From NCBI GenBank assembly GCA_001829315.1, contig MIAY01000021.1:1-64000 (forward strand): a DNA stretch of 64,000 bases, in the 5' to 3' direction. A program made the translations under genes and the position numbers. The stretch comes from Spirochaetes bacterium GWE1_32_154. Its GTDB lineage: Bacteria; Spirochaetota; GWE2-31-10. Shown piece by piece: positions 1-64,000 of this stretch; within the stretch, counting starts at the first letter, position 1, and every line of letters begins with the position of its first letter. Below the pieces are notes generated by a model that worked only from the letters and a program-made list of their open reading frames with translations, ran no database searches and was not told the DNA's origin.

Positions 1-48
1 TTGAAATATGAAAATCCAGCTGATTTTAAAGAAGAAAATATAGCATAA
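1..48 (+). CDS. Possible C-terminal tail of a gene truncated by the window edge
   Basis: Frame 1 is open from the first base to a TAA at 46-48 and encodes only 15 residues rich in Lys and Glu. An AAAATCC/GGATTTT dyad (about 11-17 and 54-60) spans its end and could be part of a weak terminator. The fragment is too short to assign, and the open frame may be chance. Confidence 0.2.
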   Translation: MKYENPADFKEENIA

Positions 49-102
49 TGTCCGGATTTTTTTATAAAAAAAGTCTTGACTTTAGGGGGTTAATGCACTT
101 TC

Positions 103-417
103 TCAGATAAGATTTTCATAATTTCTTCCTCCATATATACATCGCATTATAATAACTTCTTTATCCGATTCATTAACAAGATAAAATAATATGTAATTAT
201 CTATAATAATTTTTCGATAGCCTTTAGATTTCAAGATTTCATCAATAACGACAGCTCCTGAGTAAGGGTGATCAGATAATTTCATTATATGTTCTTCAAT
301 CTTATCGATAAGATTATCAGCAGATTTCTGTGCATAAAGATTATTTGAAATATAATTAAAAATATCTTCCAAATCCATATTTGAAAGTGGTGTGAATTTT
401 ATAGTATATTTAGCCAA
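103..417 (-). CDS. RelE/ParE-family toxin of a type II toxin-antitoxin pair
   Basis: This 104-residue protein has the compact RelE/ParE layout. An N-terminal strand (KYTIKFTP) is followed by two helices (about residues 14-48, with the DLEDIFNYI and DNLIDKIEEHI segments). A strand-rich C-terminal half follows, with the typical GYRKIIIDNYILFYLV and RCIYGGRNY segments. Family members either cleave mRNA at the ribosome (RelE) or poison gyrase (ParE), and the sequence does not decide between them. The start codon lies inside the end of the upstream antitoxin gene, an 8-bp overlap that implies translational coupling. No truncation is seen, so the pair looks intact. Confidence 0.85.
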   Translation of the reverse strand: MAKYTIKFTPLSNMDLEDIFNYISNNLYAQKSADNLIDKIEEHIMKLSDHPYSGAVVIDEILKSKGYRKIIIDNYILFYLVNESDKEVIIMRCIYGGRNYENLI

Positions 418-670
418 AGTTTTTTCTCAAATTTTTAAAAACAACTTCTGCATCTACAAGAGAATCATGATTTTTTAATTCTTCCTCAGCTTCGCTTAAT
501 TTTTTATATATATCAGAAAGTGCAAAGTGTTTTTCGTATGCTTCAATACTCATTACAACCAGATCACCATAGCCGTCTTTCGTTATGAAAATCGGGGCAC
601 TATTTTTATGACATAATTCCGATATTTTCTTTGTTTTTCTTAAATCTGTTATCGGCATTATTAATGGCAT
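410..670 (-). CDS. Phd/YefM-family antitoxin
   Basis: This 86-residue protein has the Phd/YefM N-terminal DNA-binding fold: ITDLRKTKKISELCHKN, then PIFITKDGYGDLVVMSIEAYE (about residues 7-46). A charged, helical C-terminal tail follows, which in this family wraps the toxin. It is the first gene of a two-gene operon with the RelE/ParE toxin. An AAGGAG ribosome site sits about 6 bp before the first ATG at 670. A second in-frame ATG at 658 is possible. The family represses its own promoter, and a perfect palindrome lies 23 bp upstream of the start. Confidence 0.85.
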   Translation of the reverse strand: MPLIMPITDLRKTKKISELCHKNSAPIFITKDGYGDLVVMSIEAYEKHFALSDIYKKLSEAEEELKNHDSLVDAEVVFKNLRKNFG

Positions 671-692
671 GACTTACTCCTTTATGTACATA

Positions 693-705
693 ATTATGAC
701 ATAAT
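693..705. promoter_or_regulatory. Palindrome upstream of the toxin-antitoxin operon, probable operator
   Basis: ATTATG-A-CATAAT is a perfect 6+6 palindrome about 23 bp upstream of the antitoxin start. Position and symmetry fit an autoregulatory operator for a Phd/YefM antitoxin. Binding is inferred. Confidence 0.5.
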
Positions 706-917
706 CATGGTGTTTTATCAATACAAAAGTTTGTAATTTCAGAAGCTTTTGCAAACATAAGAGTTTCATCTCGTTACAACTCTTACAAAATTACTTATTC
801 AATTATCTTTGTTTTTAAAAAATATGGAAGCAATTGAGAATTATAATTTTTATAATCAATTAAAACCTGATATCACACAAAAAGAAAATTGCCAGGTGTT
901 TGACTGGAGTTATAATC

Positions 918-2114
918 TCACACCAGTTTCAGTTCAGTATAATCAAAACATACATCATTCCCTAAAATAGTATGAAACAAATCAGCTAATTTTTTATTTC
1001 CCAGTACCGTTTCCAAATTACTCTCACATAGTTTTTCGGTCATAATCCGGGTAATAACAAAATTGTCATCAACCGGGAGTCTTTTTCTTCGTAAACCGCT
1101 TCTGAGAGTTTTAAGCCATTCTCCATACTGTAATGTTGCTTTTTTTAAAGGGGCGGTATTTACACCTCTATTTGAATATAACTCATTCATGTGACATAAC
1201 AGAACATACATATAATCCGGCGGGGTAAGGAACTTTTTATATATACTATGGGGTATCATTGATGGCATTTTCATATCGGCAAGTATTCTCAGATATGTGG
1301 AATATAACGGTTTTGTATAATGTAACCGGGGCATACCGGATTGTCTTTCTTCACTATAAATGGTTGTATAAAGATTATTTAAATGAGGATATGAATTATT
1401 AATACTGTGCATAAATAAATCTTTCTGACATCCCGGACGGAGGGTAAGGTTACCCGGTGAAATGAAATCAGCACCGGCATTTTTCAGTGTTTCAAAAAGA
1501 GATTGTACTGTATTCACGTCGTCTGTCAAGCCGGGACAGAGAGGCATTGTTAAGACTCCTGTATGAAAACCATGTTCTTTCGCTTTTTTTATAATATCAA
1601 GCCGTTTATTCGGGGAACTTGCATCAGGTTCAAGGAAATCAGACAGTTCTGTATCAAGGGTTGTAATTGTTGTCATAATAAGAACTTCGGGAAATTGTGA
1701 TAGAATATCAAAATCCCGTAGAACCAGATCATTTTTTGTCAGTATAACAAGGGGTAATTGTGCAGGCAATAATGCTTTTAAAAGTTGCCGTGAAAGCCCG
1801 TATTTCTCTTCAACCGGTTGATAAACATCGGTTACACCGGAACTGAATGACAATGCACCATATTCACGAGCTGTTACTCCCTTTGCAATATCACGAGTTA
1901 CCAGTTCAATGAGATTATTTCTTACTGCAATATCAGATTCAAAATTGCCCTCCACAAAATATTTTTCCGCCCGCCCGTCGCAATATAAACAGCCATGACT
2001 GCACCCCCGGTAAGGGGCTAATGAACGATATAATGTAATAAGAAAAATCTCCGGTACAATAGCCCGATGTATACCTGATTTGGCTTGTATGTTTGTAAGG
2101 TTAATATCCCGCAT
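918..2114 (-). CDS. SplB-like radical SAM protein (spore photoproduct lyase/DNA repair photolyase family)
   Basis: The 398-residue protein carries the radical SAM cluster motif CSHGCLYC (CxxxCxxC, about residues 38-45), preceded by a segment (YRSLAPYRGC) typical of the COG1533 SplB group. Later motifs include VILTKNDLVLRD and the TTITTLD strand of the partial TIM barrel. Radical SAM enzymes reductively cleave S-adenosylmethionine at a 4Fe-4S cluster. Many COG1533 members are annotated as DNA photoproduct repair enzymes, but most are untested outside spore formers. The gene stands alone, with a non-coding stretch on each side. The substrate is unknown, and nothing here suggests sporulation. 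Confidence 0.8.
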   Translation of the reverse strand: MRDINLTNIQAKSGIHRAIVPEIFLITLYRSLAPYRGCSHGCLYCDGRAEKYFVEGNFESDIAVRNNLIELVTRDIAKGVTAREYGALSFSSGVTDVYQPVEEKYGLSRQLLKALLPAQLPLVILTKNDLVLRDFDILSQFPEVLIMTTITTLDTELSDFLEPDASSPNKRLDIIKKAKEHGFHTGVLTMPLCPGLTDDVNTVQSLFETLKNAGADFISPGNLTLRPGCQKDLFMHSINNSYPHLNNLYTTIYSEERQSGMPRLHYTKPLYSTYLRILADMKMPSMIPHSIYKKFLTPPDYMYVLLCHMNELYSNRGVNTAPLKKATLQYGEWLKTLRSGLRRKRLPVDDNFVITRIMTEKLCESNLETVLGNKKLADLFHTILGNDVCFDYTELKLV

Positions 2115-2240
2115 AAATTCATTATTTCTTAATTCATATACTTTGTCAAGAATCTATAGTATGAAATTGTGTGATAAAAGAGTATTTTTGTTAGTGGCTC
2201 TATTGATGATAAAATTAGATTGAAGAAAGTAAAATAAAAA

Positions 2241-2392
2241 GACGTGATGCTTTACCACAGAGCCACGGAAAGCACAGAGGGGAGAATAATAAGAAATTGT
2301 CAGGCATGTTTTGAGCCGATGATTTTTATATATAAAAATATCAAAAAAAACTCCGTGCCCTCTGAGACTCTGTAATGGAAATTCTTAGACGT
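2241..2392. repeat. Long imperfect inverted repeat of CACAGAG units (copy 1)
   Basis: The left arm (about 2254-2282) reads ACCACAGAGCCACGG then AAAGCACAGAGGGG. The right arm (about 2349-2375) is its approximate reverse complement (CTCCGTGCCCTCTGAGACTC). Outer flanks GACGT and GACGTTTT bound the element. A second copy lies at about 54890-55030. CACAGAG-type inverted repeats of this kind occur between genes in many unrelated bacteria; their mobility and role are unclear. The element fills most of the 353-bp gap between the radical SAM gene and the amylase, and no open reading frame is seen there. Confidence 0.7.
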
Positions 2393-2467
2393 TTTCAAAC
2401 CGGATGAAGATACCAGCGAGTGAACAATAGATATTAATTGTAACCATTGTTCACCCTCTGTTTTATT

Positions 2468-4096
2468 TTAGAATTGCAGAATTACACTACTGTAGGGATT
2501 AACATTTGAGATCTTTATCATATTCTTTTTATTGGTAATTTTTGCAGTTTTACCCAATAAAGTGATAAAAGTGACTTCCTTGTTTTCTAATGTGGAACCT
2601 GCAATATCAAGGTCGATTGTTTGTTTTTTTCCTGAAAAATTATGAATAACCATAACTTTATTTCCCTGATATTCTCTCACATAAACAGCAATTTGCGGTT
2701 TGTTTTTTGACTTTACATTTATACTTTCAAACGAACCAAGTGACAGTGCTTTGTTTTGTGTTCGTATTGAAATTAATGAACGGTAGTGGTTGAGAATTGA
2801 TTGTTCATCTGCATCCTGTTTTTTTACATTGTATAGTGCATAATTTTCATTTAACATATTCCATAATTTATCAGCCGGGGAAAAACCACTGTTTTTACTG
2901 TCGTCCCATTGCATACAACTTCGTAGCCATTTATCACTTTTTGATGCGGTAAAAGTATCCATTCCGATTTCCTCTCCGTAATATACAAATGGAATTCCGG
3001 GAAAAGTCAGATATAAACTGCCTGCTAATTTTGTTTTTTCAACATTCTGTTCAAAAAACGTGAATGGTCTTTTCAATTTTTTATTATCTTCTGCAGAAAA
3101 AGCATCGTGGTTAGTCAGTAACGTGCCGTAAAACCCGCCTTCAGTGTTTTTTAAATCTTTTGCGTATCGTTTTACTAAATCTTCTTCAACCAAAAAAAGA
3201 CCTTTTGTTGTATACGGAGTTTCTTGTTTTACAAGATTAAGTACTTTTCTGTTGGATTGAAAATTGAAAACAGCATGAAACATATCTTTTCCGGTTCCTA
3301 AATATTTTGTATATGGCTGAGAGGAACTTTCCCCGATTAAGAAAATATCTTTACTGTTATATTTTTCTTCATGAATTACTTTTCTGAAATCCCTGAAAAT
3401 CTGAAAATTCTGCTCGTCGCTTTCGGTTACATCGGCTACTGCATCAAATCTGAAACCGTCAACACCGGCATCAAGCCAGAATCTCATAACTTCTTTCATG
3501 TATGCAAGAACTTCCGGGTTATCATAATTAAGGTCGGGTTTTGAATTAACAAATTTACCGAAATACCATCCGGTCGGTGTTTCATGCCACATCTTTTTTT
3601 TATTGGTTTCATTTAGATTGGTATCAGACCAGACATACCAGTTTCTGTATTTGGATTTTTTATCCTTCGCAGCGTCAATGAAAAACGGATGCTGATCTGA
3701 GGTGTGATTTATAACAAGGTCAATGATGACTTTTATATTTTTTGCGTGTAGCTGGTTAATAAGATTTTTGAAATCATCGAGAGAACCGTATGTCGGGTCT
3801 ACATCCATGAAATTGGTCGGGTCATAATTATTGGTATGTTCTGCAGAGTCATTAACCGGCATAAACCAGATTGCTGTAATCCCGAGTTTTTCCAGATAAT
3901 CGATTTTCTGAATGACACCCTGAAAGTCACCATATTTATCACCATTTGAATCTTTGAAAGACCGGACAAATAGTTCATAAAAAACACCGGTTGAATACCA
4001 TTTGTCAACTGAATTGGATGGCATTTGAATTACTTCACCGGAAAAAAGATTTGAAAATAATAAACAAAAAAGAACCAGTAGTATTGATTTTTTCAC
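2468..4096 (-). CDS. Secreted GH13 alpha-amylase-family glycosidase
   Basis: The 542-residue protein begins with a signal peptide (about 1-20, hydrophobic core ILLVLFCLLF) and lacks an obvious lipobox, so it is probably periplasmic or secreted. The GH13 catalytic motifs are all present: region I DLVINH (126-131), region II GFRFDAVAD (214-222, nucleophile Asp218), region III GESS (acid/base Glu256) and region IV TNHD (328-331). Residues after about 450 form the C-terminal beta domain. The family hydrolyses alpha-1,4-glucans; exact specificity cannot be read from the sequence. Translation appears to start at GTG (4096-4094) behind AAAGGA. It is monocistronic and probably works with the second GH13 at 38.5-41.4 kb. 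Confidence 0.92.
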   Translation of the reverse strand: MKKSILLVLFCLLFSNLFSGEVIQMPSNSVDKWYSTGVFYELFVRSFKDSNGDKYGDFQGVIQKIDYLEKLGITAIWFMPVNDSAEHTNNYDPTNFMDVDPTYGSLDDFKNLINQLHAKNIKVIIDLVINHTSDQHPFFIDAAKDKKSKYRNWYVWSDTNLNETNKKKMWHETPTGWYFGKFVNSKPDLNYDNPEVLAYMKEVMRFWLDAGVDGFRFDAVADVTESDEQNFQIFRDFRKVIHEEKYNSKDIFLIGESSSQPYTKYLGTGKDMFHAVFNFQSNRKVLNLVKQETPYTTKGLFLVEEDLVKRYAKDLKNTEGGFYGTLLTNHDAFSAEDNKKLKRPFTFFEQNVEKTKLAGSLYLTFPGIPFVYYGEEIGMDTFTASKSDKWLRSCMQWDDSKNSGFSPADKLWNMLNENYALYNVKKQDADEQSILNHYRSLISIRTQNKALSLGSFESINVKSKNKPQIAVYVREYQGNKVMVIHNFSGKKQTIDLDIAGSTLENKEVTFITLLGKTAKITNKKNMIKISNVNPYSSVILQF

Positions 4097-4171
4097 AATA
4101 GAATCCTTTGTAGTTAGATTTTATGAAAATTATAGTGCAGATCATCAATCTAGTCAAGCGTAATACTATAA

Positions 4172-5305
4172 TTAAAATAAAGTTACTAAATCATTAAATA
4201 AATCATCGGGGGACTCTAATCCGACAGATAAACGTATCAATGATCTGGTTATTCCCCGTTTTAATTTCTCTTCGGTTGGGAGTGATCCGTGTGACATTGT
4301 CCAGGGATAGGATAAAATCGATTCAACTCCGCCTAAACTTACTGCGGTACTCCATAATTTCACCTTTTTCATAATAGTTTCCATTTTATCTTCATTGTCA
4401 ATGAGTATTGATAAAACGGCACCAAATCCGCTGCATTCATCTTTACAAATTTCATGTCCCGGATGACTTGAAAGTCCGGGATAATACACTGTTTTAATCC
4501 AGCTGACATTACAAAGTTTATGTGCAAGTTGTATGGCATTTTCTGTTTGCTGTTTCATACGGGCACCGAGTGTTTTAATACCACGTAATAATAACCACGA
4601 ATCATCGGGTGATAAAATAGACCCGTATGTGTTTTGAGTAAATTTTAATCTCTTGCATATTGTTTCGTCTTTTGATGAGGCAACCCCGGCAATCAGATCG
4701 CTGTGACCGCCAAGAAATTTTGTTGCACTATGAATTGAAATATCAACGCCAAGATCAAGCGGTTTACAAAAATAGGGACTCATAAAAGTATTATCTATAA
4801 TAGAAAGAATCGAGTTTCTTTTTGCAATTGCAACGACTTGTTTAATCGATGTGATTTTTAATAGCGGGTTGGATGGTGTTTCGAGATAAATAACTTTTGT
4901 ATTTGGTTTTAATGCAGTTTCAACATTCAATGCATTGCTCATATCAACAAATGTATAATCAATACCGAAATCAGGAAGTACTTTCGTTATAAACCTGAAT
5001 GTTCCCCCATAGATATCCGCAGGGAAAACGGCGTGATCGCCGGTTTTCAGAAAAGAAAGCAAAACGGTTGTAATCGCAGCAATTCCTGAGGGGTAGGCAA
5101 AACCTCGAAAACCGTTTTCCAATGCTGCAATGGTATTTTCCAAAGCATCGCGAGTCGGGTTGCCTGATCGTGAATATTCATAGACCGGTTCACCTTCAAC
5201 GTGGTTTATCGCAAACGTTGAAGCGTTGTAAACGGGTATTGATAATCCGCCTGTTTTTTTGTCTATTTCATTTCCGTTATGCAAAATAATTGTGTCATAA
5301 TTCAT
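4172..5305 (-). CDS. Cys/Met-metabolism PLP enzyme (cystathionine gamma-synthase/gamma-lyase type)
   Basis: At 377 residues it is full length for the family. The PLP-binding lysine sits in SIHSATKFLGGHSD (about 184-197), and the YSRSGNPTRDALE segment near residue 44 is the usual N-terminal PLP-phosphate contact. Members catalyse transsulfuration steps: O-acyl-homoserine plus Cys to cystathionine (MetB), or cystathionine cleavage (MetC, MccB). It lies 14 bp behind a paralogue at 5320-6456 in one leftward operon, with AAAAAAGGAG before its ATG. A synthase plus lyase division of labour is likely, but sequence alone does not say which copy does which. Confidence 0.88.
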   Translation of the reverse strand: MNYDTIILHNGNEIDKKTGGLSIPVYNASTFAINHVEGEPVYEYSRSGNPTRDALENTIAALENGFRGFAYPSGIAAITTVLLSFLKTGDHAVFPADIYGGTFRFITKVLPDFGIDYTFVDMSNALNVETALKPNTKVIYLETPSNPLLKITSIKQVVAIAKRNSILSIIDNTFMSPYFCKPLDLGVDISIHSATKFLGGHSDLIAGVASSKDETICKRLKFTQNTYGSILSPDDSWLLLRGIKTLGARMKQQTENAIQLAHKLCNVSWIKTVYYPGLSSHPGHEICKDECSGFGAVLSILIDNEDKMETIMKKVKLWSTAVSLGGVESILSYPWTMSHGSLPTEEKLKRGITRSLIRLSVGLESPDDLFNDLVTLF

Positions 5306-5319
5306 TGGTTGCTCCTTTT

Positions 5320-6456
5320 TTATGATAATGCCTGATTTAAATCGTTAATGAGGTCGTGTATATCTTCAATCCCGACTGATAACCTGACTAAACAGTCGGT
5401 AATCCCTGATCGTAACTGAATTTTTTCCGGGATGGCAGCGTGAGTCTGAGTTTTAGGATAGGTTATTAATGACTCAACACCACCTAAGCTTTCTGCGAAT
5501 GTTATAATCGAAACTTTTCTGATTACATCAAATGCTCTTTGATAATTGTCGGTATAAAAAGATATAATACCGCCATTACCGGATGATTGAGATGTATGAA
5601 TTGTATATCCCGGATGGTTTTTAAAACCCGGATAAAATACTTGAGTGACTGCAGTATGTGAATCAAGATAAGATGCTATTGTATGTGCATTTTCTTCTAT
5701 TTTTTTCATGCGTATAGATAGTGTTTTTAATGAACGAAGCATTAACCAGCTGTCAAATGGTGCTAATACACCACCGGTTGTATTTTGAATCATGCCGATT
5801 TTCTCAGATAACTGAGGTGAATCGGTTATGACAAAACCTGACAATGTATCATTATGACCGGACAGGTATTTTGTTCCTGAATGTGCAACGATGTTAATGC
5901 CAAGCTCGATTGGTCTTTGAAAACATGGTGTCATAAATGTATTATCGGCAATTGAGATTATACCTTTTTCTTGAGCGAATGTTGAAATTAATCGTAAATC
6001 GGTTATCTTCATCATGGGATTTGTTGGTGTTTCAACGAAAATTGCTTTTGTGATGCCGGGTTTAAAGTTTTTTTCTATAGTTTCAATGTTTGATGTGTCT
6101 ATATAGGAGAACTGCAATCCTAATGTTTTATAAATGACCTCAAATAAACGGTATGTTCCCCCGTAAATATCATCGGAGACAAGTATATGAGAACCGGCAG
6201 GAAAAAGCATAAATACAGCAGTTAATGCAGCCATTCCCGAAGAGAAAGCAAAGCCTTTATCACCTTTTTCTAATAACGCCATTGTGTCTTCTAATGCTTT
6301 TCGAGTCGGATTAGATGTTCTAGAATAATCAAACCCTGTTGACATGCCGATTTCAGGATGAGCAAAAGTTGCTGATTGATAAATAGGCATACTGATTGCA
6401 CCGGTTTTGCTGTCATGTAACATACCTGATCGAACTAATAGAGTATCTATATTCAT
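5320..6456 (-). CDS. Cys/Met-metabolism PLP enzyme, first gene of the transsulfuration operon
   Basis: The chosen ATG (6456) follows AAGGAG with a 6-bp gap. An upstream in-frame ATG at 6525 would add 23 residues lying on top of the promoter, so it is rejected. The 378-residue product contains YSRTSNPTRKALE (PLP phosphate contact), the Tyr-rich GGTYRLF segment, and the PLP lysine in VAHSGTKYLSGHND. It is related to the downstream gene but clearly divergent, so it is not a recent duplication. The likely role is cystathionine gamma-synthase or beta/gamma-lyase. Its promoter shares a 22-bp motif with the divergent Rrf2-cysK operon, which points to joint control. Confidence 0.88.
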   Translation of the reverse strand: MNIDTLLVRSGMLHDSKTGAISMPIYQSATFAHPEIGMSTGFDYSRTSNPTRKALEDTMALLEKGDKGFAFSSGMAALTAVFMLFPAGSHILVSDDIYGGTYRLFEVIYKTLGLQFSYIDTSNIETIEKNFKPGITKAIFVETPTNPMMKITDLRLISTFAQEKGIISIADNTFMTPCFQRPIELGINIVAHSGTKYLSGHNDTLSGFVITDSPQLSEKIGMIQNTTGGVLAPFDSWLMLRSLKTLSIRMKKIEENAHTIASYLDSHTAVTQVFYPGFKNHPGYTIHTSQSSGNGGIISFYTDNYQRAFDVIRKVSIITFAESLGGVESLITYPKTQTHAAIPEKIQLRSGITDCLVRLSVGIEDIHDLINDLNQALS

Positions 6457-6486
6457 ATGCGTCTCCTTTTTTTTGTAAAGAACTAA

Positions 6487-6525
6487 TGCTATCGTTATAA
6501 TAGTATATGTTTTTGAGATTGTCAA
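6487..6525 (-). promoter_or_regulatory. Leftward promoter of the transsulfuration operon with shared operator motif
   Basis: On the minus strand TTGACA (6525-6520), a 17-bp spacer and TATTAT (6502-6497) form a good sigma-70 promoter. A 22-bp element covering the -10 (6487-6508, beginning ATATACTA and ending ACGATAGCA) matches 17 of 22 bases with an element over the -10 of the divergent operon. This makes it a probable binding site for the adjacent Rrf2 regulator. Binding is inferred. Confidence 0.65.
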
Positions 6526-6554
6526 ATTGTTTTAAAAAAATGTTAAAAAAGTAT

Positions 6555-6598
6555 TTGACATTTAATTATTTTGGTTATATACTACAAATACGATAGTA
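6555..6598 (+). promoter_or_regulatory. Rightward promoter of the Rrf2-cysK-metY operon with shared operator motif
   Basis: TTGACA (6555-6560), a 17-bp spacer and TATACT (6578-6583) form a strong sigma-70 promoter. The 22-bp element at 6577-6598 (ATATACTA...ACGATAGTA) overlaps the -10 and start site. It repeats the element of the leftward promoter in mirror position, and contains TACTA/TAGTA arms 9 bp apart. It is a probable autoregulatory site for the Rrf2 protein encoded 17 bp downstream. Confidence 0.65.
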
Positions 6599-6614
6599 AT
6601 TAAGAGGAATGAAA

Positions 6615-7049
6615 ATGAAGCTTTCAACAAGAACACGATATGGTCTGCGAATGTTAATTGCGCTTGCTAAAAAATTTAATCAGGGACCATATCAGATTAG
6701 TGAGATTTCAAGGCTTGAGGAAATTTCAGAAAAATACCTCGGGCAAATTTCTATAATACTTAGAAATAATGGCATTATAGAATCAACCCGCGGTTCACAA
6801 GGAGGTTTTTATTTAACAAAAGATCCGGCGTTGCTTAATCTGAAGGATATTGTGGAAATATTAGAAGGTGATATTTCTCTTGTGTCCTGCTCAGATATAA
6901 ATGGTGAGTGTAATAGAACAAGTCAGTGTGTAACAAAAGATATTTGGGAAGAAGTGAATAATGCCATTAAGTCAACACTTTCAAAATATACATTACAGGA
7001 TATTGTTGATTTGAGTAATACAAAAGATGGTGAGATGTTTTATATTTAA
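6615..7049 (+). CDS. Rrf2-family transcriptional regulator with three cysteines (IscR/CymR-like)
   Basis: The 144-residue protein has the Rrf2 winged helix: [18 protein letters not shown] at the N-terminus, then the recognition region [19 protein letters not shown] and the wing [12 protein letters not shown]. Three cysteines (about 92, 99 and 105, spaced CX6CX5C) fall where IscR binds its Fe-S cluster; CymR-type sulfur regulators usually lack them. The ATG at 6615 is preferred over 6609 because AAGAGG is then about 8 bp away. The gene heads the cysK-metY operon and faces two transsulfuration genes, so it most likely controls sulfur amino acid supply, perhaps by sensing Fe-S status or the CysK complex. 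Confidence 0.87.
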
Positions 7050-7069
7050 ATAGTATATGGAGGCTTACA

Positions 7070-7996
7070 ATGGGAATTGCAAATAATATTACAAAGTTAA
7101 TTGGAAATACACCAATGGTACGACTTAATAAAATAGTTGGTGATTCAAAAGCAGAAGTAGTTGTTAAACTCGAATTTTTTAATCCTTTGTCAAGCGTTAA
7201 AGACAGAATTGCATTAGCGATGATTGAAGATGCAGAAAGACAAGGTGTAATAAAAGAAAATACAGTTATTATAGAACCTACTTCAGGTAATACCGGTGTT
7301 GGTTTGGCATATGTTGCCGCTCAACGAGGGTATAAACTTATTTTAACAATGCCTGAGACTATGAGTATTGAACGAAGAAAACTTCTTAAAGCACTTGGGG
7401 CAGAACTTGTTTTAACGGAAGGAACAAAAGGAATGAAAGGTGCTATAGTGAAGGCTGAAGAGCTTAATAAAGAAATGCCTGATTCGATTATTCTTCAACA
7501 GTTTGCTAATCCTGCAAATCCTGAAATACACAGGGTGACTACTGCAGAAGAAATCTGGAAAGACACAGATGGTGCAATTGATTTTTTTGTTGCAGCTGTT
7601 GGAACCGGCGGTACTCTTACCGGTGTTTCTGAAGTTTTGAAAAAGAAAAACCCTGCAATTAAAATTATTGCTGTAGAACCTGCTTCCTCACCGGTTATTT
7701 CAGGCGGAGCGCCGGGTCCTCATAAAATACAGGGAATTGGAGCCGGGTTTATACCTCAAGTGCTTAATACCGGCATTATTGATGAAATAATACTGGTAAA
7801 AGATGAAGATGCAGGTAATACTTCGCGAAGACTTGCAAAAGAAGAAGGTATTTTTGCTGGTATTTCATCGGGTGCAAATGTATGGGCTGCATTGCAAATC
7901 GCCTCAAGACCTGAAAATGCAGGAAAGAGAATAGTGACTCTTACTCCAGATACCGGTGAACGGTATTTATCAACATGGTTATTTGAAGAAAACTAA
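7070..7996 (+). CDS. cysK: Cysteine synthase A (O-acetylserine sulfhydrylase)
   Basis: The 308-residue protein matches CysK along its full length. The PLP lysine is in SSVKDRIAL (about Lys43), the substrate loop is [16 protein letters not shown], and the GTGGTLTG loop binds the PLP phosphate. The enzyme makes L-cysteine from O-acetylserine and sulfide in the cytoplasm. It starts 20 bp after the Rrf2 gene behind TGGAGG and is followed 16 bp later by an O-acetylhomoserine sulfhydrylase. The operon can therefore fix sulfide into both cysteine and homocysteine. Confidence 0.95.
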
Positions 7997-8012
7997 TACA
8001 AGGTGGTTAATT

Positions 8013-9293
8013 ATGAGTTTAAATTTTGAAACGTTAGCATTACATGCAGGTCAAAAACCTGATACAGATACATTATCACGAGCTGTACCGATTCATAGAA
8101 CAAGTGCCTATGTTTTTAAAAACACCGAGCACGCTGCAAATCTTTTTGCTTTGAAAGAAGCAGGTTATATTTATACAAGGTTGAATAATCCGACTCAGGA
8201 TGTGCTTGAACAACGAATTGCTGCATTGGAAGGTGCTCCGGCTGCTTTAGCAATTGCATCAGGAACTTCAGCGATTTTTTATGCAATAATTAACATACTT
8301 TCTCAAGGGGATGAAATAGTTTCTGCAAATAATTTGTATGGCGGAACATACACTATGTTTAATGATATCCTGCCGCAATTCGGGATTAAGACTGTTTTTG
8401 TTGATCCTAAAAATCCTGAGAACTTTAAAAAAGCGATTACTTCAAAAACCAGAGCAATTTTTTCTGAAACAATCGGTAACCCTTCATTGGATGTTGTTGA
8501 CTTTGAGGCAATAGGAAAAATTGCACAGGAAGCAGAAATCCCTTATATTGTCGATTCAACTTTTACAACACCATATTTGTTTAACCCTTTAAAACACGGG
8601 GCTAATATTGTTATTCACTCATTAACAAAATGGATTGGCGGACATGGAACTGGTATCGGGGGTATTGTTGTTGATGGTGGAAATTTTAACTGGAAAAACC
8701 CGAAATTCACATTATTTAATGAACCTGATAACAGTTATCACGGTCTTCGATATGCTCATGATCTTGGTGATTTAAGTGCAGTTGCATACATTGTCAGGTT
8801 ACGGCTTGTACCATTGAGAAATCTCGGGGCTTGTTTAGCACCTGATAATGCCTGGTTATTTATTCAAGGGCTGGAAACGTTAGCATTAAGAATGGAACGG
8901 CATAGTACAAATGCCCTACGGGTTGCGGAATATTTGAAAAAACACCCGAAAGTTGAGTGGGTTAAATATCCGGGATTAAAAGATGACAGTTCATATCAGC
9001 TTGCATCAAAGTATTTTAAAAAAGGTTGTGGAGGAATGGTTGTTTTTGGAATTAAAGGCGGAAGTGTTGCCGGGAAAAAATTTATTGAGTCAACAAAGAT
9101 TTTTTCACTACTGGCAAATGTCGGCGATGCAAAATCACTTGCAATTCATCCGGCTACGACAACACATTCACAACTTACTGAAGAACAGCAGAAAGAAAGT
9201 GGCATTGCTCCGGAATTAGTTCGATTATCAATTGGAATTGAAAATATTGATGATATTATCGGAGATCTGGAACAGGCATTATTACTTGTATAA
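8013..9293 (+). CDS. metY: O-acetylhomoserine sulfhydrylase (direct sulfhydrylation to homocysteine)
   Basis: The start at 8013 (MSLNFETLALHAGQ) follows AAGGTGG and gives 426 residues, the normal length for the MetY/Met17 subgroup. That subgroup is longer than MetB because of an insertion, seen here around WKNPKFTLFNEPDNSYHG. The PLP lysine lies in VIHSLTKWIGGHG and the phosphate contact in YTRLNNPTQDVLE. It converts O-acetylhomoserine and sulfide to homocysteine. The C-terminal THSQLTEEQQKESGI stretch is diagnostic of the family. A longer frame opening at 7956 overlaps cysK and is not used. The gene ends just before a terminator hairpin. Confidence 0.93.
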   Translation: MSLNFETLALHAGQKPDTDTLSRAVPIHRTSAYVFKNTEHAANLFALKEAGYIYTRLNNPTQDVLEQRIAALEGAPAALAIASGTSAIFYAIINILSQGDEIVSANNLYGGTYTMFNDILPQFGIKTVFVDPKNPENFKKAITSKTRAIFSETIGNPSLDVVDFEAIGKIAQEAEIPYIVDSTFTTPYLFNPLKHGANIVIHSLTKWIGGHGTGIGGIVVDGGNFNWKNPKFTLFNEPDNSYHGLRYAHDLGDLSAVAYIVRLRLVPLRNLGACLAPDNAWLFIQGLETLALRMERHSTNALRVAEYLKKHPKVEWVKYPGLKDDSSYQLASKYFKKGCGGMVVFGIKGGSVAGKKFIESTKIFSLLANVGDAKSLAIHPATTTHSQLTEEQQKESGIAPELVRLSIGIENIDDIIGDLEQALLLV

Positions 9294-9301
9294 AATCGTG
9301 T

Positions 9302-9327
9302 AAAGAGAGGATGGAAATTCTCTCTTT
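9302..9327 (+). terminator. Terminator hairpin after metY
   Basis: AAAGAGAG and CTCTCTTT form a perfect 8-bp stem around a 10-nt loop, 9 bp past the metY stop codon. The following T-run is short, so termination may be partial. Confidence 0.65.
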
Positions 9328-9330
9328 ATA

Positions 9331-9370
9331 TTGAAAATTATCAAATTTGATAATTTCATACATAATGATT
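9331..9370 (+). repeat. 40-bp repeat with a 22-bp perfect palindrome; second copy at 9779-9818
   Basis: The 40 bp at 9331-9370 recur at 9779-9818 with about three mismatches. In the first copy the stretch 9335-9356 is a perfect 22-bp palindrome centred on CAAATTTG; the second copy keeps a 14-bp core (TATCAAATTTGATA). The first lies between the metY terminator and the hypothetical gene at 9455. The second lies inside that gene near its 3' end. A duplicated regulator site or the ends of a degraded insertion are both possible. Confidence 0.6.
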
Positions 9371-9454
9371 TATCTGTTCTTAATTATATCTTAACAAATA
9401 AAATGTATAAAAATACCAGTCGTTACGTAATGTATTTTTTACATGAGGCTTTGA

Positions 9455-9856
9455 ATGGATAACAATTTTTTAGATACTATGTTACTAAATCTTTTTACTA
9501 ATCATTTGAGGCAAAAAGAATATCATGTAAAAAATGATGTGACATTATATTCAACTCTTAATGTTGATCTGAATATTTCAGCTATTGAGTTAAAAGCACT
9601 AATAGCTTCTTTTTCAACATGTATTATGGAATATTGTTATATAAATACCCATATCAGTACGTATTTTGAAATCGAAAAGTTTACTCTTGAACCATATATA
9701 ATTAATCATATTATCAGGAAGATCAATAATCAGCCTGTTCCGGTTATTGAGTTTTTTGAAATATTTAAAATTTCTTTTTTGAAAATTATCAAATTTGATA
9801 CAATCATACATAATGATTTTGAAACACAATACTTCTGTTGCAGTAACTTAGCGTAA
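9455..9856 (+). CDS. Hypothetical protein flanked by a short direct repeat
   Basis: This 133-residue AT-rich open frame matches no family I recognise. It has no signal peptide or clear membrane segment. It is rich in Ile, Asn, Phe and Thr and has several cysteines (including CCSNLA at the end). A GAGG site lies about 9 bp before the ATG. Its 3' part is built from the second copy of the 40-bp repeat, and its end overlaps the convergent DUF3820 gene by 9 bp. It may be a small accessory gene or a spurious frame in repeat-derived DNA. Confidence 0.4.
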   Translation: MDNNFLDTMLLNLFTNHLRQKEYHVKNDVTLYSTLNVDLNISAIELKALIASFSTCIMEYCYINTHISTYFEIEKFTLEPYIINHIIRKINNQPVPVIEFFEIFKISFLKIIKFDTIIHNDFETQYFCCSNLA

Positions 9857-10054
9857 TGTATCAAATAAATATGTTAACCCGTCAACTTTCAATTGATAAA
9901 CAATCTGCATGATTTCTCCAAGTTCACCTTCGGGATATCCTTTATGACTGAACCATATAAAATATTCATCCGGTATCTGCAAAAGAAGTCTTCCTGAATA
10001 TTTTCCGAAAGGCATACGATAAGCAGCAATTTTTTTTAGTAATTCGATATCCAT
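9848..10054 (-). CDS. DUF3820 family protein
   Basis: The 68-residue protein shows the hallmark of DUF3820: YRMPFGKYSGRLLLQIPDEY followed by WFSHKGYPEGELGEIM. The family is small, single-domain and widespread, with no settled molecular function. AGGATAAAAA precedes the ATG. It is transcribed alone, converging on the hypothetical gene to its left. Confidence 0.85.
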   Translation of the reverse strand: MDIELLKKIAAYRMPFGKYSGRLLLQIPDEYFIWFSHKGYPEGELGEIMQIVYQLKVDGLTYLFDTLR

Positions 10055-10219
10055 TTTTTATCCTGAAAGTTTTTCTTGTAAGAGTTTCTGAAGTATACTA
10101 TTTTAGCTCGATTTATTTCAATGTTTTTTTTTAATCTTCGTGATACATATTCCTTCCTTGATATTTCTGATAAGATTGATTAGAATATAGTGGATGTTGA
10201 AAATCCCGGAGAAAAATAA

Positions 10220-11389
10220 ATGAAATGTAAACACGTTTTTGTTTTTGTAGTATTAATCATACTCGTTGCCTGTGAAACGGTTAAACCGATTCCGGGTGTT
10301 AAACCAATGTTAGCTCCAGGGCTTATCACAATGAAGAAATACGGGAAAAAATTAAATCCTTATGAAATATTACATTTATCAGGTCAGATTATGGGCGAAA
10401 TGGGGATTTTTGGTGCTGTTGGCTATAATGAATATATCAATAAACTCAATAAACCAAATAATAAACGCGTATTTATCGTCGAATCAATTGTATTCAATAA
10501 AGAAGGTTTTGCAGAAGATATAAAAGGAAGAATTGAAAAACCTGCAACCTATATGGAATTTGTTGCAAAAGGGGGGCTTGGAATCCCTGTTTATGAGGCA
10601 AATACGCCTAATGAATTGGGAGTTATTTTTGGACGACGTGCAAATATTGCATCACGGGATGGCGTAATCGTAAGGGTAAATCCTTTAGAACATACCGATT
10701 TATATTACATACGCTTAGGTTCAGAAACGTATGATGCGATTATGAATGCTTCTATTTTATTTCAAAGCTATGAAATGGTACGGACTCCCTATATTGATAA
10801 TCTTCGGGTAGAACTTGAAGGTATGATAATGAACAGTGATTCAAGAGAATTGATTCTTGGCGAAATGAAAAAATTTAAAGAAGAAAATAAAGATAAGTAT
10901 ACTACTGAGAATGATATTCTGGTTGCTTTTATCAATTCAAATGAGAGTTATCTTGAGATGCTGAGTGAATCAAATCATGATGCAATGGAAAGGATACATG
11001 AATCCAAAATATTTCTTGATATGATAAAAAATGCAGCAGAGACAGCCTCCGGTCGTGTTGCAATAATATTTGGAGAGATCGCTTTAGATATTGCTTTGAT
11101 TACATTAGAAACCGCAGGAAATGCAATGTCACGGGGAGATTCGAGCCTTGGTGGTATGCTTTTGGCCGCTATTGAGGCGACATCGCTGACTATACAAAAA
11201 ACTGCAGAATATGTTGCACGAAATGTTCCTCGTAATTCCAATATTACACTACCTGATTTACAAAATATCAACGCTTATAATAATTATATGTTCAATCGAT
11301 ATATTGAGAATTCTAAAAAAAATAGTAAAGCGGAAATGGAAGCTAACGCAATTTTTAAAACGCTTAAAAAAACCGGTGCTATTAAGTAA
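10220..11389 (+). CDS. Lipoprotein of unknown function upstream of glycerol kinase
   Basis: The 389-residue protein has a lipoprotein signal (hydrophobic VFVFVVLIILVAC, lipidated Cys18) and a GGAG site about 10 bp before the ATG. The body is mixed alpha/beta with no recognised domain. Residues about 250-345 are strongly helical and alanine-rich (AAETASGRVAIIFGEIALDIALITLETAG), perhaps a membrane-associated amphipathic region. It ends 13 bp before glpK, so co-transcription is likely, but no glycerol-related role can be deduced. It may be a lineage-restricted envelope protein. Confidence 0.75.
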   Translation: MKCKHVFVFVVLIILVACETVKPIPGVKPMLAPGLITMKKYGKKLNPYEILHLSGQIMGEMGIFGAVGYNEYINKLNKPNNKRVFIVESIVFNKEGFAEDIKGRIEKPATYMEFVAKGGLGIPVYEANTPNELGVIFGRRANIASRDGVIVRVNPLEHTDLYYIRLGSETYDAIMNASILFQSYEMVRTPYIDNLRVELEGMIMNSDSRELILGEMKKFKEENKDKYTTENDILVAFINSNESYLEMLSESNHDAMERIHESKIFLDMIKNAAETASGRVAIIFGEIALDIALITLETAGNAMSRGDSSLGGMLLAAIEATSLTIQKTAEYVARNVPRNSNITLPDLQNINAYNNYMFNRYIENSKKNSKAEMEANAIFKTLKKTGAIK

Positions 11390-11402
11390 CTATGGAGGTT
11401 GT

Positions 11403-12902
11403 ATGGAAAAATATATTTTAGCAATTGATCAGGGGACTACGAGTTCACGGGCAATTATTTTTGATACATCAGGTAGTGTTGTAACGCAATGGAGTAAAGA
11501 GTTTACCCAGATTTACCCTCATCCGGGTTGGGTTGAACATAATGCGGTTGAGATATTTGAATCAGTTATAGAATGTATTCAATCGGTTTTTCGCTCAATC
11601 GGGTGCAGTTATGAAAATATAGACAGTATCGGTATAACAAATCAGAGAGAGACCACCGTATTGTGGGATAAAAAAACCGGCCTTCCTGTTCATAATGCAA
11701 TTGTATGGCAATGCAGAAGAACGGCATCCCGATGTAATGAAATAAAAAAATCAATTTATAATGAAATTATCTTTGATAAAACCGGTTTGGTTGTAGACCC
11801 TTATTTCTGTGCTACGAAAATTGAGTCTATTTTTGAAAATAATAAAGACATTTATAAGCGTGCTTTGAATAATGAAATTGCGTTTGGTACAATTGAGTCC
11901 TATCTTATTTACAGATTGTCAAATGGAAAATCACATGTTTCAGATTATTCTAATGCGTCAAGAACAATGCTTTTTAATATACACACGTTAGAATGGGATA
12001 AAGAACTGCTTGAGTTTTTTACGATTCCTGAGAGCATTCTTCCAAAAGTGATTCCTAATTCGCAAACAGATATAAAAACAGATCGTTCGGTAACAGATGG
12101 ATTTGAAATACCAATTTCCGGTGTTATCGGAGATCAACAGGCTGCGCTGTTTGGCCAACGATGTTTTAATAAAGGTGATATTAAAAATACGTATGGAACC
12201 GGGTGTTTCCTTCTTATGAATACCGGTGATAAACCGAGAAAGTCAAAAAATAATTTGCTTTCCACGATCGCCTGGAATATTGATGGTAAAACAACCTACG
12301 CCATGGAAGGTGCTGTTTTTATTGCAGGAGCGGTTGTTCAGTGGTTGCGGGATGGAATACAATTTATTGAAAATAGTGGTGATTCTGAATCATTGGCACA
12401 TACTGCGAAAGACAATGGTGTCATTATGGTCCCGGCATTTACCGGATTGGGTTCGCCATACTGGGACCCTGATGTGCGAGGCGCTATTTTTGGTATAACA
12501 CGGGATACGGGAAGAGCGGAAATTGCAAAGGCAGCACTACAGTCAATTGCATTTCAGACAGCTGAGCTTGTTAATGCCATGAAAAATGATTTTAGTGGAA
12601 CAATCGGGCATTTTTATGCTGATGGCGGAGCTTCAGCGAATAATTATTTAATGCAGTTTCAATCTGATTTACTCCATATTGAGATTAATGCAGTAACTAT
12701 GCGTGAGACAACTGCACTTGGGGCTGCTTTTTTAGCAGGGCTTGCAACAGGATATTATGAAAATATCGATTATTTAAAAGGATTAAATAAAGCTGTTAGT
12801 GTATATAAACCATCAATCAATTCGGCTCAAAGTAAACTGCTAATGAAAAGATGGCAAAAAGCAGTTGAAGCAGTAAGGTTATTTGGTAGCGGTGACATTT
12901 AA
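11403..12902 (+). CDS. glpK: Glycerol kinase
   Basis: The 499-residue product is typical GlpK. The phosphate-binding loop is AIDQGTTSSRAIIFD near the N-terminus; GITNQRETTVLWD, the GDQQAALFGQ motif (about 260) and the C-terminal ADGGASANNYLMQF nucleotide-binding region follow. It phosphorylates glycerol to sn-glycerol 3-phosphate. The start at 11403 is set by GGAGG 4-5 bp upstream; the longer frame from 11211 overlaps the lipoprotein gene and is not used. No glpF or glpD is beside it. The stop overlaps the convergent YcxB-like gene by 4 bp. Confidence 0.97.
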   Translation: MEKYILAIDQGTTSSRAIIFDTSGSVVTQWSKEFTQIYPHPGWVEHNAVEIFESVIECIQSVFRSIGCSYENIDSIGITNQRETTVLWDKKTGLPVHNAIVWQCRRTASRCNEIKKSIYNEIIFDKTGLVVDPYFCATKIESIFENNKDIYKRALNNEIAFGTIESYLIYRLSNGKSHVSDYSNASRTMLFNIHTLEWDKELLEFFTIPESILPKVIPNSQTDIKTDRSVTDGFEIPISGVIGDQQAALFGQRCFNKGDIKNTYGTGCFLLMNTGDKPRKSKNNLLSTIAWNIDGKTTYAMEGAVFIAGAVVQWLRDGIQFIENSGDSESLAHTAKDNGVIMVPAFTGLGSPYWDPDVRGAIFGITRDTGRAEIAKAALQSIAFQTAELVNAMKNDFSGTIGHFYADGGASANNYLMQFQSDLLHIEINAVTMRETTALGAAFLAGLATGYYENIDYLKGLNKAVSVYKPSINSAQSKLLMKRWQKAVEAVRLFGSGDI

Positions 12903-13393
12903 TTGTGTTTTGTATCTTCAAATAATAGTGCATAAATCGTTTCTTTGTCTTTTTCATTAATGTTAATTTTAGGAATATACATACAAATAAAACTTGTTAA
13001 AAAAATATAAATCACTTCTTCGTCTTCGATTACTTTATGAATATCGTCATGGTTTATAAATGATGTCTCATTTAGTATTGTTGTTTCAATACCAAGTTCA
13101 TTAAATCGTAAAAGAAAATTATTCTTATAATAGTCGTTGTATTCTTTATTGACAGATTTTGTAAATTTATATCCGATATATGCCGGTACCAGACAGGCGA
13201 TTATAATGGTGAAAATGCCTGAATTAATATTCTTGTAATAGAAGAAACTCAAAATAATCATAACAAATAGAATTAAATATATTGGAATAAATTTGAGTAA
13301 CGTTCCTGTATATAGATATTCAGATCGAAGTGTGTATTTAAAAAAATCTTTTTTTGTATATGAAATAGAAAGTGTTATATCAATGTTGTCCAT
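12899..13393 (-). CDS. YcxB-like membrane protein
   Basis: The 164-residue protein has two adjacent transmembrane helices (about 32-52 and 58-75), a short charged linker, and a C-terminal cytoplasmic domain. That domain carries the YcxB-like signature: RFNELGIETTILNETSFINHDDI, then VIYIFLTSFICMYIPK. The family is common in Firmicutes and scattered elsewhere and its function is unknown. An AAGGA site lies about 11 bp before the ATG. It is monocistronic and convergent with glpK. Confidence 0.75.
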   Translation of the reverse strand: MDNIDITLSISYTKKDFFKYTLRSEYLYTGTLLKFIPIYLILFVMIILSFFYYKNINSGIFTIIIACLVPAYIGYKFTKSVNKEYNDYYKNNFLLRFNELGIETTILNETSFINHDDIHKVIEDEEVIYIFLTSFICMYIPKININEKDKETIYALLFEDTKHN

Positions 13394-13542
13394 ATTTCAA
13401 AAATCCTTATCCAATTGAATATTTTTTTCACGATACACTTTTTAATCTGCTTATTCAATCAAAAGTTTAGAATTGTTAACATTTATAGTGGATTAACCGA
13501 TAGGTAGTGTAAGAAGTATATAAAAAACAGGACTTTTCATTA

Positions 13543-15546
13543 ATGAAAAAAAAACACAAGAAAGTCACGACTGAAAAAATCAGTAAACAATCTATTCAAA
13601 TAGAAATTTCAATTGTTGTATTATTGAGCACTGTTTTTTTACTTGGAATTATTTCATTTGGTATACACTATATTCAGATTAGGCAATTTACAAAAGTTAC
13701 AGATACATTAATTGAATCGAAAATTGATGATTTGAATTTTTTAGTGAATGCAGAAATTAATAAAGAAGTGATTGATCAATGTATAAATAGATTCAGGTTT
13801 GGAAAAAGTGGATTTTGCGGGATTGTTACGAATAACCGGTCATCAGATATTATTCAGAATACGGTTGTTAATAATCAGATTACTGATAAAATGTATGAAT
13901 ATAGTAACACGATGGCTACTACCGGTAAAAAGATTGTGTCATTTTCTTATCTTGATTATAATGTGATGATAAAAAATTTTGAAGCGTCCGATTTTTTAGC
14001 ATCCGACATACAATGGGAATCTGGTTTTATTGCATACAGACCCGATGAGGTTTTTGAAAAAATAATTGTATTCAGTTTTGTTTTTTTTATAGTATCTTCA
14101 TTAGCCGGTCTTTTTGTAATCTATTTTATTTTTAAAGGGTTACTCAGACGATTAGTTTTAAAACCGTTAAAAGGTTTTATTGATAAGTCATTGAATGTCA
14201 GTTATGGTGATTTAACTATTAATTTTGCAGTAAATACTACTAATGAGTTTCATACGTTGGGTGTTGCATTTAGTGAAACGATAACAACACTTAAAGTGCT
14301 TATAAAGAAAGTTTATATTACATTAATGGTTATTACTAGAAACTTAAGGACTTTATATACATCATCAAGTGCTGTAGAGGAATCTGCTCATTTGCAGGTT
14401 GAGAAAGTAGAAAAGACAGTTAAAAGTGTTGAAAATCAGAATAAAATGGTTGAAAGAATTGCAAATGAATCTGATAAGGCTAACAAGTATGCTGCCATTG
14501 CTTTAGAAAAAGCAAATGTTGGTATGGAATCTATGATTAATCTGAAAGATGAAATGACTAAAATTGAAAAGAGTTCAATGGAGATTTCAGAGATTATTAA
14601 TATGATTAATGATATCGCTGAACAAACAAATTTATTATCATTAAATGCATCTATCGAGTCAGCCAGAGCTGGTGATGCGGGCAGGGGATTTAATATAGTT
14701 GCCGGAGAGATACGGAAATTAGCTGAGAAATCCACTCAGGCCGCAGACCGGATTCATTCACTTATAACAAACAATAATAATATTATTAAAGTCGGTGTTG
14801 ATTATACAAATAAAACAACAACAGTTTTAAAAGAAATTTCACAATCAAATCAGATTATAACCGGGCTTGTTAATAATATATCGGATGAAGTTAAGAATGT
14901 AAGAAATGGTACAACTGAGATTTTAAACTCTGTCATGTATATTTCAGAAAAAGCGCATCAGAATTTAGAGCAGAGTGAACATGTTGGTTCTGCAATTGAT
15001 GATTTTGTTATTCAAACGATTGAACTTCAGAAATTTGTGGGTAAATTTGACACCCGTTCTCAAAAGATTAAAGATAATCAGAAACAAATAGAAGCGGTTT
15101 TGGATGCAAAATTAAACGAGATTCAATCTGTTTTTAAGAATTATGGTAAAAACTTTTTATTAAGTGACGATGTAATTAGAATTGAGTTATTCAAATTAAA
15201 GGAATTATGGATTGGTAAGACGCTGATTACCGGTAATAATGATTTTGCTGATGAAATTTCAAAGATTGCAACGTGTTCATTCACAATTTTTCAATTAAGT
15301 GATAACAATTTAATACGTGTTGCTACAACGGTTAAGAATTTTGATAATTCCAGGGCTGTAGGATCATATATAGATGAATCAACAGATGTTTTCCAAAAGA
15401 TTGTCAATGGTCAAACTTATTTCGGGCGAGTTTTTGTTGTTAATCGCTGGTATGTTGCTGTTTATTCACCAATTATTGATTCTACTAATAAAATCCTCGG
15501 CGCAATTTATCTGGGTTTACCTGAAGAAAATGAGTTCCTGGAATAA
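13543..15546 (+). CDS. Methyl-accepting chemotaxis protein with an extra C-terminal Cache-like domain
   Basis: The 667-residue protein has TM1 at about 21-45, a small periplasmic domain, TM2 at about 170-195, a HAMP-like region, and a coiled-coil signalling domain. The highly conserved MCP hairpin tip is at about 356-382 (IAEQTNLLSLNASIESARAG). After the signalling coil, residues about 535-667 form a further domain ending WYVAVYSPIIDSTNKILGAIYLG. This resembles the membrane-distal module of Cache_3/Cache_2 fusion sensors, yet here it would be cytoplasmic. The receptor would feed CheA/CheW, whose genes are not in the window. Confidence 0.9.
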   Translation: MKKKHKKVTTEKISKQSIQIEISIVVLLSTVFLLGIISFGIHYIQIRQFTKVTDTLIESKIDDLNFLVNAEINKEVIDQCINRFRFGKSGFCGIVTNNRSSDIIQNTVVNNQITDKMYEYSNTMATTGKKIVSFSYLDYNVMIKNFEASDFLASDIQWESGFIAYRPDEVFEKIIVFSFVFFIVSSLAGLFVIYFIFKGLLRRLVLKPLKGFIDKSLNVSYGDLTINFAVNTTNEFHTLGVAFSETITTLKVLIKKVYITLMVITRNLRTLYTSSSAVEESAHLQVEKVEKTVKSVENQNKMVERIANESDKANKYAAIALEKANVGMESMINLKDEMTKIEKSSMEISEIINMINDIAEQTNLLSLNASIESARAGDAGRGFNIVAGEIRKLAEKSTQAADRIHSLITNNNNIIKVGVDYTNKTTTVLKEISQSNQIITGLVNNISDEVKNVRNGTTEILNSVMYISEKAHQNLEQSEHVGSAIDDFVIQTIELQKFVGKFDTRSQKIKDNQKQIEAVLDAKLNEIQSVFKNYGKNFLLSDDVIRIELFKLKELWIGKTLITGNNDFADEISKIATCSFTIFQLSDNNLIRVATTVKNFDNSRAVGSYIDESTDVFQKIVNGQTYFGRVFVVNRWYVAVYSPIIDSTNKILGAIYLGLPEENEFLE

Positions 15547-15595
15547 TAAATATTTTCTCGTTTAAAATCAAGGTATCAGGTTTTTTTAATTTCCC

Positions 15596-16825
15596 CTATA
15601 TCATACAGGATAATTCAATTATTGTTTTTACTGCTTTTTCCATTGAGTCCACCGGTATCCATTCTCCGGTTGAATGAAAATTTATTCCACCCGTAAATAT
15701 ATTCGGGCAAGGAATCCCCATTGATGATAATGCAGAACCATCAGTTCCTCCACGTATTCGTTTCAATATCGGGGTTGCTCCAGCTTTAATGACAGCTTTT
15801 TTCAAGGTGTCCATCAGGTGAGGATGTTTGTTAATTTCTGATTCCATATTTTTATATTCTTCATTATAACTCGCAGTTATTGTAAAATCATTTTCATTAA
15901 ATCTTTTACTCATCGTTAGTTTACAGTCTGTTATAATAGTTTCAATTAAGGATATTTTTGCCTTAATGCCATCTTCTGTAAAATCACGGATTATTAGGGA
16001 TATTTGTCCGATTTGTTCATTTGAATCAATACTTGAGACATGAATATACCCCATGTCATTATTTGATTCATTAGGTGAAATTTTTTGACTGAATAATGTA
16101 TTTAGAAATATTGTAATTATTTCAATAGATGATATTAATTTCCCGTTTGCATATCCCGGATGGCAATTTTTTCCGGAAATTGATATGGTACAATTGTATG
16201 CGTTGAAGCATCCATATTCTATTTCTCCTTCTTCACCACCATCTATCGTAAAAGCAATTTTTGATTTGAATGTATCAAGGTCAATATATTCAAGTTGATG
16301 ACCTATTTCTTCATCAGGAACAAAAGCTACATAGATATCAGGATATTGTAATGTGTTTTTATTTGCGATTAAATATTCACAAGCGGTTAGTATTTCAGCG
16401 ATGCCGGCTTTATTATCGGCACCAAGTAATGTTGTGCCATCACCGGTGATTATTTCATTGCCTGTGTATGCAGATAATTGCGATGATTCTCTTATCATAA
16501 CGCTTCCATTAGCAGCTAGTATATCATCGCCATCGTATCTGAATCGTATTGGTTTTACATTTTTTCCAGAAACAGAAGGTGATGTATCAAGATGTGCTAT
16601 GTAGCCGATAGGTGCTTTGCTATGATCAGTTCCGGGGATAAATCCATAGAGGTATGCTTGTTCGGATAGTGTCGTTTTTGTAAAACCAATTTCAGACATT
16701 TCAATTTTCAATAATCGTGCTAACTCCATTTGTCCGGGAGTGGATGGTGTTTTTGTGCAATTATGAGCTGATTGTGTGTCTATTTTTACATATCGAAAGA
16801 ATCTTTCTGTAACCTTTTCAATCAT
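15596..16825 (-). CDS. pepT: Peptidase T (tripeptide aminopeptidase, M20B)
   Basis: The 409-residue protein matches PepT throughout. Zinc ligands and the catalytic region appear as IAHLDTSPS, LLGADNKAGIAEIL, VPDEEIGHQ and TIDGGEEGEIEYGCFNAY; the C-terminal metal ligand lies in NIFTGGINFHSTGEW. The cytosolic enzyme removes the N-terminal residue from tripeptides. It sits at the end of a leftward run (HD-GYP, RNA methyltransferase, pepT) with an 11-bp gap upstream. It probably completes breakdown of peptides imported by the Opp system at 21-27 kb. Confidence 0.95.
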   Translation of the reverse strand: MIEKVTERFFRYVKIDTQSAHNCTKTPSTPGQMELARLLKIEMSEIGFTKTTLSEQAYLYGFIPGTDHSKAPIGYIAHLDTSPSVSGKNVKPIRFRYDGDDILAANGSVMIRESSQLSAYTGNEIITGDGTTLLGADNKAGIAEILTACEYLIANKNTLQYPDIYVAFVPDEEIGHQLEYIDLDTFKSKIAFTIDGGEEGEIEYGCFNAYNCTISISGKNCHPGYANGKLISSIEIITIFLNTLFSQKISPNESNNDMGYIHVSSIDSNEQIGQISLIIRDFTEDGIKAKISLIETIITDCKLTMSKRFNENDFTITASYNEEYKNMESEINKHPHLMDTLKKAVIKAGATPILKRIRGGTDGSALSSMGIPCPNIFTGGINFHSTGEWIPVDSMEKAVKTIIELSCMI

Positions 16826-16835
16826 ACGTATTTCC

Positions 16836-17564
16836 TTATGGTTTGTTTTTTACAATTTCATAGAGTGCTATTCCCGATGCTACTGATACATTGAGAGAAT
16901 TCTTATTTCCTTTTAATTCAATATGATAAATTTTATCTGAAATCTCCAATATTTCATCTGAGATGCCAAATTCTTCATTTCCAAAAATGATTAATTTTTT
17001 TTCAGAAAAAACATTATTTGCTATATCGATAGAATGGATATTCTTTTCTATTGATACTATTTTATAATTTTGTTGTCTAAATTTTTGTATTATTTCTATT
17101 GGATTTTTATGATGAGAAACCGTTATTTGTGAGTTCATGCTTGTTCTTTTTGCTTTCGAGTTATCAAGACCCGGTGTTATACCGCTTAGTATTACTTCGT
17201 CAACGCCGAGTGCTTCAGCTGTTCGTATGATTGCACCTGTGTTGTATGGACTTCGGATATTATCCAACAGGAGTGATATTCCTGATTCATTTTTTATTCG
17301 TATTGAATTATCAAAACTATTATTTTCGTTGTATGCTGAAAAATCCTCGATTTTTTGGAGAAGAATTTCTGCTAATAAACCCCAGTCATATTTTTTCTCT
17401 GGTATAGAGTAATTTTCATTTTCATATTTATTAAACCATATGATAATTTCTTCGGGAGAGTTAGCTGTACTATTTCCGGATATATGTTCTTTTATGATAT
17501 AAGCGGTTTTTTTATATCTGTTTAATTTTGATAAACCTGAGAATTTTTTTTCAGTAAAACTCAT
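16836..17564 (-). CDS. SpoU/TrmH-family RNA 2'-O-methyltransferase
   Basis: The 242-residue protein has a basic N-terminal extension (1-85) and a SPOUT knot domain. All three family motifs are visible: motif 1 NIRSPYNTGAIIRTAEA (about 111-127), motif 2 LIIFGNEEFGIS, and motif 3 NSLNVSVASGIALYE. The family methylates ribose in tRNA or 23S rRNA; the target here is not evident. Its ATG overlaps the HD-GYP stop (ATGA), so the two are translationally coupled. Confidence 0.88.
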   Translation of the reverse strand: MSFTEKKFSGLSKLNRYKKTAYIIKEHISGNSTANSPEEIIIWFNKYENENYSIPEKKYDWGLLAEILLQKIEDFSAYNENNSFDNSIRIKNESGISLLLDNIRSPYNTGAIIRTAEALGVDEVILSGITPGLDNSKAKRTSMNSQITVSHHKNPIEIIQKFRQQNYKIVSIEKNIHSIDIANNVFSEKKLIIFGNEEFGISDEILEISDKIYHIELKGNKNSLNVSVASGIALYEIVKNKP

Positions 17565-18526
17565 ATTTTCTCAATTGTTGGTATTGTAATTTTTTGTCCT
17601 TCCCTGATATCATTAAATTCTTTTTCAAGTTCTTTAAATGCATCTATTAAAACCGGATCAAAATGCGTACCCGATCCGTCTAGTATTATTTGTTTTGCAT
17701 CATCATGTAAAAAAGGTGGTTTATATACTCTTTTGGATGTTAGTGCATCGTATACATCAGCAATTGCAACTATTCTTGCAGATAAAGGTATGTCTTTATT
17801 TTTTAAGCCATACGGATAGCCTGACCCATCCCATTTCTCGTGGTGAAAATAAGCAATTTTTTTTCCCATAAGTAAAAAAGTTGTTCCGTTACTATTGAGT
17901 TGTTTTTCAGCATCCTCAAGTGTTTTGCCACCAATAATTGTGTGTTGTTTCATTTCTTCAAATTCACTATCGGTTAATTTACCCGGTTTTAATAATATTG
18001 AATCTCTAATCCCAACTTTTCCAATATCATGGAGTGGGCTTGTATGGTAAATGTTGTATATGAATTTAGTGTTAATTTCATCTTTATACATTGCATTTTT
18101 GAAAAGAAAATCCGCCAGGATATATGAAAAGTGACGAATTCGGTCAAGGTGTTCACCTGTTTCATGATCTCTTGATTCTGCAAGTCTTGCTAAAGAAAAT
18201 ATTGTGACATCCTGGATTTGTTTTATTTCTTTGGTTCTTTCAATTACTTTAAGTTCTAAGGTGTCTTTTAAATTAACAAGTTCACTATTTGTTTCAAGCA
18301 GTTGGTCATTTAGTATGTTTAATTGTTTTGCCCGTTCTACAATTGATTCATATAAAACATCTTGTAATGAATCTGAATTTTTTTTTAAGTGATCAAGAAA
18401 AATCTGTTTTTCACTATCTTCAAGGTATTCTAATATACCAAAGAAAACCTGGTCAATACTGCCTTTTATAGTGTTTACTGATTCTCTTAGTAAAAAATCA
18501 AGATCATCAAGGTTTTTATTTCGCAA
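17561..18526 (-). CDS. HD-GYP domain protein, probable cyclic-di-GMP phosphodiesterase
   Basis: This 321-residue cytosolic protein has an N-terminal helical region (1-60), a coiled coil (about 60-105, ending KVIERTKEIKQIQD), and an HD-GYP domain from about 108. Metal and signature motifs are intact: HETGEH, HDIGKVGI, a histidine pair at AYFHHEKWDGSGYP, and DVYDALTSKRVY. The GYP triplet is present as GYP in DGSGYPYGL. Active HD-GYP proteins hydrolyse c-di-GMP. There is no receiver domain; a small-molecule or protein partner may bind the N-terminal helices. It is first in the operon with the RNA methyltransferase and pepT. Confidence 0.92.
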   Translation of the reverse strand: MRNKNLDDLDFLLRESVNTIKGSIDQVFFGILEYLEDSEKQIFLDHLKKNSDSLQDVLYESIVERAKQLNILNDQLLETNSELVNLKDTLELKVIERTKEIKQIQDVTIFSLARLAESRDHETGEHLDRIRHFSYILADFLFKNAMYKDEINTKFIYNIYHTSPLHDIGKVGIRDSILLKPGKLTDSEFEEMKQHTIIGGKTLEDAEKQLNSNGTTFLLMGKKIAYFHHEKWDGSGYPYGLKNKDIPLSARIVAIADVYDALTSKRVYKPPFLHDDAKQIILDGSGTHFDPVLIDAFKELEKEFNDIREGQKITIPTIEKI

Positions 18527-18861
18527 AATTATTCCTTAAGCTGTGTAATTTATGGAAGGTCATTTAAGTCCTTTTAAATAGTATTTCATGATTTTCAATT
18601 TTAATGTAGTATTCTTTTTCGTAACGCAAAACAAATACCTGTCACAAACCAACGATAGCATGCCAAAGTTATCTATAATACATAGTTTCATTTTTTTTTA
18701 CAATTATTTATACAAGTAATAGGTTTAAAAGTCAATAGAACATCTATTTTATAAACTGAGAAAAAAATATGAATTTTTTAAGAAAATATATTGACATTAC
18801 ATGAGGTTCATGGTATAAGCATCACATCAACAAATAGTTGATGGTTGATTAAGTAGTTACT
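18527..18861. other. Non-coding gap holding the tRNA promoter
   Basis: No open frame is supported in these 335 bp. The left part must contain the leftward promoter of the HD-GYP operon. The right part contains the tRNA promoter described separately. No repeat element is seen. Confidence 0.6.
18791..18819 (+). promoter_or_regulatory. Promoter of the tRNA-Lys/tRNA-Glu operon
   Basis: TTGACA (18791-18796), a 17-bp spacer and TATAAG (18814-18819) lie 43 bp upstream of the first tRNA. This is a near-consensus sigma-70 promoter, as expected for a stable RNA operon. Confidence 0.75.
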
Positions 18862-18934
18862 GACCTGTTAGCTCAGTCGGTAGAGCAACGCCCTTTTAAG
18901 GCGTGGGTCGAAAGTTCGAATCTTTCACAGGTCA
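18862..18934 (+). tRNA. tRNA-Lys (anticodon TTT)
   Basis: The 73-nt cloverleaf has acceptor stem GACCTGT/ACAGGTC with discriminator A, D-arm TAGCTCAGTCGGTAGAGCA, and anticodon stem ACGCC/GGCGT with loop CTTTTAA. The T-arm is GAAAG-TTCGAAT-CTTTC. The anticodon TTT reads lysine codons. CCA is not encoded. Confidence 0.97.
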
Positions 18935-18940
18935 TTTTAT

Positions 18941-19012
18941 GTCACATTCGTCTAATGGTTAGGACACCGGGTTTTCATCCCGGCAATAGGGGTTCGATTC
19001 CCCTATGTGATA
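18941..19012 (+). tRNA. tRNA-Glu (anticodon TTC)
   Basis: The 72-nt cloverleaf has acceptor GTCACAT/ATGTGAT (one G-U pair) and discriminator A. The D-arm TTCGTCTAATGGTTAGGAC is typical of tRNA-Glu. The anticodon stem is CCGGG/CCCGG with loop TTTTCAT, and the T-arm is AGGGG-TTCGATT-CCCCT. It follows tRNA-Lys after 6 nt and shares its promoter and terminator. Confidence 0.97.
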
Positions 19013-19014
19013 AG

Positions 19015-19044
19015 AAAACTTCTCAGTAATGAGAAGTTTTTTTT
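19015..19044 (+). terminator. Rho-independent terminator of the tRNA operon
   Basis: AAAACTTCTC and GAGAAGTTTT form a perfect 10-bp stem around a 6-nt loop and run straight into eight T residues. It starts 2 nt after the tRNA-Glu gene. Confidence 0.93.
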
Positions 19045-19103
19045 ATTAATATTTGTCAATGTTTTACAACTTTTTAGCATTTAATATTTCTAAGGAGATA
19101 TAT

Positions 19104-19673
19104 ATGCTAAAATTCGCAGCTACGACTTTATTTCATTTTGTTTTGGATAAAGGGTTATTAACTAATCTATGTATTGAGGCTGATAATCAAAAAATTACCG
19201 TATCTGAATTAATTGATCAAGCTTTAAATCGGGCTTATTTTTTAATTGAAAAGGCTGATTTTGTGTTATCAAAAATTATAACAAGCGATTTTAAAGAAGA
19301 TGATTTAGTTATGGATTGTAATATAAAAATAACGATCGACATAAAATTTAAAAACAAATTATTTAATATGCAAGATCATTTCCATTTAAAAAGTAAAGCA
19401 TCGCTTCTTCGATATATTATTAGAAAATATTTGCTTAAGATTGAACAATGGTATAGAAGGACGAATTCTCCAAAGAAAGATGTTCGTGCGAGATGTTTAA
19501 GAATGTGGAATAAAGCAAAAGTACGAAGAACTATTGATTCTTTTGGAATTTGGGATAAATATAAAATAGACCATATGGACTGTTTTTATCATCCACCAAC
19601 AACTTATATATTCGACTCAATGAACCAACTCTGTAGAATAGTACATAAAAAGCTTTTTAAAACATTAATTTAA
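19104..19673 (+). CDS. Hypothetical basic protein
   Basis: The ATG at 19104 is chosen because TAAGGAGA lies 6-7 bp upstream; an in-frame ATG at 19053 would begin on the tRNA terminator. The 189-residue product is lysine-rich and mostly helical, with no signal peptide or membrane helix. It has a basic centre (LLRYIIRKYLLKIEQWYRRT then KKDVRARCLRMWNKAKVRR) that could bind nucleic acid. I recognise no family. The gene lies between the tRNAs and convergent rarA. Confidence 0.6.
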   Translation: MLKFAATTLFHFVLDKGLLTNLCIEADNQKITVSELIDQALNRAYFLIEKADFVLSKIITSDFKEDDLVMDCNIKITIDIKFKNKLFNMQDHFHLKSKASLLRYIIRKYLLKIEQWYRRTNSPKKDVRARCLRMWNKAKVRRTIDSFGIWDKYKIDHMDCFYHPPTTYIFDSMNQLCRIVHKKLFKTLI

Positions 19674-19684
19674 AAAAATCCCTT

Positions 19685-20989
19685 TTAGTCACTACTTTTT
19701 ATTTTATTAATATTCTCAATTCTTTTATTTAATTCTTTCTCAAACCCGAATTGTTTTGGTTTATAATAAGATTTACCAATCAACTGCTCTGGCAAACATT
19801 TCATTTTCGTAATAGGAATATCAAAATCGTGAGCATACTCATAGTTTGCCCCATAACCTGCAGTTTTCATAATATCGCTAACCGCATTTCTTATATGAAG
19901 AGGAACTGGGAGATCGGGAAAGTTTTTAATATCATTTCTAATAGATTGAAGCGCAATGTATAAGGAATTTGATTTTGGAGCCAAGCTATTATAAGCAACC
20001 GCTTGAAGAATTGAAAGCATCGCTTCAGGCATTCCTAACGCTGCTAATGTATCTCTGGCTGCTATACAGATAATAAGAGCCTGAGGATCTGCCAGTCCTA
20101 TATCCTCACTACTGCATTGTATTATTCGCCTGACTACATTCATCGGGTCGTCCCCGCAATCTAAAATCTTAACCGCATAATAAAGAGCTGCATCAACATC
20201 TGAGTTTCTCATTGATTTATGTAGAGCTGATAAATAGTCATAGTGATAATCGCCGGTTTTATCATATGAAGGTAATCTTCCTTGCAAAACTTTATTAATA
20301 ATTTCTTTTGATATATCCACATCGTCAGAATTATCTCTAATCGCAAGTTTAATAGACATTTCTAAAATACCAATTGCTCTTCTAGCATCTCCTCCCGAAA
20401 TTCCAATAATAGCGTTTATATCATTTTTCGAAATGCTGATATTTTTGTTTACAATCGATTTAGCTTTAAGAAGTGCTTTATTTAATATTTCATTTAAATC
20501 AAATTCTGATAATTGTTTGAGAATGAAAACTCTCATTCTCGATAATAATGGTGAAATAATTGAAAATGATGGATTCTCAGTAGTTGCTCCAATAAGTATA
20601 ATAGTTCCTTTTTCAACATACGATAAAAAAGCATCCTGTTGAGCTTTATTAAAACGATGAATCTCGTCAATGAAAAGAATAGTTTTTGTCTTGTATAAAC
20701 CATAACTTTCCTCTGTTTCTTTCATGAGATCTTTAACTTCTTTAATTCCGGTTGTTACGGCACTTATGCTGATAAATCTATTTGTAGTCGTCGATGATAT
20801 TATTTTAGCTAACGTTGTTTTTCCGCATCCGGGAGGCCCCCATAAAACAAAAGATGAGTAGTCGTCAGTATCAAGCATTTTTCTAAGTAAGCTGTTTTTA
20901 TCTACAATGTTTACTTGCCCCAGATAATCATCTATAGAATCTGGTCTTAATAATTCAGAAAGTGGAGTTTCAAAGGTAAATTTATTCAT
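19685..20989 (-). CDS. rarA: Replication-associated recombination protein A (RarA/MgsA AAA+ ATPase)
   Basis: The 434-residue protein matches RarA over its length. An N-terminal segment (LSELLRPDSIDDYLGQ) precedes Walker A GPPGCGKTTLAK (about 51-62), Walker B LFIDEIHRF and sensor 1 IGATTENPSF. The RarA-specific GDARRAIGILE and C-terminal tetramerisation part (YNSLAPKSNSLYIALQ, then LPVPLHIRNA) follow. It acts on stalled replication forks with SSB and the clamp loader. It is monocistronic, with GGAGC before the ATG. Confidence 0.95.
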   Translation of the reverse strand: MNKFTFETPLSELLRPDSIDDYLGQVNIVDKNSLLRKMLDTDDYSSFVLWGPPGCGKTTLAKIISSTTTNRFISISAVTTGIKEVKDLMKETEESYGLYKTKTILFIDEIHRFNKAQQDAFLSYVEKGTIILIGATTENPSFSIISPLLSRMRVFILKQLSEFDLNEILNKALLKAKSIVNKNISISKNDINAIIGISGGDARRAIGILEMSIKLAIRDNSDDVDISKEIINKVLQGRLPSYDKTGDYHYDYLSALHKSMRNSDVDAALYYAVKILDCGDDPMNVVRRIIQCSSEDIGLADPQALIICIAARDTLAALGMPEAMLSILQAVAYNSLAPKSNSLYIALQSIRNDIKNFPDLPVPLHIRNAVSDIMKTAGYGANYEYAHDFDIPITKMKCLPEQLIGKSYYKPKQFGFEKELNKRIENINKIKSSD

Positions 20990-21063
20990 ATTCAGCTCCG
21001 AAGAGTAATTATTTTATGAGGTACCCTTTACTATACAATAAAAATAATTATTGTTAAAACTAT

Positions 21064-21091
21064 TTGACACTAAAATGAATATTAATATAAT
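21064..21091 (+). promoter_or_regulatory. Promoter of the oligopeptide ABC operon
   Basis: TTGACA (21064-21069), a 16-bp spacer and TATAAT (21086-21091) lie just upstream of the GAGGAG ribosome site. The implied leader is short, about 15-20 nt. Confidence 0.7.
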
Positions 21092-21114
21092 GTTATAATA
21101 CGAGGAGTGTTATG

Positions 21115-22920
21115 ATGAATAAATATGTATTATTTTTATGTATGATAATATATGCATTTACGGGATGTAATAAAGAAGAAGAATTTGATTTAAATGAAAT
21201 AGACGCTATGGTTAGCGACAGTAAAAAATCAATTCTTGAAAAGACAACCTCAAAACCGGGCGGGAAAACCTATAAAACAGGAACAATCGGAGGAACATTT
21301 GTACGAACATTATTAGATGACCCGAAATCATTTAACCTGATAGCAACAGATGATTCAAGTGCAAAAGATATTTTAGATCCGCTTTATGAATATCTTGCAA
21401 CCTTTGATGCCAATGAAAGAAAATTTAAACCAAATCTTGCTGATTTTGAAATAAAAGCAGATGAGAAAAATAAAACCATGATCTTAAAATATACATTACG
21501 GGATGATTTATATTGGACTACCTTTGACGGAAAAGTAAAGGTAAAAGTTACATCAGATGATGTGGTTTTCTGGTATGATAAAATATCAGGAAATGAGGCT
21601 TTGCAATCTTCAGCCTATGCAGGGCAATTTGTAACAATGCCGGACGGAACAGAAGAAAGAATAACAATACATAAAATTTCAGAAACTGAATTTGAGTTCA
21701 GATTTCCGAGAATAGATTCAAACCCGGTTTTATCAACAAATATGATCTTTGGACCCAAATTTATCTATGAAAAAGCACTCAATGAGGGTGGAATCGATGG
21801 CGTTATGAACATATTCAGTGTTGACACCGATGTAAAAACAATTCCATCGTTAGGTCAAAGACACATGATAGAATATACCCCGGGTGTTCGAATTGTCATG
21901 AAACGAAATCCTTATTATTTTAAAAAGGATGCTGATGGAAATAGTTTACCCTATACTGAAACCGTTATTTATAAAATAATTTATGATATGAATACAGAAT
22001 CACTTTTATTTAAAAATGGTGAAATCGATTTTACACCGGTACGACATACAGATTTAGATGGTTTTTTAGCAATAGAAAAACCCGATTTTACGATATATAA
22101 TGGCGGAACAACATTGGGATCTGAATTTTTTAGTTTCAACCAGAATCCTGAAAAAGTAAGCAAAAAAGTAAACAGCTGGTTTACAAAAACAGAGTTCAGA
22201 CAGGCAATGAGCTGTATCGTAAATCGAGAAAGAATAATTCGCCAGGTATATAAAGGATTGGCTGAGCCGGCAGAACATTTTTTTGCAAAAGCCAATATTG
22301 TATTTGATCCATCAATTAAACAAAAATATTTGTATAATCCTGATAAAGCGTTAAAATTATTGGAATCTGTTGGTTTTGAAAAAAGATCAGATGGGATTCT
22401 CGTTGATTCTGAGGGAAATCCAGTTGAGTTTGAAATGATAACAAATGCAAATAATACAATGCGAATGGATATTATTTCAATATTTGCTGATGAAGCATCA
22501 AAAATAGGTATTAAGGTAACAATAAAAGGCATGGATTTTCAGAAAATAGTTGAAATGTTAACAACAACATACGACTGGGAGTCATTAATATTATCATTGG
22601 GAACAAATTACTGGCCTACTTCAGGTTCAAATGTATGGATTTCAAACGGCAGATTACATCTCTGGAGACCTTTTCAGGAAAAACCGGTAACCGAATGGGA
22701 GGCACGGGTTGATTATTTATACAATGAAGGGAGCGGAACTGCCGACTTAAAAAAAGCGAAAAAGTATTGGGATGAATACCAGCGAATATTACTCGATCAA
22801 TGTCCTGTAATATATATAGCTCATACATATTCATTCATGGGTATTCGTAATAAGTGGGATAATGTGTTTTACGATACATTAAATGGAATGAAAGATGAAT
22901 ATTTATTTCTAAACGAGTAG
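21115..22920 (+). CDS. Oligopeptide ABC transporter substrate-binding lipoprotein (SBP family 5)
   Basis: The product is about 601 residues. A lipoprotein signal ends at FTGC (lipidated Cys about 18), followed by an acidic linker. The mature part is a family-5 binding protein: LLDDPKSFNLIATDD and the ILDPLYEYLATFD region, VTSDDVVFWYDKI, the NPYYFKKDADGNSLPY stretch, and RQAMSCIVNRERII. The ATG at 21115 is preferred to 21112 for its spacing from GAGGAG. It delivers peptides to the permeases encoded next (5-bp gap). First gene of a five-gene opp-like operon. Confidence 0.9.
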   Translation: MNKYVLFLCMIIYAFTGCNKEEEFDLNEIDAMVSDSKKSILEKTTSKPGGKTYKTGTIGGTFVRTLLDDPKSFNLIATDDSSAKDILDPLYEYLATFDANERKFKPNLADFEIKADEKNKTMILKYTLRDDLYWTTFDGKVKVKVTSDDVVFWYDKISGNEALQSSAYAGQFVTMPDGTEERITIHKISETEFEFRFPRIDSNPVLSTNMIFGPKFIYEKALNEGGIDGVMNIFSVDTDVKTIPSLGQRHMIEYTPGVRIVMKRNPYYFKKDADGNSLPYTETVIYKIIYDMNTESLLFKNGEIDFTPVRHTDLDGFLAIEKPDFTIYNGGTTLGSEFFSFNQNPEKVSKKVNSWFTKTEFRQAMSCIVNRERIIRQVYKGLAEPAEHFFAKANIVFDPSIKQKYLYNPDKALKLLESVGFEKRSDGILVDSEGNPVEFEMITNANNTMRMDIISIFADEASKIGIKVTIKGMDFQKIVEMLTTTYDWESLILSLGTNYWPTSGSNVWISNGRLHLWRPFQEKPVTEWEARVDYLYNEGSGTADLKKAKKYWDEYQRILLDQCPVIYIAHTYSFMGIRNKWDNVFYDTLNGMKDEYLFLNE

Positions 22921-22925
22921 GGAAA

Positions 22926-23975
22926 ATGAAAATAATATCGCTGTTATATATATTTAAACAAAAACATCCGCTTATTGCATTTATAACATCAAGAACTATT
23001 TCAATGATTGCAACCCTCTATATTCTTGGTTTTTTTGTATTCGGTTTGATGCAATTAGCACCGGGGGATGTGGTTGATTCATTTGTAATCAAAGAAATCA
23101 TGAATGCCGAAGGTCGTAATGAAATAGGTCTTTTTAAGGCAGAACAGATTGCAGCGATGAAAAAAAGACTGGGATTGGATAAACCTTTCTACATTCAATA
23201 TCATCATTGGTTAAAACAGGTCTTTATTCATCAGGATTTGGGACGGTCTTTAATAAGCCGCGCGCCGGTCTTATTTCTTGTCCGGTCACGACTTATAAAT
23301 TCATTAATATTAAATCTCCTGTCATTATTTTTTATAACAATACTGTCATTTGCGCTGGGTATTTACTTTTCATCAAAAGCAGGAACTAAATTTGATTATA
23401 TTTCAGGTGGAATAATGATGGTGCTCCATGCATTTCCCTGGATATTAATGCTTATATTAATGCAAATATTTGCAGCCGCAAGCGGATTATTCCCGATAAC
23501 CGCATATCCCGGGTTTCCGTATAGTGAAGCACCGGTTAAATTCGTTTTTAAATTTGCACATCACATCATACTTCCTCTATTGGCTGCTTTTTTATCAGGA
23601 ATCGGCGGAACGGTGAGAATGATACGTGCAACAATGCTCGATCAGTTAAATCAACCATACATAACAGCCATACGATCACGAGGAATTGATGAAAAACGTA
23701 TATTTTTCAACCATGCATTCAGAAATACGTTAAATCCATATATAACATCCAGTGCAAATCTATTAGCCGGTTTATTTTCTGGCTCATTAATACTGGAAAT
23801 AGTATTTTCATACCCCGGAATAGGTAAATTAATGTATGAAGCTGTAATTCAGGAAGACATCAATCTTGTGTTGACAAATATCATGTTTATAAGTTTCCTG
23901 GTATTAGCTGGAATGTTACTCTCAGATATACTGCTTGCAATAGTTGACCCAAGGATAAGGTATTCAAAATCATGA
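22926..23975 (+). CDS. Oligopeptide ABC transporter permease, OppB type
   Basis: This 349-residue inner-membrane protein has about six helices. The first follows a short cytoplasmic tail (about 23-45), and a periplasmic loop contains the family-typical LAPGDVVDSFV and KKRLGLDKPFYIQYHHWL. The EAA motif region (IRSRGIDEKRIFFNHAFRNTLNPYI shared pattern) lies near residue 255, where the ATPase docks. It overlaps the next permease gene by 4 bp. Confidence 0.93.
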   Translation: MKIISLLYIFKQKHPLIAFITSRTISMIATLYILGFFVFGLMQLAPGDVVDSFVIKEIMNAEGRNEIGLFKAEQIAAMKKRLGLDKPFYIQYHHWLKQVFIHQDLGRSLISRAPVLFLVRSRLINSLILNLLSLFFITILSFALGIYFSSKAGTKFDYISGGIMMVLHAFPWILMLILMQIFAAASGLFPITAYPGFPYSEAPVKFVFKFAHHIILPLLAAFLSGIGGTVRMIRATMLDQLNQPYITAIRSRGIDEKRIFFNHAFRNTLNPYITSSANLLAGLFSGSLILEIVFSYPGIGKLMYEAVIQEDINLVLTNIMFISFLVLAGMLLSDILLAIVDPRIRYSKS

Positions 23976-25066
23976 ACAGATTAAAAACAATGATACTAAA
24001 AAGACCGGTTGCATTAATTTCTTTACTCATACTGATTGTATTATATATGCAGTTATTTATTATTGAATTTATAACACCGTATACGCCATCCACCGTATTT
24101 GAAACATTACCATATCATCCGCCCATGGTAGTCTGGTATTCAAAAAAGAACGGGTTCGGGCCGCAGGTTCAGAAAATGGTAATGATTGATGAAATTCGTG
24201 CTAAATATGCCCGGGTTCGGGGTGAATATTATAAAATTGAGTTCTTTGTCCGCGGCAGTGAATATACATTATTCGGGTTTTTTAAAAGTCGTATCCATTT
24301 GTATGGAACGAATGAACCATTTGTGCATGACCGGAATGAAGTACAGAATTATCCCGTATTTCTTTTTGGATCTGACGGTCTGGGGCGTGATTTATTCTCA
24401 AGAGTTCTCTATGGTTCACGAATCAGTTTAAGCATCGGAATTATTGCAATAATCATATCCCTGTCAATAGCACTGTTCTTAGGTGGAATCGCAGGTTATT
24501 ATGGGGGCAAAATTGACTGGCTGATAATGAGGTTCTCTGAACTTTTCATATTGATACCGGGGCTTTATTTAATATTATTTATACGTTCATTAATATCCCG
24601 GAATATTGACTCAGGGAAAGCATATTTACTCATAACAGTGATATTGTCATTTGTAAGCTGGCCGGGAAGTGCGCGATTAATACGGGGGCTGGTACACAGT
24701 ATAAAACGTGAAGATTTTGTAACAAATGCGAAAGCTGAAGGGGTGCCTTCTTTAGTTATATTAATAAAACACATAATACCGCAAATGTCCTCAATATTGA
24801 TTATTACAATAACACTGGGCATACCTGGGTATATTTTAGGCGAAACGATACTTTCATACCTCGGGCTTGGAATTGTTGACCCTTCAGTTAGTTGGGGCTC
24901 GTTAATAAGCCGGGATTCAACAACAATCAGTTCAATAATCCGTTATCCATGGGTTGTCATACCAGGTATTTATTTATTAATCACAACGCTCTCATTTAAT
25001 TTCATTGGCGAATTTTTACGGGACTACTTTGATCCATTTCATAAAAGTGACAAAGGAGGCCTGTAA
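23972..25066 (+). CDS. Oligopeptide ABC transporter permease, OppC type with long periplasmic insertion
   Basis: At 364 residues it exceeds the usual OppC length of about 300. The extra part is a periplasmic segment (about 40-125) between TM1 and the core, a layout also seen in YejE-type permeases. The core has the DGLGRDLFSRVLYGSRISL motif, about five helices, and the EAA loop (NAKAEGVPSLVILIKHIIPQ). GETILSYLGLGIVDPSVSWG near the C-terminus is typical. It ends immediately before the ATPase start. Confidence 0.92.
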   Translation: MNRLKTMILKRPVALISLLILIVLYMQLFIIEFITPYTPSTVFETLPYHPPMVVWYSKKNGFGPQVQKMVMIDEIRAKYARVRGEYYKIEFFVRGSEYTLFGFFKSRIHLYGTNEPFVHDRNEVQNYPVFLFGSDGLGRDLFSRVLYGSRISLSIGIIAIIISLSIALFLGGIAGYYGGKIDWLIMRFSELFILIPGLYLILFIRSLISRNIDSGKAYLLITVILSFVSWPGSARLIRGLVHSIKREDFVTNAKAEGVPSLVILIKHIIPQMSSILIITITLGIPGYILGETILSYLGLGIVDPSVSWGSLISRDSTTISSIIRYPWVVIPGIYLLITTLSFNFIGEFLRDYFDPFHKSDKGGL

Positions 25067-26056
25067 TTGATATCAATAAAAGATTTAGTTGTATCATTTG
25101 ATACTTTCAGAGGTAAGTTACAGGCTGTTCGTGGTGTTTCCTTACATATTAATAAAGGTGAAATTGTATGTCTTGTCGGTGAATCAGGCTCTGGTAAAAG
25201 TGTCACTGCACAATCGATGCTCAGATTAATAAATGACCGGTCGATCCAATCAGGTTCCATTGAAATTGATGGTTTTAACATTCTGAAATCTGATAAAAAA
25301 TCACTTGCCCGGTTTCGCGGAAAACATTGCGGAATGATCTTTCAGGAACCCGGCAGATCATTCGATCCGTTATATACCATAGGAAAAACATTTCACGAAA
25401 CAATTAAAGCACATAATAAAACCATATCAGATAAGGCAATCTTTGAAAAATCACTATCGCTTTTAAAAGAAGTCGGTATCTATAACGCAGAAGAACGACT
25501 GGGAAATTATCCTCATCAGTTATCAGGCGGCCAGCTTCAAAGGGTCATGATTGCATTATCAATAGCATCGGATCCTGATTATTTAATAGCCGATGAACCG
25601 ACAACTGCCTTGGATGTTACAATTCAGCGAAAAATAGTAGAATTGATAAAGCGTTTAAGTTTTGAAAGAGGGCTGACTGTTGTTTTTATAACGCATGATT
25701 TATCTCTGGTAAAAGATTTCGCCGATAAAGTCATTGTTATGTACTCGGGTATTATATTAGAGCAGGGGAAGGTTGATGATATTTTTAATCACCCGAAACA
25801 TCCGTATACAAGGGCTTTAATTAAATCAATACCAAAAGCCGGTGCAAATTATAAAAATGAAAAACTCATATCGATTGAGGGAGTTGTACCCGATCCGGTA
25901 TATCCTCCGCCGGGTTGTCCGTTTGCTTCACGCTGTTTGTATACACAGTCCATATGTACCGTTCAAATCCCGCACAGTATACAAACCGATGCCTACTCAC
26001 AGTACCGGTGCATACTGACGCCCGAAGAACTAAAAACCAGGGGGGATGTATGTTAG
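25067..26056 (+). CDS. Oligopeptide ABC transporter ATPase, OppD type
   Basis: The 329-residue ATPase has Walker A GESGSGKSVTAQ, Q-loop FQEPGRSFDPL, signature LSGGQLQRV, Walker B YLIADEPTTALD and the switch His in ITHDLSLV. It ends with the oligopeptide/dipeptide C-terminal domain whose cysteines (CPFASRCLYTQSIC and a later Cys) are typical of Fe-S-bearing OppD/DppD. It starts with TTG at 25067, directly after the OppC stop, with AAAGGAGG 7 bp upstream. Confidence 0.93.
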   Translation: MISIKDLVVSFDTFRGKLQAVRGVSLHINKGEIVCLVGESGSGKSVTAQSMLRLINDRSIQSGSIEIDGFNILKSDKKSLARFRGKHCGMIFQEPGRSFDPLYTIGKTFHETIKAHNKTISDKAIFEKSLSLLKEVGIYNAEERLGNYPHQLSGGQLQRVMIALSIASDPDYLIADEPTTALDVTIQRKIVELIKRLSFERGLTVVFITHDLSLVKDFADKVIVMYSGIILEQGKVDDIFNHPKHPYTRALIKSIPKAGANYKNEKLISIEGVVPDPVYPPPGCPFASRCLYTQSICTVQIPHSIQTDAYSQYRCILTPEELKTRGDVC

Positions 26057-27021
26057 AAATTAACAATGTCTATAAAAAATTTAATCTTGAAGACGGTTTA
26101 TTTGCCGGATACGGAAAATTCGTTTATGCAGTCAATAATATTTCATTACATATCAAAAAAGGTGAAACATATGGTTTAGTAGGCGAGTCGGGATGCGGGA
26201 AATCGACATTATCACGATTAATTGCCGGTATTTATAAACAGGATTCCGGTGAAATCAAAATAAAATTAGGCGGTGTCTCATACAATCAGGGAGTCGCAAA
26301 TGATAATGCAAGTGTATTAGCATTAAGGCAAGGTGTTCGATATATATTTCAGGATCCGGCTAAATCATTAGACCCGCGAATGAATGTTGGTGAAATCATC
26401 GTTGAAGGGTTTAAGTATACACAAGAGTATAAAGGGAAAAAAGATGCACTTAGAAGAACAGGTGCATTGTTAGAATCTGTCGGTTTAAGTGAAAAAGATA
26501 TCTCAAGACGACCCGGTGAGTTCTCCGGGGGGCAACGGCAGAGAATATCAATCGCAAGGGCGCTTATTACAAAACCTGAAATTTTAATATGCGATGAAGT
26601 CGTATCCGCACTCGATGTCTCTGTACAAAGTCAGATAATCAATTTGCTGATTGATATTAAAACAAAAGAAAATATAACCATTGTATTCATTTCACACGAT
26701 CTTGGTCTTGTTTCCTATATTTCTGACAGGGTGGGGGTAATGTATGGTGGCATGATTGTCGAAGAACTTGATGCAGAAAAAATTGTAGATAATCATAAAC
26801 ATCCCTATACAACGCTTTTGTATTCATCTTTATCAGGGAAAATGAAAGTCGAAAGTATAATACAGAATGATGAGGTGGCAAATATAACAACTCAATTAAC
26901 CGGATGCCCGTTTTATCAGCGTTGTACTAAACGCATAGAGATATGTCACACTATGATACCGGAATTAAAACCGGTATCGAATGACAGTGAACACAAAATT
27001 GCATGTTTTGTTATGAATTAG
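26050..27021 (+). CDS. Oligopeptide ABC transporter ATPase, OppF type
   Basis: The 323-residue ATPase starts at 26050 (MLEINNVYKKF), overlapping the OppD gene by 7 bp; a frame open from 25915 runs inside oppD and is not used. Walker A GESGCGKSTLSR, Q-loop FQDPAKSLDPR, signature FSGGQRQRI, Walker B ILICDEVVSALD and H-loop ISHDLGLV are present. The C-terminal OppF domain has CPFYQRCTKRIEIC. It pairs with OppD to power import. Its end overlaps the convergent cyclase gene by 11 bp. Confidence 0.93.
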   Translation: MLEINNVYKKFNLEDGLFAGYGKFVYAVNNISLHIKKGETYGLVGESGCGKSTLSRLIAGIYKQDSGEIKIKLGGVSYNQGVANDNASVLALRQGVRYIFQDPAKSLDPRMNVGEIIVEGFKYTQEYKGKKDALRRTGALLESVGLSEKDISRRPGEFSGGQRQRISIARALITKPEILICDEVVSALDVSVQSQIINLLIDIKTKENITIVFISHDLGLVSYISDRVGVMYGGMIVEELDAEKIVDNHKHPYTTLLYSSLSGKMKVESIIQNDEVANITTQLTGCPFYQRCTKRIEICHTMIPELKPVSNDSEHKIACFVMN

Positions 27022-29005
27022 TTTTTTTATCATCAGTAGTTTTTTCGGTTTTACCGGCAACAAGATAAATAGCTGATTTTAATGATTTAATAATATCACG
27101 TTTTTCATCATCACTTATTGATTTCGGGTCAATAAGTGCACTGTTAAAAACAATACCGTCTTTATCAATTTTCATAATATTTCTTGATTTTTTAGAATTC
27201 CCAAGTTCATTAATGACTTTAAAAGTACTAACTGGTTCGCTAATTCCTTTTAATTGAAGTTCTCCAACCGGTTCACATTGAATCTGATCTTTTATAAGTG
27301 AATATGTTTCATACGAAATATAAATTGCATCAGCATCAGCTGCTGCCTCAAATCGTGCTGCAAGATTAACATGACTTCCTATTATGGTATAATCCATTCT
27401 GTTTTCAGAGCCAAAATTACCAACGGTACAATACCCTGTGTTGATACCCATACGGATATGCAGCGGTCTGTGAATCCCTTGCTCTTTCCAGTAATATCGC
27501 AATTCTTTCATTCTGTCCCGCATTTCTATCGCCATCATAGCAGCTCTGTATGCATGGTCTTTATCATTGACAAATTCGGGGTCACCAAAGAAAACCATAA
27601 TTGCATCACCAATAAATTTATCGATTGTTCCTCCCCATTTAATAGCAATTTTCGCCATATTATCCAGGTAGGTATTTAATATTTCTGATAAATCTTCCGG
27701 TTCCATACCTTCGGTTGTTGATGTAAAACTGACGATATCCGAGAAGAAAACTGAAAGTTTTTTTCTCATGTGTTTTTTAGTATCTATTGAGGTTTTTCCA
27801 CCGATTATTGAGTCGTACAATTGTGGAGCCAGATATTTTTTCATTTTGTTTAAAAGTGATTGAATAGTTCGTGTTCGTTCTATAATTGTGCTTTCAAGAT
27901 TCTCATTCATATTTTCAATTGTTGAAATCTTGTCACTCAGTGTCAGACGCATATTATTAAATGCCTGACTTAATTTTCCGATCTCATCTTTTAAATCGGT
28001 CATGATTTCATACGAAAGATCACCTTCTGTGATTTTATTAACACCGTTTAAAAGATTATTTATTGGAACAAGAATTGATTTGGATAAAATAAAAACAAGA
28101 AAATATGATATGATTACACAAACTATCATAATGATCATAAAGTTAATTGATGCGTTTAACATCATTTTAAAATATGGTGATGATGGAATACTTATTCGTA
28201 AAACTGCCAATGTTTTACCTGTAATATCAAAAACCGGTGTGTATTCTGAAATAAAACCACCGGGTACAAGATTGGCGATTTCAATATTCTTTTTTGATGC
28301 TACAACTTTTGCATATAAATCATCATCAATTTGTCGTTCATCTGATGACACTACTGAAATGACATCGTGATAAATAGCATAATCAACATCCAGTAAATCT
28401 TTCAACGTTTTTGCAAAATAATTATCATCATTTAATATATATCGGACTGATAAATAACCAACAATTTTTTCATCTCTGATAATGGGAGCCGCTGAAGAAA
28501 TTGATAAAATTGAATTATAATCAAGAAGCTCAACAGTTTCAGTACCGGTAGCAACATTACTTGTTTTTACAGCTTTTTCAATAATATCATTATCTTTAAA
28601 ATCAGTTTTTATCTGATGCTTAATAATTGAATTAGTAGCCAGAGCTGAACTTGTCATAACATCAAATTCAGAGTTTAATATAGTTATATTGTATATTTTT
28701 TCTCTTTTTACTACTTCCTTAATATATTCTGAAAGTTTATTTCGTATATCAAGATCGGTTAATACCTGGATCGCTTTATCATTTGAAAGGTTTGATGTGA
28801 AAGAAACAATTTCATTTGTTTTATTGGCATAAATCATTTCAGTAACTTTAAGGTTTTTTTTCATGTTATAGGTTGCTTCATTTTTTATTTTGCCTAAAAA
28901 GTACATAACAGAAAATGCTGTTGTAATAAATATTGTCAGCCCTGTTACAAGTATGAATGAATAATGCAGTTTGTTTTTTAATGACATTTCACTTAAATTA
29001 ATCAC
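27011..29005 (-). CDS. Membrane class III adenylate/guanylate cyclase with Cache and HAMP domains
   Basis: The 664-residue protein has TM1 at about 13-35, a large extracytoplasmic Cache-like sensor (36-285), TM2 at about 286-310 and a HAMP domain. A short coiled coil follows, then the class III cyclase domain from about 410 (SVFFSDIVSFTSTTEGM; second metal Asp in FIGDAIMVFFGDPE; substrate region NFGSENRMDYTIIGSHVNLAARFE). The lysine in GGTIDKFIGD is as in many bacterial cyclases; ATP versus GTP specificity needs testing. It is the last gene of the leftward six-gene operon and starts 11 bp after the D-Ala-D-Ala ligase gene. It is therefore probably made together with the sensor-MFS protein. 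Confidence 0.9.
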   Translation of the reverse strand: MINLSEMSLKNKLHYSFILVTGLTIFITTAFSVMYFLGKIKNEATYNMKKNLKVTEMIYANKTNEIVSFTSNLSNDKAIQVLTDLDIRNKLSEYIKEVVKREKIYNITILNSEFDVMTSSALATNSIIKHQIKTDFKDNDIIEKAVKTSNVATGTETVELLDYNSILSISSAAPIIRDEKIVGYLSVRYILNDDNYFAKTLKDLLDVDYAIYHDVISVVSSDERQIDDDLYAKVVASKKNIEIANLVPGGFISEYTPVFDITGKTLAVLRISIPSSPYFKMMLNASINFMIIMIVCVIISYFLVFILSKSILVPINNLLNGVNKITEGDLSYEIMTDLKDEIGKLSQAFNNMRLTLSDKISTIENMNENLESTIIERTRTIQSLLNKMKKYLAPQLYDSIIGGKTSIDTKKHMRKKLSVFFSDIVSFTSTTEGMEPEDLSEILNTYLDNMAKIAIKWGGTIDKFIGDAIMVFFGDPEFVNDKDHAYRAAMMAIEMRDRMKELRYYWKEQGIHRPLHIRMGINTGYCTVGNFGSENRMDYTIIGSHVNLAARFEAAADADAIYISYETYSLIKDQIQCEPVGELQLKGISEPVSTFKVINELGNSKKSRNIMKIDKDGIVFNSALIDPKSISDDEKRDIIKSLKSAIYLVAGKTEKTTDDKKTNS

Positions 29006-29016
29006 GATTTGTACCT

Positions 29017-30141
29017 CTAAATTGAATTATATTGTATTTTTTGTTTTCTTGCATATCTTTCAAACCCAAAATTAATAATTTTCGTTAAAATATTTGTAAC
29101 AGTGATACCTGATTTTCTCCAGGCATTATTATAAACGGACATCGCTCCGAAACCCGGAACAGTATTGATTTCATTTAATAAAATAGTAGAAGTATTGTCA
29201 ATAAAAAAATCAATTCTTGATAAACCGGAAATTTCAAATTCTCTGTACACAACTGCTGCTGATGCATATAATCTGTCACGGGTAATTTGATCAATAGCTG
29301 CCGGTATAATATCAGGAAGAGCATTTTTACCATATTTTGCATCATAATCAAGAAAATCATTAACTGAATTAAATTCTGCCGGAACACTGAATTCCGGAAT
29401 CAGATCACCGGTTACACATATACCATATTCTTTTCCGGTAATTTCTTTTTCTACAATTACCCGGTCACCATAATTGAATGCTACATCTATACCCGTTTTA
29501 AGTTCATTTATATTATAGCATTTTGAAATACCGACCGAAGACCCGAGGTTGGGTGGTTTTATAAAAACGGGGAATTTTATTGTTTCTGTTATTTTTGTTA
29601 TGAATGTATCAGGATTTATTGTATATAAATCTTTATGAAGTGTGAGAAATTGTGCAACCTGAATTTTTGATGATTCCGCAATCTTTTTTACTTTTTCTTT
29701 GTCATTAGCAATTAATGACGCTGTAACCCCGCATCCCGTATAGGGTACGCAATTAAATTCCAGTACACCCTGGATTATTGCATCTTCACCGCACAAACCG
29801 TGAAACACCGGGAAAGCAATATCTATTTCATTACAAGTAAGTTTATCAACCGAATTAATATGTGAAGATTTGATAATGTGCTGTTCAATATAGTTTTCAA
29901 AGTCATCTGGAATCGTATCATCGTTTCCAAACAAAGCATATTTTTTTGAATGTATAATTGAAAATATTTCACTCAATGACTCTTCTGTAGTCGCAATAGT
30001 ATTATTCTGATTAATGTAGATGATAAACAGATCAAAAAGATTTCTATCCACGTATGCAGCAATATATAATGCTGATTTAATGGATATTTCTCTTTCTGCT
30101 GATTTACCGCCGAATAATAATGCGACTTTTTTTTTATTCAT
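29017..30141 (-). CDS. ddl: D-alanine-D-alanine ligase
   Basis: The 374-residue ATP-grasp enzyme has LLFGGKSAEREISIKSA at the N-terminus, then FHGLCGEDAIIQGVLE, VTASLIANDKEKVKK, FIKPPNLGSSVGISK and NEINTVPGFGAMSVY. The DYDAKY element keeps the tyrosine associated with D-Ala-D-Ala rather than D-lactate ligation. It joins two D-alanines for peptidoglycan. The ATG at 30141 is favoured by GAAGG 6 bp upstream, and it overlaps the stop of the sensor-MFS gene (ATGAATAA). An alternative ATG lies at 30153. Its place beside a racemase and sensors, not in a mur cluster, is unusual. Confidence 0.92.
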   Translation of the reverse strand: MNKKKVALLFGGKSAEREISIKSALYIAAYVDRNLFDLFIIYINQNNTIATTEESLSEIFSIIHSKKYALFGNDDTIPDDFENYIEQHIIKSSHINSVDKLTCNEIDIAFPVFHGLCGEDAIIQGVLEFNCVPYTGCGVTASLIANDKEKVKKIAESSKIQVAQFLTLHKDLYTINPDTFITKITETIKFPVFIKPPNLGSSVGISKCYNINELKTGIDVAFNYGDRVIVEKEITGKEYGICVTGDLIPEFSVPAEFNSVNDFLDYDAKYGKNALPDIIPAAIDQITRDRLYASAAVVYREFEISGLSRIDFFIDNTSTILLNEINTVPGFGAMSVYNNAWRKSGITVTNILTKIINFGFERYARKQKIQYNSI

Positions 30142-32542
30142 CTTTACCTTCATTTTTTCGCGGGTTGGTACTGAATATAATAAATAGAATTGTTGAAATA
30201 ATGATAAAAATACCGAGAATTGCTGTCGTATTTATAAAACCCGTTGCACTTATAAGTGCACCGGCTGTTAATGGAACAAATATTGCAATCAATTTCTCGT
30301 ACGTCGTAATAATACCAAGTGTTTTTGCTTCTCCAATTCTTTTTGCAGTATCTGTTGAAGTAATAAATGATTCGGTTGCTGCATCGGTTAACATACTTCC
30401 AAAACCAAGACCGATAATAACAAGAATAAATATGTAAATATTAGGATTTATAAGAAATAGAAGTAGAAAAACACCATTGATTAAATTACCGGCTGCGATA
30501 AATAATTTGTCATTTTTAATTTTGTCGGCTATACGGCTGAAAAATGGTGTTGATAAACTGATAATTCCAAAAATTGTTAAAACACGACCAATATCAGATT
30601 GTGATATGCCTTTATTATCCATAAAAAGAGGAAAAAGATATTGAAACAAACCGACAAATGCCAGTGAATACGGAATACTGGAAAGCAATGTGTTTACCAG
30701 TAAATTTCTATTTTTAAAAATACATAAAAAGTCTGATAGGGATGCATGTTTTTTTTCATCAGAAATATCATCTTCAATAACAACATCTTTTTTAATAAAA
30801 ACGAATATGAAAAGAAGTAAAATAAGAGCAGCAATACCACTTATAATCATTACATTTCTAAAGCCAAGACGGCTTACTAAAATACCACCAATTGGAACTG
30901 CACATATCGCAGCTGATGCAAAACCTGCTGACCAGTAACCAAAACCTGTAGTTCGTGATTTATCGGGTATTGAATGAATAATTAAATTTGTACTTGAAAT
31001 TATTATTCCACCATAACCGGCACCGGAGATAAATCTGAAAATCATTAACTGAATGATAGATGTCGAAAATGCTGATAAGATTGCTCCGGCAAAAAGGAGC
31101 AGTGAACAGGATAATAAAATCTTTCGAACCCCGAATCTATCAGTTATAAAACCGATTAACGGAACAAAAATCATAACCCCGAGCATATATGATGATATCG
31201 GCAGTCCCATTATTGTTCCCCGTGAGGTATTGAACAATTGAAGTGGTTGCAGATTAAATAATTCGTTAATATAAATCGGCATAAAAGACAATGGAATGAG
31301 TTCGGCAAAGAAAAAGATAAATGCTGTAAATCTAATGATTTGCATATTATCTTCTGATTTTTGCACAACAACGGCATTTTCAAGTTTCGTATTTTTTACA
31401 ATGAGTATATGAAGAAAACCCATCATTTCAAAACCAAAAACTATTGAAATGAGAATAACGGTAAGAATATCAAGGATTAAATTTCGCTGTTTTTCTTTAA
31501 TAATTTCACGGTTCATATAGACAAATAAATAACCTTTCAGCTGTTGATTTGAATTTAACGTTGTTACAATTCTGAATGGATTTGCAGCAAAATTTTCTTT
31601 TTCACCTGAACCGACTTGTATTGATTTATTATTCTTATCGCCTTGATATAAAATGAATCCATTTGTATCAGTAATTCGCATTTCAAGACATTCAATATTA
31701 TCTTTAACTCTTTCATGAATTATTTCTTCGGCTTTTTTCATTCGATCAATTTTAATATCTAATGAAAGTACAAAGTCAAACCCGGTTTTAACAACTCTTG
31801 ATAATGTTTTCATGTTTTGATTAAATAATTTAGAATATTCAACTTCATATAATTTGTTATTTACAAGACCCGAGCCTAATTGAGAAAAAGTAAGTATGAC
31901 AAATATGATAATTGATATGAACATTTCTCTTTTTTTACTTTTCTCAGTGTATAGAAGAAGCATTGAAAGTACTAAAATAGTTATGAAAAGTGCTAAACTA
32001 AGAGAAAATCCATAATATTTCATTGTTTTCTGATTAATCGGTGCAACCTGATCTTTAATCATTTTACTGTCTATTCCGAGATATAAAACACCGGTCCAGT
32101 CAGTTTTATTATAATATAAAGGTAGTGCGGTATATATAACCGTTTTAGTATCAAATGTATATTCATCAGATTGATTTTTAAAGACTGGAATTCTTTTGAA
32201 TGGTACTTTTTTACCTGTTATACCTGCTGACATTGAATAAAAAACATCACCTTCAGGCGATGCAATGATTATTTCTTTTATACCCGTTTTTTCTTCACCG
32301 GATGATATATCAATTATTCTATTATAGTCTCCGAATCTGTCTAATGGTTTACCGTAATCAATTGCTGTTTCAACGTTTTTACGGATTTCTTTTGAAACAA
32401 TTCGATATCGTGAAACCACCGTTTCTTTATATGTTTTTTCAAATGAAGATGTGGTTAAAAAACTACTTAATAATTGTGAAATTATAATAATAATTGAAGC
32501 CCCGATCAATATGTATAAATTATACTTGACTCTATTCATCAT
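30134..32542 (-). CDS. Sensor-MFS fusion: two extracytoplasmic domains joined to a major facilitator transporter
   Basis: The 802-residue protein starts with TM1 (about 8-28) and an extracytoplasmic domain (29-172) with PAS/Cache-like strand patterns (IKEIIIASPEGDVFYSM; WTGVLYLGID). Two helices (173-227), a second such domain (228-350; MRITDTNGFILYQGD) and another helix (355-380) follow. From about 400 there is a complete 12-helix MFS transporter with the DRFGVRK loop motif after its second helix. Family knowledge supports sensing domains on kinases, receptors and cyclases, but not usually on MFS carriers. It overlaps both neighbours (ATGA upstream, 8 bp downstream). I infer a transporter gated by, or reporting on, an extracytoplasmic ligand. 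Confidence 0.85.
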   Translation of the reverse strand: MMNRVKYNLYILIGASIIIIISQLLSSFLTTSSFEKTYKETVVSRYRIVSKEIRKNVETAIDYGKPLDRFGDYNRIIDISSGEEKTGIKEIIIASPEGDVFYSMSAGITGKKVPFKRIPVFKNQSDEYTFDTKTVIYTALPLYYNKTDWTGVLYLGIDSKMIKDQVAPINQKTMKYYGFSLSLALFITILVLSMLLLYTEKSKKREMFISIIIFVILTFSQLGSGLVNNKLYEVEYSKLFNQNMKTLSRVVKTGFDFVLSLDIKIDRMKKAEEIIHERVKDNIECLEMRITDTNGFILYQGDKNNKSIQVGSGEKENFAANPFRIVTTLNSNQQLKGYLFVYMNREIIKEKQRNLILDILTVILISIVFGFEMMGFLHILIVKNTKLENAVVVQKSEDNMQIIRFTAFIFFFAELIPLSFMPIYINELFNLQPLQLFNTSRGTIMGLPISSYMLGVMIFVPLIGFITDRFGVRKILLSCSLLLFAGAILSAFSTSIIQLMIFRFISGAGYGGIIISSTNLIIHSIPDKSRTTGFGYWSAGFASAAICAVPIGGILVSRLGFRNVMIISGIAALILLLFIFVFIKKDVVIEDDISDEKKHASLSDFLCIFKNRNLLVNTLLSSIPYSLAFVGLFQYLFPLFMDNKGISQSDIGRVLTIFGIISLSTPFFSRIADKIKNDKLFIAAGNLINGVFLLLFLINPNIYIFILVIIGLGFGSMLTDAATESFITSTDTAKRIGEAKTLGIITTYEKLIAIFVPLTAGALISATGFINTTAILGIFIIISTILFIIFSTNPRKNEGKDE

Positions 32543-33771
32543 TTCCCGCCTATTGTCTGATATATTTCATCAGAACTTGCAATAATATCGATTGGAACAT
32601 CATAGTTAATTAATTCTGCCGCTTTTAAATTGATTGCTATATGAGGGACATGTTCAAATATTTGATTGAGAGAACCTGCTTTTTCTCCTTTTAATATTGT
32701 GACAATTTTTTTTGCATTGTAAATACCGACAGATATGACATTACTTTCAGATTCTCCTAATAATATACCGTTTGATACAAAATCAGAACCTTCCATTGCA
32801 AATGTCGGGATTTTATATTGTTTAATAATTTTTAATAATGCCGGTAGAATGTCAGGAGTCAGTCCGCCTTGTATACCAAGATAGAGTGCATCAATATCCG
32901 GTGCAATTTTTTTTACGGCGTTTATATATTTCTTTTCTGCAAGAGCAAAATTTTCATCAGTAGGATCTTCTATGACATCAGTGGATGTAACTAATTCAAA
33001 GCCCAGTTGTTTTGATAACTTTTCTGCAGCATCAACAGCACCATAACTTCTTCCAAGAGGTGTGTCGGTATAGATTATACCAAGTTTTTTAAACTTAATA
33101 ACACTGTGAAACAGTTTAAACTGTCTGGAATCCTGTTCAGGATCACAACTTGCCGATAAAAGAATATTCCCCGAGTCTTCATACGATTTTATTAAACCTG
33201 AACCGATGGGGTCAGAAACATTTTCAGCTATTACCGGTATTTTAAGAAGTTTTGATTGAGATACAATAAGTGCTGATGTGGTGCCTAATGAGATAATAAT
33301 ATCAGCTTTTTCACCGGATAAAATATTGTGTAATTTAGGAGAAATTTTTGTCGGTTCTTCCCAGTTAAAATCGAAGTATGCTTCATTACTGAATATAAGG
33401 TATTCGCTTATTTCAGGATCACTTAATTTTATTATTATTTCCGGCATAGGCAATGTATCATCAAATGTAATATTTTCTTTTATCCACCCTAATGTAGATA
33501 AACCTTCAACAATACCTTTTAACATATGAGAGTAACCGTAATATTCACCACTTTGAATTATTGCAACTCTAAACTTTGCACCGTCTTTTTTTTTCACAGG
33601 AATTAACTGTTCTTTGTATGCTCTTGACTGATCTCCTGTTGAGTCGGTCAGATCAACAACTTCGATGGTTTCAATAATATCTGATTGATATTCTTTTAAC
33701 TCTTCAGTTCTATTGGAGTTACATCCGGTTATAAGAACAAGTAAAAGCAGTAGTAATAATTTTGATTTCAT
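32539..33771 (-). CDS. ABC-type substrate-binding lipoprotein (PF04392-like) without a permease
   Basis: The ATG at 33771 is chosen for its GGAAGG site; a longer frame from 33804 puts 11 residues ahead of the signal peptide. The 410-residue product has a lipobox (LITGC, Cys17), a linker, and a bilobed periplasmic binding fold: FRVAIIQSGEYYGYSHMLKG, IISLGTTSALIVSQ, IPVIAENVSDPIGSGL, KLGIIYTDTPLGRSYGAV and IPTFAMEGSDFVSNGI. These match the ABC_sub_bind family that includes tryptophan-type binders. No ABC permease or ATPase is nearby. Instead the next gene, overlapping by 4 bp, is the sensor-MFS fusion, so the lipoprotein may present ligand to it. Confidence 0.88.
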   Translation of the reverse strand: MKSKLLLLLLLVLITGCNSNRTEELKEYQSDIIETIEVVDLTDSTGDQSRAYKEQLIPVKKKDGAKFRVAIIQSGEYYGYSHMLKGIVEGLSTLGWIKENITFDDTLPMPEIIIKLSDPEISEYLIFSNEAYFDFNWEEPTKISPKLHNILSGEKADIIISLGTTSALIVSQSKLLKIPVIAENVSDPIGSGLIKSYEDSGNILLSASCDPEQDSRQFKLFHSVIKFKKLGIIYTDTPLGRSYGAVDAAEKLSKQLGFELVTSTDVIEDPTDENFALAEKKYINAVKKIAPDIDALYLGIQGGLTPDILPALLKIIKQYKIPTFAMEGSDFVSNGILLGESESNVISVGIYNAKKIVTILKGEKAGSLNQIFEHVPHIAINLKAAELINYDVPIDIIASSDEIYQTIGGK

Positions 33772-33847
33772 AGTAACCTTCCCGATATTTTTTTGTACGT
33801 ACAAGTTTTTTTGTTTGAGTTACATTGCGGGTAACTCTACAAATCCA

Positions 33848-34759
33848 TTATTTCAAACCGACAGAGTATTCATTATATACCATATCGGTAAATTGTTTTT
33901 TAAAATCATACAATGATTTTCTTGAACCGGAACCGTCTAAAACTACATCGTATTTATCAGATATAATTTTTAACGATTCCAAATATCCAAATGCAGATAA
34001 GCCCTGAAAATCATTGTCAGCTATTCTAAATATATTGATACAGGTTCTATCATGATGCGGTGCAAAAGAAATAAAGCCTTTGATCATGTTATTCAAACAG
34101 ACTTCATAACTGTCAATACCATATTCTTCCTGATGTGATAAAAACCATGTAAATGCATCATTACTATCAGGTGTAATCCCACGGTTAATAGCGTTGTGAT
34201 GCCATTTTTCTCTAAGATTTTTTATTATATCACAATTTTTTTTATTGTACTTTTTTAATATCGGATTTCCATATTTTTTTAAACAATTTGCAATATTTCT
34301 TCGCAGTCGTCTAAAATGGGGATATGATAAATCTTCAATTTGTTTAGGTATTATTGTAAATAATGGTATTTTGTTGTTCATAATTTCAAATATATCATTA
34401 TTATATAAATGTATTTCATCGGGAGAAATCCTTAATATTCTTGGGGCTGGATTATCGAATCGTAATGCAGTTAGTTCTTGTTTGGTTAGTTCAATGATTT
34501 TTGCCTGATCAACAAAAGGCGGTGCATAAAGGTTTGTACATCCGGTAATTTTGTCTTTAAAATATATATATAAACCATCGTTATTTTCTTTGTAGAAAAT
34601 CTCACCAAATTCAAGGTCATTTACCATTCCGCAGAACGAGAATTCCCAGATGTTGTATTGATATTTCTTTAGATATTTCATTATAATATTGTTTGAATCA
34701 GATTGTAGAGTATTGTAATGAATAGTGTTGAGTTCAATTACTTTGTCGTTTGAAAACAA
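33848..34759 (-). CDS. DUF2156/LPG-synthase-like acyltransferase-fold protein
   Basis: The 303-residue cytosolic protein resembles the C-terminal GNAT-like domain of phosphatidylglycerol lysyltransferases (PF09924). The family ending is visible as DGSGSRKSLYDFKKQFTDMV, and a central RRLRRNIANCLKKY region and the NMIKGFISFAPHH strand also fit. It has no membrane helices, unlike MprF. Related proteins transfer amino acids from aminoacyl-tRNA, but many are uncharacterised. It begins 2 bp after the racemase-like gene, so a link to amino acid chemistry is likely. The assignment rests on short motifs. Confidence 0.65.
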   Translation of the reverse strand: MFSNDKVIELNTIHYNTLQSDSNNIIMKYLKKYQYNIWEFSFCGMVNDLEFGEIFYKENNDGLYIYFKDKITGCTNLYAPPFVDQAKIIELTKQELTALRFDNPAPRILRISPDEIHLYNNDIFEIMNNKIPLFTIIPKQIEDLSYPHFRRLRRNIANCLKKYGNPILKKYNKKNCDIIKNLREKWHHNAINRGITPDSNDAFTWFLSHQEEYGIDSYEVCLNNMIKGFISFAPHHDRTCINIFRIADNDFQGLSAFGYLESLKIISDKYDVVLDGSGSRKSLYDFKKQFTDMVYNEYSVGLK

Positions 34760-34761
34760 TT

Positions 34762-35817
34762 CTATACATCTCCTTTATAAGAAATAGTTGTATAAGGATG
34801 ATGAAATGCTTTTACAACCGCATCATATTTGCAGTCAAATGATATTACATCACCAGGCGATAGTGAATGTTCACAATCAGTTATGTCAATTACCGAGTGA
34901 TCATACGACTGAGCGCATATAATTATACCATTAGTTATCGGTCGGATATACTTAAAATCCGCAATCATTGAGCCGAAATTTATTACCGCCCGTTTTCTAA
35001 TACCATTAGTCATAAATAAACGTTCATTATTAAAATGTTCGCCAAAGCTGTTCAACGCATTGTTTCCTTTTATATTGGTATTGACTTCTTTCGTTTCGAT
35101 AACTTCACCTTGTAACGTAAATATTTCATTCTCAAGTCCGTGAATCGGGGTATTCGTGTAAGTGTTAAAACCGAATAAAATTGATTCTCCCATTCGTATG
35201 TGAGTCAGTTTATGGGGCAGTTGTTTATTGGTAAGAAAATCAAAAAGAATGGTTCCGCCTGCTGCAATAATTGGATCAGATAGTTGTATCATTTTTGATA
35301 ATCTGAGTGATGTATCACAAAAATTGTTAATATCATCCACATCAGGAGTGATTCCGTGAATACAGCCGTAATTTGTTGAAAACCCGGTTATTCTGTTGAT
35401 ATGTTTGTCATCAATGTGTTGAATGAGGTTTTTAAACATCCCGGGAAGAATGCCTTCGCGTAAACCGCCCATTTCAAGTTGTATGATAAACCGGACTTTT
35501 TCTGATGCATCGGATAAGTGATTGATAATAAACGGGTCGGCTGTATACACAACATCCGGTATGTATGGTGTGTTAATAATCGATCTTGTTGCAGATAACA
35601 AAGCAGTCGGGAATGTATTTTCCCATTTTGAGAGGTTTTGTTCATGCACATCAGTAATGATCGGCAGCCCCAGCTCAATCAATGGTGAAATAATCTCACG
35701 AACTGATCTGACACATTTTGTAACAGGCAGAAAAATAAGATTGTTATCATTGCACATTTTTTTAATTATTGAATAGTTTGAAGAAATTTTTTTGTTGTCA
35801 ATTATTAAGTCCGCCAT
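34762..35817 (-). CDS. PLP-dependent amino acid racemase (ornithine/alanine racemase-like, fold III)
   Basis: The 351-residue protein has the alanine racemase N-terminal TIM-barrel layout. The expected PLP lysine is in FLPVTKCVRS (about Lys34). The FIIQLEMGGLREGILPG strand, FSTNYGCIHGITPD and the AAGGTILFDF and THIRMGESILFG segments are typical of the ornithine racemase/YhfX-like branch rather than Alr. It would interconvert an L- and D-amino acid; the substrate is not evident. First gene of the tight six-gene minus-strand operon containing D-Ala-D-Ala ligase and a sensor-MFS protein, so it may supply a D-amino acid to the envelope. Confidence 0.8.
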   Translation of the reverse strand: MADLIIDNKKISSNYSIIKKMCNDNNLIFLPVTKCVRSVREIISPLIELGLPIITDVHEQNLSKWENTFPTALLSATRSIINTPYIPDVVYTADPFIINHLSDASEKVRFIIQLEMGGLREGILPGMFKNLIQHIDDKHINRITGFSTNYGCIHGITPDVDDINNFCDTSLRLSKMIQLSDPIIAAGGTILFDFLTNKQLPHKLTHIRMGESILFGFNTYTNTPIHGLENEIFTLQGEVIETKEVNTNIKGNNALNSFGEHFNNERLFMTNGIRKRAVINFGSMIADFKYIRPITNGIIICAQSYDHSVIDITDCEHSLSPGDVISFDCKYDAVVKAFHHPYTTISYKGDV

Positions 35818-35884
35818 ATAACTCTTCTATAATAAAGTATACTGATATGATAGGTTATAGTTTATTCAAAATCAAATATTTTCT

Positions 35885-36691
35885 TTATTTTGCAAAACAA
35901 AATTTATTAATTGCTTCTGCAACCCCGCTTTTATTATGATGACCGGTTATATGGTCGGCAATTTTCTTAATATCAGCATTCGCATTGTCCATCGCAACAC
36001 CGACTCCCGCCCATTCAATCATTGCCTGATCATTGTAACTGTCTCCAATTGCCATTACTTCATTTTGCTTGATATTAAGAATATCTGCAAGAATTGATAG
36101 ACTGTTTCCTTTATCTGTACCGGCACCCATAAACTCAAGGAAAAATGGTTTTGAAATATACATTGAAAGCCTGTCACCTATTCTGCTTTTCAGTTGTGAT
36201 TCAACAATTTTCAGTCTGTCAGGATTTTCAAGCATAAGGAGTTTTACGACACTTTGCGTAACCATATCTTTAAGTGAAGAAACTTCTCTGATTGATAAGC
36301 CGGTTATTTCACTTTCTATTTCAGTGTATTTATTTCTTTTTTCAGTAATAATGTGATTATCAAGATAGGTATGAATATATACATCATGTTCTTTACTAAG
36401 GTCAATCAGTTCATGTGCCAGCTCTTTATTAACAGCACTCTGATACAAATTTTTACCTGTGGACAGTTCTAAAATTGAGGCACCGTTAAACGATATAATG
36501 TAACCTGTTTTTTCAATACCGAGTTGTTTCGCAATTTCAATCATTGAACCTGTAGGTCTTCCTGAGGCGAGAGCGATATGGATACCTTTTTTTGCAGCCC
36601 GTTTTATTGCAAGACGGTTACGGAAGGTTATTTTCATTTTGTTGTTTAATAATGTGTCATCAATATCCATAGCAATTAATTTAATCGGCAT
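35885..36691 (-). CDS. HAD-superfamily Cof-type phosphatase
   Basis: The start at 36691 (MPIKLIAMDIDDTLL) follows GAGGG; a GTG at 36703 would add four residues. The 268-residue product has the HAD nucleophile motif MDIDDTLL, ALASGRPTGSM (motif II region with a C2B-type cap), and the acidic motif GDSYNDQAMIEWAGVGVAM. These Cof/YkrA-type enzymes dephosphorylate sugar phosphates, PLP or FMN. It lies between the TrmB regulator and the racemase operon and might be co-transcribed with either. Sugar phosphate control is plausible. Confidence 0.9.
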   Translation of the reverse strand: MPIKLIAMDIDDTLLNNKMKITFRNRLAIKRAAKKGIHIALASGRPTGSMIEIAKQLGIEKTGYIISFNGASILELSTGKNLYQSAVNKELAHELIDLSKEHDVYIHTYLDNHIITEKRNKYTEIESEITGLSIREVSSLKDMVTQSVVKLLMLENPDRLKIVESQLKSRIGDRLSMYISKPFFLEFMGAGTDKGNSLSILADILNIKQNEVMAIGDSYNDQAMIEWAGVGVAMDNANADIKKIADHITGHHNKSGVAEAINKFCFAK

Positions 36692-36763
36692 ATTTTCCCT
36701 CACTGAGTGTTTGTGAAGTATATAGCATTTCTTCAGGTATTAGTCGAGTGTGGTAAGGTCTCC

Positions 36764-37564
36764 TTATATTTTCGGTTTATCTTTAAACATCTTTTCGTGC
36801 ATGGAGTTAATATATATATCGTTTTCTATTAAGTCTTTGTTGTATTTTTTTTCCAGTTTATACATATAGATATCGTTATGTATATGTTCGGATATAATCG
36901 ATGACAATAGGCAGTTATCTGAAAAAGTACCGGAATAATTATCATTATCGCTTCCACTTGCAATGAGTGATTGTTTACAGTCCGAAACTAACATGATTCG
37001 CTTGTATGAGCTTTCTTTTATAAGCATTTTATCATTGTGATAGTATTCTACAGGTAAATTATCGATAGTATGTGTCTCAAATGAAAAAAGTATTATTCGT
37101 ACTGATCGTATACGGGCTGATTCAAACTCATTTTTAAAAATAGAAATATTAATATTTGTATTGATGTATAATTCGTTTTTTGCAGAATTTATCATATCTT
37201 TAATTTTATTGATAATGTTTTCATAGCCTGAAATATTCCAGAACTGATCGGTTTCGTTACTGCTGTTTATTTTAGAAAATGATTCTTTTAAACTGTCGAT
37301 ATTGTTATTTATTTCGTTTTGTAATTTATCGAATAAAATATCCGGTGACTGGGCTTTATATTCATTGGATTCTCCCGGTAATAAAAAAACAACGCCTTTC
37401 TGATAGAGAGAATTAAGTGCGATATACACTGAAGTTCTCGGCATATTTAAAATTTTTGCAATTTGCGATCCGTTTAATACCGGCGTTTTTACTAATGTGT
37501 AATATACAAGTGCTTCGGCTTTATTAAAACCTAGTTTTTGAAGTTTATCTATTAATTCTTCCAT
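36764..37564 (-). CDS. TrmB-family transcriptional regulator (copy 1)
   Basis: The 266-residue protein begins with a TrmB winged helix: KLGFNKAEALVYYTLVKTP, GSQIAKILNMPRTSVYIALNSLYQKGVV. A coiled coil (about 80-100) and an effector domain (SAKNELYINTNINISIF...) follow, with the pattern of PLD-like/TrmB ligand domains. TrmB proteins sense sugars and control maltose and maltodextrin genes in archaea and some bacteria. The gene is divergent from a lipoprotein and a large GH13 enzyme, across an intergenic region packed with palindromes, so it probably regulates them. Confidence 0.88.
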   Translation of the reverse strand: MEELIDKLQKLGFNKAEALVYYTLVKTPVLNGSQIAKILNMPRTSVYIALNSLYQKGVVFLLPGESNEYKAQSPDILFDKLQNEINNNIDSLKESFSKINSSNETDQFWNISGYENIINKIKDMINSAKNELYINTNINISIFKNEFESARIRSVRIILFSFETHTIDNLPVEYYHNDKMLIKESSYKRIMLVSDCKQSLIASGSDNDNYSGTFSDNCLLSSIISEHIHNDIYMYKLEKKYNKDLIENDIYINSMHEKMFKDKPKI

Positions 37565-37620
37565 TCATTTTCTCCGCAACGTGATTGTTTTAATCATATA
37601 ATAATCAAATTAAAAAATAA

Positions 37621-37709
37621 ATACTATTTTTGTAAAAAATAGTATTGACAATTTGTTTTTATGTTGTATATTTAATACAACAAATAAATGTAGTAAATTA
37701 TATACTACA
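37621..37709 (+). promoter_or_regulatory. Promoter with three palindromes controlling the GH13 lipoprotein operon
   Basis: The core promoter is TTGACA (37645-37650), a 16-bp spacer and TATATT (37667-37672). Three inverted repeats surround it. 37621-37645 has 11-bp arms (ATACTATTTTT and its complement) around GTA. 37663-37681 has GTTGTAT/ATACAAC with a 5-bp gap and covers the -10. 37689-37709 has TGTAGTA/TACTACA with a 7-bp gap. The TACT/AGTA half-sites resemble TrmB-type boxes, consistent with control by the adjacent regulator. Binding is inferred. Confidence 0.65.
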
Positions 37710-37725
37710 TAAAAAGGAGTCTGTT

Positions 37726-38352
37726 ATGAATATGAAGAGTTTTTTATTGTTCGTTGTTTTTACTGTTATTGGTGTTTTTTTTATTGGATGTGCTACTGCT
37801 GATGAAGTAAAAAAAGAAGTTGTAGTTGATGCAACTGATGATACGCCCGTTTCAACATTCAATTATTATTACACATTTGATCTTTCAGCTGCATCTGATG
37901 ATCTTGCTGATTTTGAATCACAAAGCAGTGCTGCGTGGATTACAAAAGCAATTTTAGATGCTGATGGATGTTCTGTTTATTTACTTGCAGATGCTGCAAC
38001 AGCATCCCCAATGACCAATAAATTATGGGGAACCGTATTGTATAAAATGACTAAAAATACTATTTCAGGTTTATATGAAGCTACTTTAAAACAAAGTGCT
38101 ACTACATACAACGAATGGGCAACCGGACCTGAAATTCTTAATTTAAAGATTGTGTTAGTTCAGAATTCTGATGTAGTAGCTTTTGAGGCAAATCCTGATA
38201 ATAACCCTTTTTACGGTTTTCCTAAAGGTATGGGGAATTTAGCTGTTGATTATAAAAAACTTGTTAAAGATACTACAACAACTTTTTTTAAGTTTGATAA
38301 TAATGCAATGACTACGACAGTATATGATGTCATGACAGTGACTTTGAAATAA
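37726..38352 (+). CDS. Small secreted lipoprotein upstream of the GH13 gene
   Basis: The ATG at 37726 follows AAAAGGAG; the frame open from 37645 overlaps the promoter and is not used. The 208-residue protein has a lipoprotein signal (FIGC, Cys22). The mature part is beta-rich and aromatic, beginning FNYYYTFDLSAASDDLADFE, with a WGTVLYKMTKNTISGLYEATL segment. That segment resembles starch-binding CBM-like or SusE/F-like modules, but no family is certain. It heads the operon with the multidomain GH13 lipoprotein, so a role in glucan capture at the cell surface is likely. Confidence 0.75.
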   Translation: MNMKSFLLFVVFTVIGVFFIGCATADEVKKEVVVDATDDTPVSTFNYYYTFDLSAASDDLADFESQSSAAWITKAILDADGCSVYLLADAATASPMTNKLWGTVLYKMTKNTISGLYEATLKQSATTYNEWATGPEILNLKIVLVQNSDVVAFEANPDNNPFYGFPKGMGNLAVDYKKLVKDTTTTFFKFDNNAMTTTVYDVMTVTLK

Positions 38353-38370
38353 TAAAATAAATATTTGGTC

Positions 38371-38408
38371 GGGGAAGTAAAATGTTATTTATTGCATTTT
38401 GCTTCCCC
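38371..38408 (+). terminator. Hairpin between the small lipoprotein and the GH13 gene
   Basis: GGGGAAG-T-AAAATG pairs with CATTTT-G-CTTCCCC around a 10-nt loop and is followed by ATTTTTATTG. The structure is a strong stem with a short T-run. It probably terminates part of the transcripts, giving more lipoprotein than enzyme. Confidence 0.75.
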
Positions 38409-38466
38409 ATTTTTATTGAGGCTTTATCACGAAGAATTGAAGCGTGATTACAGTCAGGAGGGAAAA

Positions 38467-41433
38467 ATGAAACGTAAATTAACACAATTATATATAATTG
38501 TATGTCTCGTATTTGTATTTTTTCTATCATGCACTAATGGTGATCAGGGTGATGTTGTGAAAGCACCTGAAGAAGAAGTTCCGGTGACCATAAAATTCTA
38601 TCCTGAGTATACACCAATCGGCGGTATGTTTAAAAACAGTGTTTCTGTAACTATTGCATCTGAGTTGAAAACTGCTAAAATATACTATACCAATGACGGT
38701 TCTACACCAACAGAGAAATCTATTGAATATAAAGAACCTTTTCAGTTAACTGAAACGACTGTAATACGAGCCGTTGCTATGTATAAGGATTTACACTATT
38801 ACAGTATGACTGCGTATGAAATTGACAATACCAATACAGTACCGGATATTTCAACCCACGTTGCATCACCTGAAAATAACTGGGGTGATGAAATAATCTA
38901 CATGATGATGTTGGACAGGTTTAATGATGGCGAAGCTGCAAATAATAATCAGGGTTCCGGTGAATATGGAACTGTTGAAGGCCTCTATAATGGTGGTGAT
39001 TTCAAGGGCATCAGTGAGAAACTTGATTATATAAAAAATCTTGGTGTAACAGCAATCTGGATAACGCCACCCGTTAAAAATCAGTATCACGACGGAAATC
39101 ATGCCGGATATCACGGATATTGGGCAAGTGATTTTTTAAATACAGACCCTCATTATGGTTCGATAGAAGAATATAAAAACTTTGTTGACCTTGCTCATTC
39201 AAAAGGATTGAAGGTTATACAGGACATCGTTGTTAATCATATTGCAGATTATTTTAAAGTTTCAACAACCGGTAAATATGATACTATAGCAAGTCGGTGG
39301 AGTATAAATAATTCCTCAATTCCATTAAAACAACCTGATAATTCTCCATGGACAATGAATAATCCTACGCTATTGACCGAAGATGAATTTAAATATTCAT
39401 CGTTCTATAATTGGAACCCGATGATTATGGATTACAATGATTACAATCAGATTCGAACGTATCAGGTTGGTGATCTGGATGATTTAAAAACGGATAATCC
39501 TGTCGTGAGGAGTTTGTTGCGGGGGTATTTCAGATACTGGATTGATAAAGTCGGAATCGACGGTTACCGGGTTGATACAGTCTATTATGTTGAGCCTGAA
39601 TTTTTTGCAGATTTTGTTAATTCAACGGAAACTGATAATTTAGGTGTCCGGGAATATGCAAAATCAAAAGGAAAAAATGATTTTATTGTATTCGGTGAAG
39701 CCTGGCATAGAGATGATGAAGTGTGTGCAGAATATACGAAAGGAACTGACGGTGATGCTCGCATGGACTCATTGATTTATTTTCCGTTAAATCTTGCGGT
39801 AAGAGATCTTGCTTCAGGTGAGAAAACATCATTAGTGACTGAAGTGTTAAATAAAAGGTATACGGTGGGGTATCAGAATCCTGATAAACTCGTAACGTTT
39901 GTAGATAATCATGACATGGAAAGATTATTAAATAAAACATCACCGGAAATGGTTAAGGCTGCTTATACAATAATTATGACGATTCCCGGAACTCCTCAGT
40001 TATACTATGGGCAGGAACAGGGATTTACGGTTGCACGGGCTGCAATGTTTGCAGGCGGGTTTAAAGATCATGGCCAGACAAACGCTTCTGATTTATTTAC
40101 TGAAAGTGGCGTGTGGTGGGATTATTATTCGGCACTTATTGAAATGAGAAAAAATAACAGAGTTCTTCGATACAATAATCTGAGTGTTATTAAAGACACT
40201 GATAATGGAGGCGGTATTTTTGCATACAGGCTGGTTGAAAAAGATAATGCAGGAAATGCGTTAACCGGTATCGATAAAAAAGCATTGGTGATTATTAATT
40301 CATCTGATAATCAAAAAACGCTGTATGTAAAAAGCGGCTTTCAAGCCGGGGACAAACTCGTTCTTATCAGCCCTTCAGTGAATCTAAATAGTCTTACTGA
40401 GATAATAGCACATGAAGACGGGTATATTTCAGTTGTTATCCCGTCACTTGCTTCAGGGGTTTATGTTTTAAAAGAAAATGGAGTCCCATATACAACTGAT
40501 AATAGAACAATAAATATAAGCACAACTTTTTCTGAACCCGTTTTTACCAGTACTATTATTTCCGGAACTTTAGAAAATGTAACGTTTCCTGTTGAAATTG
40601 AATTGTTGGTAGATGATAATGAAGATGCACCTCTTGATTCTTTTATTGTTAATGAATTGAGCTGGACTAAAACTGTCGATATCAGTTCAATTTCAAATGG
40701 ATTGCGTACAATGCGTGCGAAGATTAAAGGAACATCAGTGTATTCGGATAGTGTTACCTTTGAATATAAAAAACCGTATGAACTGGTTGCTCAAACTGAT
40801 GATCCTCTAGGTGATGATAATGGACCATCAGGAAAATATATTCAACCAACGGACAGTACTTTTGCCGGTAATATGCAGGATATTAAAAATGTGAAACTCT
40901 ATACTTCTGGTGGTGATTTAAAAATTGATATTATCATGAAAAATATTACAAGAGTTTGGAAACCGACGGTGAATCAGTTTGATCATGTTGCATTTTCAAT
41001 TTTTGTAAGTAAACCGGGTGATGTGAATGGTGTTAATTTTCAGCCATTGCATAATTTTACACTTCCCGATTCATTTAAGTGGAGTTATCTATTTAAAGCA
41101 GAAGGGTGGAGTACTGTTGGTTTTTCTTCAATAGATGCTACAATATCTAAAAATGGAACACCGATAAGCCCGGCTCCTTCCAGTAGTGTTAATTGGGCGT
41201 CAGATACCGAAAGTCTAAAAGCTGATGGTGTTATTACATTTACAATTAGTTCTCAATCAATTGGTAAACCACAATCATTATCGGGTTATAAAGTATATAT
41301 CAACACCTGGGATATTGATATGGGGAAACTACGTCAGATTTTTCCTGAAGCGAAAGCATATTCATTTGGCGGTGGAGAAATGGAAACAGATGCACTTATC
41401 ATGGATGAAACAGCAGTTATAACAATTCCATAA
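38467..41433 (+). CDS. Multidomain GH13 amylase-family lipoprotein
   Basis: The ATG at 38467 follows CAGGAGGG and gives 988 residues. Cys22 (FFLSC) is the lipidation site. Residues about 50-118 form a chitobiase-C-terminal-like module (IYYTNDGSTPTEKSIEY). The GH13 barrel has DIVVNH (253-258), GYRVDTVYY (Asp370 nucleophile), GEAW (Glu411) and VDNHD (479-483). A beta domain and an Ig-like region follow. About 775-985 resembles the glucodextranase C-terminal module (DDPLGDDNGPSGKYIQPTD). The enzyme is thus surface-anchored and glucan-binding. Its likely target is starch, pullulan or maltodextrin; specificity is not evident. Confidence 0.92.
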   Translation: MKRKLTQLYIIVCLVFVFFLSCTNGDQGDVVKAPEEEVPVTIKFYPEYTPIGGMFKNSVSVTIASELKTAKIYYTNDGSTPTEKSIEYKEPFQLTETTVIRAVAMYKDLHYYSMTAYEIDNTNTVPDISTHVASPENNWGDEIIYMMMLDRFNDGEAANNNQGSGEYGTVEGLYNGGDFKGISEKLDYIKNLGVTAIWITPPVKNQYHDGNHAGYHGYWASDFLNTDPHYGSIEEYKNFVDLAHSKGLKVIQDIVVNHIADYFKVSTTGKYDTIASRWSINNSSIPLKQPDNSPWTMNNPTLLTEDEFKYSSFYNWNPMIMDYNDYNQIRTYQVGDLDDLKTDNPVVRSLLRGYFRYWIDKVGIDGYRVDTVYYVEPEFFADFVNSTETDNLGVREYAKSKGKNDFIVFGEAWHRDDEVCAEYTKGTDGDARMDSLIYFPLNLAVRDLASGEKTSLVTEVLNKRYTVGYQNPDKLVTFVDNHDMERLLNKTSPEMVKAAYTIIMTIPGTPQLYYGQEQGFTVARAAMFAGGFKDHGQTNASDLFTESGVWWDYYSALIEMRKNNRVLRYNNLSVIKDTDNGGGIFAYRLVEKDNAGNALTGIDKKALVIINSSDNQKTLYVKSGFQAGDKLVLISPSVNLNSLTEIIAHEDGYISVVIPSLASGVYVLKENGVPYTTDNRTINISTTFSEPVFTSTIISGTLENVTFPVEIELLVDDNEDAPLDSFIVNELSWTKTVDISSISNGLRTMRAKIKGTSVYSDSVTFEYKKPYELVAQTDDPLGDDNGPSGKYIQPTDSTFAGNMQDIKNVKLYTSGGDLKIDIIMKNITRVWKPTVNQFDHVAFSIFVSKPGDVNGVNFQPLHNFTLPDSFKWSYLFKAEGWSTVGFSSIDATISKNGTPISPAPSSSVNWASDTESLKADGVITFTISSQSIGKPQSLSGYKVYINTWDIDMGKLRQIFPEAKAYSFGGGEMETDALIMDETAVITIP

Positions 41434-41453
41434 GGTTATAATATGATTCTTTT

Positions 41454-41481
41454 TAATGCAGACACATATGTGTCTGCATTA
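41454..41481. terminator. Perfect 28-bp palindrome between convergent genes
   Basis: TAATGCAGACACAT and its exact complement form a 14-bp stem with no loop bases beyond the turn, between the convergent GH13 and panE genes. There is no strong T-run on either side. A bidirectional terminator is the simplest reading. Confidence 0.6.
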
Positions 41482-41497
41482 CTTAATCACAATTCTG

Positions 41498-42415
41498 TTA
41501 TGCATTAATAAAACCGTAAACTTCTTCGGTAGTCTTAACACTGATACCAAATTCTTTACCCATTCTGATAATTGTCCCGCCGAAAATATCACGTTCATCA
41601 GGTTTATCTTTTTTTTCGAAATCTCTTTGAAATGATGTCTTTGTGTCGTAGGGGAATTTCTTCCATTTCATAAAAGAATCTTCAAGTATTGTTTCAGGTA
41701 GTTGTATGTTTTTTCTGACAGCTATTTCGTGTATTTCCTTCATTATATTCTTTACATAAAGAACAAGTTGAGGTGTATCGACTACTTCCCCGATTGTTTT
41801 GTTAGAGAACGCTGTTACCATCCCGTATGAGGCGATAAAAAGGAATTTACTCCATATTTCGGTATACGGGTTATCTGTCCAGTTATATTTAATACCGGAC
41901 TCATCAAAGAGTGTAAATATTTCAGGGTTTATAAAGTCGTTATCAGGATCTTTTCCAAAATGTATTATACCGTTTCCACCCCTTTGTGTGATTGTACCCG
42001 GTTTTTCAATATGCGTTCCAACATATACACAGGATGGGAAAACAACACATTCATTGAGAACTGATTTTACTCGAGTGTAAATATCCACTCCGTTTAGAAG
42101 GGGGAGTATCATAGTGTTTTTATTTACCTTTGGTTTTAATTGTATGAGAACATTGTCAAGATCATACGATTTTACGCAGATCAGGCAGAAATCAAGTTGA
42201 GGTAAATCATCAAATTGATCACTTGCTGTATCCGGATGGCAGGTAAATACTTTTTCATCTGTATCAATAATCAGCCCGTTTTTTTGAATTGCCCTTAGAT
42301 GTTCATTTCTTGCGATAAAATGAATGTTGTGTGTATTATCCTTTTCAATAAGTGACGCCAGCTTTCCGCCAAAATATCCTCCGACCCCGCCAATTCCTAT
42401 TACGCCTATTTTCAT
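41498..42415 (-). CDS. panE: 2-dehydropantoate 2-reductase family protein (ApbA/PanE)
   Basis: The 305-residue protein has an N-terminal Rossmann motif GVIGIGGVGGYFGGKL, FIARNEHLRAIQKNGL, CLICVKSYDLDNVL (the catalytic region lysine is typical) and LPLLNGVDI. A helical C-terminal domain contains the conserved WSKFLFIASYGMVTAFSNKTIGE. PanE reduces ketopantoate to pantoate in coenzyme A synthesis, but several paralogues with other substrates exist. It is monocistronic and convergent with the GH13 gene. Confidence 0.87.
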   Translation of the reverse strand: MKIGVIGIGGVGGYFGGKLASLIEKDNTHNIHFIARNEHLRAIQKNGLIIDTDEKVFTCHPDTASDQFDDLPQLDFCLICVKSYDLDNVLIQLKPKVNKNTMILPLLNGVDIYTRVKSVLNECVVFPSCVYVGTHIEKPGTITQRGGNGIIHFGKDPDNDFINPEIFTLFDESGIKYNWTDNPYTEIWSKFLFIASYGMVTAFSNKTIGEVVDTPQLVLYVKNIMKEIHEIAVRKNIQLPETILEDSFMKWKKFPYDTKTSFQRDFEKKDKPDERDIFGGTIIRMGKEFGISVKTTEEVYGFINA

Positions 42416-42517
42416 ATTTTACTCCTTACTTAATTTATTATTAAGTATGTTAAGTATATGTTAAGTTTTGAAGCGTGTCAAGTTTGAAATTAAGATTATT
42501 GGAATTAGTGTAATAAC

Positions 42518-42546
42518 TTGACATTGATAATAAAACACTATAGTAT
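42518..42546 (+). promoter_or_regulatory. Probable promoter of the dapB-GNAT unit
   Basis: TTGACA (42518-42523) is followed by TATAGT after 15 bp (42539-42544) or TAGTAT after 17 bp (42541-42546). It lies about 80 bp upstream of the chosen dapB start. Confidence 0.5.
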
Positions 42547-42625
42547 TCTGTAACTGAAAAAAAGTTAATGTTCGGTTGCAGAGTTGCCAACGGGAATTAA
42601 TGCAACAATGAAAAAGGAAATATAT

Positions 42626-43423
42626 ATGAAATTATTAATTATCGGACCGAATGGTAAAATGGGAAAAGCAATCGTACAAACTGCGTATAAAAATAAAGAT
42701 ATAACTATTGTTGGAGGTATTGCCCCAAGTAATAGAAGTTATATAAATAGTGACCTCGGCTATTTATGTGGTATCGGTACTCCGATTAACGCTTTGGTTT
42801 ATGATAATATTAACGATATAATTTCAAAAGCTGATTTAGTGGTAGATTGTACAATGCCTGACGTAAGTATCTCTGTATTAAAAGTATGTGTTGAACATAA
42901 TAAAGCATTCATTACTGGAACCACAGGTTTTAATGCTAGTGAAATGGAATATATCAAAGAGTCAGCTGAATGCATACCTCTTTTACTTGCTGCGAATACT
43001 TCAAAATTAACGCATATCTTTTATGCCCAGCTAATTAATGTTTGCAAAAGTATAAAAGAGTATGCTGACATAGATATAATTGATTATCATGACAATATGA
43101 AATTGGACGCTCCAAGTGGAACAGCAAAAGAAATAGCCAGGATGATAGCTAAAGAATTAAATTATGATGTAAATACTTGTTTCGAATATGGTCGGAACGC
43201 AAGAAAACGAAGAGGGAAAAATACTATTGCATTTAATTCGATAAGAAGCGGTGGAATATCCGGGGCAATCAAAGTAATATTTGGTTTTCAGGATGAAAAT
43301 ATAGAATTAAGTTTAAACATTTTTAATATGAATACTTTTGCAAAAGGTATTGTAGATGGCTGTTTGTATTTAAAAAATAAAGGAAACGGCTTATACGGAA
43401 TTGAAGAGGTTTTCAAAATTTAG
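42626..43423 (+). CDS. dapB: 4-hydroxy-tetrahydrodipicolinate reductase
   Basis: The ATG at 42626 follows AAAAAGGA; upstream in-frame ATGs (42584, 42608) lack a good site. The 265-residue protein has the nucleotide loop GPNGKMGKAI (7-16), VVDCTMPDVS, ITGTTGF (97-102) and the active-site stretch YHDNMKLDAPSGTA. The catalytic His and Lys (about 155 and 159) are kept, although the usual second His is Asp. The C-terminal half has RSGGISGAIKVIFGF. It acts in lysine/diaminopimelate synthesis. No other dap gene is adjacent. Confidence 0.85.
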   Translation: MKLLIIGPNGKMGKAIVQTAYKNKDITIVGGIAPSNRSYINSDLGYLCGIGTPINALVYDNINDIISKADLVVDCTMPDVSISVLKVCVEHNKAFITGTTGFNASEMEYIKESAECIPLLLAANTSKLTHIFYAQLINVCKSIKEYADIDIIDYHDNMKLDAPSGTAKEIARMIAKELNYDVNTCFEYGRNARKRRGKNTIAFNSIRSGGISGAIKVIFGFQDENIELSLNIFNMNTFAKGIVDGCLYLKNKGNGLYGIEEVFKI

Positions 43424-43454
43424 AATAATAAATATGAAATTATAAGGATGTGTT

Positions 43455-43949
43455 ATGGGTGATATGTTAGTTAAACTCTATGATTTGGATTTTTCAAAAA
43501 TATCAAAGGAAACATTTAGTGATGAAATCTCAATCGTAAGAGCTTTATCACCTGACAAACACAAAGTTTTAAGTTTCGTAAAAGAAAAATTCAGTGAGAA
43601 TTGGGTAAGCGAATGTGAAAAATCGTTTATGAATAATCCTATAAGCTGTTTTATTGCAGTAAAAGAGAAAAAAATTATCGGATTTGGATGTTATGATGCT
43701 ACCGCAAAAGGTTTTTTCGGGCCAACAGGCATAGAAGAAAAAAATAGAAATCAAGGAATAGGTGCAAAAATTCTATTATCATGCATGAAAGATATGTGGG
43801 ATCATGAATATGGATATGCAATAATTGGTTGGACATTTAAAGCACGAAAATTTTATGAAAAAATAGTTGGTGCAATAGAAATTGAAAATTCATTTCCGGG
43901 GATCTATAAAAGAATGATAGATTTTTGCGGTGATGTTGAAAAAAAATAA
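43455..43949 (+). CDS. GNAT-family N-acetyltransferase
   Basis: The 164-residue protein shows the GNAT core: ISCFIAVKEKKIIGFGCYDA (strands 3-4) and the acetyl-CoA loop EEKNRNQGIGAKILLSCMKDM (R/Q-x-x-G-x-G/A form), then AIIGWTFKARKFYEKIVGAIEI. The acceptor substrate is unknown. It follows dapB by 31 bp with a TAAGGATG site and may be co-transcribed. Downstream is a 440-bp non-coding region with an unusual base composition. Confidence 0.85.
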   Translation: MGDMLVKLYDLDFSKISKETFSDEISIVRALSPDKHKVLSFVKEKFSENWVSECEKSFMNNPISCFIAVKEKKIIGFGCYDATAKGFFGPTGIEEKNRNQGIGAKILLSCMKDMWDHEYGYAIIGWTFKARKFYEKIVGAIEIENSFPGIYKRMIDFCGDVEKK

Positions 43950-44389
43950 TAGAATATATTCACATACAATTTAATTTAAACGATAAATGTTATAATAAAT
44001 TTGAAGCTAACAACCGATTTAACACCGACCCGGCTATTGTCACACAAATTGCTGAAATTGTTTTTAGACATTCTAATTTTTTGTTAAACCGGAAAATTTC
44101 TTGTTAATCACGAAGAACCGGGCTGAAAACAGCAATTTATGCGCCAATGTACGCCTCGCGGGTTAATCGGGCGTCGATGCTGTAAAAAAAGATCGAAAAC
44201 CACCCCTGTCAAGTAGTAAACAATTTATAGACACCATTATTTTTTCTTTTCATTGACAGTGACGATAATTTTTCCTATCATTAACCTGATACAGTTTTTT
44301 ATAAAATAGATGAAACGCATTGTATCGGGCAGGAAAGAATAATCTTATTTTAATTGAGCTACAATAAAAATCAGTTTCAGGAGTACAAG
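43950..44389. other. Non-coding region with a GC-richer core and attC-like dyad
   Basis: No gene is supported. About 44000-44185 is richer in G and C than its surroundings. It starts GCTAACAACCGATTTAAC and ends GGTTAATCGGGCGTCGATGC, whose reverse complement shares CCGATT(T)AAC with the left end. Internal ACAGCA/TGCTGT arms (about 44128 and 44180) form a further hairpin. This layout recalls degenerate integron attC sites, but the boxes are imperfect. The rest holds the promoter region of the cyclase gene. Confidence 0.4.
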
Positions 44390-45358
44390 ATGAGTGATTT
44401 AAAAAGTGATGTACGAAAGTTATCAGCTATAATGTTTACCGATATTCATGGCTACAGCAGAATGATGCAGATAGATGAGAAAGAGACGATCAAATTACTG
44501 GATGAACACAACAGACTTTTATTTCCCATAATTGAAAAACATGGCGGTACAATTATAAAAACGGTAGGAGATGCAATACTGGCTGTTTTTGATAGTTGTA
44601 TTTCAGCAGTCGAGTCAGCTGTGCTGATTCAGGAAGCATTGTCACAGAGAGCTGTTGAGGAGAATGCTAAAGTTCTCCGGGTTCGGATCGGAATTCATTT
44701 AGGTGAGATTGTATATAAGGATAATGATGTTTTTGGAAATGGTGTCAACATTGCAGCAAGACTTCAGCCACTGGCAGATCCGGGCGGTATTTGTTTTTCG
44801 CAGTCTGTATTTGAACAGATCAGCAGTCATTATTCAGATAAAATAACCCGGGTCGGACCGGTAAATCTCAAGAATATTTCAGAGCCTCATGTTATTTACC
44901 GGATGCAGATCGAAGGATTTGATGTTAATACAGGTACTGATACATTGAAGTTCAATACCGCATTTGCTGAGGGACATAAAAAAAGTCCGGCGGGAAGTAG
45001 CACGAAAACGGATGTAACCCGGGAAGGATACAGGATTAATTCAACATTTGCGTCGGTACGAAAAACAGGTGTCTGGGCTATAGAATCGGTTATTATCGCA
45101 AAAGTTATATTTGGTGAAATGACGCTTGATTTTTCCATGATTGATTTAAATGGAAGAATTATTGAAATAGATGTTAAGATTATATGCGGTGAATTAAAAA
45201 TTATCCATAAAGGCTCGCAGAGTATTCTGGTTGATGTTGATGTTGCGATGGGTGATATTTCGGAGTGTAATGCCAGTGTTGATGAAAATACCGGCGTAAT
45301 TAAAGTAACCGGCAAAGTTATTATGGGGGCTGTTACGATTAATAGAAAAGATAATTAA
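44390..45358 (+). CDS. Class III cyclase fused to a LiaF-like C-terminal domain
   Basis: The ATG at 44390 follows CAGGAG, giving 322 residues. The N-terminal 175 residues are a soluble class III cyclase: LSAIMFTDIHGYSRMM (first metal Asp), GGTIIKTVGDAILAVF (second metal Asp) and FGNGVNIAARLQPLADPGG. After a linker, about 215-320 shows the repeated short beta-strand pattern of the LiaF/DUF1707-associated C-terminal domain (RKTGVWAIESVIIAKVIFGEM, then VDVKIICGELKI and VDVAMGDISE). That domain is linked to cell-envelope stress sensing in Gram-positives. No membrane helix is present. Pairing the two domains is unusual; the boundary is my estimate. Confidence 0.82.
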   Translation: MSDLKSDVRKLSAIMFTDIHGYSRMMQIDEKETIKLLDEHNRLLFPIIEKHGGTIIKTVGDAILAVFDSCISAVESAVLIQEALSQRAVEENAKVLRVRIGIHLGEIVYKDNDVFGNGVNIAARLQPLADPGGICFSQSVFEQISSHYSDKITRVGPVNLKNISEPHVIYRMQIEGFDVNTGTDTLKFNTAFAEGHKKSPAGSSTKTDVTREGYRINSTFASVRKTGVWAIESVIIAKVIFGEMTLDFSMIDLNGRIIEIDVKIICGELKIIHKGSQSILVDVDVAMGDISECNASVDENTGVIKVTGKVIMGAVTINRKDN

Positions 45359-45360
45359 AC

Positions 45361-45408
45361 GAGCCTCATGCAAAAAATCGAGAAAAAAAAGTTTTTTGCC
45401 TGAAACTC
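45361..45408. repeat. AGCCTCATGCAAAAA hairpin repeat (copy after the cyclase gene)
   Basis: GAGCCTCATGCAAAAAA pairs imperfectly with TTTTTTGCCTGAAACTC across an A-rich loop, immediately after the cyclase stop codon. It belongs to a dispersed family also seen at 47849-47902, 52674-52718 and 62301-62348. Confidence 0.7.
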
Positions 45409-45626
45409 TGACGTTTAAAAATAAAAATGCCGGAACAAATAAAGGATATATTTTATGTCCTGTGCTGTGTAAATAGTTTTATTAGTAATGCTTATTTGTC
45501 TATAAAAATATGCAGGGATATTGTATTTGATTGGTATTAAAGCTATACTTAAAAGTATGGAGTCGATTAAAAATCTTCTCTGAAAACCATTGCTTGACAT
45601 TACTGAATAAAAAAGGCGGTAATCAA

Positions 45627-47816
45627 ATGAAGCTTAGCAATAAAATACTTATTCCGGCGACAATTATAACAGCACTCGGCCTTGTGATACTGACACTAAT
45701 TATTTCACTATTTACTTATAATATGACCGATAAAATTATCAATGAAACAGGTCAACTCACCGCATCGAAATATGCCTTGCTGATTCAGGAAGAAATAAAT
45801 TTGAAAATGAATACTATAAGAGTTTCTGGAAAAATATTTGAACAGATAAATTCTCTTGCTCTTTCGGAAAGAAGAGATTTTATCAATAAAACTCTGAAAA
45901 AGATAACAAGTGTCAATGAGGATATCTTAGGATCATGGACGGTATGGGAGCCTGATTATCTCGAGGGTAATGACAGGTTCTACAAAAATACGCCTGGAGC
46001 AGATACTTCCGGACGATTTGTACCATATTGGAACCGGGTGGGTGGATTGCATGTTGAAGCTTGTATGGGATATGAAAATGATGATGAAATAGGACAGTAC
46101 TATCATCTGGCAAAAAAAACAGGCAATGAAGTAATAATGGAGCCGGTTACTTACCCGATAAATAATGAGAATGTAACTGTAGTCAGCCTCTGCGTTCCCA
46201 TTATTATAGATAACCGGGTATGTGGTGTTGCAGGTGTAGATTTCAGTATGGATGATTTTAAAAAACTGGTATCAACTGTAAAACCTTATGAAACCGGATA
46301 TGGTTTTCTCTACTCCAATAAAGGAAGTATAATTGCTCACCCGGATAATACAAAAATAGGGAAATTTTTAAATGATGTTAATCCGGAACTTGAAAGAAAA
46401 TTCAGAATATCAGATAAAATCAGCAGTGGGGAATATTACAAATATAGTGAAAAAGTTTCTGTAAACAATACGAGTTTAATAATATTAGGAGCCCCGTTGA
46501 TTATAGGGGATACTGAAACGCCATGGTCTTTCGGAATCGCTATTCCTGTTAAAGTTGCATATTTGGGCTTGAGTAATCTCATTAAAATAATCATAGCGTT
46601 ATCTTCAGGGATTACGATTCTTCTTTTCATATCGCTTTTTCTGATTACTAAAACTATAACCGGACCTCTGATAACGATTGACAGAAAAGTTGAAGAGATC
46701 TCGACCGGTAAGGGAGATTTAACAGCAATAATCAATATACCCAGTAATGATGAAATAAGCCATCTCGGGATGAATTTTAATAAATTTACTTCAACACTGC
46801 GAATTATGATATCGAAAATCAAAGAGATTGGTGAGGTAACCAATGGTATAAGCGGGGAGCTCTCAAGTTCAACTGAGGAAACATCCGCATCTCTTGATGA
46901 GATACGGACAAACATAGAAAGCATAAAAGATAAAATTGTTATTCTGGATAAAGAAGTGGAAAAATCAGATATTTTATACAAAGAGATTACAGATAATTAC
47001 AAAAAATTAACTAATCTTATTGTTCTTCAAAGCTCTGATATAACGGAGTCATCATCATCAATAGAACAGATATCGTCTTCAATACGTAATATAGCGGATA
47101 CTGTAGAAAATAAATATAAGACAACTATTGAATTGCAATCAATTGCAAAAAACGGTGAATTAACAATGAATGAAACTATAGAAATTATAAAAAAAGTTGC
47201 CAGTTCGGCTTCTATTATGATGAATCTTCTCACTGTAATAAATGATATTGCTTCACAGACAGATCTGTTGGCAATGAATGCTGCTATTGAAGCTGCACAC
47301 GCAGGTGAATCAGGAAAAGGGTTTTCGGTAGTCGCTGATGAAATAAGAAAGCTTGCAGAAAATACTGCGGTTAATTCAAAACAGATATCGGTATCATTAA
47401 ATGATGTCGTTAGTAATATCAGCATTTCTGAAAATGCAACTATTAAAACAGGTGAATTTTTCAGAAGCATCACAGCAGGAATTGATGATGTATCTGGTAA
47501 TATGCTTGAAATAAAAAATGCTACAAATGAACTGGATAGTGGTGCGAGGCAGATCATTGTAGCGTTAAGTTCATTAATTACAATCAATGCTGATGTCAGT
47601 ACAACAAGTGAAGAAATTAAAAATAAAGTAGATTCTTTAAGTAAATCGATCTCAGGTTTATCATTTATTTCCACTGAAACAAAAAATGGAATTGAGGAGA
47701 TTTCAATTGGAATCAATGAAATATATCAGGCTGTTAGCGATATTACAGAGTCAAGTTTAAAAAATTCAGATAATATTAAAACTATTCAGCATTTGTTGTC
47801 TGATTTTAAAACATAG
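45627..47816 (+). CDS. Methyl-accepting chemotaxis protein with dCache sensor
   Basis: The ATG at 45627 follows AAAAGGCGG; the frame open from 45531 is not used. The 729-residue receptor has TM1 (about 8-30) and a double-Cache periplasmic domain (about 35-300). Typical strings in that domain are [40 protein letters not shown] and [18 protein letters not shown]2 (about 315-340), HAMP and a signalling coil follow, with the tip [20 protein letters not shown] (541-560). dCache_1 receptors usually bind amino acids or related small molecules. Monocistronic. Confidence 0.94.
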
Positions 47817-47848
47817 AAAACCTGATAATTTCATAGAAGTAAATACCT

Positions 47849-47970
47849 GTAGAGCCAATTGGAAAAATACATCTTTAATATCGAATTTTTGCAATTGGCT
47901 ACTCCTAATGCCATTATATCGCATATCGCTCCAGTAAAAATCATGTACCCGTGATTTTTGCAAGAGCCTC
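47849..47970. repeat. Hairpin repeat pair downstream of the dCache receptor
   Basis: At 47849-47902 GTAGAGCCAATTGGAAAAAT pairs with ATTTTTGCAATTGGCTAC across a 16-nt loop. This is the same design as the AGCCTCATGCAAAAAT family but with both arms changed together (CATG to AATTG), so the stem is preserved. At 47951-47970 there is a further half-element ending GCAAGAGCCTC. The 247-bp gap holds no gene. Confidence 0.65.
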
Positions 47971-48063
47971 TGTATATTAAAATTATTGATTTATGGAAAA
48001 ATGTACCGGTATTTACGTTTTTAAGTTTTATTGGTGCCCTATAGTTCTATTATAGAAATAGTT

Positions 48064-48588
48064 TTATCGTATAACCATTTCGCCTTTTGTTACAAATTTA
48101 TGTTTAGATGTCAGATTTTTCTTAGGTCCATGAGCTAAAATAACCTTGTGTGTTCCCTTAGCTAAAACTGTGTCAAAAGAGTCTTTTGAATTAAGCGGTA
48201 TTCTAAATCTAATTTCTGTCCATCCGTCTTTCTCAATGCCACTTATTAATGTTACATCAGCAGTACCTTTACCACCTCTATATGAAGTATCAGCTTTATG
48301 ACCAATCGGTGAATGACCAAAATGATCTTCAATAATAACGTTATCACCATCCACAAAACCTATAATGTAGTTTGCATCTTTCATTTTAGTAGTCGGGTTA
48401 AAACCGACTGCAATCCATCCTGAAGTTTTTCCTTTGAGAACACCTTCAAGCTGATCGCCGATAATTATCCATTCAAAAGACATTTCACTTGCAGTAATAA
48501 TACCTTTTTGAATTGAATCGTTTGTTACATCTTCTGCCGAAAGGCAGAAAATAGCAAAAAGTGATAATAAAAGGATAATTTTTTTCAT
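48064..48588 (-). CDS. Secreted DOMON-domain protein
   Basis: The 174-residue protein has a signal peptide (about 1-18) and a single DOMON domain: MSFEWIIIGDQLEGVLKGKTSGWIAVGF, then DANYIIGFVDGDNVIIEDHFG and the C-terminal HKVILAHGPKKNLTSKHKF. DOMON domains bind heme or sugars; Met and His near the expected heme ligand positions (AYM-type Met about 34, His in ILAHG) are present but not conclusive. It is last in the LolA/ABC gene run. Its own promoter sits next to a GTTT repeat, suggesting phase-variable expression. Confidence 0.85.
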   Translation of the reverse strand: MKKIILLLSLFAIFCLSAEDVTNDSIQKGIITASEMSFEWIIIGDQLEGVLKGKTSGWIAVGFNPTTKMKDANYIIGFVDGDNVIIEDHFGHSPIGHKADTSYRGGKGTADVTLISGIEKDGWTEIRFRIPLNSKDSFDTVLAKGTHKVILAHGPKKNLTSKHKFVTKGEMVIR

Positions 48589-48622
48589 TTTTTTTCTCCC
48601 GAAAATGTAATGTCATATATAT

Positions 48623-48651
48623 TGTATATGGAAAATACATTACTATGTCAA
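48623..48651 (-). promoter_or_regulatory. Promoter of the DOMON gene, abutting a tetranucleotide repeat
   Basis: On the minus strand TTGACA (48651-48646), a 17-bp spacer and TATACA (48628-48623) form a good sigma-70 promoter about 35 bp upstream of the ATG. The -35 lies only 3 bp from the repeat tract at 48655-48694, which therefore occupies the UP-element position. Confidence 0.8.
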
Positions 48652-48654
48652 TAT

Positions 48655-48694
48655 GTTTGTTTGTTTGTTTGTTTGTTTGTTTGTTTGTTTGTTT
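48655..48694. repeat. (GTTT)10 microsatellite, i.e. (AAAC)10 relative to the DOMON promoter
   Basis: Ten perfect tandem copies of GTTT lie between the LolA-like gene's stop codon and the -35 of the DOMON promoter. Pure tetranucleotide tracts of this length are prone to slipped-strand length changes. The tract is not inside a supported coding frame. Confidence 0.95.
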
Positions 48695-48704
48695 TAATAT
48701 GTAC

Positions 48705-49433
48705 TTATTTACTAAGATTACTCATTGTAAATATAGAGTCCGGAATATCAATATCCAGTTCTATGTTGCTAAATTTAATTGTTGTTATACTGTTTTTTCG
48801 TAAAAGATCTTTAATCTCTCTGACTGACCAGAAATATCTGGATCCGTATTTTTCAAGTTTCAGGATATTCATTTCTTTAAGACGTTTTCCTGAAACAGCA
48901 TACATCTCCATTTTAACCGGAAAATAGGTTTCTTTATCCACCCAGACTTTTCTTTTTTGATAACTGACACTCTTATTTCTTGCCGTAAGTTCGAGAAGAA
49001 AACAGTTTTTATTATTTAATAGTTCCTCTCCGGTTAATGTGGCGGTATATTGTAAATCAAGAGAATCATTATTGATCATGTCCTCATAACTCATGTCCGA
49101 GCCCATCATTGACTGTTTCAGCATATGACCTACAATGGGGACTATTTCTTCAAGATCAGGCTGGTAAACATAAAGATTTCCATCTTTTTTCAGATATTTT
49201 GTGCCCTGATCTTCAGGATTTGTAAAAACATTAAATGAGTTTTTGTTTCCTTTGCCATATGCATTGAATGTTTTAACTGTTTTTCTGCCATTTGACTGAA
49301 CTTCAAGTTCACCGGTAAATGTGATTGAATCATACAAAATATTGGCATCCGTTTTTCTCAGTATTGATTGCGGATCCTCTGCAAAAAATGTCATTGTCAT
49401 ACATAAAAACATCATAATAACTGTCTGTTTCAT
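48705..49433 (-). CDS. LolA-like outer membrane lipoprotein-sorting protein
   Basis: The 242-residue protein has a signal peptide (about 1-18) and the LolA-like half-barrel pattern. Marks of the MacB-associated group are NPEDQGTKYLKKDGNLYVYQPDLEEIVPI, shown here in part as GTKYLKKDGNLYVYQPD, MGSDMSYEDMIN and RKVWVDKETYFPVKMEMY. It would carry a lipid or lipoprotein across the periplasm. It sits downstream of two FtsX-type permeases and an ATPase on the same strand, so it is likely the periplasmic partner of that ABC system. Confidence 0.87.
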   Translation of the reverse strand: MKQTVIMMFLCMTMTFFAEDPQSILRKTDANILYDSITFTGELEVQSNGRKTVKTFNAYGKGNKNSFNVFTNPEDQGTKYLKKDGNLYVYQPDLEEIVPIVGHMLKQSMMGSDMSYEDMINNDSLDLQYTATLTGEELLNNKNCFLLELTARNKSVSYQKRKVWVDKETYFPVKMEMYAVSGKRLKEMNILKLEKYGSRYFWSVREIKDLLRKNSITTIKFSNIELDIDIPDSIFTMSNLSK

Positions 49434-49474
49434 ATTTGTCTCCTCAAATTTTGTAAATAAAACTACGTGCTGCG

Positions 49475-50704
49475 CTATTTCTCTCTTATTGCCTCAGCCG
49501 GTTTTAGCATAACCGCTCTTAAAGCTGGTAGTGAACCTGCAATTAATGCAATACTAATCCCTATAAACATCATTGTCAAAACCAGTTGAACGCTGATATT
49601 CGGATAAATAACATTCTTTATAGGCATTGGCATTCCGTCTGTTATTGTTCTTCCGAGACTCAAACCTTTTGTTTTAAAGTATAAAACAGGAGGAAGAGCT
49701 ATTAATCCGCCAATCAGACTGCCGATTACACCATAAGTCATCGATTCAAGAACAAAAAGTATTCCTACTTTAAACGGTTTCATACCAAGTGATTGTAATA
49801 ATCCGATTTCCGAAGTTCGTTCAAGAACACTCATCATCATTGTATTGCTAATTGTCATTAATGCGATTAATACAAAAAAAACCATTACCATAGGGAATAT
49901 AAAATTTAGAATTTTAAAAATCGACTGCATAATTCCATGCTCATAAACAGTAAAGACATCAAATTCACTTTGATTGATTTCGTACATTTTTAGTAATTTG
50001 TTTTTTAAGCTTTTTACATGGTCGATATTATTTGTGACAATAATTATTTTCTGTGGCATTTTGTCTACTTTTAGAATTCTGAATGCATCATCGATACTGA
50101 TATAAAATGTTCTGTTAGCTTGCAATGTATTAAAATCAAATATTCCGGCAACTTTAAGTTTTCCTCCGGCAAACGAACCGTATGAGTCTCTTGTTAGAAG
50201 CATTACAGTGTCACCTTGTTTGCATTTGAGATTTTTTGCAATCTCAACTCCAAGAAGTATCTCTTTTGGCATTCCGGTAAAATAAGAACCGGAAACAATA
50301 TTATTCTCAATTTTTATAAAATCCCTTTCTGCTACCGGATCAATTGCATTACCGACTGCAGGAAATGTTTCATCGCCTTTCATAAACATACCGCCAAATG
50401 TTATCCGTTTAAAAACACCTTCAACACCTTTTATTTCTGAAATTTTTGACACCAGAATATCTGAATCAGCAATTCCTTTATCAAGTGGAAACATCCTTTC
50501 TTTTTTTGTAAATTCTTTTGTCTGAATAAGAATATGTCCTGATTCTCTCGTTGCAAAGGAAACAATATCTTTTGTTACACCACCAAAATATGAGTTACCG
50601 ATAATGAGAATAGCAACGGTAATAATAACGGCAAAAAGAGTAAGAAATGATCTGCCGCGGTTTCTTGTCAAATTTTTTAATGAATAGCCTATCAAATAGT
50701 TCAT
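49475..50704 (-). CDS. MacB/LolC-type ABC permease (FtsX domain), copy 2
   Basis: The 409-residue protein has TM1 (about 16-38), a large periplasmic MacB_PCD domain (40-270), and three C-terminal helices with the FtsX core (MTISNTMMMSVLERTSEIGLLQSLG is the family motif; seen from about 285). Such permeases do not make a channel but transmit ATP-driven motion to the periplasm, as in MacB and LolCDE. It overlaps the preceding permease stop by 1 bp (TAATG). Confidence 0.9.
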   Translation of the reverse strand: MNYLIGYSLKNLTRNRGRSFLTLFAVIITVAILIIGNSYFGGVTKDIVSFATRESGHILIQTKEFTKKERMFPLDKGIADSDILVSKISEIKGVEGVFKRITFGGMFMKGDETFPAVGNAIDPVAERDFIKIENNIVSGSYFTGMPKEILLGVEIAKNLKCKQGDTVMLLTRDSYGSFAGGKLKVAGIFDFNTLQANRTFYISIDDAFRILKVDKMPQKIIIVTNNIDHVKSLKNKLLKMYEINQSEFDVFTVYEHGIMQSIFKILNFIFPMVMVFFVLIALMTISNTMMMSVLERTSEIGLLQSLGMKPFKVGILFVLESMTYGVIGSLIGGLIALPPVLYFKTKGLSLGRTITDGMPMPIKNVIYPNISVQLVLTMMFIGISIALIAGSLPALRAVMLKPAEAIREK

Positions 50705-51944
50705 TATTTACTCCTTAATACCTGTGCAATATTCAGTCTTACAGCCCTTAATGCGGGATAAAGAGTTCCTGTAACAGCTGCAAAAACCGCTGCAATAACA
50801 GCATAGAAATAATAGCTGAAATCAAAATAACCATAAATTTTTGAAGGCATATTTTGTGTTAAATCTGAATTTACCAGCGATATCCCTTGTATACATATAT
50901 AAAGAATCGGCGGTGTGCTGATTATAAAGGCAAATAAAGCACCTGTTATTCCTATTATTATACCTTCATATATAAACATTTCTATAATTCTGTGATTTTT
51001 CATTCCGATTGCTGATAAAGTCGAAATCTCTTTGGTTCTTTCAAAAACTGCCATAAGCATAGTGTTTGTTACACCGGTTACTGCCAGAATAAGCAGGAAA
51101 ACGATTATTAATTTCTGTGCAACCTTACGCATTGCAAAAAAAGTCAAAAGTTCTTTTAATTGTTCTTTCCAGGTATAAGCACTGACTGTGCCATTAATAT
51201 TATGTATTACATCGTTTTTTAAAAGTTCAGAGTTGATTTTATAATTTCCATTTAATGATAAATCTATTTCACTTGCATACCCGGATGAGTCGGCAAGTAT
51301 TGATGCATCGGCAAATTTGAGAACAACAGAGAAAGAATCTATTTCGGGATTTCCTGTATTTAAAATTCCTGCTATATAATAACTAACTGCATTGTGAGCA
51401 TTGTTCACTGTTCTTGTATATACAATAATTTCATCTCCAATAGCACCGTCTATAATTCTGGCAAGATCATGTCCGATAAGACATTGATTCTCGCCGTTTG
51501 AAAAATTATCGTATACAGTACCTTTATTCTCATCCAGAATATCATTTTTCAAATTAAATACTCTGTTATCGGATGCCGGGTCGATACCTATTACATTACA
51601 AATAACTTCATTGATATCAACGATGATTCTTCCTCTAAAATTAAGCCTTTTCGTAATTTCAACATGATTGATTTTGCTCTTTAAAGTTGTAATTATCTGA
51701 TCAGGATCTGATATAAGATTTTCAAGCGGCAGATTATTTCTCTCATTAAAATAATCTGTATTAAAAATTTTCACAGGCGCTGTCATTGTTTTTCTGTAAT
51801 TTCTAATCGTGGTTTCATCAATACCGTTAATCATCGTTGATGACATTACAAGTGCAAATATACCGATAGTTACAGAAAGTATTGTTAATAATGATCTTTT
51901 TTTATGCCGGAGAACATTTCGGAATGATAATGTAATTAATCCTT

Positions 51945-51948
<4 letters not shown>
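50704..51948 (-). CDS. MacB/LolC-type ABC permease (FtsX domain), copy 1
   Basis: The 414-residue protein has the same plan as the next gene: TM1 (about 18-38), periplasmic domain, and C-terminal FtsX helices with TNTMLMAVFERTKEISTLSA. The two permeases are clearly divergent, so they probably form a LolC/LolE-like heterodimer. The ATG overlaps the ATPase stop by 4 bp. Confidence 0.9.
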
Positions 51949-52634
<686 letters not shown>

Positions 52635-52673
52635 TATATCACTCCTTTTTTATTCAAATCCCGTATAACAAAG

Positions 52674-52718
52674 GTCTTGCACCATACTTTTTTTATTTTG
52701 AATGTTTGCATGAGGCTT
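52674..52718. repeat. AGCCTCATGCAAA hairpin repeat (copy after the alcohol dehydrogenase)
   Basis: Read on the minus strand, AAGCCTCATGCAAACATTC is followed by an A-rich loop (AAAATAAAAAAA) and GTATGGTGCAAGAC. It starts right after the dehydrogenase stop codon. Its loop closely resembles that of the 62301 copy read in the same sense. Confidence 0.65.
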
Positions 52719-52720
52719 TA

Positions 52721-53893
52721 TTAAATTCTCCTTAGTATCATTTCAGACATCATTGAGGTATCCGCTTTAACCGGTGAGTTTTTATTGTCTGATGCGGTTG
52801 CGATTAAAACGGTATCAGATGACGTTATTCCGTATTTTCCAAGGCTTCTAACAGGCAGGTTTTCAAGTAGTTTCTCGCAGAAATCTGCAAAGTATCGCGA
52901 AGCGTTTTCATCTGTTTCATTCTCGTTTTCTTTTAATGCTCTGCCTAAAATACCGATTTTTTTAAGTGTAGTAACATTGTTTTCACGATTTTTGAGTATA
53001 GATTCCACGGTAAATGAAATTGTTGAAGGTAAAAGATTCGCACAGGCAACACCGTGTGGAATAGGAAATAAACCGCCCATAGGGCCTGCAATTCCATGAC
53101 AAATACCAAGTCCCGCATGTGCTAAAGTGATGCCTGAAATATATGATGCATAACTTAGAGTATCGCGAAGCTCTTCATCATCAAAACGACTGTTGCAAAG
53201 TTGTGTTATTCCTTGCAATGCAGGTATAAGTGCAGGAAGAGCAATTGAATCTGTAAAAATAGTGCTTTTTGTCGAAATGTAGGACTCTATCAGCTGCGCA
53301 ATGGCATCCATACCACATGATGCTGTTATTTCAGGCGGCAAACCATCGGTAAGAGAAGGGTCTATCAATGCCACATCGGGAACAAAACGGTCATGCCGGA
53401 GTGATTTTTTAAAACCTTCAATTCCGGTACGTGCTATTACCGCGTTTTTGGTTACTTCACTTCCTGTTCCGCTTGTAGTAGGTAATGCGATAAAGGGTAT
53501 TTTAGTTCCGGGATGATTTTTATCACCAACATTTTCAAGATAATGAATCACTGAGTCATTAACGGTAATCATTGCTGAAACTGCTTTTCCTGTGTCTATG
53601 ACAGCACCGCCACCGATTGCAATTACCAGGGCAATTGAAAGGTTCCGATATTCATTGACGATTGAATCAATGAGTTCAACAGTCGGTTCGCCACCGGTAA
53701 TTTTAAAAAATACTTTGTGTACAATACGCTCTGCCACTTTATGTATAATGTCCGCTTTTCCGCTTTTCATAAACGAATTACAGGTAATAATAAGAACATT
53801 GCCGGAAGCATTTGTAATAAACTCAAGTATATTTTTATAAACGCCCCTGCCGAATTTTACGAGCGGAACGGATTGTAATGTAAAAGACTGCAT
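52721..53893 (-). CDS. Iron-containing alcohol dehydrogenase
   Basis: The 390-residue protein belongs to the type III (PF00465) group. The NAD-binding GGGAVIDTGKAVSA, PTTSGTGSEVTKNAVI, ASCGMDAIAQLIESYIS and metal-ligand histidines in AHAGLGICHGIAGPMGG and PIPHGVACA are visible. These enzymes reduce or oxidise short-chain alcohols and aldehydes, such as lactaldehyde or propanediol. It starts 42 bp after the ABM-domain gene, so both are probably one transcript. Confidence 0.93.
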   Translation of the reverse strand: MQSFTLQSVPLVKFGRGVYKNILEFITNASGNVLIITCNSFMKSGKADIIHKVAERIVHKVFFKITGGEPTVELIDSIVNEYRNLSIALVIAIGGGAVIDTGKAVSAMITVNDSVIHYLENVGDKNHPGTKIPFIALPTTSGTGSEVTKNAVIARTGIEGFKKSLRHDRFVPDVALIDPSLTDGLPPEITASCGMDAIAQLIESYISTKSTIFTDSIALPALIPALQGITQLCNSRFDDEELRDTLSYASYISGITLAHAGLGICHGIAGPMGGLFPIPHGVACANLLPSTISFTVESILKNRENNVTTLKKIGILGRALKENENETDENASRYFADFCEKLLENLPVRSLGKYGITSSDTVLIATASDNKNSPVKADTSMMSEMILRRI

Positions 53894-53935
53894 AGTTTTC
53901 TCCTGAATACCTGATATACATGAGGCTCTCTATAA

Positions 53936-54232
53936 TTAAAATAACGGCGCGATTATATTGTGAAGAACCCCTTTTCGCGGTTCGACCATCCATTCAGATA
54001 CGGTATCACGCCATTTTTTATAATGCCCGGTTTCTTTATGAACAGCAGCAGCCTCTTTTGAGATGTAGGCCTCATATAAAGTGAATAATTGCGGGTTTTC
54101 AGCATTCTGTAGAATATCAAACCTCAGATTTCCCGGCTCTTTCAGTGAATTATGGTGATTTTCAATAGAGGCTTGAATAAAGTCCTCAAGATGCTCTTTT
54201 TTAACATGAACTGAAACTATGGTAACTATCAT
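53936..54232 (-). CDS. Antibiotic biosynthesis monooxygenase (ABM) fold protein, LsrG-like
   Basis: The 98-residue protein has the ABM ferredoxin-like fold: MIVTIVSVHVKKEHLEDFI, EPGNLRFDILQNAENPQLFTLYEAY and a C-terminal HYKKWRDTVSEWM. This last segment matches LsrG (phospho-AI-2 isomerase) and YgiN-type quinol monooxygenases. It sits upstream of an alcohol dehydrogenase. No lsr transport genes are near, so AI-2 processing is possible but unproven. Confidence 0.85.
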   Translation of the reverse strand: MIVTIVSVHVKKEHLEDFIQASIENHHNSLKEPGNLRFDILQNAENPQLFTLYEAYISKEAAAVHKETGHYKKWRDTVSEWMVEPRKGVLHNIIAPLF

Positions 54233-54390
54233 ATTTCATCCTTTTATCCGGTATCCCGGTTTCATGGAAGTATAATGTGAAAAGAGTATACAGTCAATTA
54301 AATAGAAGTTATTTTTTAAAATTTAGAATGGATGTTGACTTTTTATTTAATCCACATTACTTTTTAAAAGTAGTAAAAGTGAGGTACAAT

Positions 54391-54831
54391 ATGGAAACAG
54401 TTTTATTAAAATGTCCCGAATGCGGTCAGATTAATCGTGTTGTAAAAGCAAAATTTCATCTTCATCCTAAATGTCATAGTTGCAAGAAAGTGTTAACATA
54501 TCCCAAAACACCTCTAACTGTTACCGGGGCTAATTTTAATGAGGAAGTTGTTCAGTCACCCGGGATTGTATTATTGGATTTATGGTCACCTACATGCGGT
54601 TATTGTATGAAGTTAAACCCGATTCTTGATGAAATTGCATCTGAATATGCAGGTATTATTAAAGTTGGTAAGATTAATACTCAAAATGATCAGGTTTTAA
54701 CCGGTCAGTTTAATATTCGGGGTGTTCCTGCATTGTTTTTATACAATGACGGAAAGAAAATAGGTGAAGTGGCAGGTTTTATGCCTAAAAATGATCTCGT
54801 ATCATGGATTAAGTCGCGAATTGATTTATAG
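54391..54831 (+). CDS. Thioredoxin with N-terminal zinc ribbon (TrxC-like), CGYC active site
   Basis: The ATG at 54391 follows GAGGT; the frame open from 54277 is not used. The 146-residue protein has an N-terminal four-cysteine zinc ribbon (LKCPECGQINRV ... KCHSCKKVL), as in thioredoxin 2. A thioredoxin fold follows whose active site is TCGYC in place of the usual WCGPC, with the cis-proline in RGVPALFLY. Tyr in the CxxC is uncommon and should alter redox potential. It reduces cytosolic disulfides. No thioredoxin reductase is adjacent. Confidence 0.92.
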   Translation: METVLLKCPECGQINRVVKAKFHLHPKCHSCKKVLTYPKTPLTVTGANFNEEVVQSPGIVLLDLWSPTCGYCMKLNPILDEIASEYAGIIKVGKINTQNDQVLTGQFNIRGVPALFLYNDGKKIGEVAGFMPKNDLVSWIKSRIDL

Positions 54832-54889
54832 AGTAACTCTTTTGAGAAAAATTAAAAAAATCGTAGCCTCTTATTATGGGGAAATTCAG

Positions 54890-55030
54890 GATGTTTAACC
54901 ACTGAGCCACTGAGTGCACAGAGAGTAAATGAAGAATTAGGAGTTTAATGAACTTTTAAATGGGAAAATAGAGAAATAAATTTCAAAATAACTCTGTGTT
55001 CTCTGAGTCTCTGTGGTGGAATTTTTTTTG
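54890..55030. repeat. Long imperfect inverted repeat of CACAGAG units (copy 2)
   Basis: The left arm (about 54898-54924) reads ACCACTGAGCCACTGAG then TGCACAGAGAG. The right arm (about 54990-55020) reads ACTCTGTGTTCTCTGAG then TCTCTGTGGTGG. Arms are about 30 bp with a roughly 65-bp centre. It is the same family as copy 1 at 2241-2392 and lies in the gap between the thioredoxin and TrmB genes. Confidence 0.75.
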
Positions 55031-55162
55031 CGTTTTTTAGCTGGAAAAGATTTATTATAGGCTTGTTATATATCGTACATAAAACCGTTTTTTTTATTTT
55101 TTTCTTCTCGTATAAAGTCTAAGTTTCAGGTTTTTAAAGTTTCTTTTTAATATATAATTTGC

Positions 55163-55223
55163 TTGACATTCTTTTGCGTAACTATTATAGTAACTACGAA
55201 TGGGTGGTTACTGTAATAGTTAC
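55163..55223 (+). promoter_or_regulatory. TrmB promoter with paired palindromic operators
   Basis: TTGACA (55163-55168), a 17-bp spacer and TATAGT (55186-55191) form the promoter. Two near-identical 17-bp palindromes of the form GTTACT-N5-AGTTAC lie at 55178-55194 (over the -10) and 55207-55223 (between start site and gene), centres 29 bp apart. The TACT/AGTA half-sites fit TrmB boxes. Autorepression by the downstream TrmB protein is the likely role. Confidence 0.75.
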
Positions 55224-55236
55224 TAAGGATGTTGAA

Positions 55237-56061
55237 ATGGAACAAATAATTAATGACATGAAAATACTTGGTTTAAACGAGTATGAAATCAAGGCGTATT
55301 TAAGTTTGCTATCTGAATATCCTGTTAACGGGTATAATTTAAGTAAGAGTTCAGGAATTCCCCGTTCAAGAATATACGAAGTGCTTGAAAATCTTAAAAA
55401 CAAACAGATTGTGTTTGAAGAACAGGGTGAAAAAGCTGTCATTTACTATCCCATAGAGCCTGCGCTTCTTATTGAAAAAATGAAAAGTACTTTTGGCCGG
55501 GTGCTTGAAAATGTTGATACCTATACCAGAAAATTATATTCATCAAAAAAAATAGATAATAATCTCACCGTCATTAAAGGCACAAAAAATATCATAGATT
55601 TTTCAAATCTTCTTATATCTCAGGCTGTTGAACGGATTTCTCTTTTTCTATGGGATGATGAAATGCCTTTTTTACAAAACAATCTTGATGAAGCAATAAA
55701 AAGAGGGGTTGTATTAAAGGGTATTTATTTTGGGCAGAACAATCCATTCAAAGAACTTGTTATTCATAGAAGAATTAACCGGTATTTATCAGAAAAAAAA
55801 GAACGGCATATGATTATTGCAATTGATACTAAAGAAGTTCTGTCGGGGATTATTTCACGGGGTGATGAGAGTCAGGTGACATGGACAAAAGACCGTGGTT
55901 TTGTACGAATGGGTGAGGATTACATAGAACATGATTTAATGATAAATCTTTACGCATATCGTTTAACCGGTAAGGAAAAAGATGATTTTGAACAATTCGT
56001 CGATGAAGTTAGAAAAGAGTATTCCGGTTTCACCGAAGAACAGATCAGGAATTTTCAATAG
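55237..56061 (+). CDS. TrmB-family transcriptional regulator (copy 2)
   Basis: The ATG at 55237 follows AAGGA; the frame open from 55159 crosses the operators and is not used. The 274-residue protein has the TrmB winged helix (ILGLNEYEIKAYLSLLSE, GYNLSKSSGIPRSRIYEVLENL), a short coiled coil, and a C-terminal effector domain (about 115-270) of PLD-like pattern. It is followed 9 bp later by an aminotransferase, so it may respond to an amino acid or its keto acid rather than a sugar. Copies 1 and 2 are only distantly alike outside the helix-turn-helix. Confidence 0.9.
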   Translation: MEQIINDMKILGLNEYEIKAYLSLLSEYPVNGYNLSKSSGIPRSRIYEVLENLKNKQIVFEEQGEKAVIYYPIEPALLIEKMKSTFGRVLENVDTYTRKLYSSKKIDNNLTVIKGTKNIIDFSNLLISQAVERISLFLWDDEMPFLQNNLDEAIKRGVVLKGIYFGQNNPFKELVIHRRINRYLSEKKERHMIIAIDTKEVLSGIISRGDESQVTWTKDRGFVRMGEDYIEHDLMINLYAYRLTGKEKDDFEQFVDEVRKEYSGFTEEQIRNFQ

Positions 56062-56070
56062 GAGCCTAGT

Positions 56071-57234
56071 ATGATAGCAAAAAGAATGACAAATATACCA
56101 AAATCTTTTATCCGGGAGATTCTTAAAGTTGCCTCAAACCCTGACATTATTTCTTTTGCAGGCGGATTACCAAACCCCGGATTGTTTCCCGTTCAGGAAA
56201 TACAGGAGGCTTCAAATAAAGTTTTCAGCAGTGATGGGATGAGTGCATTGCAATACAGCACAACGGAAGGGTATTTGCCATTACGGGAATATATTAGCGC
56301 CCGGTATAAAGAAAAAGAAAACCTTGATATATCACCGGATGAAATATTAATTACAAACGGTTCACAGCAGGGGCTGGATTTGCTTGGTAAAGTGTTAATT
56401 GATGATAATGATGGTGTAATTATTGAAAAACCCGGTTATCTCGGCGCTATTCAGGCATTCTCAATGTATAATCCTGAATTTTATCCTGTTTCACTTGAAA
56501 ATGACGGGGTCGATATGAAAGAATTAACAACTATTATTGAGAATAATGCTGTAAAACTTTTTTATGGTATCCCCAATTTTCAAAATCCTTCAGGAGTTAC
56601 GTATTCCACAGAAAAAAGAGAACAAATCGCTCAATTACTTGATAAACGAAATGTTTTATTTATAGAGGATAATCCGTATGGTGAATTACGTTTTATGGGC
56701 GGGACAAAAAAATCGATTAAATCATATCTTCCCGATAGCGTATTACTGGGGTCTTTTTCAAAAATTGTTTCTCCCTCATTGCGACTTGGCTGGATTGCAG
56801 CGCCACAAACTATTCTTGAAAAATGTATTATTGCAAAACAGGCATCAGATCTTCATACCAATTACTTGTCGCAACGAATTTTATATCAGTATTTGACAGA
56901 TAATAATCTTGATAATCATATTAGTAAAATTACTGCAACCTACAAAATGCAACGGGATATAATGGTTCAATCAATCAACACTTTTTTTCCCGGAAATATA
57001 GAGTATACAAAACCGGAAGGTGGTATGTTTTTATGGATTACTCTACCAAATGGTATGTCAGCAATGAAACTTTTTGAACGTGCTATAGAAAAAGGCGTTG
57101 CATTTGTACCCGGGAAACCGTTTTATGTGAATGACAACTCTGATACTACGTTAAGACTTAATTTTTCAAATGTCACTGGAGAAAATATACAAAAAGGAAT
57201 AGAAATTATGAGTAAAATTATTCGATTTGATTAA
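56071..57234 (+). CDS. PLP-dependent aminotransferase, class I/II (2-aminoadipate/aromatic type)
   Basis: The 387-residue protein belongs to the ARO8/LysN branch. DIISFAGGLPNPGLFP at the N-terminus, LQYSTTEGYLPLREYI, ITNGSQQGLDLLGKVL, EDNPYGELRF, and the PLP lysine in LLGSFSKIVSPSLRLGW are all typical. Members transaminate aromatic, branched or 2-aminoadipate substrates. It forms a two-gene operon with the TrmB regulator just upstream (9-bp gap). Confidence 0.92.
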   Translation: MIAKRMTNIPKSFIREILKVASNPDIISFAGGLPNPGLFPVQEIQEASNKVFSSDGMSALQYSTTEGYLPLREYISARYKEKENLDISPDEILITNGSQQGLDLLGKVLIDDNDGVIIEKPGYLGAIQAFSMYNPEFYPVSLENDGVDMKELTTIIENNAVKLFYGIPNFQNPSGVTYSTEKREQIAQLLDKRNVLFIEDNPYGELRFMGGTKKSIKSYLPDSVLLGSFSKIVSPSLRLGWIAAPQTILEKCIIAKQASDLHTNYLSQRILYQYLTDNNLDNHISKITATYKMQRDIMVQSINTFFPGNIEYTKPEGGMFLWITLPNGMSAMKLFERAIEKGVAFVPGKPFYVNDNSDTTLRLNFSNVTGENIQKGIEIMSKIIRFD

Positions 57235-57348
57235 AAATTTAAATAAGTGTGGAAATAGTCATTGAAAAATGATACAAATTTATTTAATCTGTGATAATGC
57301 TGAGATTAAAAATAAATAAAGTAATAAAAGTGACAGGAGATAAAAAGT

Positions 57349-57810
57349 ATGGCAAAAATTGTAGCTACCGGTTTAGTAAAAGTGTGGATGAAAATAATTG
57401 GTTTTATACTTTCATTACTTGGTGTTTCAATGACAATGACAGGTTGCCCAATGTATGCATCCCCTGAAATGTATGGAGTGCCTTATGATGGCGGATATTA
57501 TCAAATAGATGGCATAGTAACCAACTCAGCAAACATTCCAATCAAAGAACTCAGTGTTATTGCATGGGATAATGTATCAAAGGAAAAATTAAGTGAAGGT
57601 AATGTAACCTATAGTGACGGCAGTTATAATCTCTCGTTTTATGATAATTCAGAATTTATAGATAAAAAAATATTTATTCAGGTTTTTGATGTTGATGGTG
57701 TTGAAAATGGAAGTTATCAATCCGCTAAAAAAGAATTAACGATTACAAAAACTAAAAATTCCTATACGGTTGATACTATTATTTTAGAAGATTCTACTGA
57801 TGATAAATAA
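57349..57810 (+). CDS. Putative lipoprotein of the rSAM/lipoprotein system
   Basis: The 153-residue protein has a long N-terminal hydrophobic region ending MTGC (Cys33), then MYASPEMYGVPYDGGYY and a beta-sandwich domain (IDGIVTNSANIPIKELSVIAWD). That domain is like carboxypeptidase-regulatory folds. This layout matches the lipoproteins paired with TIGR04133-type radical SAM/SPASM enzymes in Bacteroidetes and spirochaetes. The next gene is such an enzyme, overlapping by 11 bp. It may be the modified substrate, with a Cys-, Tyr- and Gly-rich segment after the lipobox. The true start could be the internal Met14. Confidence 0.8.
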   Translation: MAKIVATGLVKVWMKIIGFILSLLGVSMTMTGCPMYASPEMYGVPYDGGYYQIDGIVTNSANIPIKELSVIAWDNVSKEKLSEGNVTYSDGSYNLSFYDNSEFIDKKIFIQVFDVDGVENGSYQSAKKELTITKTKNSYTVDTIILEDSTDDK

Positions 57811-58909
57811 TAATATATTGATTAATGTAACAAAAAAATTACCGTTTACTAAAAAGATAAAATTATCGTTATATTCACAAATAACTGCCGGAAATACAAA
57901 ACTTCATCAGTTGTCAACATTGTTCTGGGAGCTGACATTACGATGCAATTTAAATTGCCGTCATTGCGGAAGTGATTGTACAAAAGATGCTGCAATTCCT
58001 GACATGAAACTTGAAGATTTTCTAAAAGTTTTGAGTGAAATAAAGTCAGTTTATGACCCGTCTGCAATCATGATTGCCATGGTTGGTGGTGAACCTTTGA
58101 TGCGAACTGATTTAGAAGAGTGTGGAAAGGCTATAAGAAATCTTGGTTTTCGTTGGGGAACGGTTACCAATGGTATGTTATTAACAGAAAAAAAGTTTAA
58201 TTCATTACTTGCAGCAGGCTTAGGAAGTATTTCTGTAAGTCTTGACGGTTTAAAAGACAGCCATACCTGGATGCGGTGTAATAAGGACTCATTTGAAAAT
58301 GCTGTTAACGCGATACGGATTATTGCATCCCAGACAAGAATTGCAAATGATGTTATAACCTGCATTCATAAAAAAAATATTAATGAACTTGATGATATAA
58401 AAAAACTTCTTATCGGGCTTGGCGTAAAACGGTGGCGAATATTTAATGTGTTCCCGAAAGGACGAGCGAAAAATCATGAGGGGTTTGCATTAACAAACGA
58501 AGAATTTGTCGGGCTTATGGAGTTTATCAGGCAAACACGTGCTGAGGGGCTTATTCATATTGATTATGCCTGTGAAGGTTTTCTTGGTAATTATGAAGGC
58601 GAGGCGAGGGATAACTATTTTTTCTGTCGTTCAGGTATCAATGTGGCTTCGATAATGGCAGACGGGTCTATTTCAGGTTGTTTAAGTTGCCGTAGAGATT
58701 ACATTCAAGGGTCGATATACAAAGACTCTTTTATTAACTTGTGGGAAAATGCTTTTGAAATGATGCGTAACCGATCGTGGATGAAAAACGGGATATGCAA
58801 GAAATGTGATGTTTTTAAATGGTGCAAAGGCAATGGTTTACATCTTAGAGAAACTAAAGATGATGAACTTGAAACCTGTCATTACAATATGATATTATCC
58901 TCAAAATAG
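57800..58909 (+). CDS. Radical SAM/SPASM enzyme of the rSAM/lipoprotein system
   Basis: The 369-residue protein has the 4Fe-4S SAM motif CNLNCRHC (about 48-55) preceded by LFWELTLR, the GGE-like motif MVGGEPLMR, and a C-terminal SPASM region. That region is rich in cysteines (FFCRSGINVASIMADGSISGC, CRRDYIQGSIY; CKKCDVFKWCKGNG, and a late CHYN). SPASM proteins modify peptides or proteins by forming thioether or other side-chain links. It overlaps the lipoprotein gene by 11 bp, so the two are made together. The modification is unknown. Confidence 0.9.
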   Translation: MINNNILINVTKKLPFTKKIKLSLYSQITAGNTKLHQLSTLFWELTLRCNLNCRHCGSDCTKDAAIPDMKLEDFLKVLSEIKSVYDPSAIMIAMVGGEPLMRTDLEECGKAIRNLGFRWGTVTNGMLLTEKKFNSLLAAGLGSISVSLDGLKDSHTWMRCNKDSFENAVNAIRIIASQTRIANDVITCIHKKNINELDDIKKLLIGLGVKRWRIFNVFPKGRAKNHEGFALTNEEFVGLMEFIRQTRAEGLIHIDYACEGFLGNYEGEARDNYFFCRSGINVASIMADGSISGCLSCRRDYIQGSIYKDSFINLWENAFEMMRNRSWMKNGICKKCDVFKWCKGNGLHLRETKDDELETCHYNMILSSK

Positions 58910-59009
58910 TGATATACTCTACTATAAACGTATTAAAAGTCCAAACCAACCGTCAATCTGATTGAACATATTCACTATATATGATACAATCTCTATGTGA
59001 GGGGTTACT

Positions 59010-60554
59010 ATGAAACAGTTAAGTTTAAACAGACAGGAATTTTCAAGAATTATCGATGATGAATGTATCTATGTAGATAAAACCAGGCTTCTTTGCAATA
59101 TTATGAACTCTGGAACAGCATTCTTTCTCTCACGCCCTCGGAGATTTGGTAAATCGCTCCTTTTAAACACATTTAAAGAGATTTTTTCCGGTAATCGCGA
59201 GCTTTTTAAGGGAACATGGATATATGATAAAATAGAATGGAAGAAATATCCAATATTGAAACTTGATTTTTCAAGTATGTCATATAAAGATCTCGGTTTA
59301 AAAGAGGCTCTTGATGAAGCGTTAACTGCAATCGGATCAAAATATGATATAGAACTTTTGAAAACTACGTATTCAGGGAAAATCAGTGAACTCATTGAAA
59401 AACTCGCTGCAAAATACGATAAAGTGGTTGTCCTCGTTGATGAGTACGATAAACCGATTTCCGACTACATTGATAATATTGATCAGGCGGATGAAAATCG
59501 CGATATATTAAAATCATTTTACAGCAGCCTGAAAAGTCTCGATTCCTGCATAAAGTTTCTTTTTATAACCGGCGTCTCGAAGTTCAGTAAGGTCTCGATA
59601 TTCTCCGATTTGAATCATCTGACCGATCTGACGATTGATCCGGCATATTCAACACTCCTTGGCTATACGAAAGAAGAACTTCTACAAAACTTTACAGAAT
59701 ATATCGATACAATCATAACAAAACACAGTATATCACACGATGAACTTTTTGAGAAAATGGCAGCAACCTATAACGGGTACAGCTGGGATGGACTTAATTT
59801 TGTATACAATCCGTTCTCGATTCAGTCTTTTTTCAGAGTTGGCGAGTTTCATCACTTCTGGTTTGCAACAGGAACAGCAACTTTTCTTGTAAAAGCTCTG
59901 CAGAATGCAGGTAAAATGCCCCAGGATGTGAGTCCGCGAAAAGTAACCCTCTCATTTTTTGATAAGTTCGAGCTTCGTAGTATGGATCTCATATCTTTGC
60001 TCTTTCAAACAGGGTATTTAACAATCAAGAAAGTCGACAATGAAAATCAGATTTATACACTCGCATTTCCTAATGGAGAGGTAGAGTCTGCATTCCTTAA
60101 TAATCTCCTTGAGGTGTGGTCAGGTCGTGTTCAGAGCGAAGTCAGTGAGATAATGATAGGAATTATCGAAAGTTTACAGTTTAGCCAACCCGAATTGATG
60201 ATAGACGCATTTAAAAAACTTTTTGCCAGCATCCCTTATGACCATTTTATTCAGAAACACGCCATTGAAGCAATATTTGCTTCGAACATTTACACGGCAT
60301 TGAAGATTATGAGTGTACGCCAGCAGGTTGAAGTGCATACTGCTAAGGGCAGAATCGATGCAGTGATGGAAGGAAAAGACTGCGTGTTTATCGCTGAGTT
60401 TAAGATGGGTACTGCGGAAGAGGCGATGGCACAGATTGAGGAAAAGAGGTATTATGAACCGTTTGCCGGTGGTAGCAAGAAAGTGTTTCTCATTGCAGCG
60501 GGGTTTAATGAGGCAGAGAGAAATATCACCGATTATCTCATACGCAAGTTATAA
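59010..60554 (+). CDS. AAA-ATPase with C-terminal PD-(D/E)XK nuclease domain (DUF1703 type)
   Basis: The 514-residue protein begins FSRIIDDECIYVDKTRLL and has Walker A in RPRRFGKSLLLNT and Walker B in VVVLVDEYDKPI, the signature of the AAA-ATPase_like family (PF09820). The C-terminal 100 residues carry the PD-(D/E)XK core (GRIDAVMEGKDCVFIAEFKM). Large, often multicopy families of these proteins occur in host-associated anaerobes and spirochaetes; their role is unknown, with defence or mobile-element links suggested by fold only. It is monocistronic, with a GAGGGG site before the ATG. Base composition is slightly richer in GC than neighbours. Confidence 0.92.
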   Translation: MKQLSLNRQEFSRIIDDECIYVDKTRLLCNIMNSGTAFFLSRPRRFGKSLLLNTFKEIFSGNRELFKGTWIYDKIEWKKYPILKLDFSSMSYKDLGLKEALDEALTAIGSKYDIELLKTTYSGKISELIEKLAAKYDKVVVLVDEYDKPISDYIDNIDQADENRDILKSFYSSLKSLDSCIKFLFITGVSKFSKVSIFSDLNHLTDLTIDPAYSTLLGYTKEELLQNFTEYIDTIITKHSISHDELFEKMAATYNGYSWDGLNFVYNPFSIQSFFRVGEFHHFWFATGTATFLVKALQNAGKMPQDVSPRKVTLSFFDKFELRSMDLISLLFQTGYLTIKKVDNENQIYTLAFPNGEVESAFLNNLLEVWSGRVQSEVSEIMIGIIESLQFSQPELMIDAFKKLFASIPYDHFIQKHAIEAIFASNIYTALKIMSVRQQVEVHTAKGRIDAVMEGKDCVFIAEFKMGTAEEAMAQIEEKRYYEPFAGGSKKVFLIAAGFNEAERNITDYLIRKL

Positions 60555-60710
60555 TAAACCAATTCAGGGTAGTTCAAACATGCTTAAGTACCTCTGGTTT
60601 TCGAATACAATTAGAACTAATGTAATTATTTAATAAAAACAAAAATATCTGTATAAAAATAATTTTTTTTGGTATAAAAATATACAATCATATTTTAATA
60701 AAGGAATATT

Positions 60711-62285
60711 ATGAAAACAACTATTATTATTGGGGCAGGATTAGGCGGTCTTATTACCGGAATCCTTTTAAAACAATCACAGCCGGCTGATGATGTTATA
60801 ATCTATGATTTAAATAAACATCCAGGTGGTTTTTGTAATGCATTTGAAAAAGCATGTACATACAACAATGAAAAAGTTAAGTATAAATTCAGCGTCCCTG
60901 TTGTAACGAGTGACTTTGGAAAAGGTGAACCCTTTGATTTATTTTTTAACTACATGGGAGTTAAAAATATTGACTGGAAAGTCGTTGAAAAACCTTTCTG
61001 GTATTATCCCGGGGATGATGCGCCGTTTATGTTTACAAAAACCGGTGTTAAAGACTTAATAGATAGAACTCCTGAAGCGGAGAAAAAAGCTGCGCGAAAG
61101 TTTTTTGAACACATGAGAGTGTTATATAATGAAGTTTTTCATAAAGCGTATGTTAATCCGACAATTTTACAGGCAATTAAAATGATGTTTACAACCCCGA
61201 CAGCGGTAAAAGCAATGCTTGCGAATAAAACATATTTAAAACACATACAGGATATGGGGATAAAAACTCCGATAATCCAGGATCTATTTAGTATTACTGA
61301 AGGGTTTATGGGTGTTGAAGTTGAGAAAGCAAGTGCTGTTGGTGAGTTATTAATGATTCAGAGTTTTCTTGAAAACTCACTTATGCAGCCTACAAACGGT
61401 TATACATTCCAGACAATATCAGATAATCTTGCAGAACGTTTTAGAGCGTTGGGCGGTAAACTCAATTTAAAAACTAAAGTGGATAAAGTTCTATTTGATA
61501 ATAAAAAAGCTATTGGTGTGAGCATTAATGGTGAAACGATACAAGCTGATAATGTTATTATGTCTGTTGCACAGGACAGGATTGAGTCACTTATTGATGG
61601 CGGAGAACATATTGGCAAAATAAAGTCATTTCTTAAAAAGACACGAAAAATTGCATATCCAAATAGTGACTTTTACAGCATTTATCTTCTTGATAAAGAA
61701 TTTGTTGATAAAAATCCGAGACTTAAAGAAACAACATACCATATTTATAAAAAGACTAAGGGGCTTGGCGGTAATAAATGGAATCTATTTATGATTGCAC
61801 CGGATGAGTTACTTAATGACAAGTATTATTCAATGACTTTATTGTATATTGAACATGATCAGAAAAAAATTGACTCTTGGATGGATCTTAGAAAGAATGA
61901 TTATACAAAATACGAAGAAGAAAAAGAAAAAATGGCTGAAATCCTCATTGATGAACTTGCAGAAGTTGAGCCTTGTTTTAAAACACAAAGACCATTAAAA
62001 AATCTTTTAACAATGTCACCGGCTTCTTATTTGCAATACGGTTCAAAATATCCGATTAGCGGTTTAAGTCAGGGACCTGATAACTTTGCAATGAATAGAA
62101 TGAAACAGCAAGTACTTGATAATCTTTTTATATCAGGCGGAGCTTCGTTCTCAGCAGGTGTGTGGGGAGCAATTGCCGGTTCATGGCAGGGTTTTGTCAG
62201 CATCTATAAGAAAGTCTATAACACTGAAATCGGTAACCACGATGTTTTATACAAACCGGGTTTAAAGAATTTACCGAAGAAATAG
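60711..62285 (+). CDS. Phytoene-desaturase-like NAD(P)/FAD-dependent oxidoreductase
   Basis: The 524-residue protein has the N-terminal dinucleotide fold (IIIGAGLGGLITGILL) and the family C-terminus (LDNLFISGGASFSAGVWGAIAGS). CNAFEKACTYNNEKVKY and the TNGYTFQTISDNLAERFRALGGKL region fit the CrtISO/retinol-saturase group. Without neighbouring carotenoid genes the substrate is unclear. AAAGGA lies about 7 bp before the ATG. A strong terminator follows. Confidence 0.88.
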   Translation: MKTTIIIGAGLGGLITGILLKQSQPADDVIIYDLNKHPGGFCNAFEKACTYNNEKVKYKFSVPVVTSDFGKGEPFDLFFNYMGVKNIDWKVVEKPFWYYPGDDAPFMFTKTGVKDLIDRTPEAEKKAARKFFEHMRVLYNEVFHKAYVNPTILQAIKMMFTTPTAVKAMLANKTYLKHIQDMGIKTPIIQDLFSITEGFMGVEVEKASAVGELLMIQSFLENSLMQPTNGYTFQTISDNLAERFRALGGKLNLKTKVDKVLFDNKKAIGVSINGETIQADNVIMSVAQDRIESLIDGGEHIGKIKSFLKKTRKIAYPNSDFYSIYLLDKEFVDKNPRLKETTYHIYKKTKGLGGNKWNLFMIAPDELLNDKYYSMTLLYIEHDQKKIDSWMDLRKNDYTKYEEEKEKMAEILIDELAEVEPCFKTQRPLKNLLTMSPASYLQYGSKYPISGLSQGPDNFAMNRMKQQVLDNLFISGGASFSAGVWGAIAGSWQGFVSIYKKVYNTEIGNHDVLYKPGLKNLPKK

Positions 62286-62300
62286 ATTCTGATTAGTTCG

Positions 62301-62350
62301 AGCCTCATGCAAAAATACTTTTTTTATATTGAATTTTTGCATGGGGCTTT
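62301..62350 (+). terminator. Terminator formed by a full AGCCTCATGCAAAAAT repeat
   Basis: AGCCTCATGCAAAAAT (62301-62316) pairs with ATTTTTGCATGGGGCT (62333-62348), a 16-bp stem with one mismatch, over a 16-nt loop, followed by TTTTTTT. It is the clearest member of the dispersed hairpin family and works as a rho-independent terminator by structure. The rest of the gap to 62552 shows no gene. Confidence 0.88.
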
Positions 62351-62552
62351 TTTTATATTCTGTGTAAAAAACATCAACTACTACTTTACTTCAGGTTTTT
62401 AAAATTACGACAAATTTTATTTGAAATAATTTACAGTCCATGCGGTTTTTTTATCATTTTATAAATGTAAAGACCAGTTTTCATAAAACCGGTCAGAGAT
62501 TAATGCATTGAAAAATGATTTAAACTCCTAAAGAATATTATATGTAATACTG

Positions 62553-63014
62553 TTATAAAACGGGTTTCGTTATGATAGTATTATATCCGCCGAATCCATC
62601 ATCGGATAAGTACATATTATGAAGTTTTTCAGAATAAGGCTGAATCCAATTTACATTGTTTATAACAAACTTGTATATTGAACCTACTGGCGTTTTTTCA
62701 AGGAGTGTTTCAAATTCCCATAAATCCTCAACGGAGTTATAAGTCATCTGCCAATCAGTATGAGCAGGATCCCAACCATTAAAAGTTCCGCTGATTTGTA
62801 CAGACTTGATATCAGATTCGTTATATATTTTATTGTCAAATACAAATTTTATCTGTTCTCCGGTAATAAAATACCCATTATAAAGTGTATTTTCTGTTGT
62901 TACATCTTTCTTTGTACTGGAAGAATGACTGTCTTCTGCTGTAATGGGTACCTGACACCCGAAAAAAATAAATACTGTAAAAATAGCAAAGAAATAAATA
63001 ACTGTTTTTTTCAT
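62553..63014 (-). CDS. Lipoprotein with a glycogen-binding (CBM48/AMPK-like) domain
   Basis: The ATG at 63014 (MKKTVIYFF) starts a clear lipoprotein signal (FFGC, Cys20) after GGAG. The frame open from 63140 adds a non-signal leader. The 153-residue product has a domain from about 70: SVQISGTFNGWDPAHTDWQM, then WEFETLLEKTPVGSIYKFVI and NNVNWIQPY. This matches the early-set glycan-binding modules of CBM48 and AMPK-beta. It likely binds alpha-glucan on the cell surface, alongside the GH13 enzymes. Confidence 0.85.
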   Translation of the reverse strand: MKKTVIYFFAIFTVFIFFGCQVPITAEDSHSSSTKKDVTTENTLYNGYFITGEQIKFVFDNKIYNESDIKSVQISGTFNGWDPAHTDWQMTYNSVEDLWEFETLLEKTPVGSIYKFVINNVNWIQPYSEKLHNMYLSDDGFGGYNTIITKPVL

Positions 63015-63293
63015 AATAAATACTCCAATAATGATTTTGATTGAATATAACACATTTTTTTCAATAGTAAAATGCGATACCCATATCAGGACTTTATTTA
63101 TTAAGAAATGTAATATAACTGTAATAGACTTATTCAACATTTTGTTGGGAAATTTATTTTTTTATGTCATGTCAGGCTTTAATTATTACGTTTTGTATAT
63201 ATTTTAAAAGAATGTATTTTTTGTAATGTTAGATAATTATTGTTTTTATAATTTTTTGTATTATAATGAATTTATTATACTTTGGAGGTTTAA

Positions 63294-63311
63294 ATGAAAA
63301 TATCCGGGTGA
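63294..63311 (+). other. Orphan start: ribosome site and five codons before a stop
   Basis: TTTGGAGG lies 6 bp before ATG, which is followed by only four more codons and TGA at 63309-63311. A plausible TATAAT lies at about 63262. It looks like the 5' end of a gene cut off by the adjacent transposase remnant. It could alternatively be chance. Confidence 0.35.
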
Positions 63312-63315
63312 TTAT

Positions 63316-63601
63316 TTATTTTCTCAATTTCTCAATCTCAGAGATACTTAAACCGGTGTAATAGGATATTTTATCTACAGGAAGCCCATCAGATAGCATA
63401 TTTACAGCGACTTCATTTTTTCCTTTTTTTCGTGCATGATTTAAAGAACTGACTTTTTCATGGAGTGATTTCTGTCGTTGTTCATAGAGGTATCTTTCTT
63501 TCTTATACGCTTAATACATAGAGCTGATTGAATGCTTTTTTAATTTCCGGTATTTGTTCTGCAATCATAGAAACGCTTTTTAGTTTTTCATCAACTACCA
63601 T
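63316..63601 (-). pseudogene. Remnant of a Rpn/PD-(D/E)XK-family transposase (C-terminal part, frameshifted)
   Basis: Reading the minus strand from 63601 gives MVVDEKLKSVSMIAEQIPEI...LYVLSV and a stop. A shifted frame continues KERYLYEQRQKSLHEKVSSL, NHARKKGKNEVAVNMLSDGL, PVDKISYYTGLSISEIEKLR and stops at 63316. This is the conserved C-terminal tail of Rpn-type recombinases (YxxR, charged coil, then the GLS/EI motif). The N-terminal nuclease domain is missing and the frame is broken, so the gene is dead. Confidence 0.8.
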
Positions 63602-63751
63602 TTAAACAACCATACACCTGAATCACAAATAAATATATTAATAAAACATATCAAATATCAATAATAGTGTTATCTTTTAATAAGGTACCGTTATGCCTCC
63701 TTATGGTAGATTTTATACGGGCAGTATAATACCCTATTTCAGGAGAGTGTA

Positions 63752-64000
63752 ATGCTACTAAAGAAACGCAGCAGTATAAGAAAGTGTATAAAAAAACGGT
63801 TACATCAGATCTTACAAATACAGACTTTAATAGAAGAAACGCCATTGAGAGCTGAACTATTCAGTATAGCTCAGTTTGAAGAACACGCCAGAATACTCGC
63901 ATCCAAACATACCATCAGCTATAAAAGAGGGAAGGAGAAACTACTTTCACGGTTAAAAAAAAATGAAGCGGTTCTTTTACAAGCTAATGAACTTCTTGAT
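63752..64000 (+). CDS. Partial gene: N-terminus of a cyclic beta-1,2-glucan synthase-like protein
   Basis: An ATG at 63752 behind AGGAG opens 83 codons that run off the window. The sequence contains TPLRAELFSIAQFEEHARIL, ASKHTIS and LLSRLKKNEAVLLQANELL. This matches the conserved N-terminus of NdvB/ChvB-type GT84-GH94 proteins (family pattern RAELFS...HA..LA...LL.RL..NE..L). Those very large inner-membrane enzymes make or phosphorolyse beta-1,2-glucan. Only the first 83 residues are visible, so the later domains are inferred. Confidence 0.7.
   Translation, partial: MLLKKRSSIRKCIKKRLHQILQIQTLIEETPLRAELFSIAQFEEHARILASKHTISYKRGKEKLLSRLKKNEAVLLQANELLD

Follow-up and report, generated by a model that had tools for sequence, protein, structure and literature searches.

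Why would an MFS transporter carry two sensor domains outside the membrane on its own chain, and how is it tied to the substrate-binding lipoprotein encoded beside it? We asked this of a gene at 30134-32542 in a 64,000-nucleotide stretch of contig MIAY01000021.1 from Spirochaetes bacterium GWE1_32_154, the whole of which we call the window. The first-pass annotation had placed the gene exactly, and had missed both its minus strand and the wider operon, whose features are as follows.

27011..29005, minus strand: membrane class III cyclase with a dCache-like sensor, HAMP and Guanylate_cyc
29017..30153, minus strand: second D-Ala-D-Ala-ligase-like gene (Ddl paralogue)
30134..32542, minus strand: sensor-MFS gene, Cache-Cache-MFS, 802 aa (open reading frame, Pfam, AF2)
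30137..31357, minus strand: 12-helix MFS domain, residues 396-802 (PF07690, E 6e-56; AF2 helices; distinct subfamily)
31358..31393, minus strand: cytoplasmic linker into the MFS, residues 384-395, the HAMP site in Azospirillum relatives
31394..31936, minus strand: unit B (TM3, Cache domain B, TM4), residues 203-383 (AF2, homology to unit A)
31949..32542, minus strand: unit A (TM1, Cache domain A, TM2), residues 1-198 (AF2, Foldseek, homology to unit B)
32539..33804, minus strand: PF04392 substrate-binding lipoprotein (E 9e-17), lipobox LITGC, 421 aa from TTG (33804) or 410 aa from ATG (33771)
33848..34759, minus strand: 303-aa protein between racemase and binding protein
34762..35817, minus strand: fold-type III PLP racemase-like protein, ornithine racemase-like, below the curated cut-off

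The reading frame runs uninterrupted, without stops, through 802 residues of the minus strand. An AF2 model of residues 1-396, made with 10 homologues (pLDDT 82, pTM 0.77), repeats one order of elements, long helix, short helix, β-β, β-β-β and long helix, at residues 2-198 and 203-383, and its Foldseek matches in the PDB are the extracytoplasmic Cache/PAS domains of WalK, KinD, CitA, DcuS and Tlp3. When the profiles of units A and B were compared by hhalign, TM helices included, the probability was 98.9% with an E-value of 1e-17; the region is therefore a duplicated TM-Cache-TM unit. Both outer domains are predicted from the model to be Cache folds, each between two TM helices. Pfam gave no significant family match in residues 1-400, and no Cache model among them; with so divergent a sequence, membership of the Cache class rests on the fold, that is, on its topology and on the homology of the two copies. 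A shared origin of these domains and the sensor of the neighbouring cyclase was considered and is unsupported (hhalign probability 5-8%). Residues 405-720 match MFS_1 (PF07690), and a full-length AF2 model, with an only moderate pLDDT of 70, places 12 more TM helices after the N-terminal region. By profile and model this is an MFS domain, for which a carrier role is predicted. The chain ends after it and, unlike the SLC5/STAC-type transceptors, has no cytoplasmic kinase. The charge distribution fits an N-in start, Cache A and B outside, a cytoplasmic linker and then an N-in MFS. The first-pass annotation, which had described about 380 residues with two Cache/PAS-like outer domains and four extra helices before a 12-helix MFS, is thus borne out by reading frame, Pfam, AF2 and Foldseek; it had also held that a structure prediction lacking a sensor fold would overturn it, and the model returned such a fold in both domains.

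Is the fusion kept in other genomes? Searching 393 Spirochaetota genomes with a family profile (E <= 1e-30), we found a matching MFS in 17, of which 11 belong to the sensor-MFS family (10 with both Cache domains, 1 cut by a contig end) and 6 are more distant, with other N-terminal extensions. Within the family f19, 274 genomes yielded 14 members, 11 of them new and 1 of these cut by a contig end. The total for Spirochaetota, including the window's own genome, is 22 genomes: 20 with full-length proteins, 2 cut by contig ends (G008, G469) and none split. A frequent split near residue 390, named beforehand as evidence against the fusion, did not appear in any of the 20 full-length members. The only split form, in Vibrio and Azospirillum, breaks between Cache A and Cache B and leaves Cache B fused to the MFS. 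An artefactual fusion or assembly error is ruled out by recurrence in these 20 proteins and in other phyla. The same architecture, which the annotation had proposed to look for outside this phylum, is present on plasmid records of Nitratidesulfovibrio and Aureimonas, where both Cache domains are common with the spirochaetes (A3 HMM, E 3e-20 and 3e-27). On the plasmid of Nitratidesulfovibrio vulgaris DP4 the binding-protein gene overlaps that of a 987-aa Cache-Cache-MFS, and on that of Aureimonas sp. AU20 an 823-aa Cache-Cache-MFS is found with a GCS2 ligase, a PF04392 protein and a dCache-HAMP-SpoIIE protein. The gene order in Vibrio sp. THAF190c and Azospirillum is a separate TM-Cache gene, a Cache-MFS gene and a PF04392 gene; the Vibrio version (L112:10191-15561) has type VI secretion genes (VgrG-like, ImpA_N) as neighbours. 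In Azospirillum brasilense Sp7 a HAMP domain at residues 184-233 immediately precedes the MFS (E 4e-9, above cut-off). Azospirillum B510 has a weaker HAMP match between Cache and MFS, and in the Vibrio Cache-MFS one stretch resembles a HAMP by eye, without a Pfam match. No HAMP is recognisable in the spirochaete proteins, which have only a short linker. Two Azospirillum MFS of ~500 aa in the same clade have no Cache domain and only a short N-terminal extension.

The relatives in other phyla surfaced solely through plasmid records; a scan of genome contigs with two peptide patterns, in which silence elsewhere means little, returned six Spirochaetota loci and one ordinary MFS, and a scan of viral contigs found no relative. 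Sensor-MFS domains score 100-584 bits against the family MFS model, compared with 28 bits for an ordinary MFS. In a maximum-likelihood tree of MFS domains the two ordinary MFS fall outside all sensor-MFS, with many inner branches weakly supported and very long outgroups, and we regard the bit-score gap as the firmer sequence evidence for a distinct MFS subfamily. The sensor-MFS is a real, conserved, multi-phylum architecture. A second group is found at L060:6059-11819, L061:4795-10577 and L062:5860-11588: an MFS of ~1000 aa, with an N-terminal region that looks propeller-like by eye, directly adjoins a cyclase whose N-terminus is of the same kind, together with a PF00551 formyltransferase-domain gene. 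At L059:3928-8018 a 653-aa MFS with one Cache-like domain adjoins a dCache_1-HAMP-SpoIIE protein.

The lipoprotein gene lies upstream of the sensor-MFS gene and overlaps its start by 4 bp, ATGA. The overlap had been reported by the first-pass annotation, with the lipoprotein begun at its ATG (32539-33771), and its remark that ABC partners are missing also holds: the operon has no ABC permease or ATPase gene, the nearest ABC genes in the window are at about 22926-27021 on the opposite strand, and none were recognised at the homologous loci. Since permease and ATPase genes are missing from the operon, it does not qualify as a TrpX-type ABC importer. The plus-strand genes at 21112-27021, convergent with the sensor-MFS operon, include ABC genes resembling an oligopeptide (Opp/Dpp) operon. 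At every Spirochaetota locus with an uncut operon a PF04392 gene is present, in either gene order and mostly overlapping, and Nitratidesulfovibrio, Aureimonas, Vibrio and Azospirillum have this partner as well. Binding protein, Cache and MFS are linked too regularly for coincidence. At L055, L056, L078-L080 and L082-L085 the binding protein adjoining the two-Cache MFS has ~790 aa, double the usual length, and two PF04392 domains were confirmed in that of L055. Some PF04392 proteins bind aromatic amino acids. Relatives with known structures include PDB 3lkv, 6hni and 3lft. The same genome has two other PF04392 proteins, one fused to a histidine kinase and one near a HAMP histidine kinase, and no ABC genes were recognised beside either gene; these ties connect the family, in this genome, with sensing rather than ABC import. 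At L109:1270-7582 (same genome, C1) a PF04392 protein lies beside a 449-aa protein, an aminotransferase-type PLP enzyme and a HAMP-PAS hybrid histidine kinase, and this is possibly a parallel circuit.

What do the other genes of the operon tell us? The N-terminal V-T/S-K lysine of the racemase is kept in 15/15 copies, and the Ddl paralogue keeps its KY/KF motif (by eye). A housekeeping racemase/Ddl operon was ruled out, because canonical-type alr and ddl genes are present elsewhere in the genome. The 303-aa protein has no match in the other sensor-MFS loci. Outside f19, the usual order in Spirochaetota is racemase, binding protein, sensor-MFS and Ddl paralogue, with the cyclase up- or downstream; the exceptions are L009, without Ddl, and L053, without a racemase beside the MFS. 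The f19 loci usually run racemase, sensor-MFS, binding protein (in most cases a tandem of two PF04392 domains), a divergent LysRS1 and the cyclase. At L057 the LysRS gene stands between binding protein and MFS with no cyclase nearby, and at L087, from the same genus, the locus is cut by a contig end. The class I LysRS of the f19 operons (L055:3013-4668 and other f19 loci) has an altered HIGH motif (N to I/F) and has lost the second KMSKS lysine, in every copy covering both motifs. These changes, together with a canonical LysRS1 elsewhere in 5 of the 6 f19 genomes checked, rule it out as the housekeeping enzyme; the sixth genome (G581, 88% complete) has the operon copy only. It is possibly an amino-acid sensor or a new enzyme. 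Most loci have a receptor enzyme near the sensor-MFS, either a class III cyclase or SpoIIE. One representative of each of six families has a cyclase within 7 kb, with 0.04-0.10 expected per genome; the resulting chance product of ~5e-8 is a post hoc figure from related genomes, with lineages treated as independent. The metal aspartates of the window's cyclase are in place, as is the Lys/Asp pair that characterises adenylate cyclases (by eye). Near the operon of L053 a large membrane protein (L053:12210-15065, related to L010:14406-17954 and L052:575-4117) has two cyclic-nucleotide-binding domains and is a possible cyclase target. Elsewhere in the window, at 38365-41433, a 1022-aa protein has a lipoprotein-like start and by eye looks like an alpha-amylase.

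How might these components work together? We favour, with evenly balanced confidence, a sensor-gated MFS carrier that works with a dedicated binding protein. The lipoprotein would capture an amino-acid-type ligand in the periplasm, and the two membrane-anchored Cache domains would read this capture, or the free ligand. The change would run along the Cache helices and through the cytoplasmic linker, whose place is taken by a HAMP in some relatives, to the first MFS helix, where it would turn transport on or off. The substrate would probably be a compound derived from an amino acid and produced or altered by the operon enzymes, moved more likely outward, and the neighbouring Cache-HAMP cyclase, or SpoIIE in other lineages, would inform the cell of a related stimulus. 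That relatives have a HAMP between Cache and MFS is an argument for conformational signalling from the former to the latter, and the Azospirillum HAMP, the Cache-HAMP cyclase and SpoIIE neighbours and the histidine-kinase links of PF04392 proteins together favour signalling control over plain substrate feeding. Subfamily scores of the MFS lean to drug-efflux and aromatic-acid carriers, and the Azospirillum MFS has a GP..GG motif resembling antiporter motif C (by eye), which weakly favour export over import. Against gating stand the short spirochaete linker without HAMP and the two Azospirillum MFS without Cache; the signal could also flow from transporter to sensor, or the Cache domains might pair with the cyclase instead. 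Could the operon be a self-contained extracellular signalling circuit? The enzymes (racemase and ligase, or racemase and LysRS-like paralogue) would make an amino-acid-derived molecule, the gated MFS would export it, the binding protein and Cache domains would read its level and throttle export, and the cyclase or SpoIIE would signal inside. We consider this rather unlikely.

Other explanations share parts of the same evidence. The lipoprotein may dock on the Cache domains as a scaffold and pass its ligand to the MFS for uptake; such a hand-off, the idea of the first-pass annotation, is possible, although as an explanation of the whole a binding-protein-dependent importer seems doubtful to us. 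The constant presence of the binding protein at complete loci, its overlapping gene in either order and the lack of ABC genes beside all three PF04392 genes of the genome speak for it. Yet a mere dock would need no HAMP relay, which relatives have, the operon enzymes look biosynthetic, and the best MFS scores are those of drug-efflux and aromatic-acid carriers. MFS carriers, moreover, move by a rocker-switch. Pairs of binding protein and secondary transporter are known (TRAP, TTT and TAXI-GltS), which accords with an importer, but these are described or modelled as elevator-type (PMC12344293). It is quite unlikely, in our opinion, that the MFS is itself a sensor, or transports weakly, and signals jointly with the Cache domains, for example to the neighbouring cyclase. 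Fusions of transporter and receptor do exist, as in CbrA (PMC13022988, PMC7096432), cyclase or SpoIIE neighbours recur, and several spirochaete members have a motif A that looks degenerate by eye; against this, the sensor-MFS chain has no cytoplasmic output domain and many residues of the MFS core are invariant in the 10 members compared. Finally, the protein might be an ordinary carrier whose N-terminal domains aid assembly only and whose neighbourhood reflects nothing but a shared regulon. The intact MFS domain and the Azospirillum relatives with a short extension would suit this reading, but duplication, fusion, partner and HAMP placement are all kept across large sequence distances, and we think it very unlikely. 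The sensor-gated carrier is the reading we retain.

We file the sensor-MFS, as a variant, among regulated or binding-protein-linked secondary transporters. A dedicated binding protein is encoded with the carrier, as in the SBP-dependent secondary transporters, and the carrier is MFS_1 and not of TRAP, TTT or GltS type. In a literature search, with most subscription journals outside its scope, neither a Cache-MFS fusion nor an MFS served by a dedicated binding protein was found described. By sequence the lipoprotein belongs with the PF04392 proteins of known structure and of TrpX-type ABC systems, unlike which it has a Cache-MFS partner in place of permease and ATPase and, in f19, a tandem duplication of PF04392. 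Pairs of the LuxP-LuxQ type may be a parallel, in that a membrane protein senses a periplasmic binding protein through paired Cache/PAS domains; the output of LuxQ is a kinase. Genetic coupling of an extracytoplasmic binding protein to a secondary transporter is shared with TAXI-GltS and TRAP/TTT transporters (PMC12344293), but those are elevator-type, or modelled so, and use TAXI or DctP proteins, whereas here PF04392 is combined with an MFS and two Cache domains of the same chain. The same authors ask why binding proteins pair with so few kinds of secondary transporter, consider that an elevator mechanism may be required and call for further classes (PMC12344293). The constant pairing of a binding protein with an MFS seen here offers a test case for that idea. 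The SLC5-STAC histidine kinases CbrA and CrbS likewise unite a secondary transporter and signalling modules in one polypeptide (PMC13022988, PMC7096432, PMC5715377), but with the transporter as input and a kinase as output, whereas here Cache sensors precede the transporter and there is no kinase. With receptors such as WalK, KinD, CitA and DcuS (PMC4822843) the protein shares the TM-Cache-TM fold and, in some relatives, HAMP; unlike in them, an MFS occupies the output position. Earlier work recorded Cache domains in no proteins other than those with output signalling domains (PMC4822843); against that record, a relay from Cache through HAMP to an MFS would make the transporter the receptor's own output. 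Both ideas are open to bench tests, since versions of the system occur in cultured strains of Azospirillum brasilense (Sp7) and Nitratidesulfovibrio vulgaris. If the signalling-circuit reading were true, the class would be categorically new, one in which an extracytoplasmic receptor has a transporter directly as its output domain.
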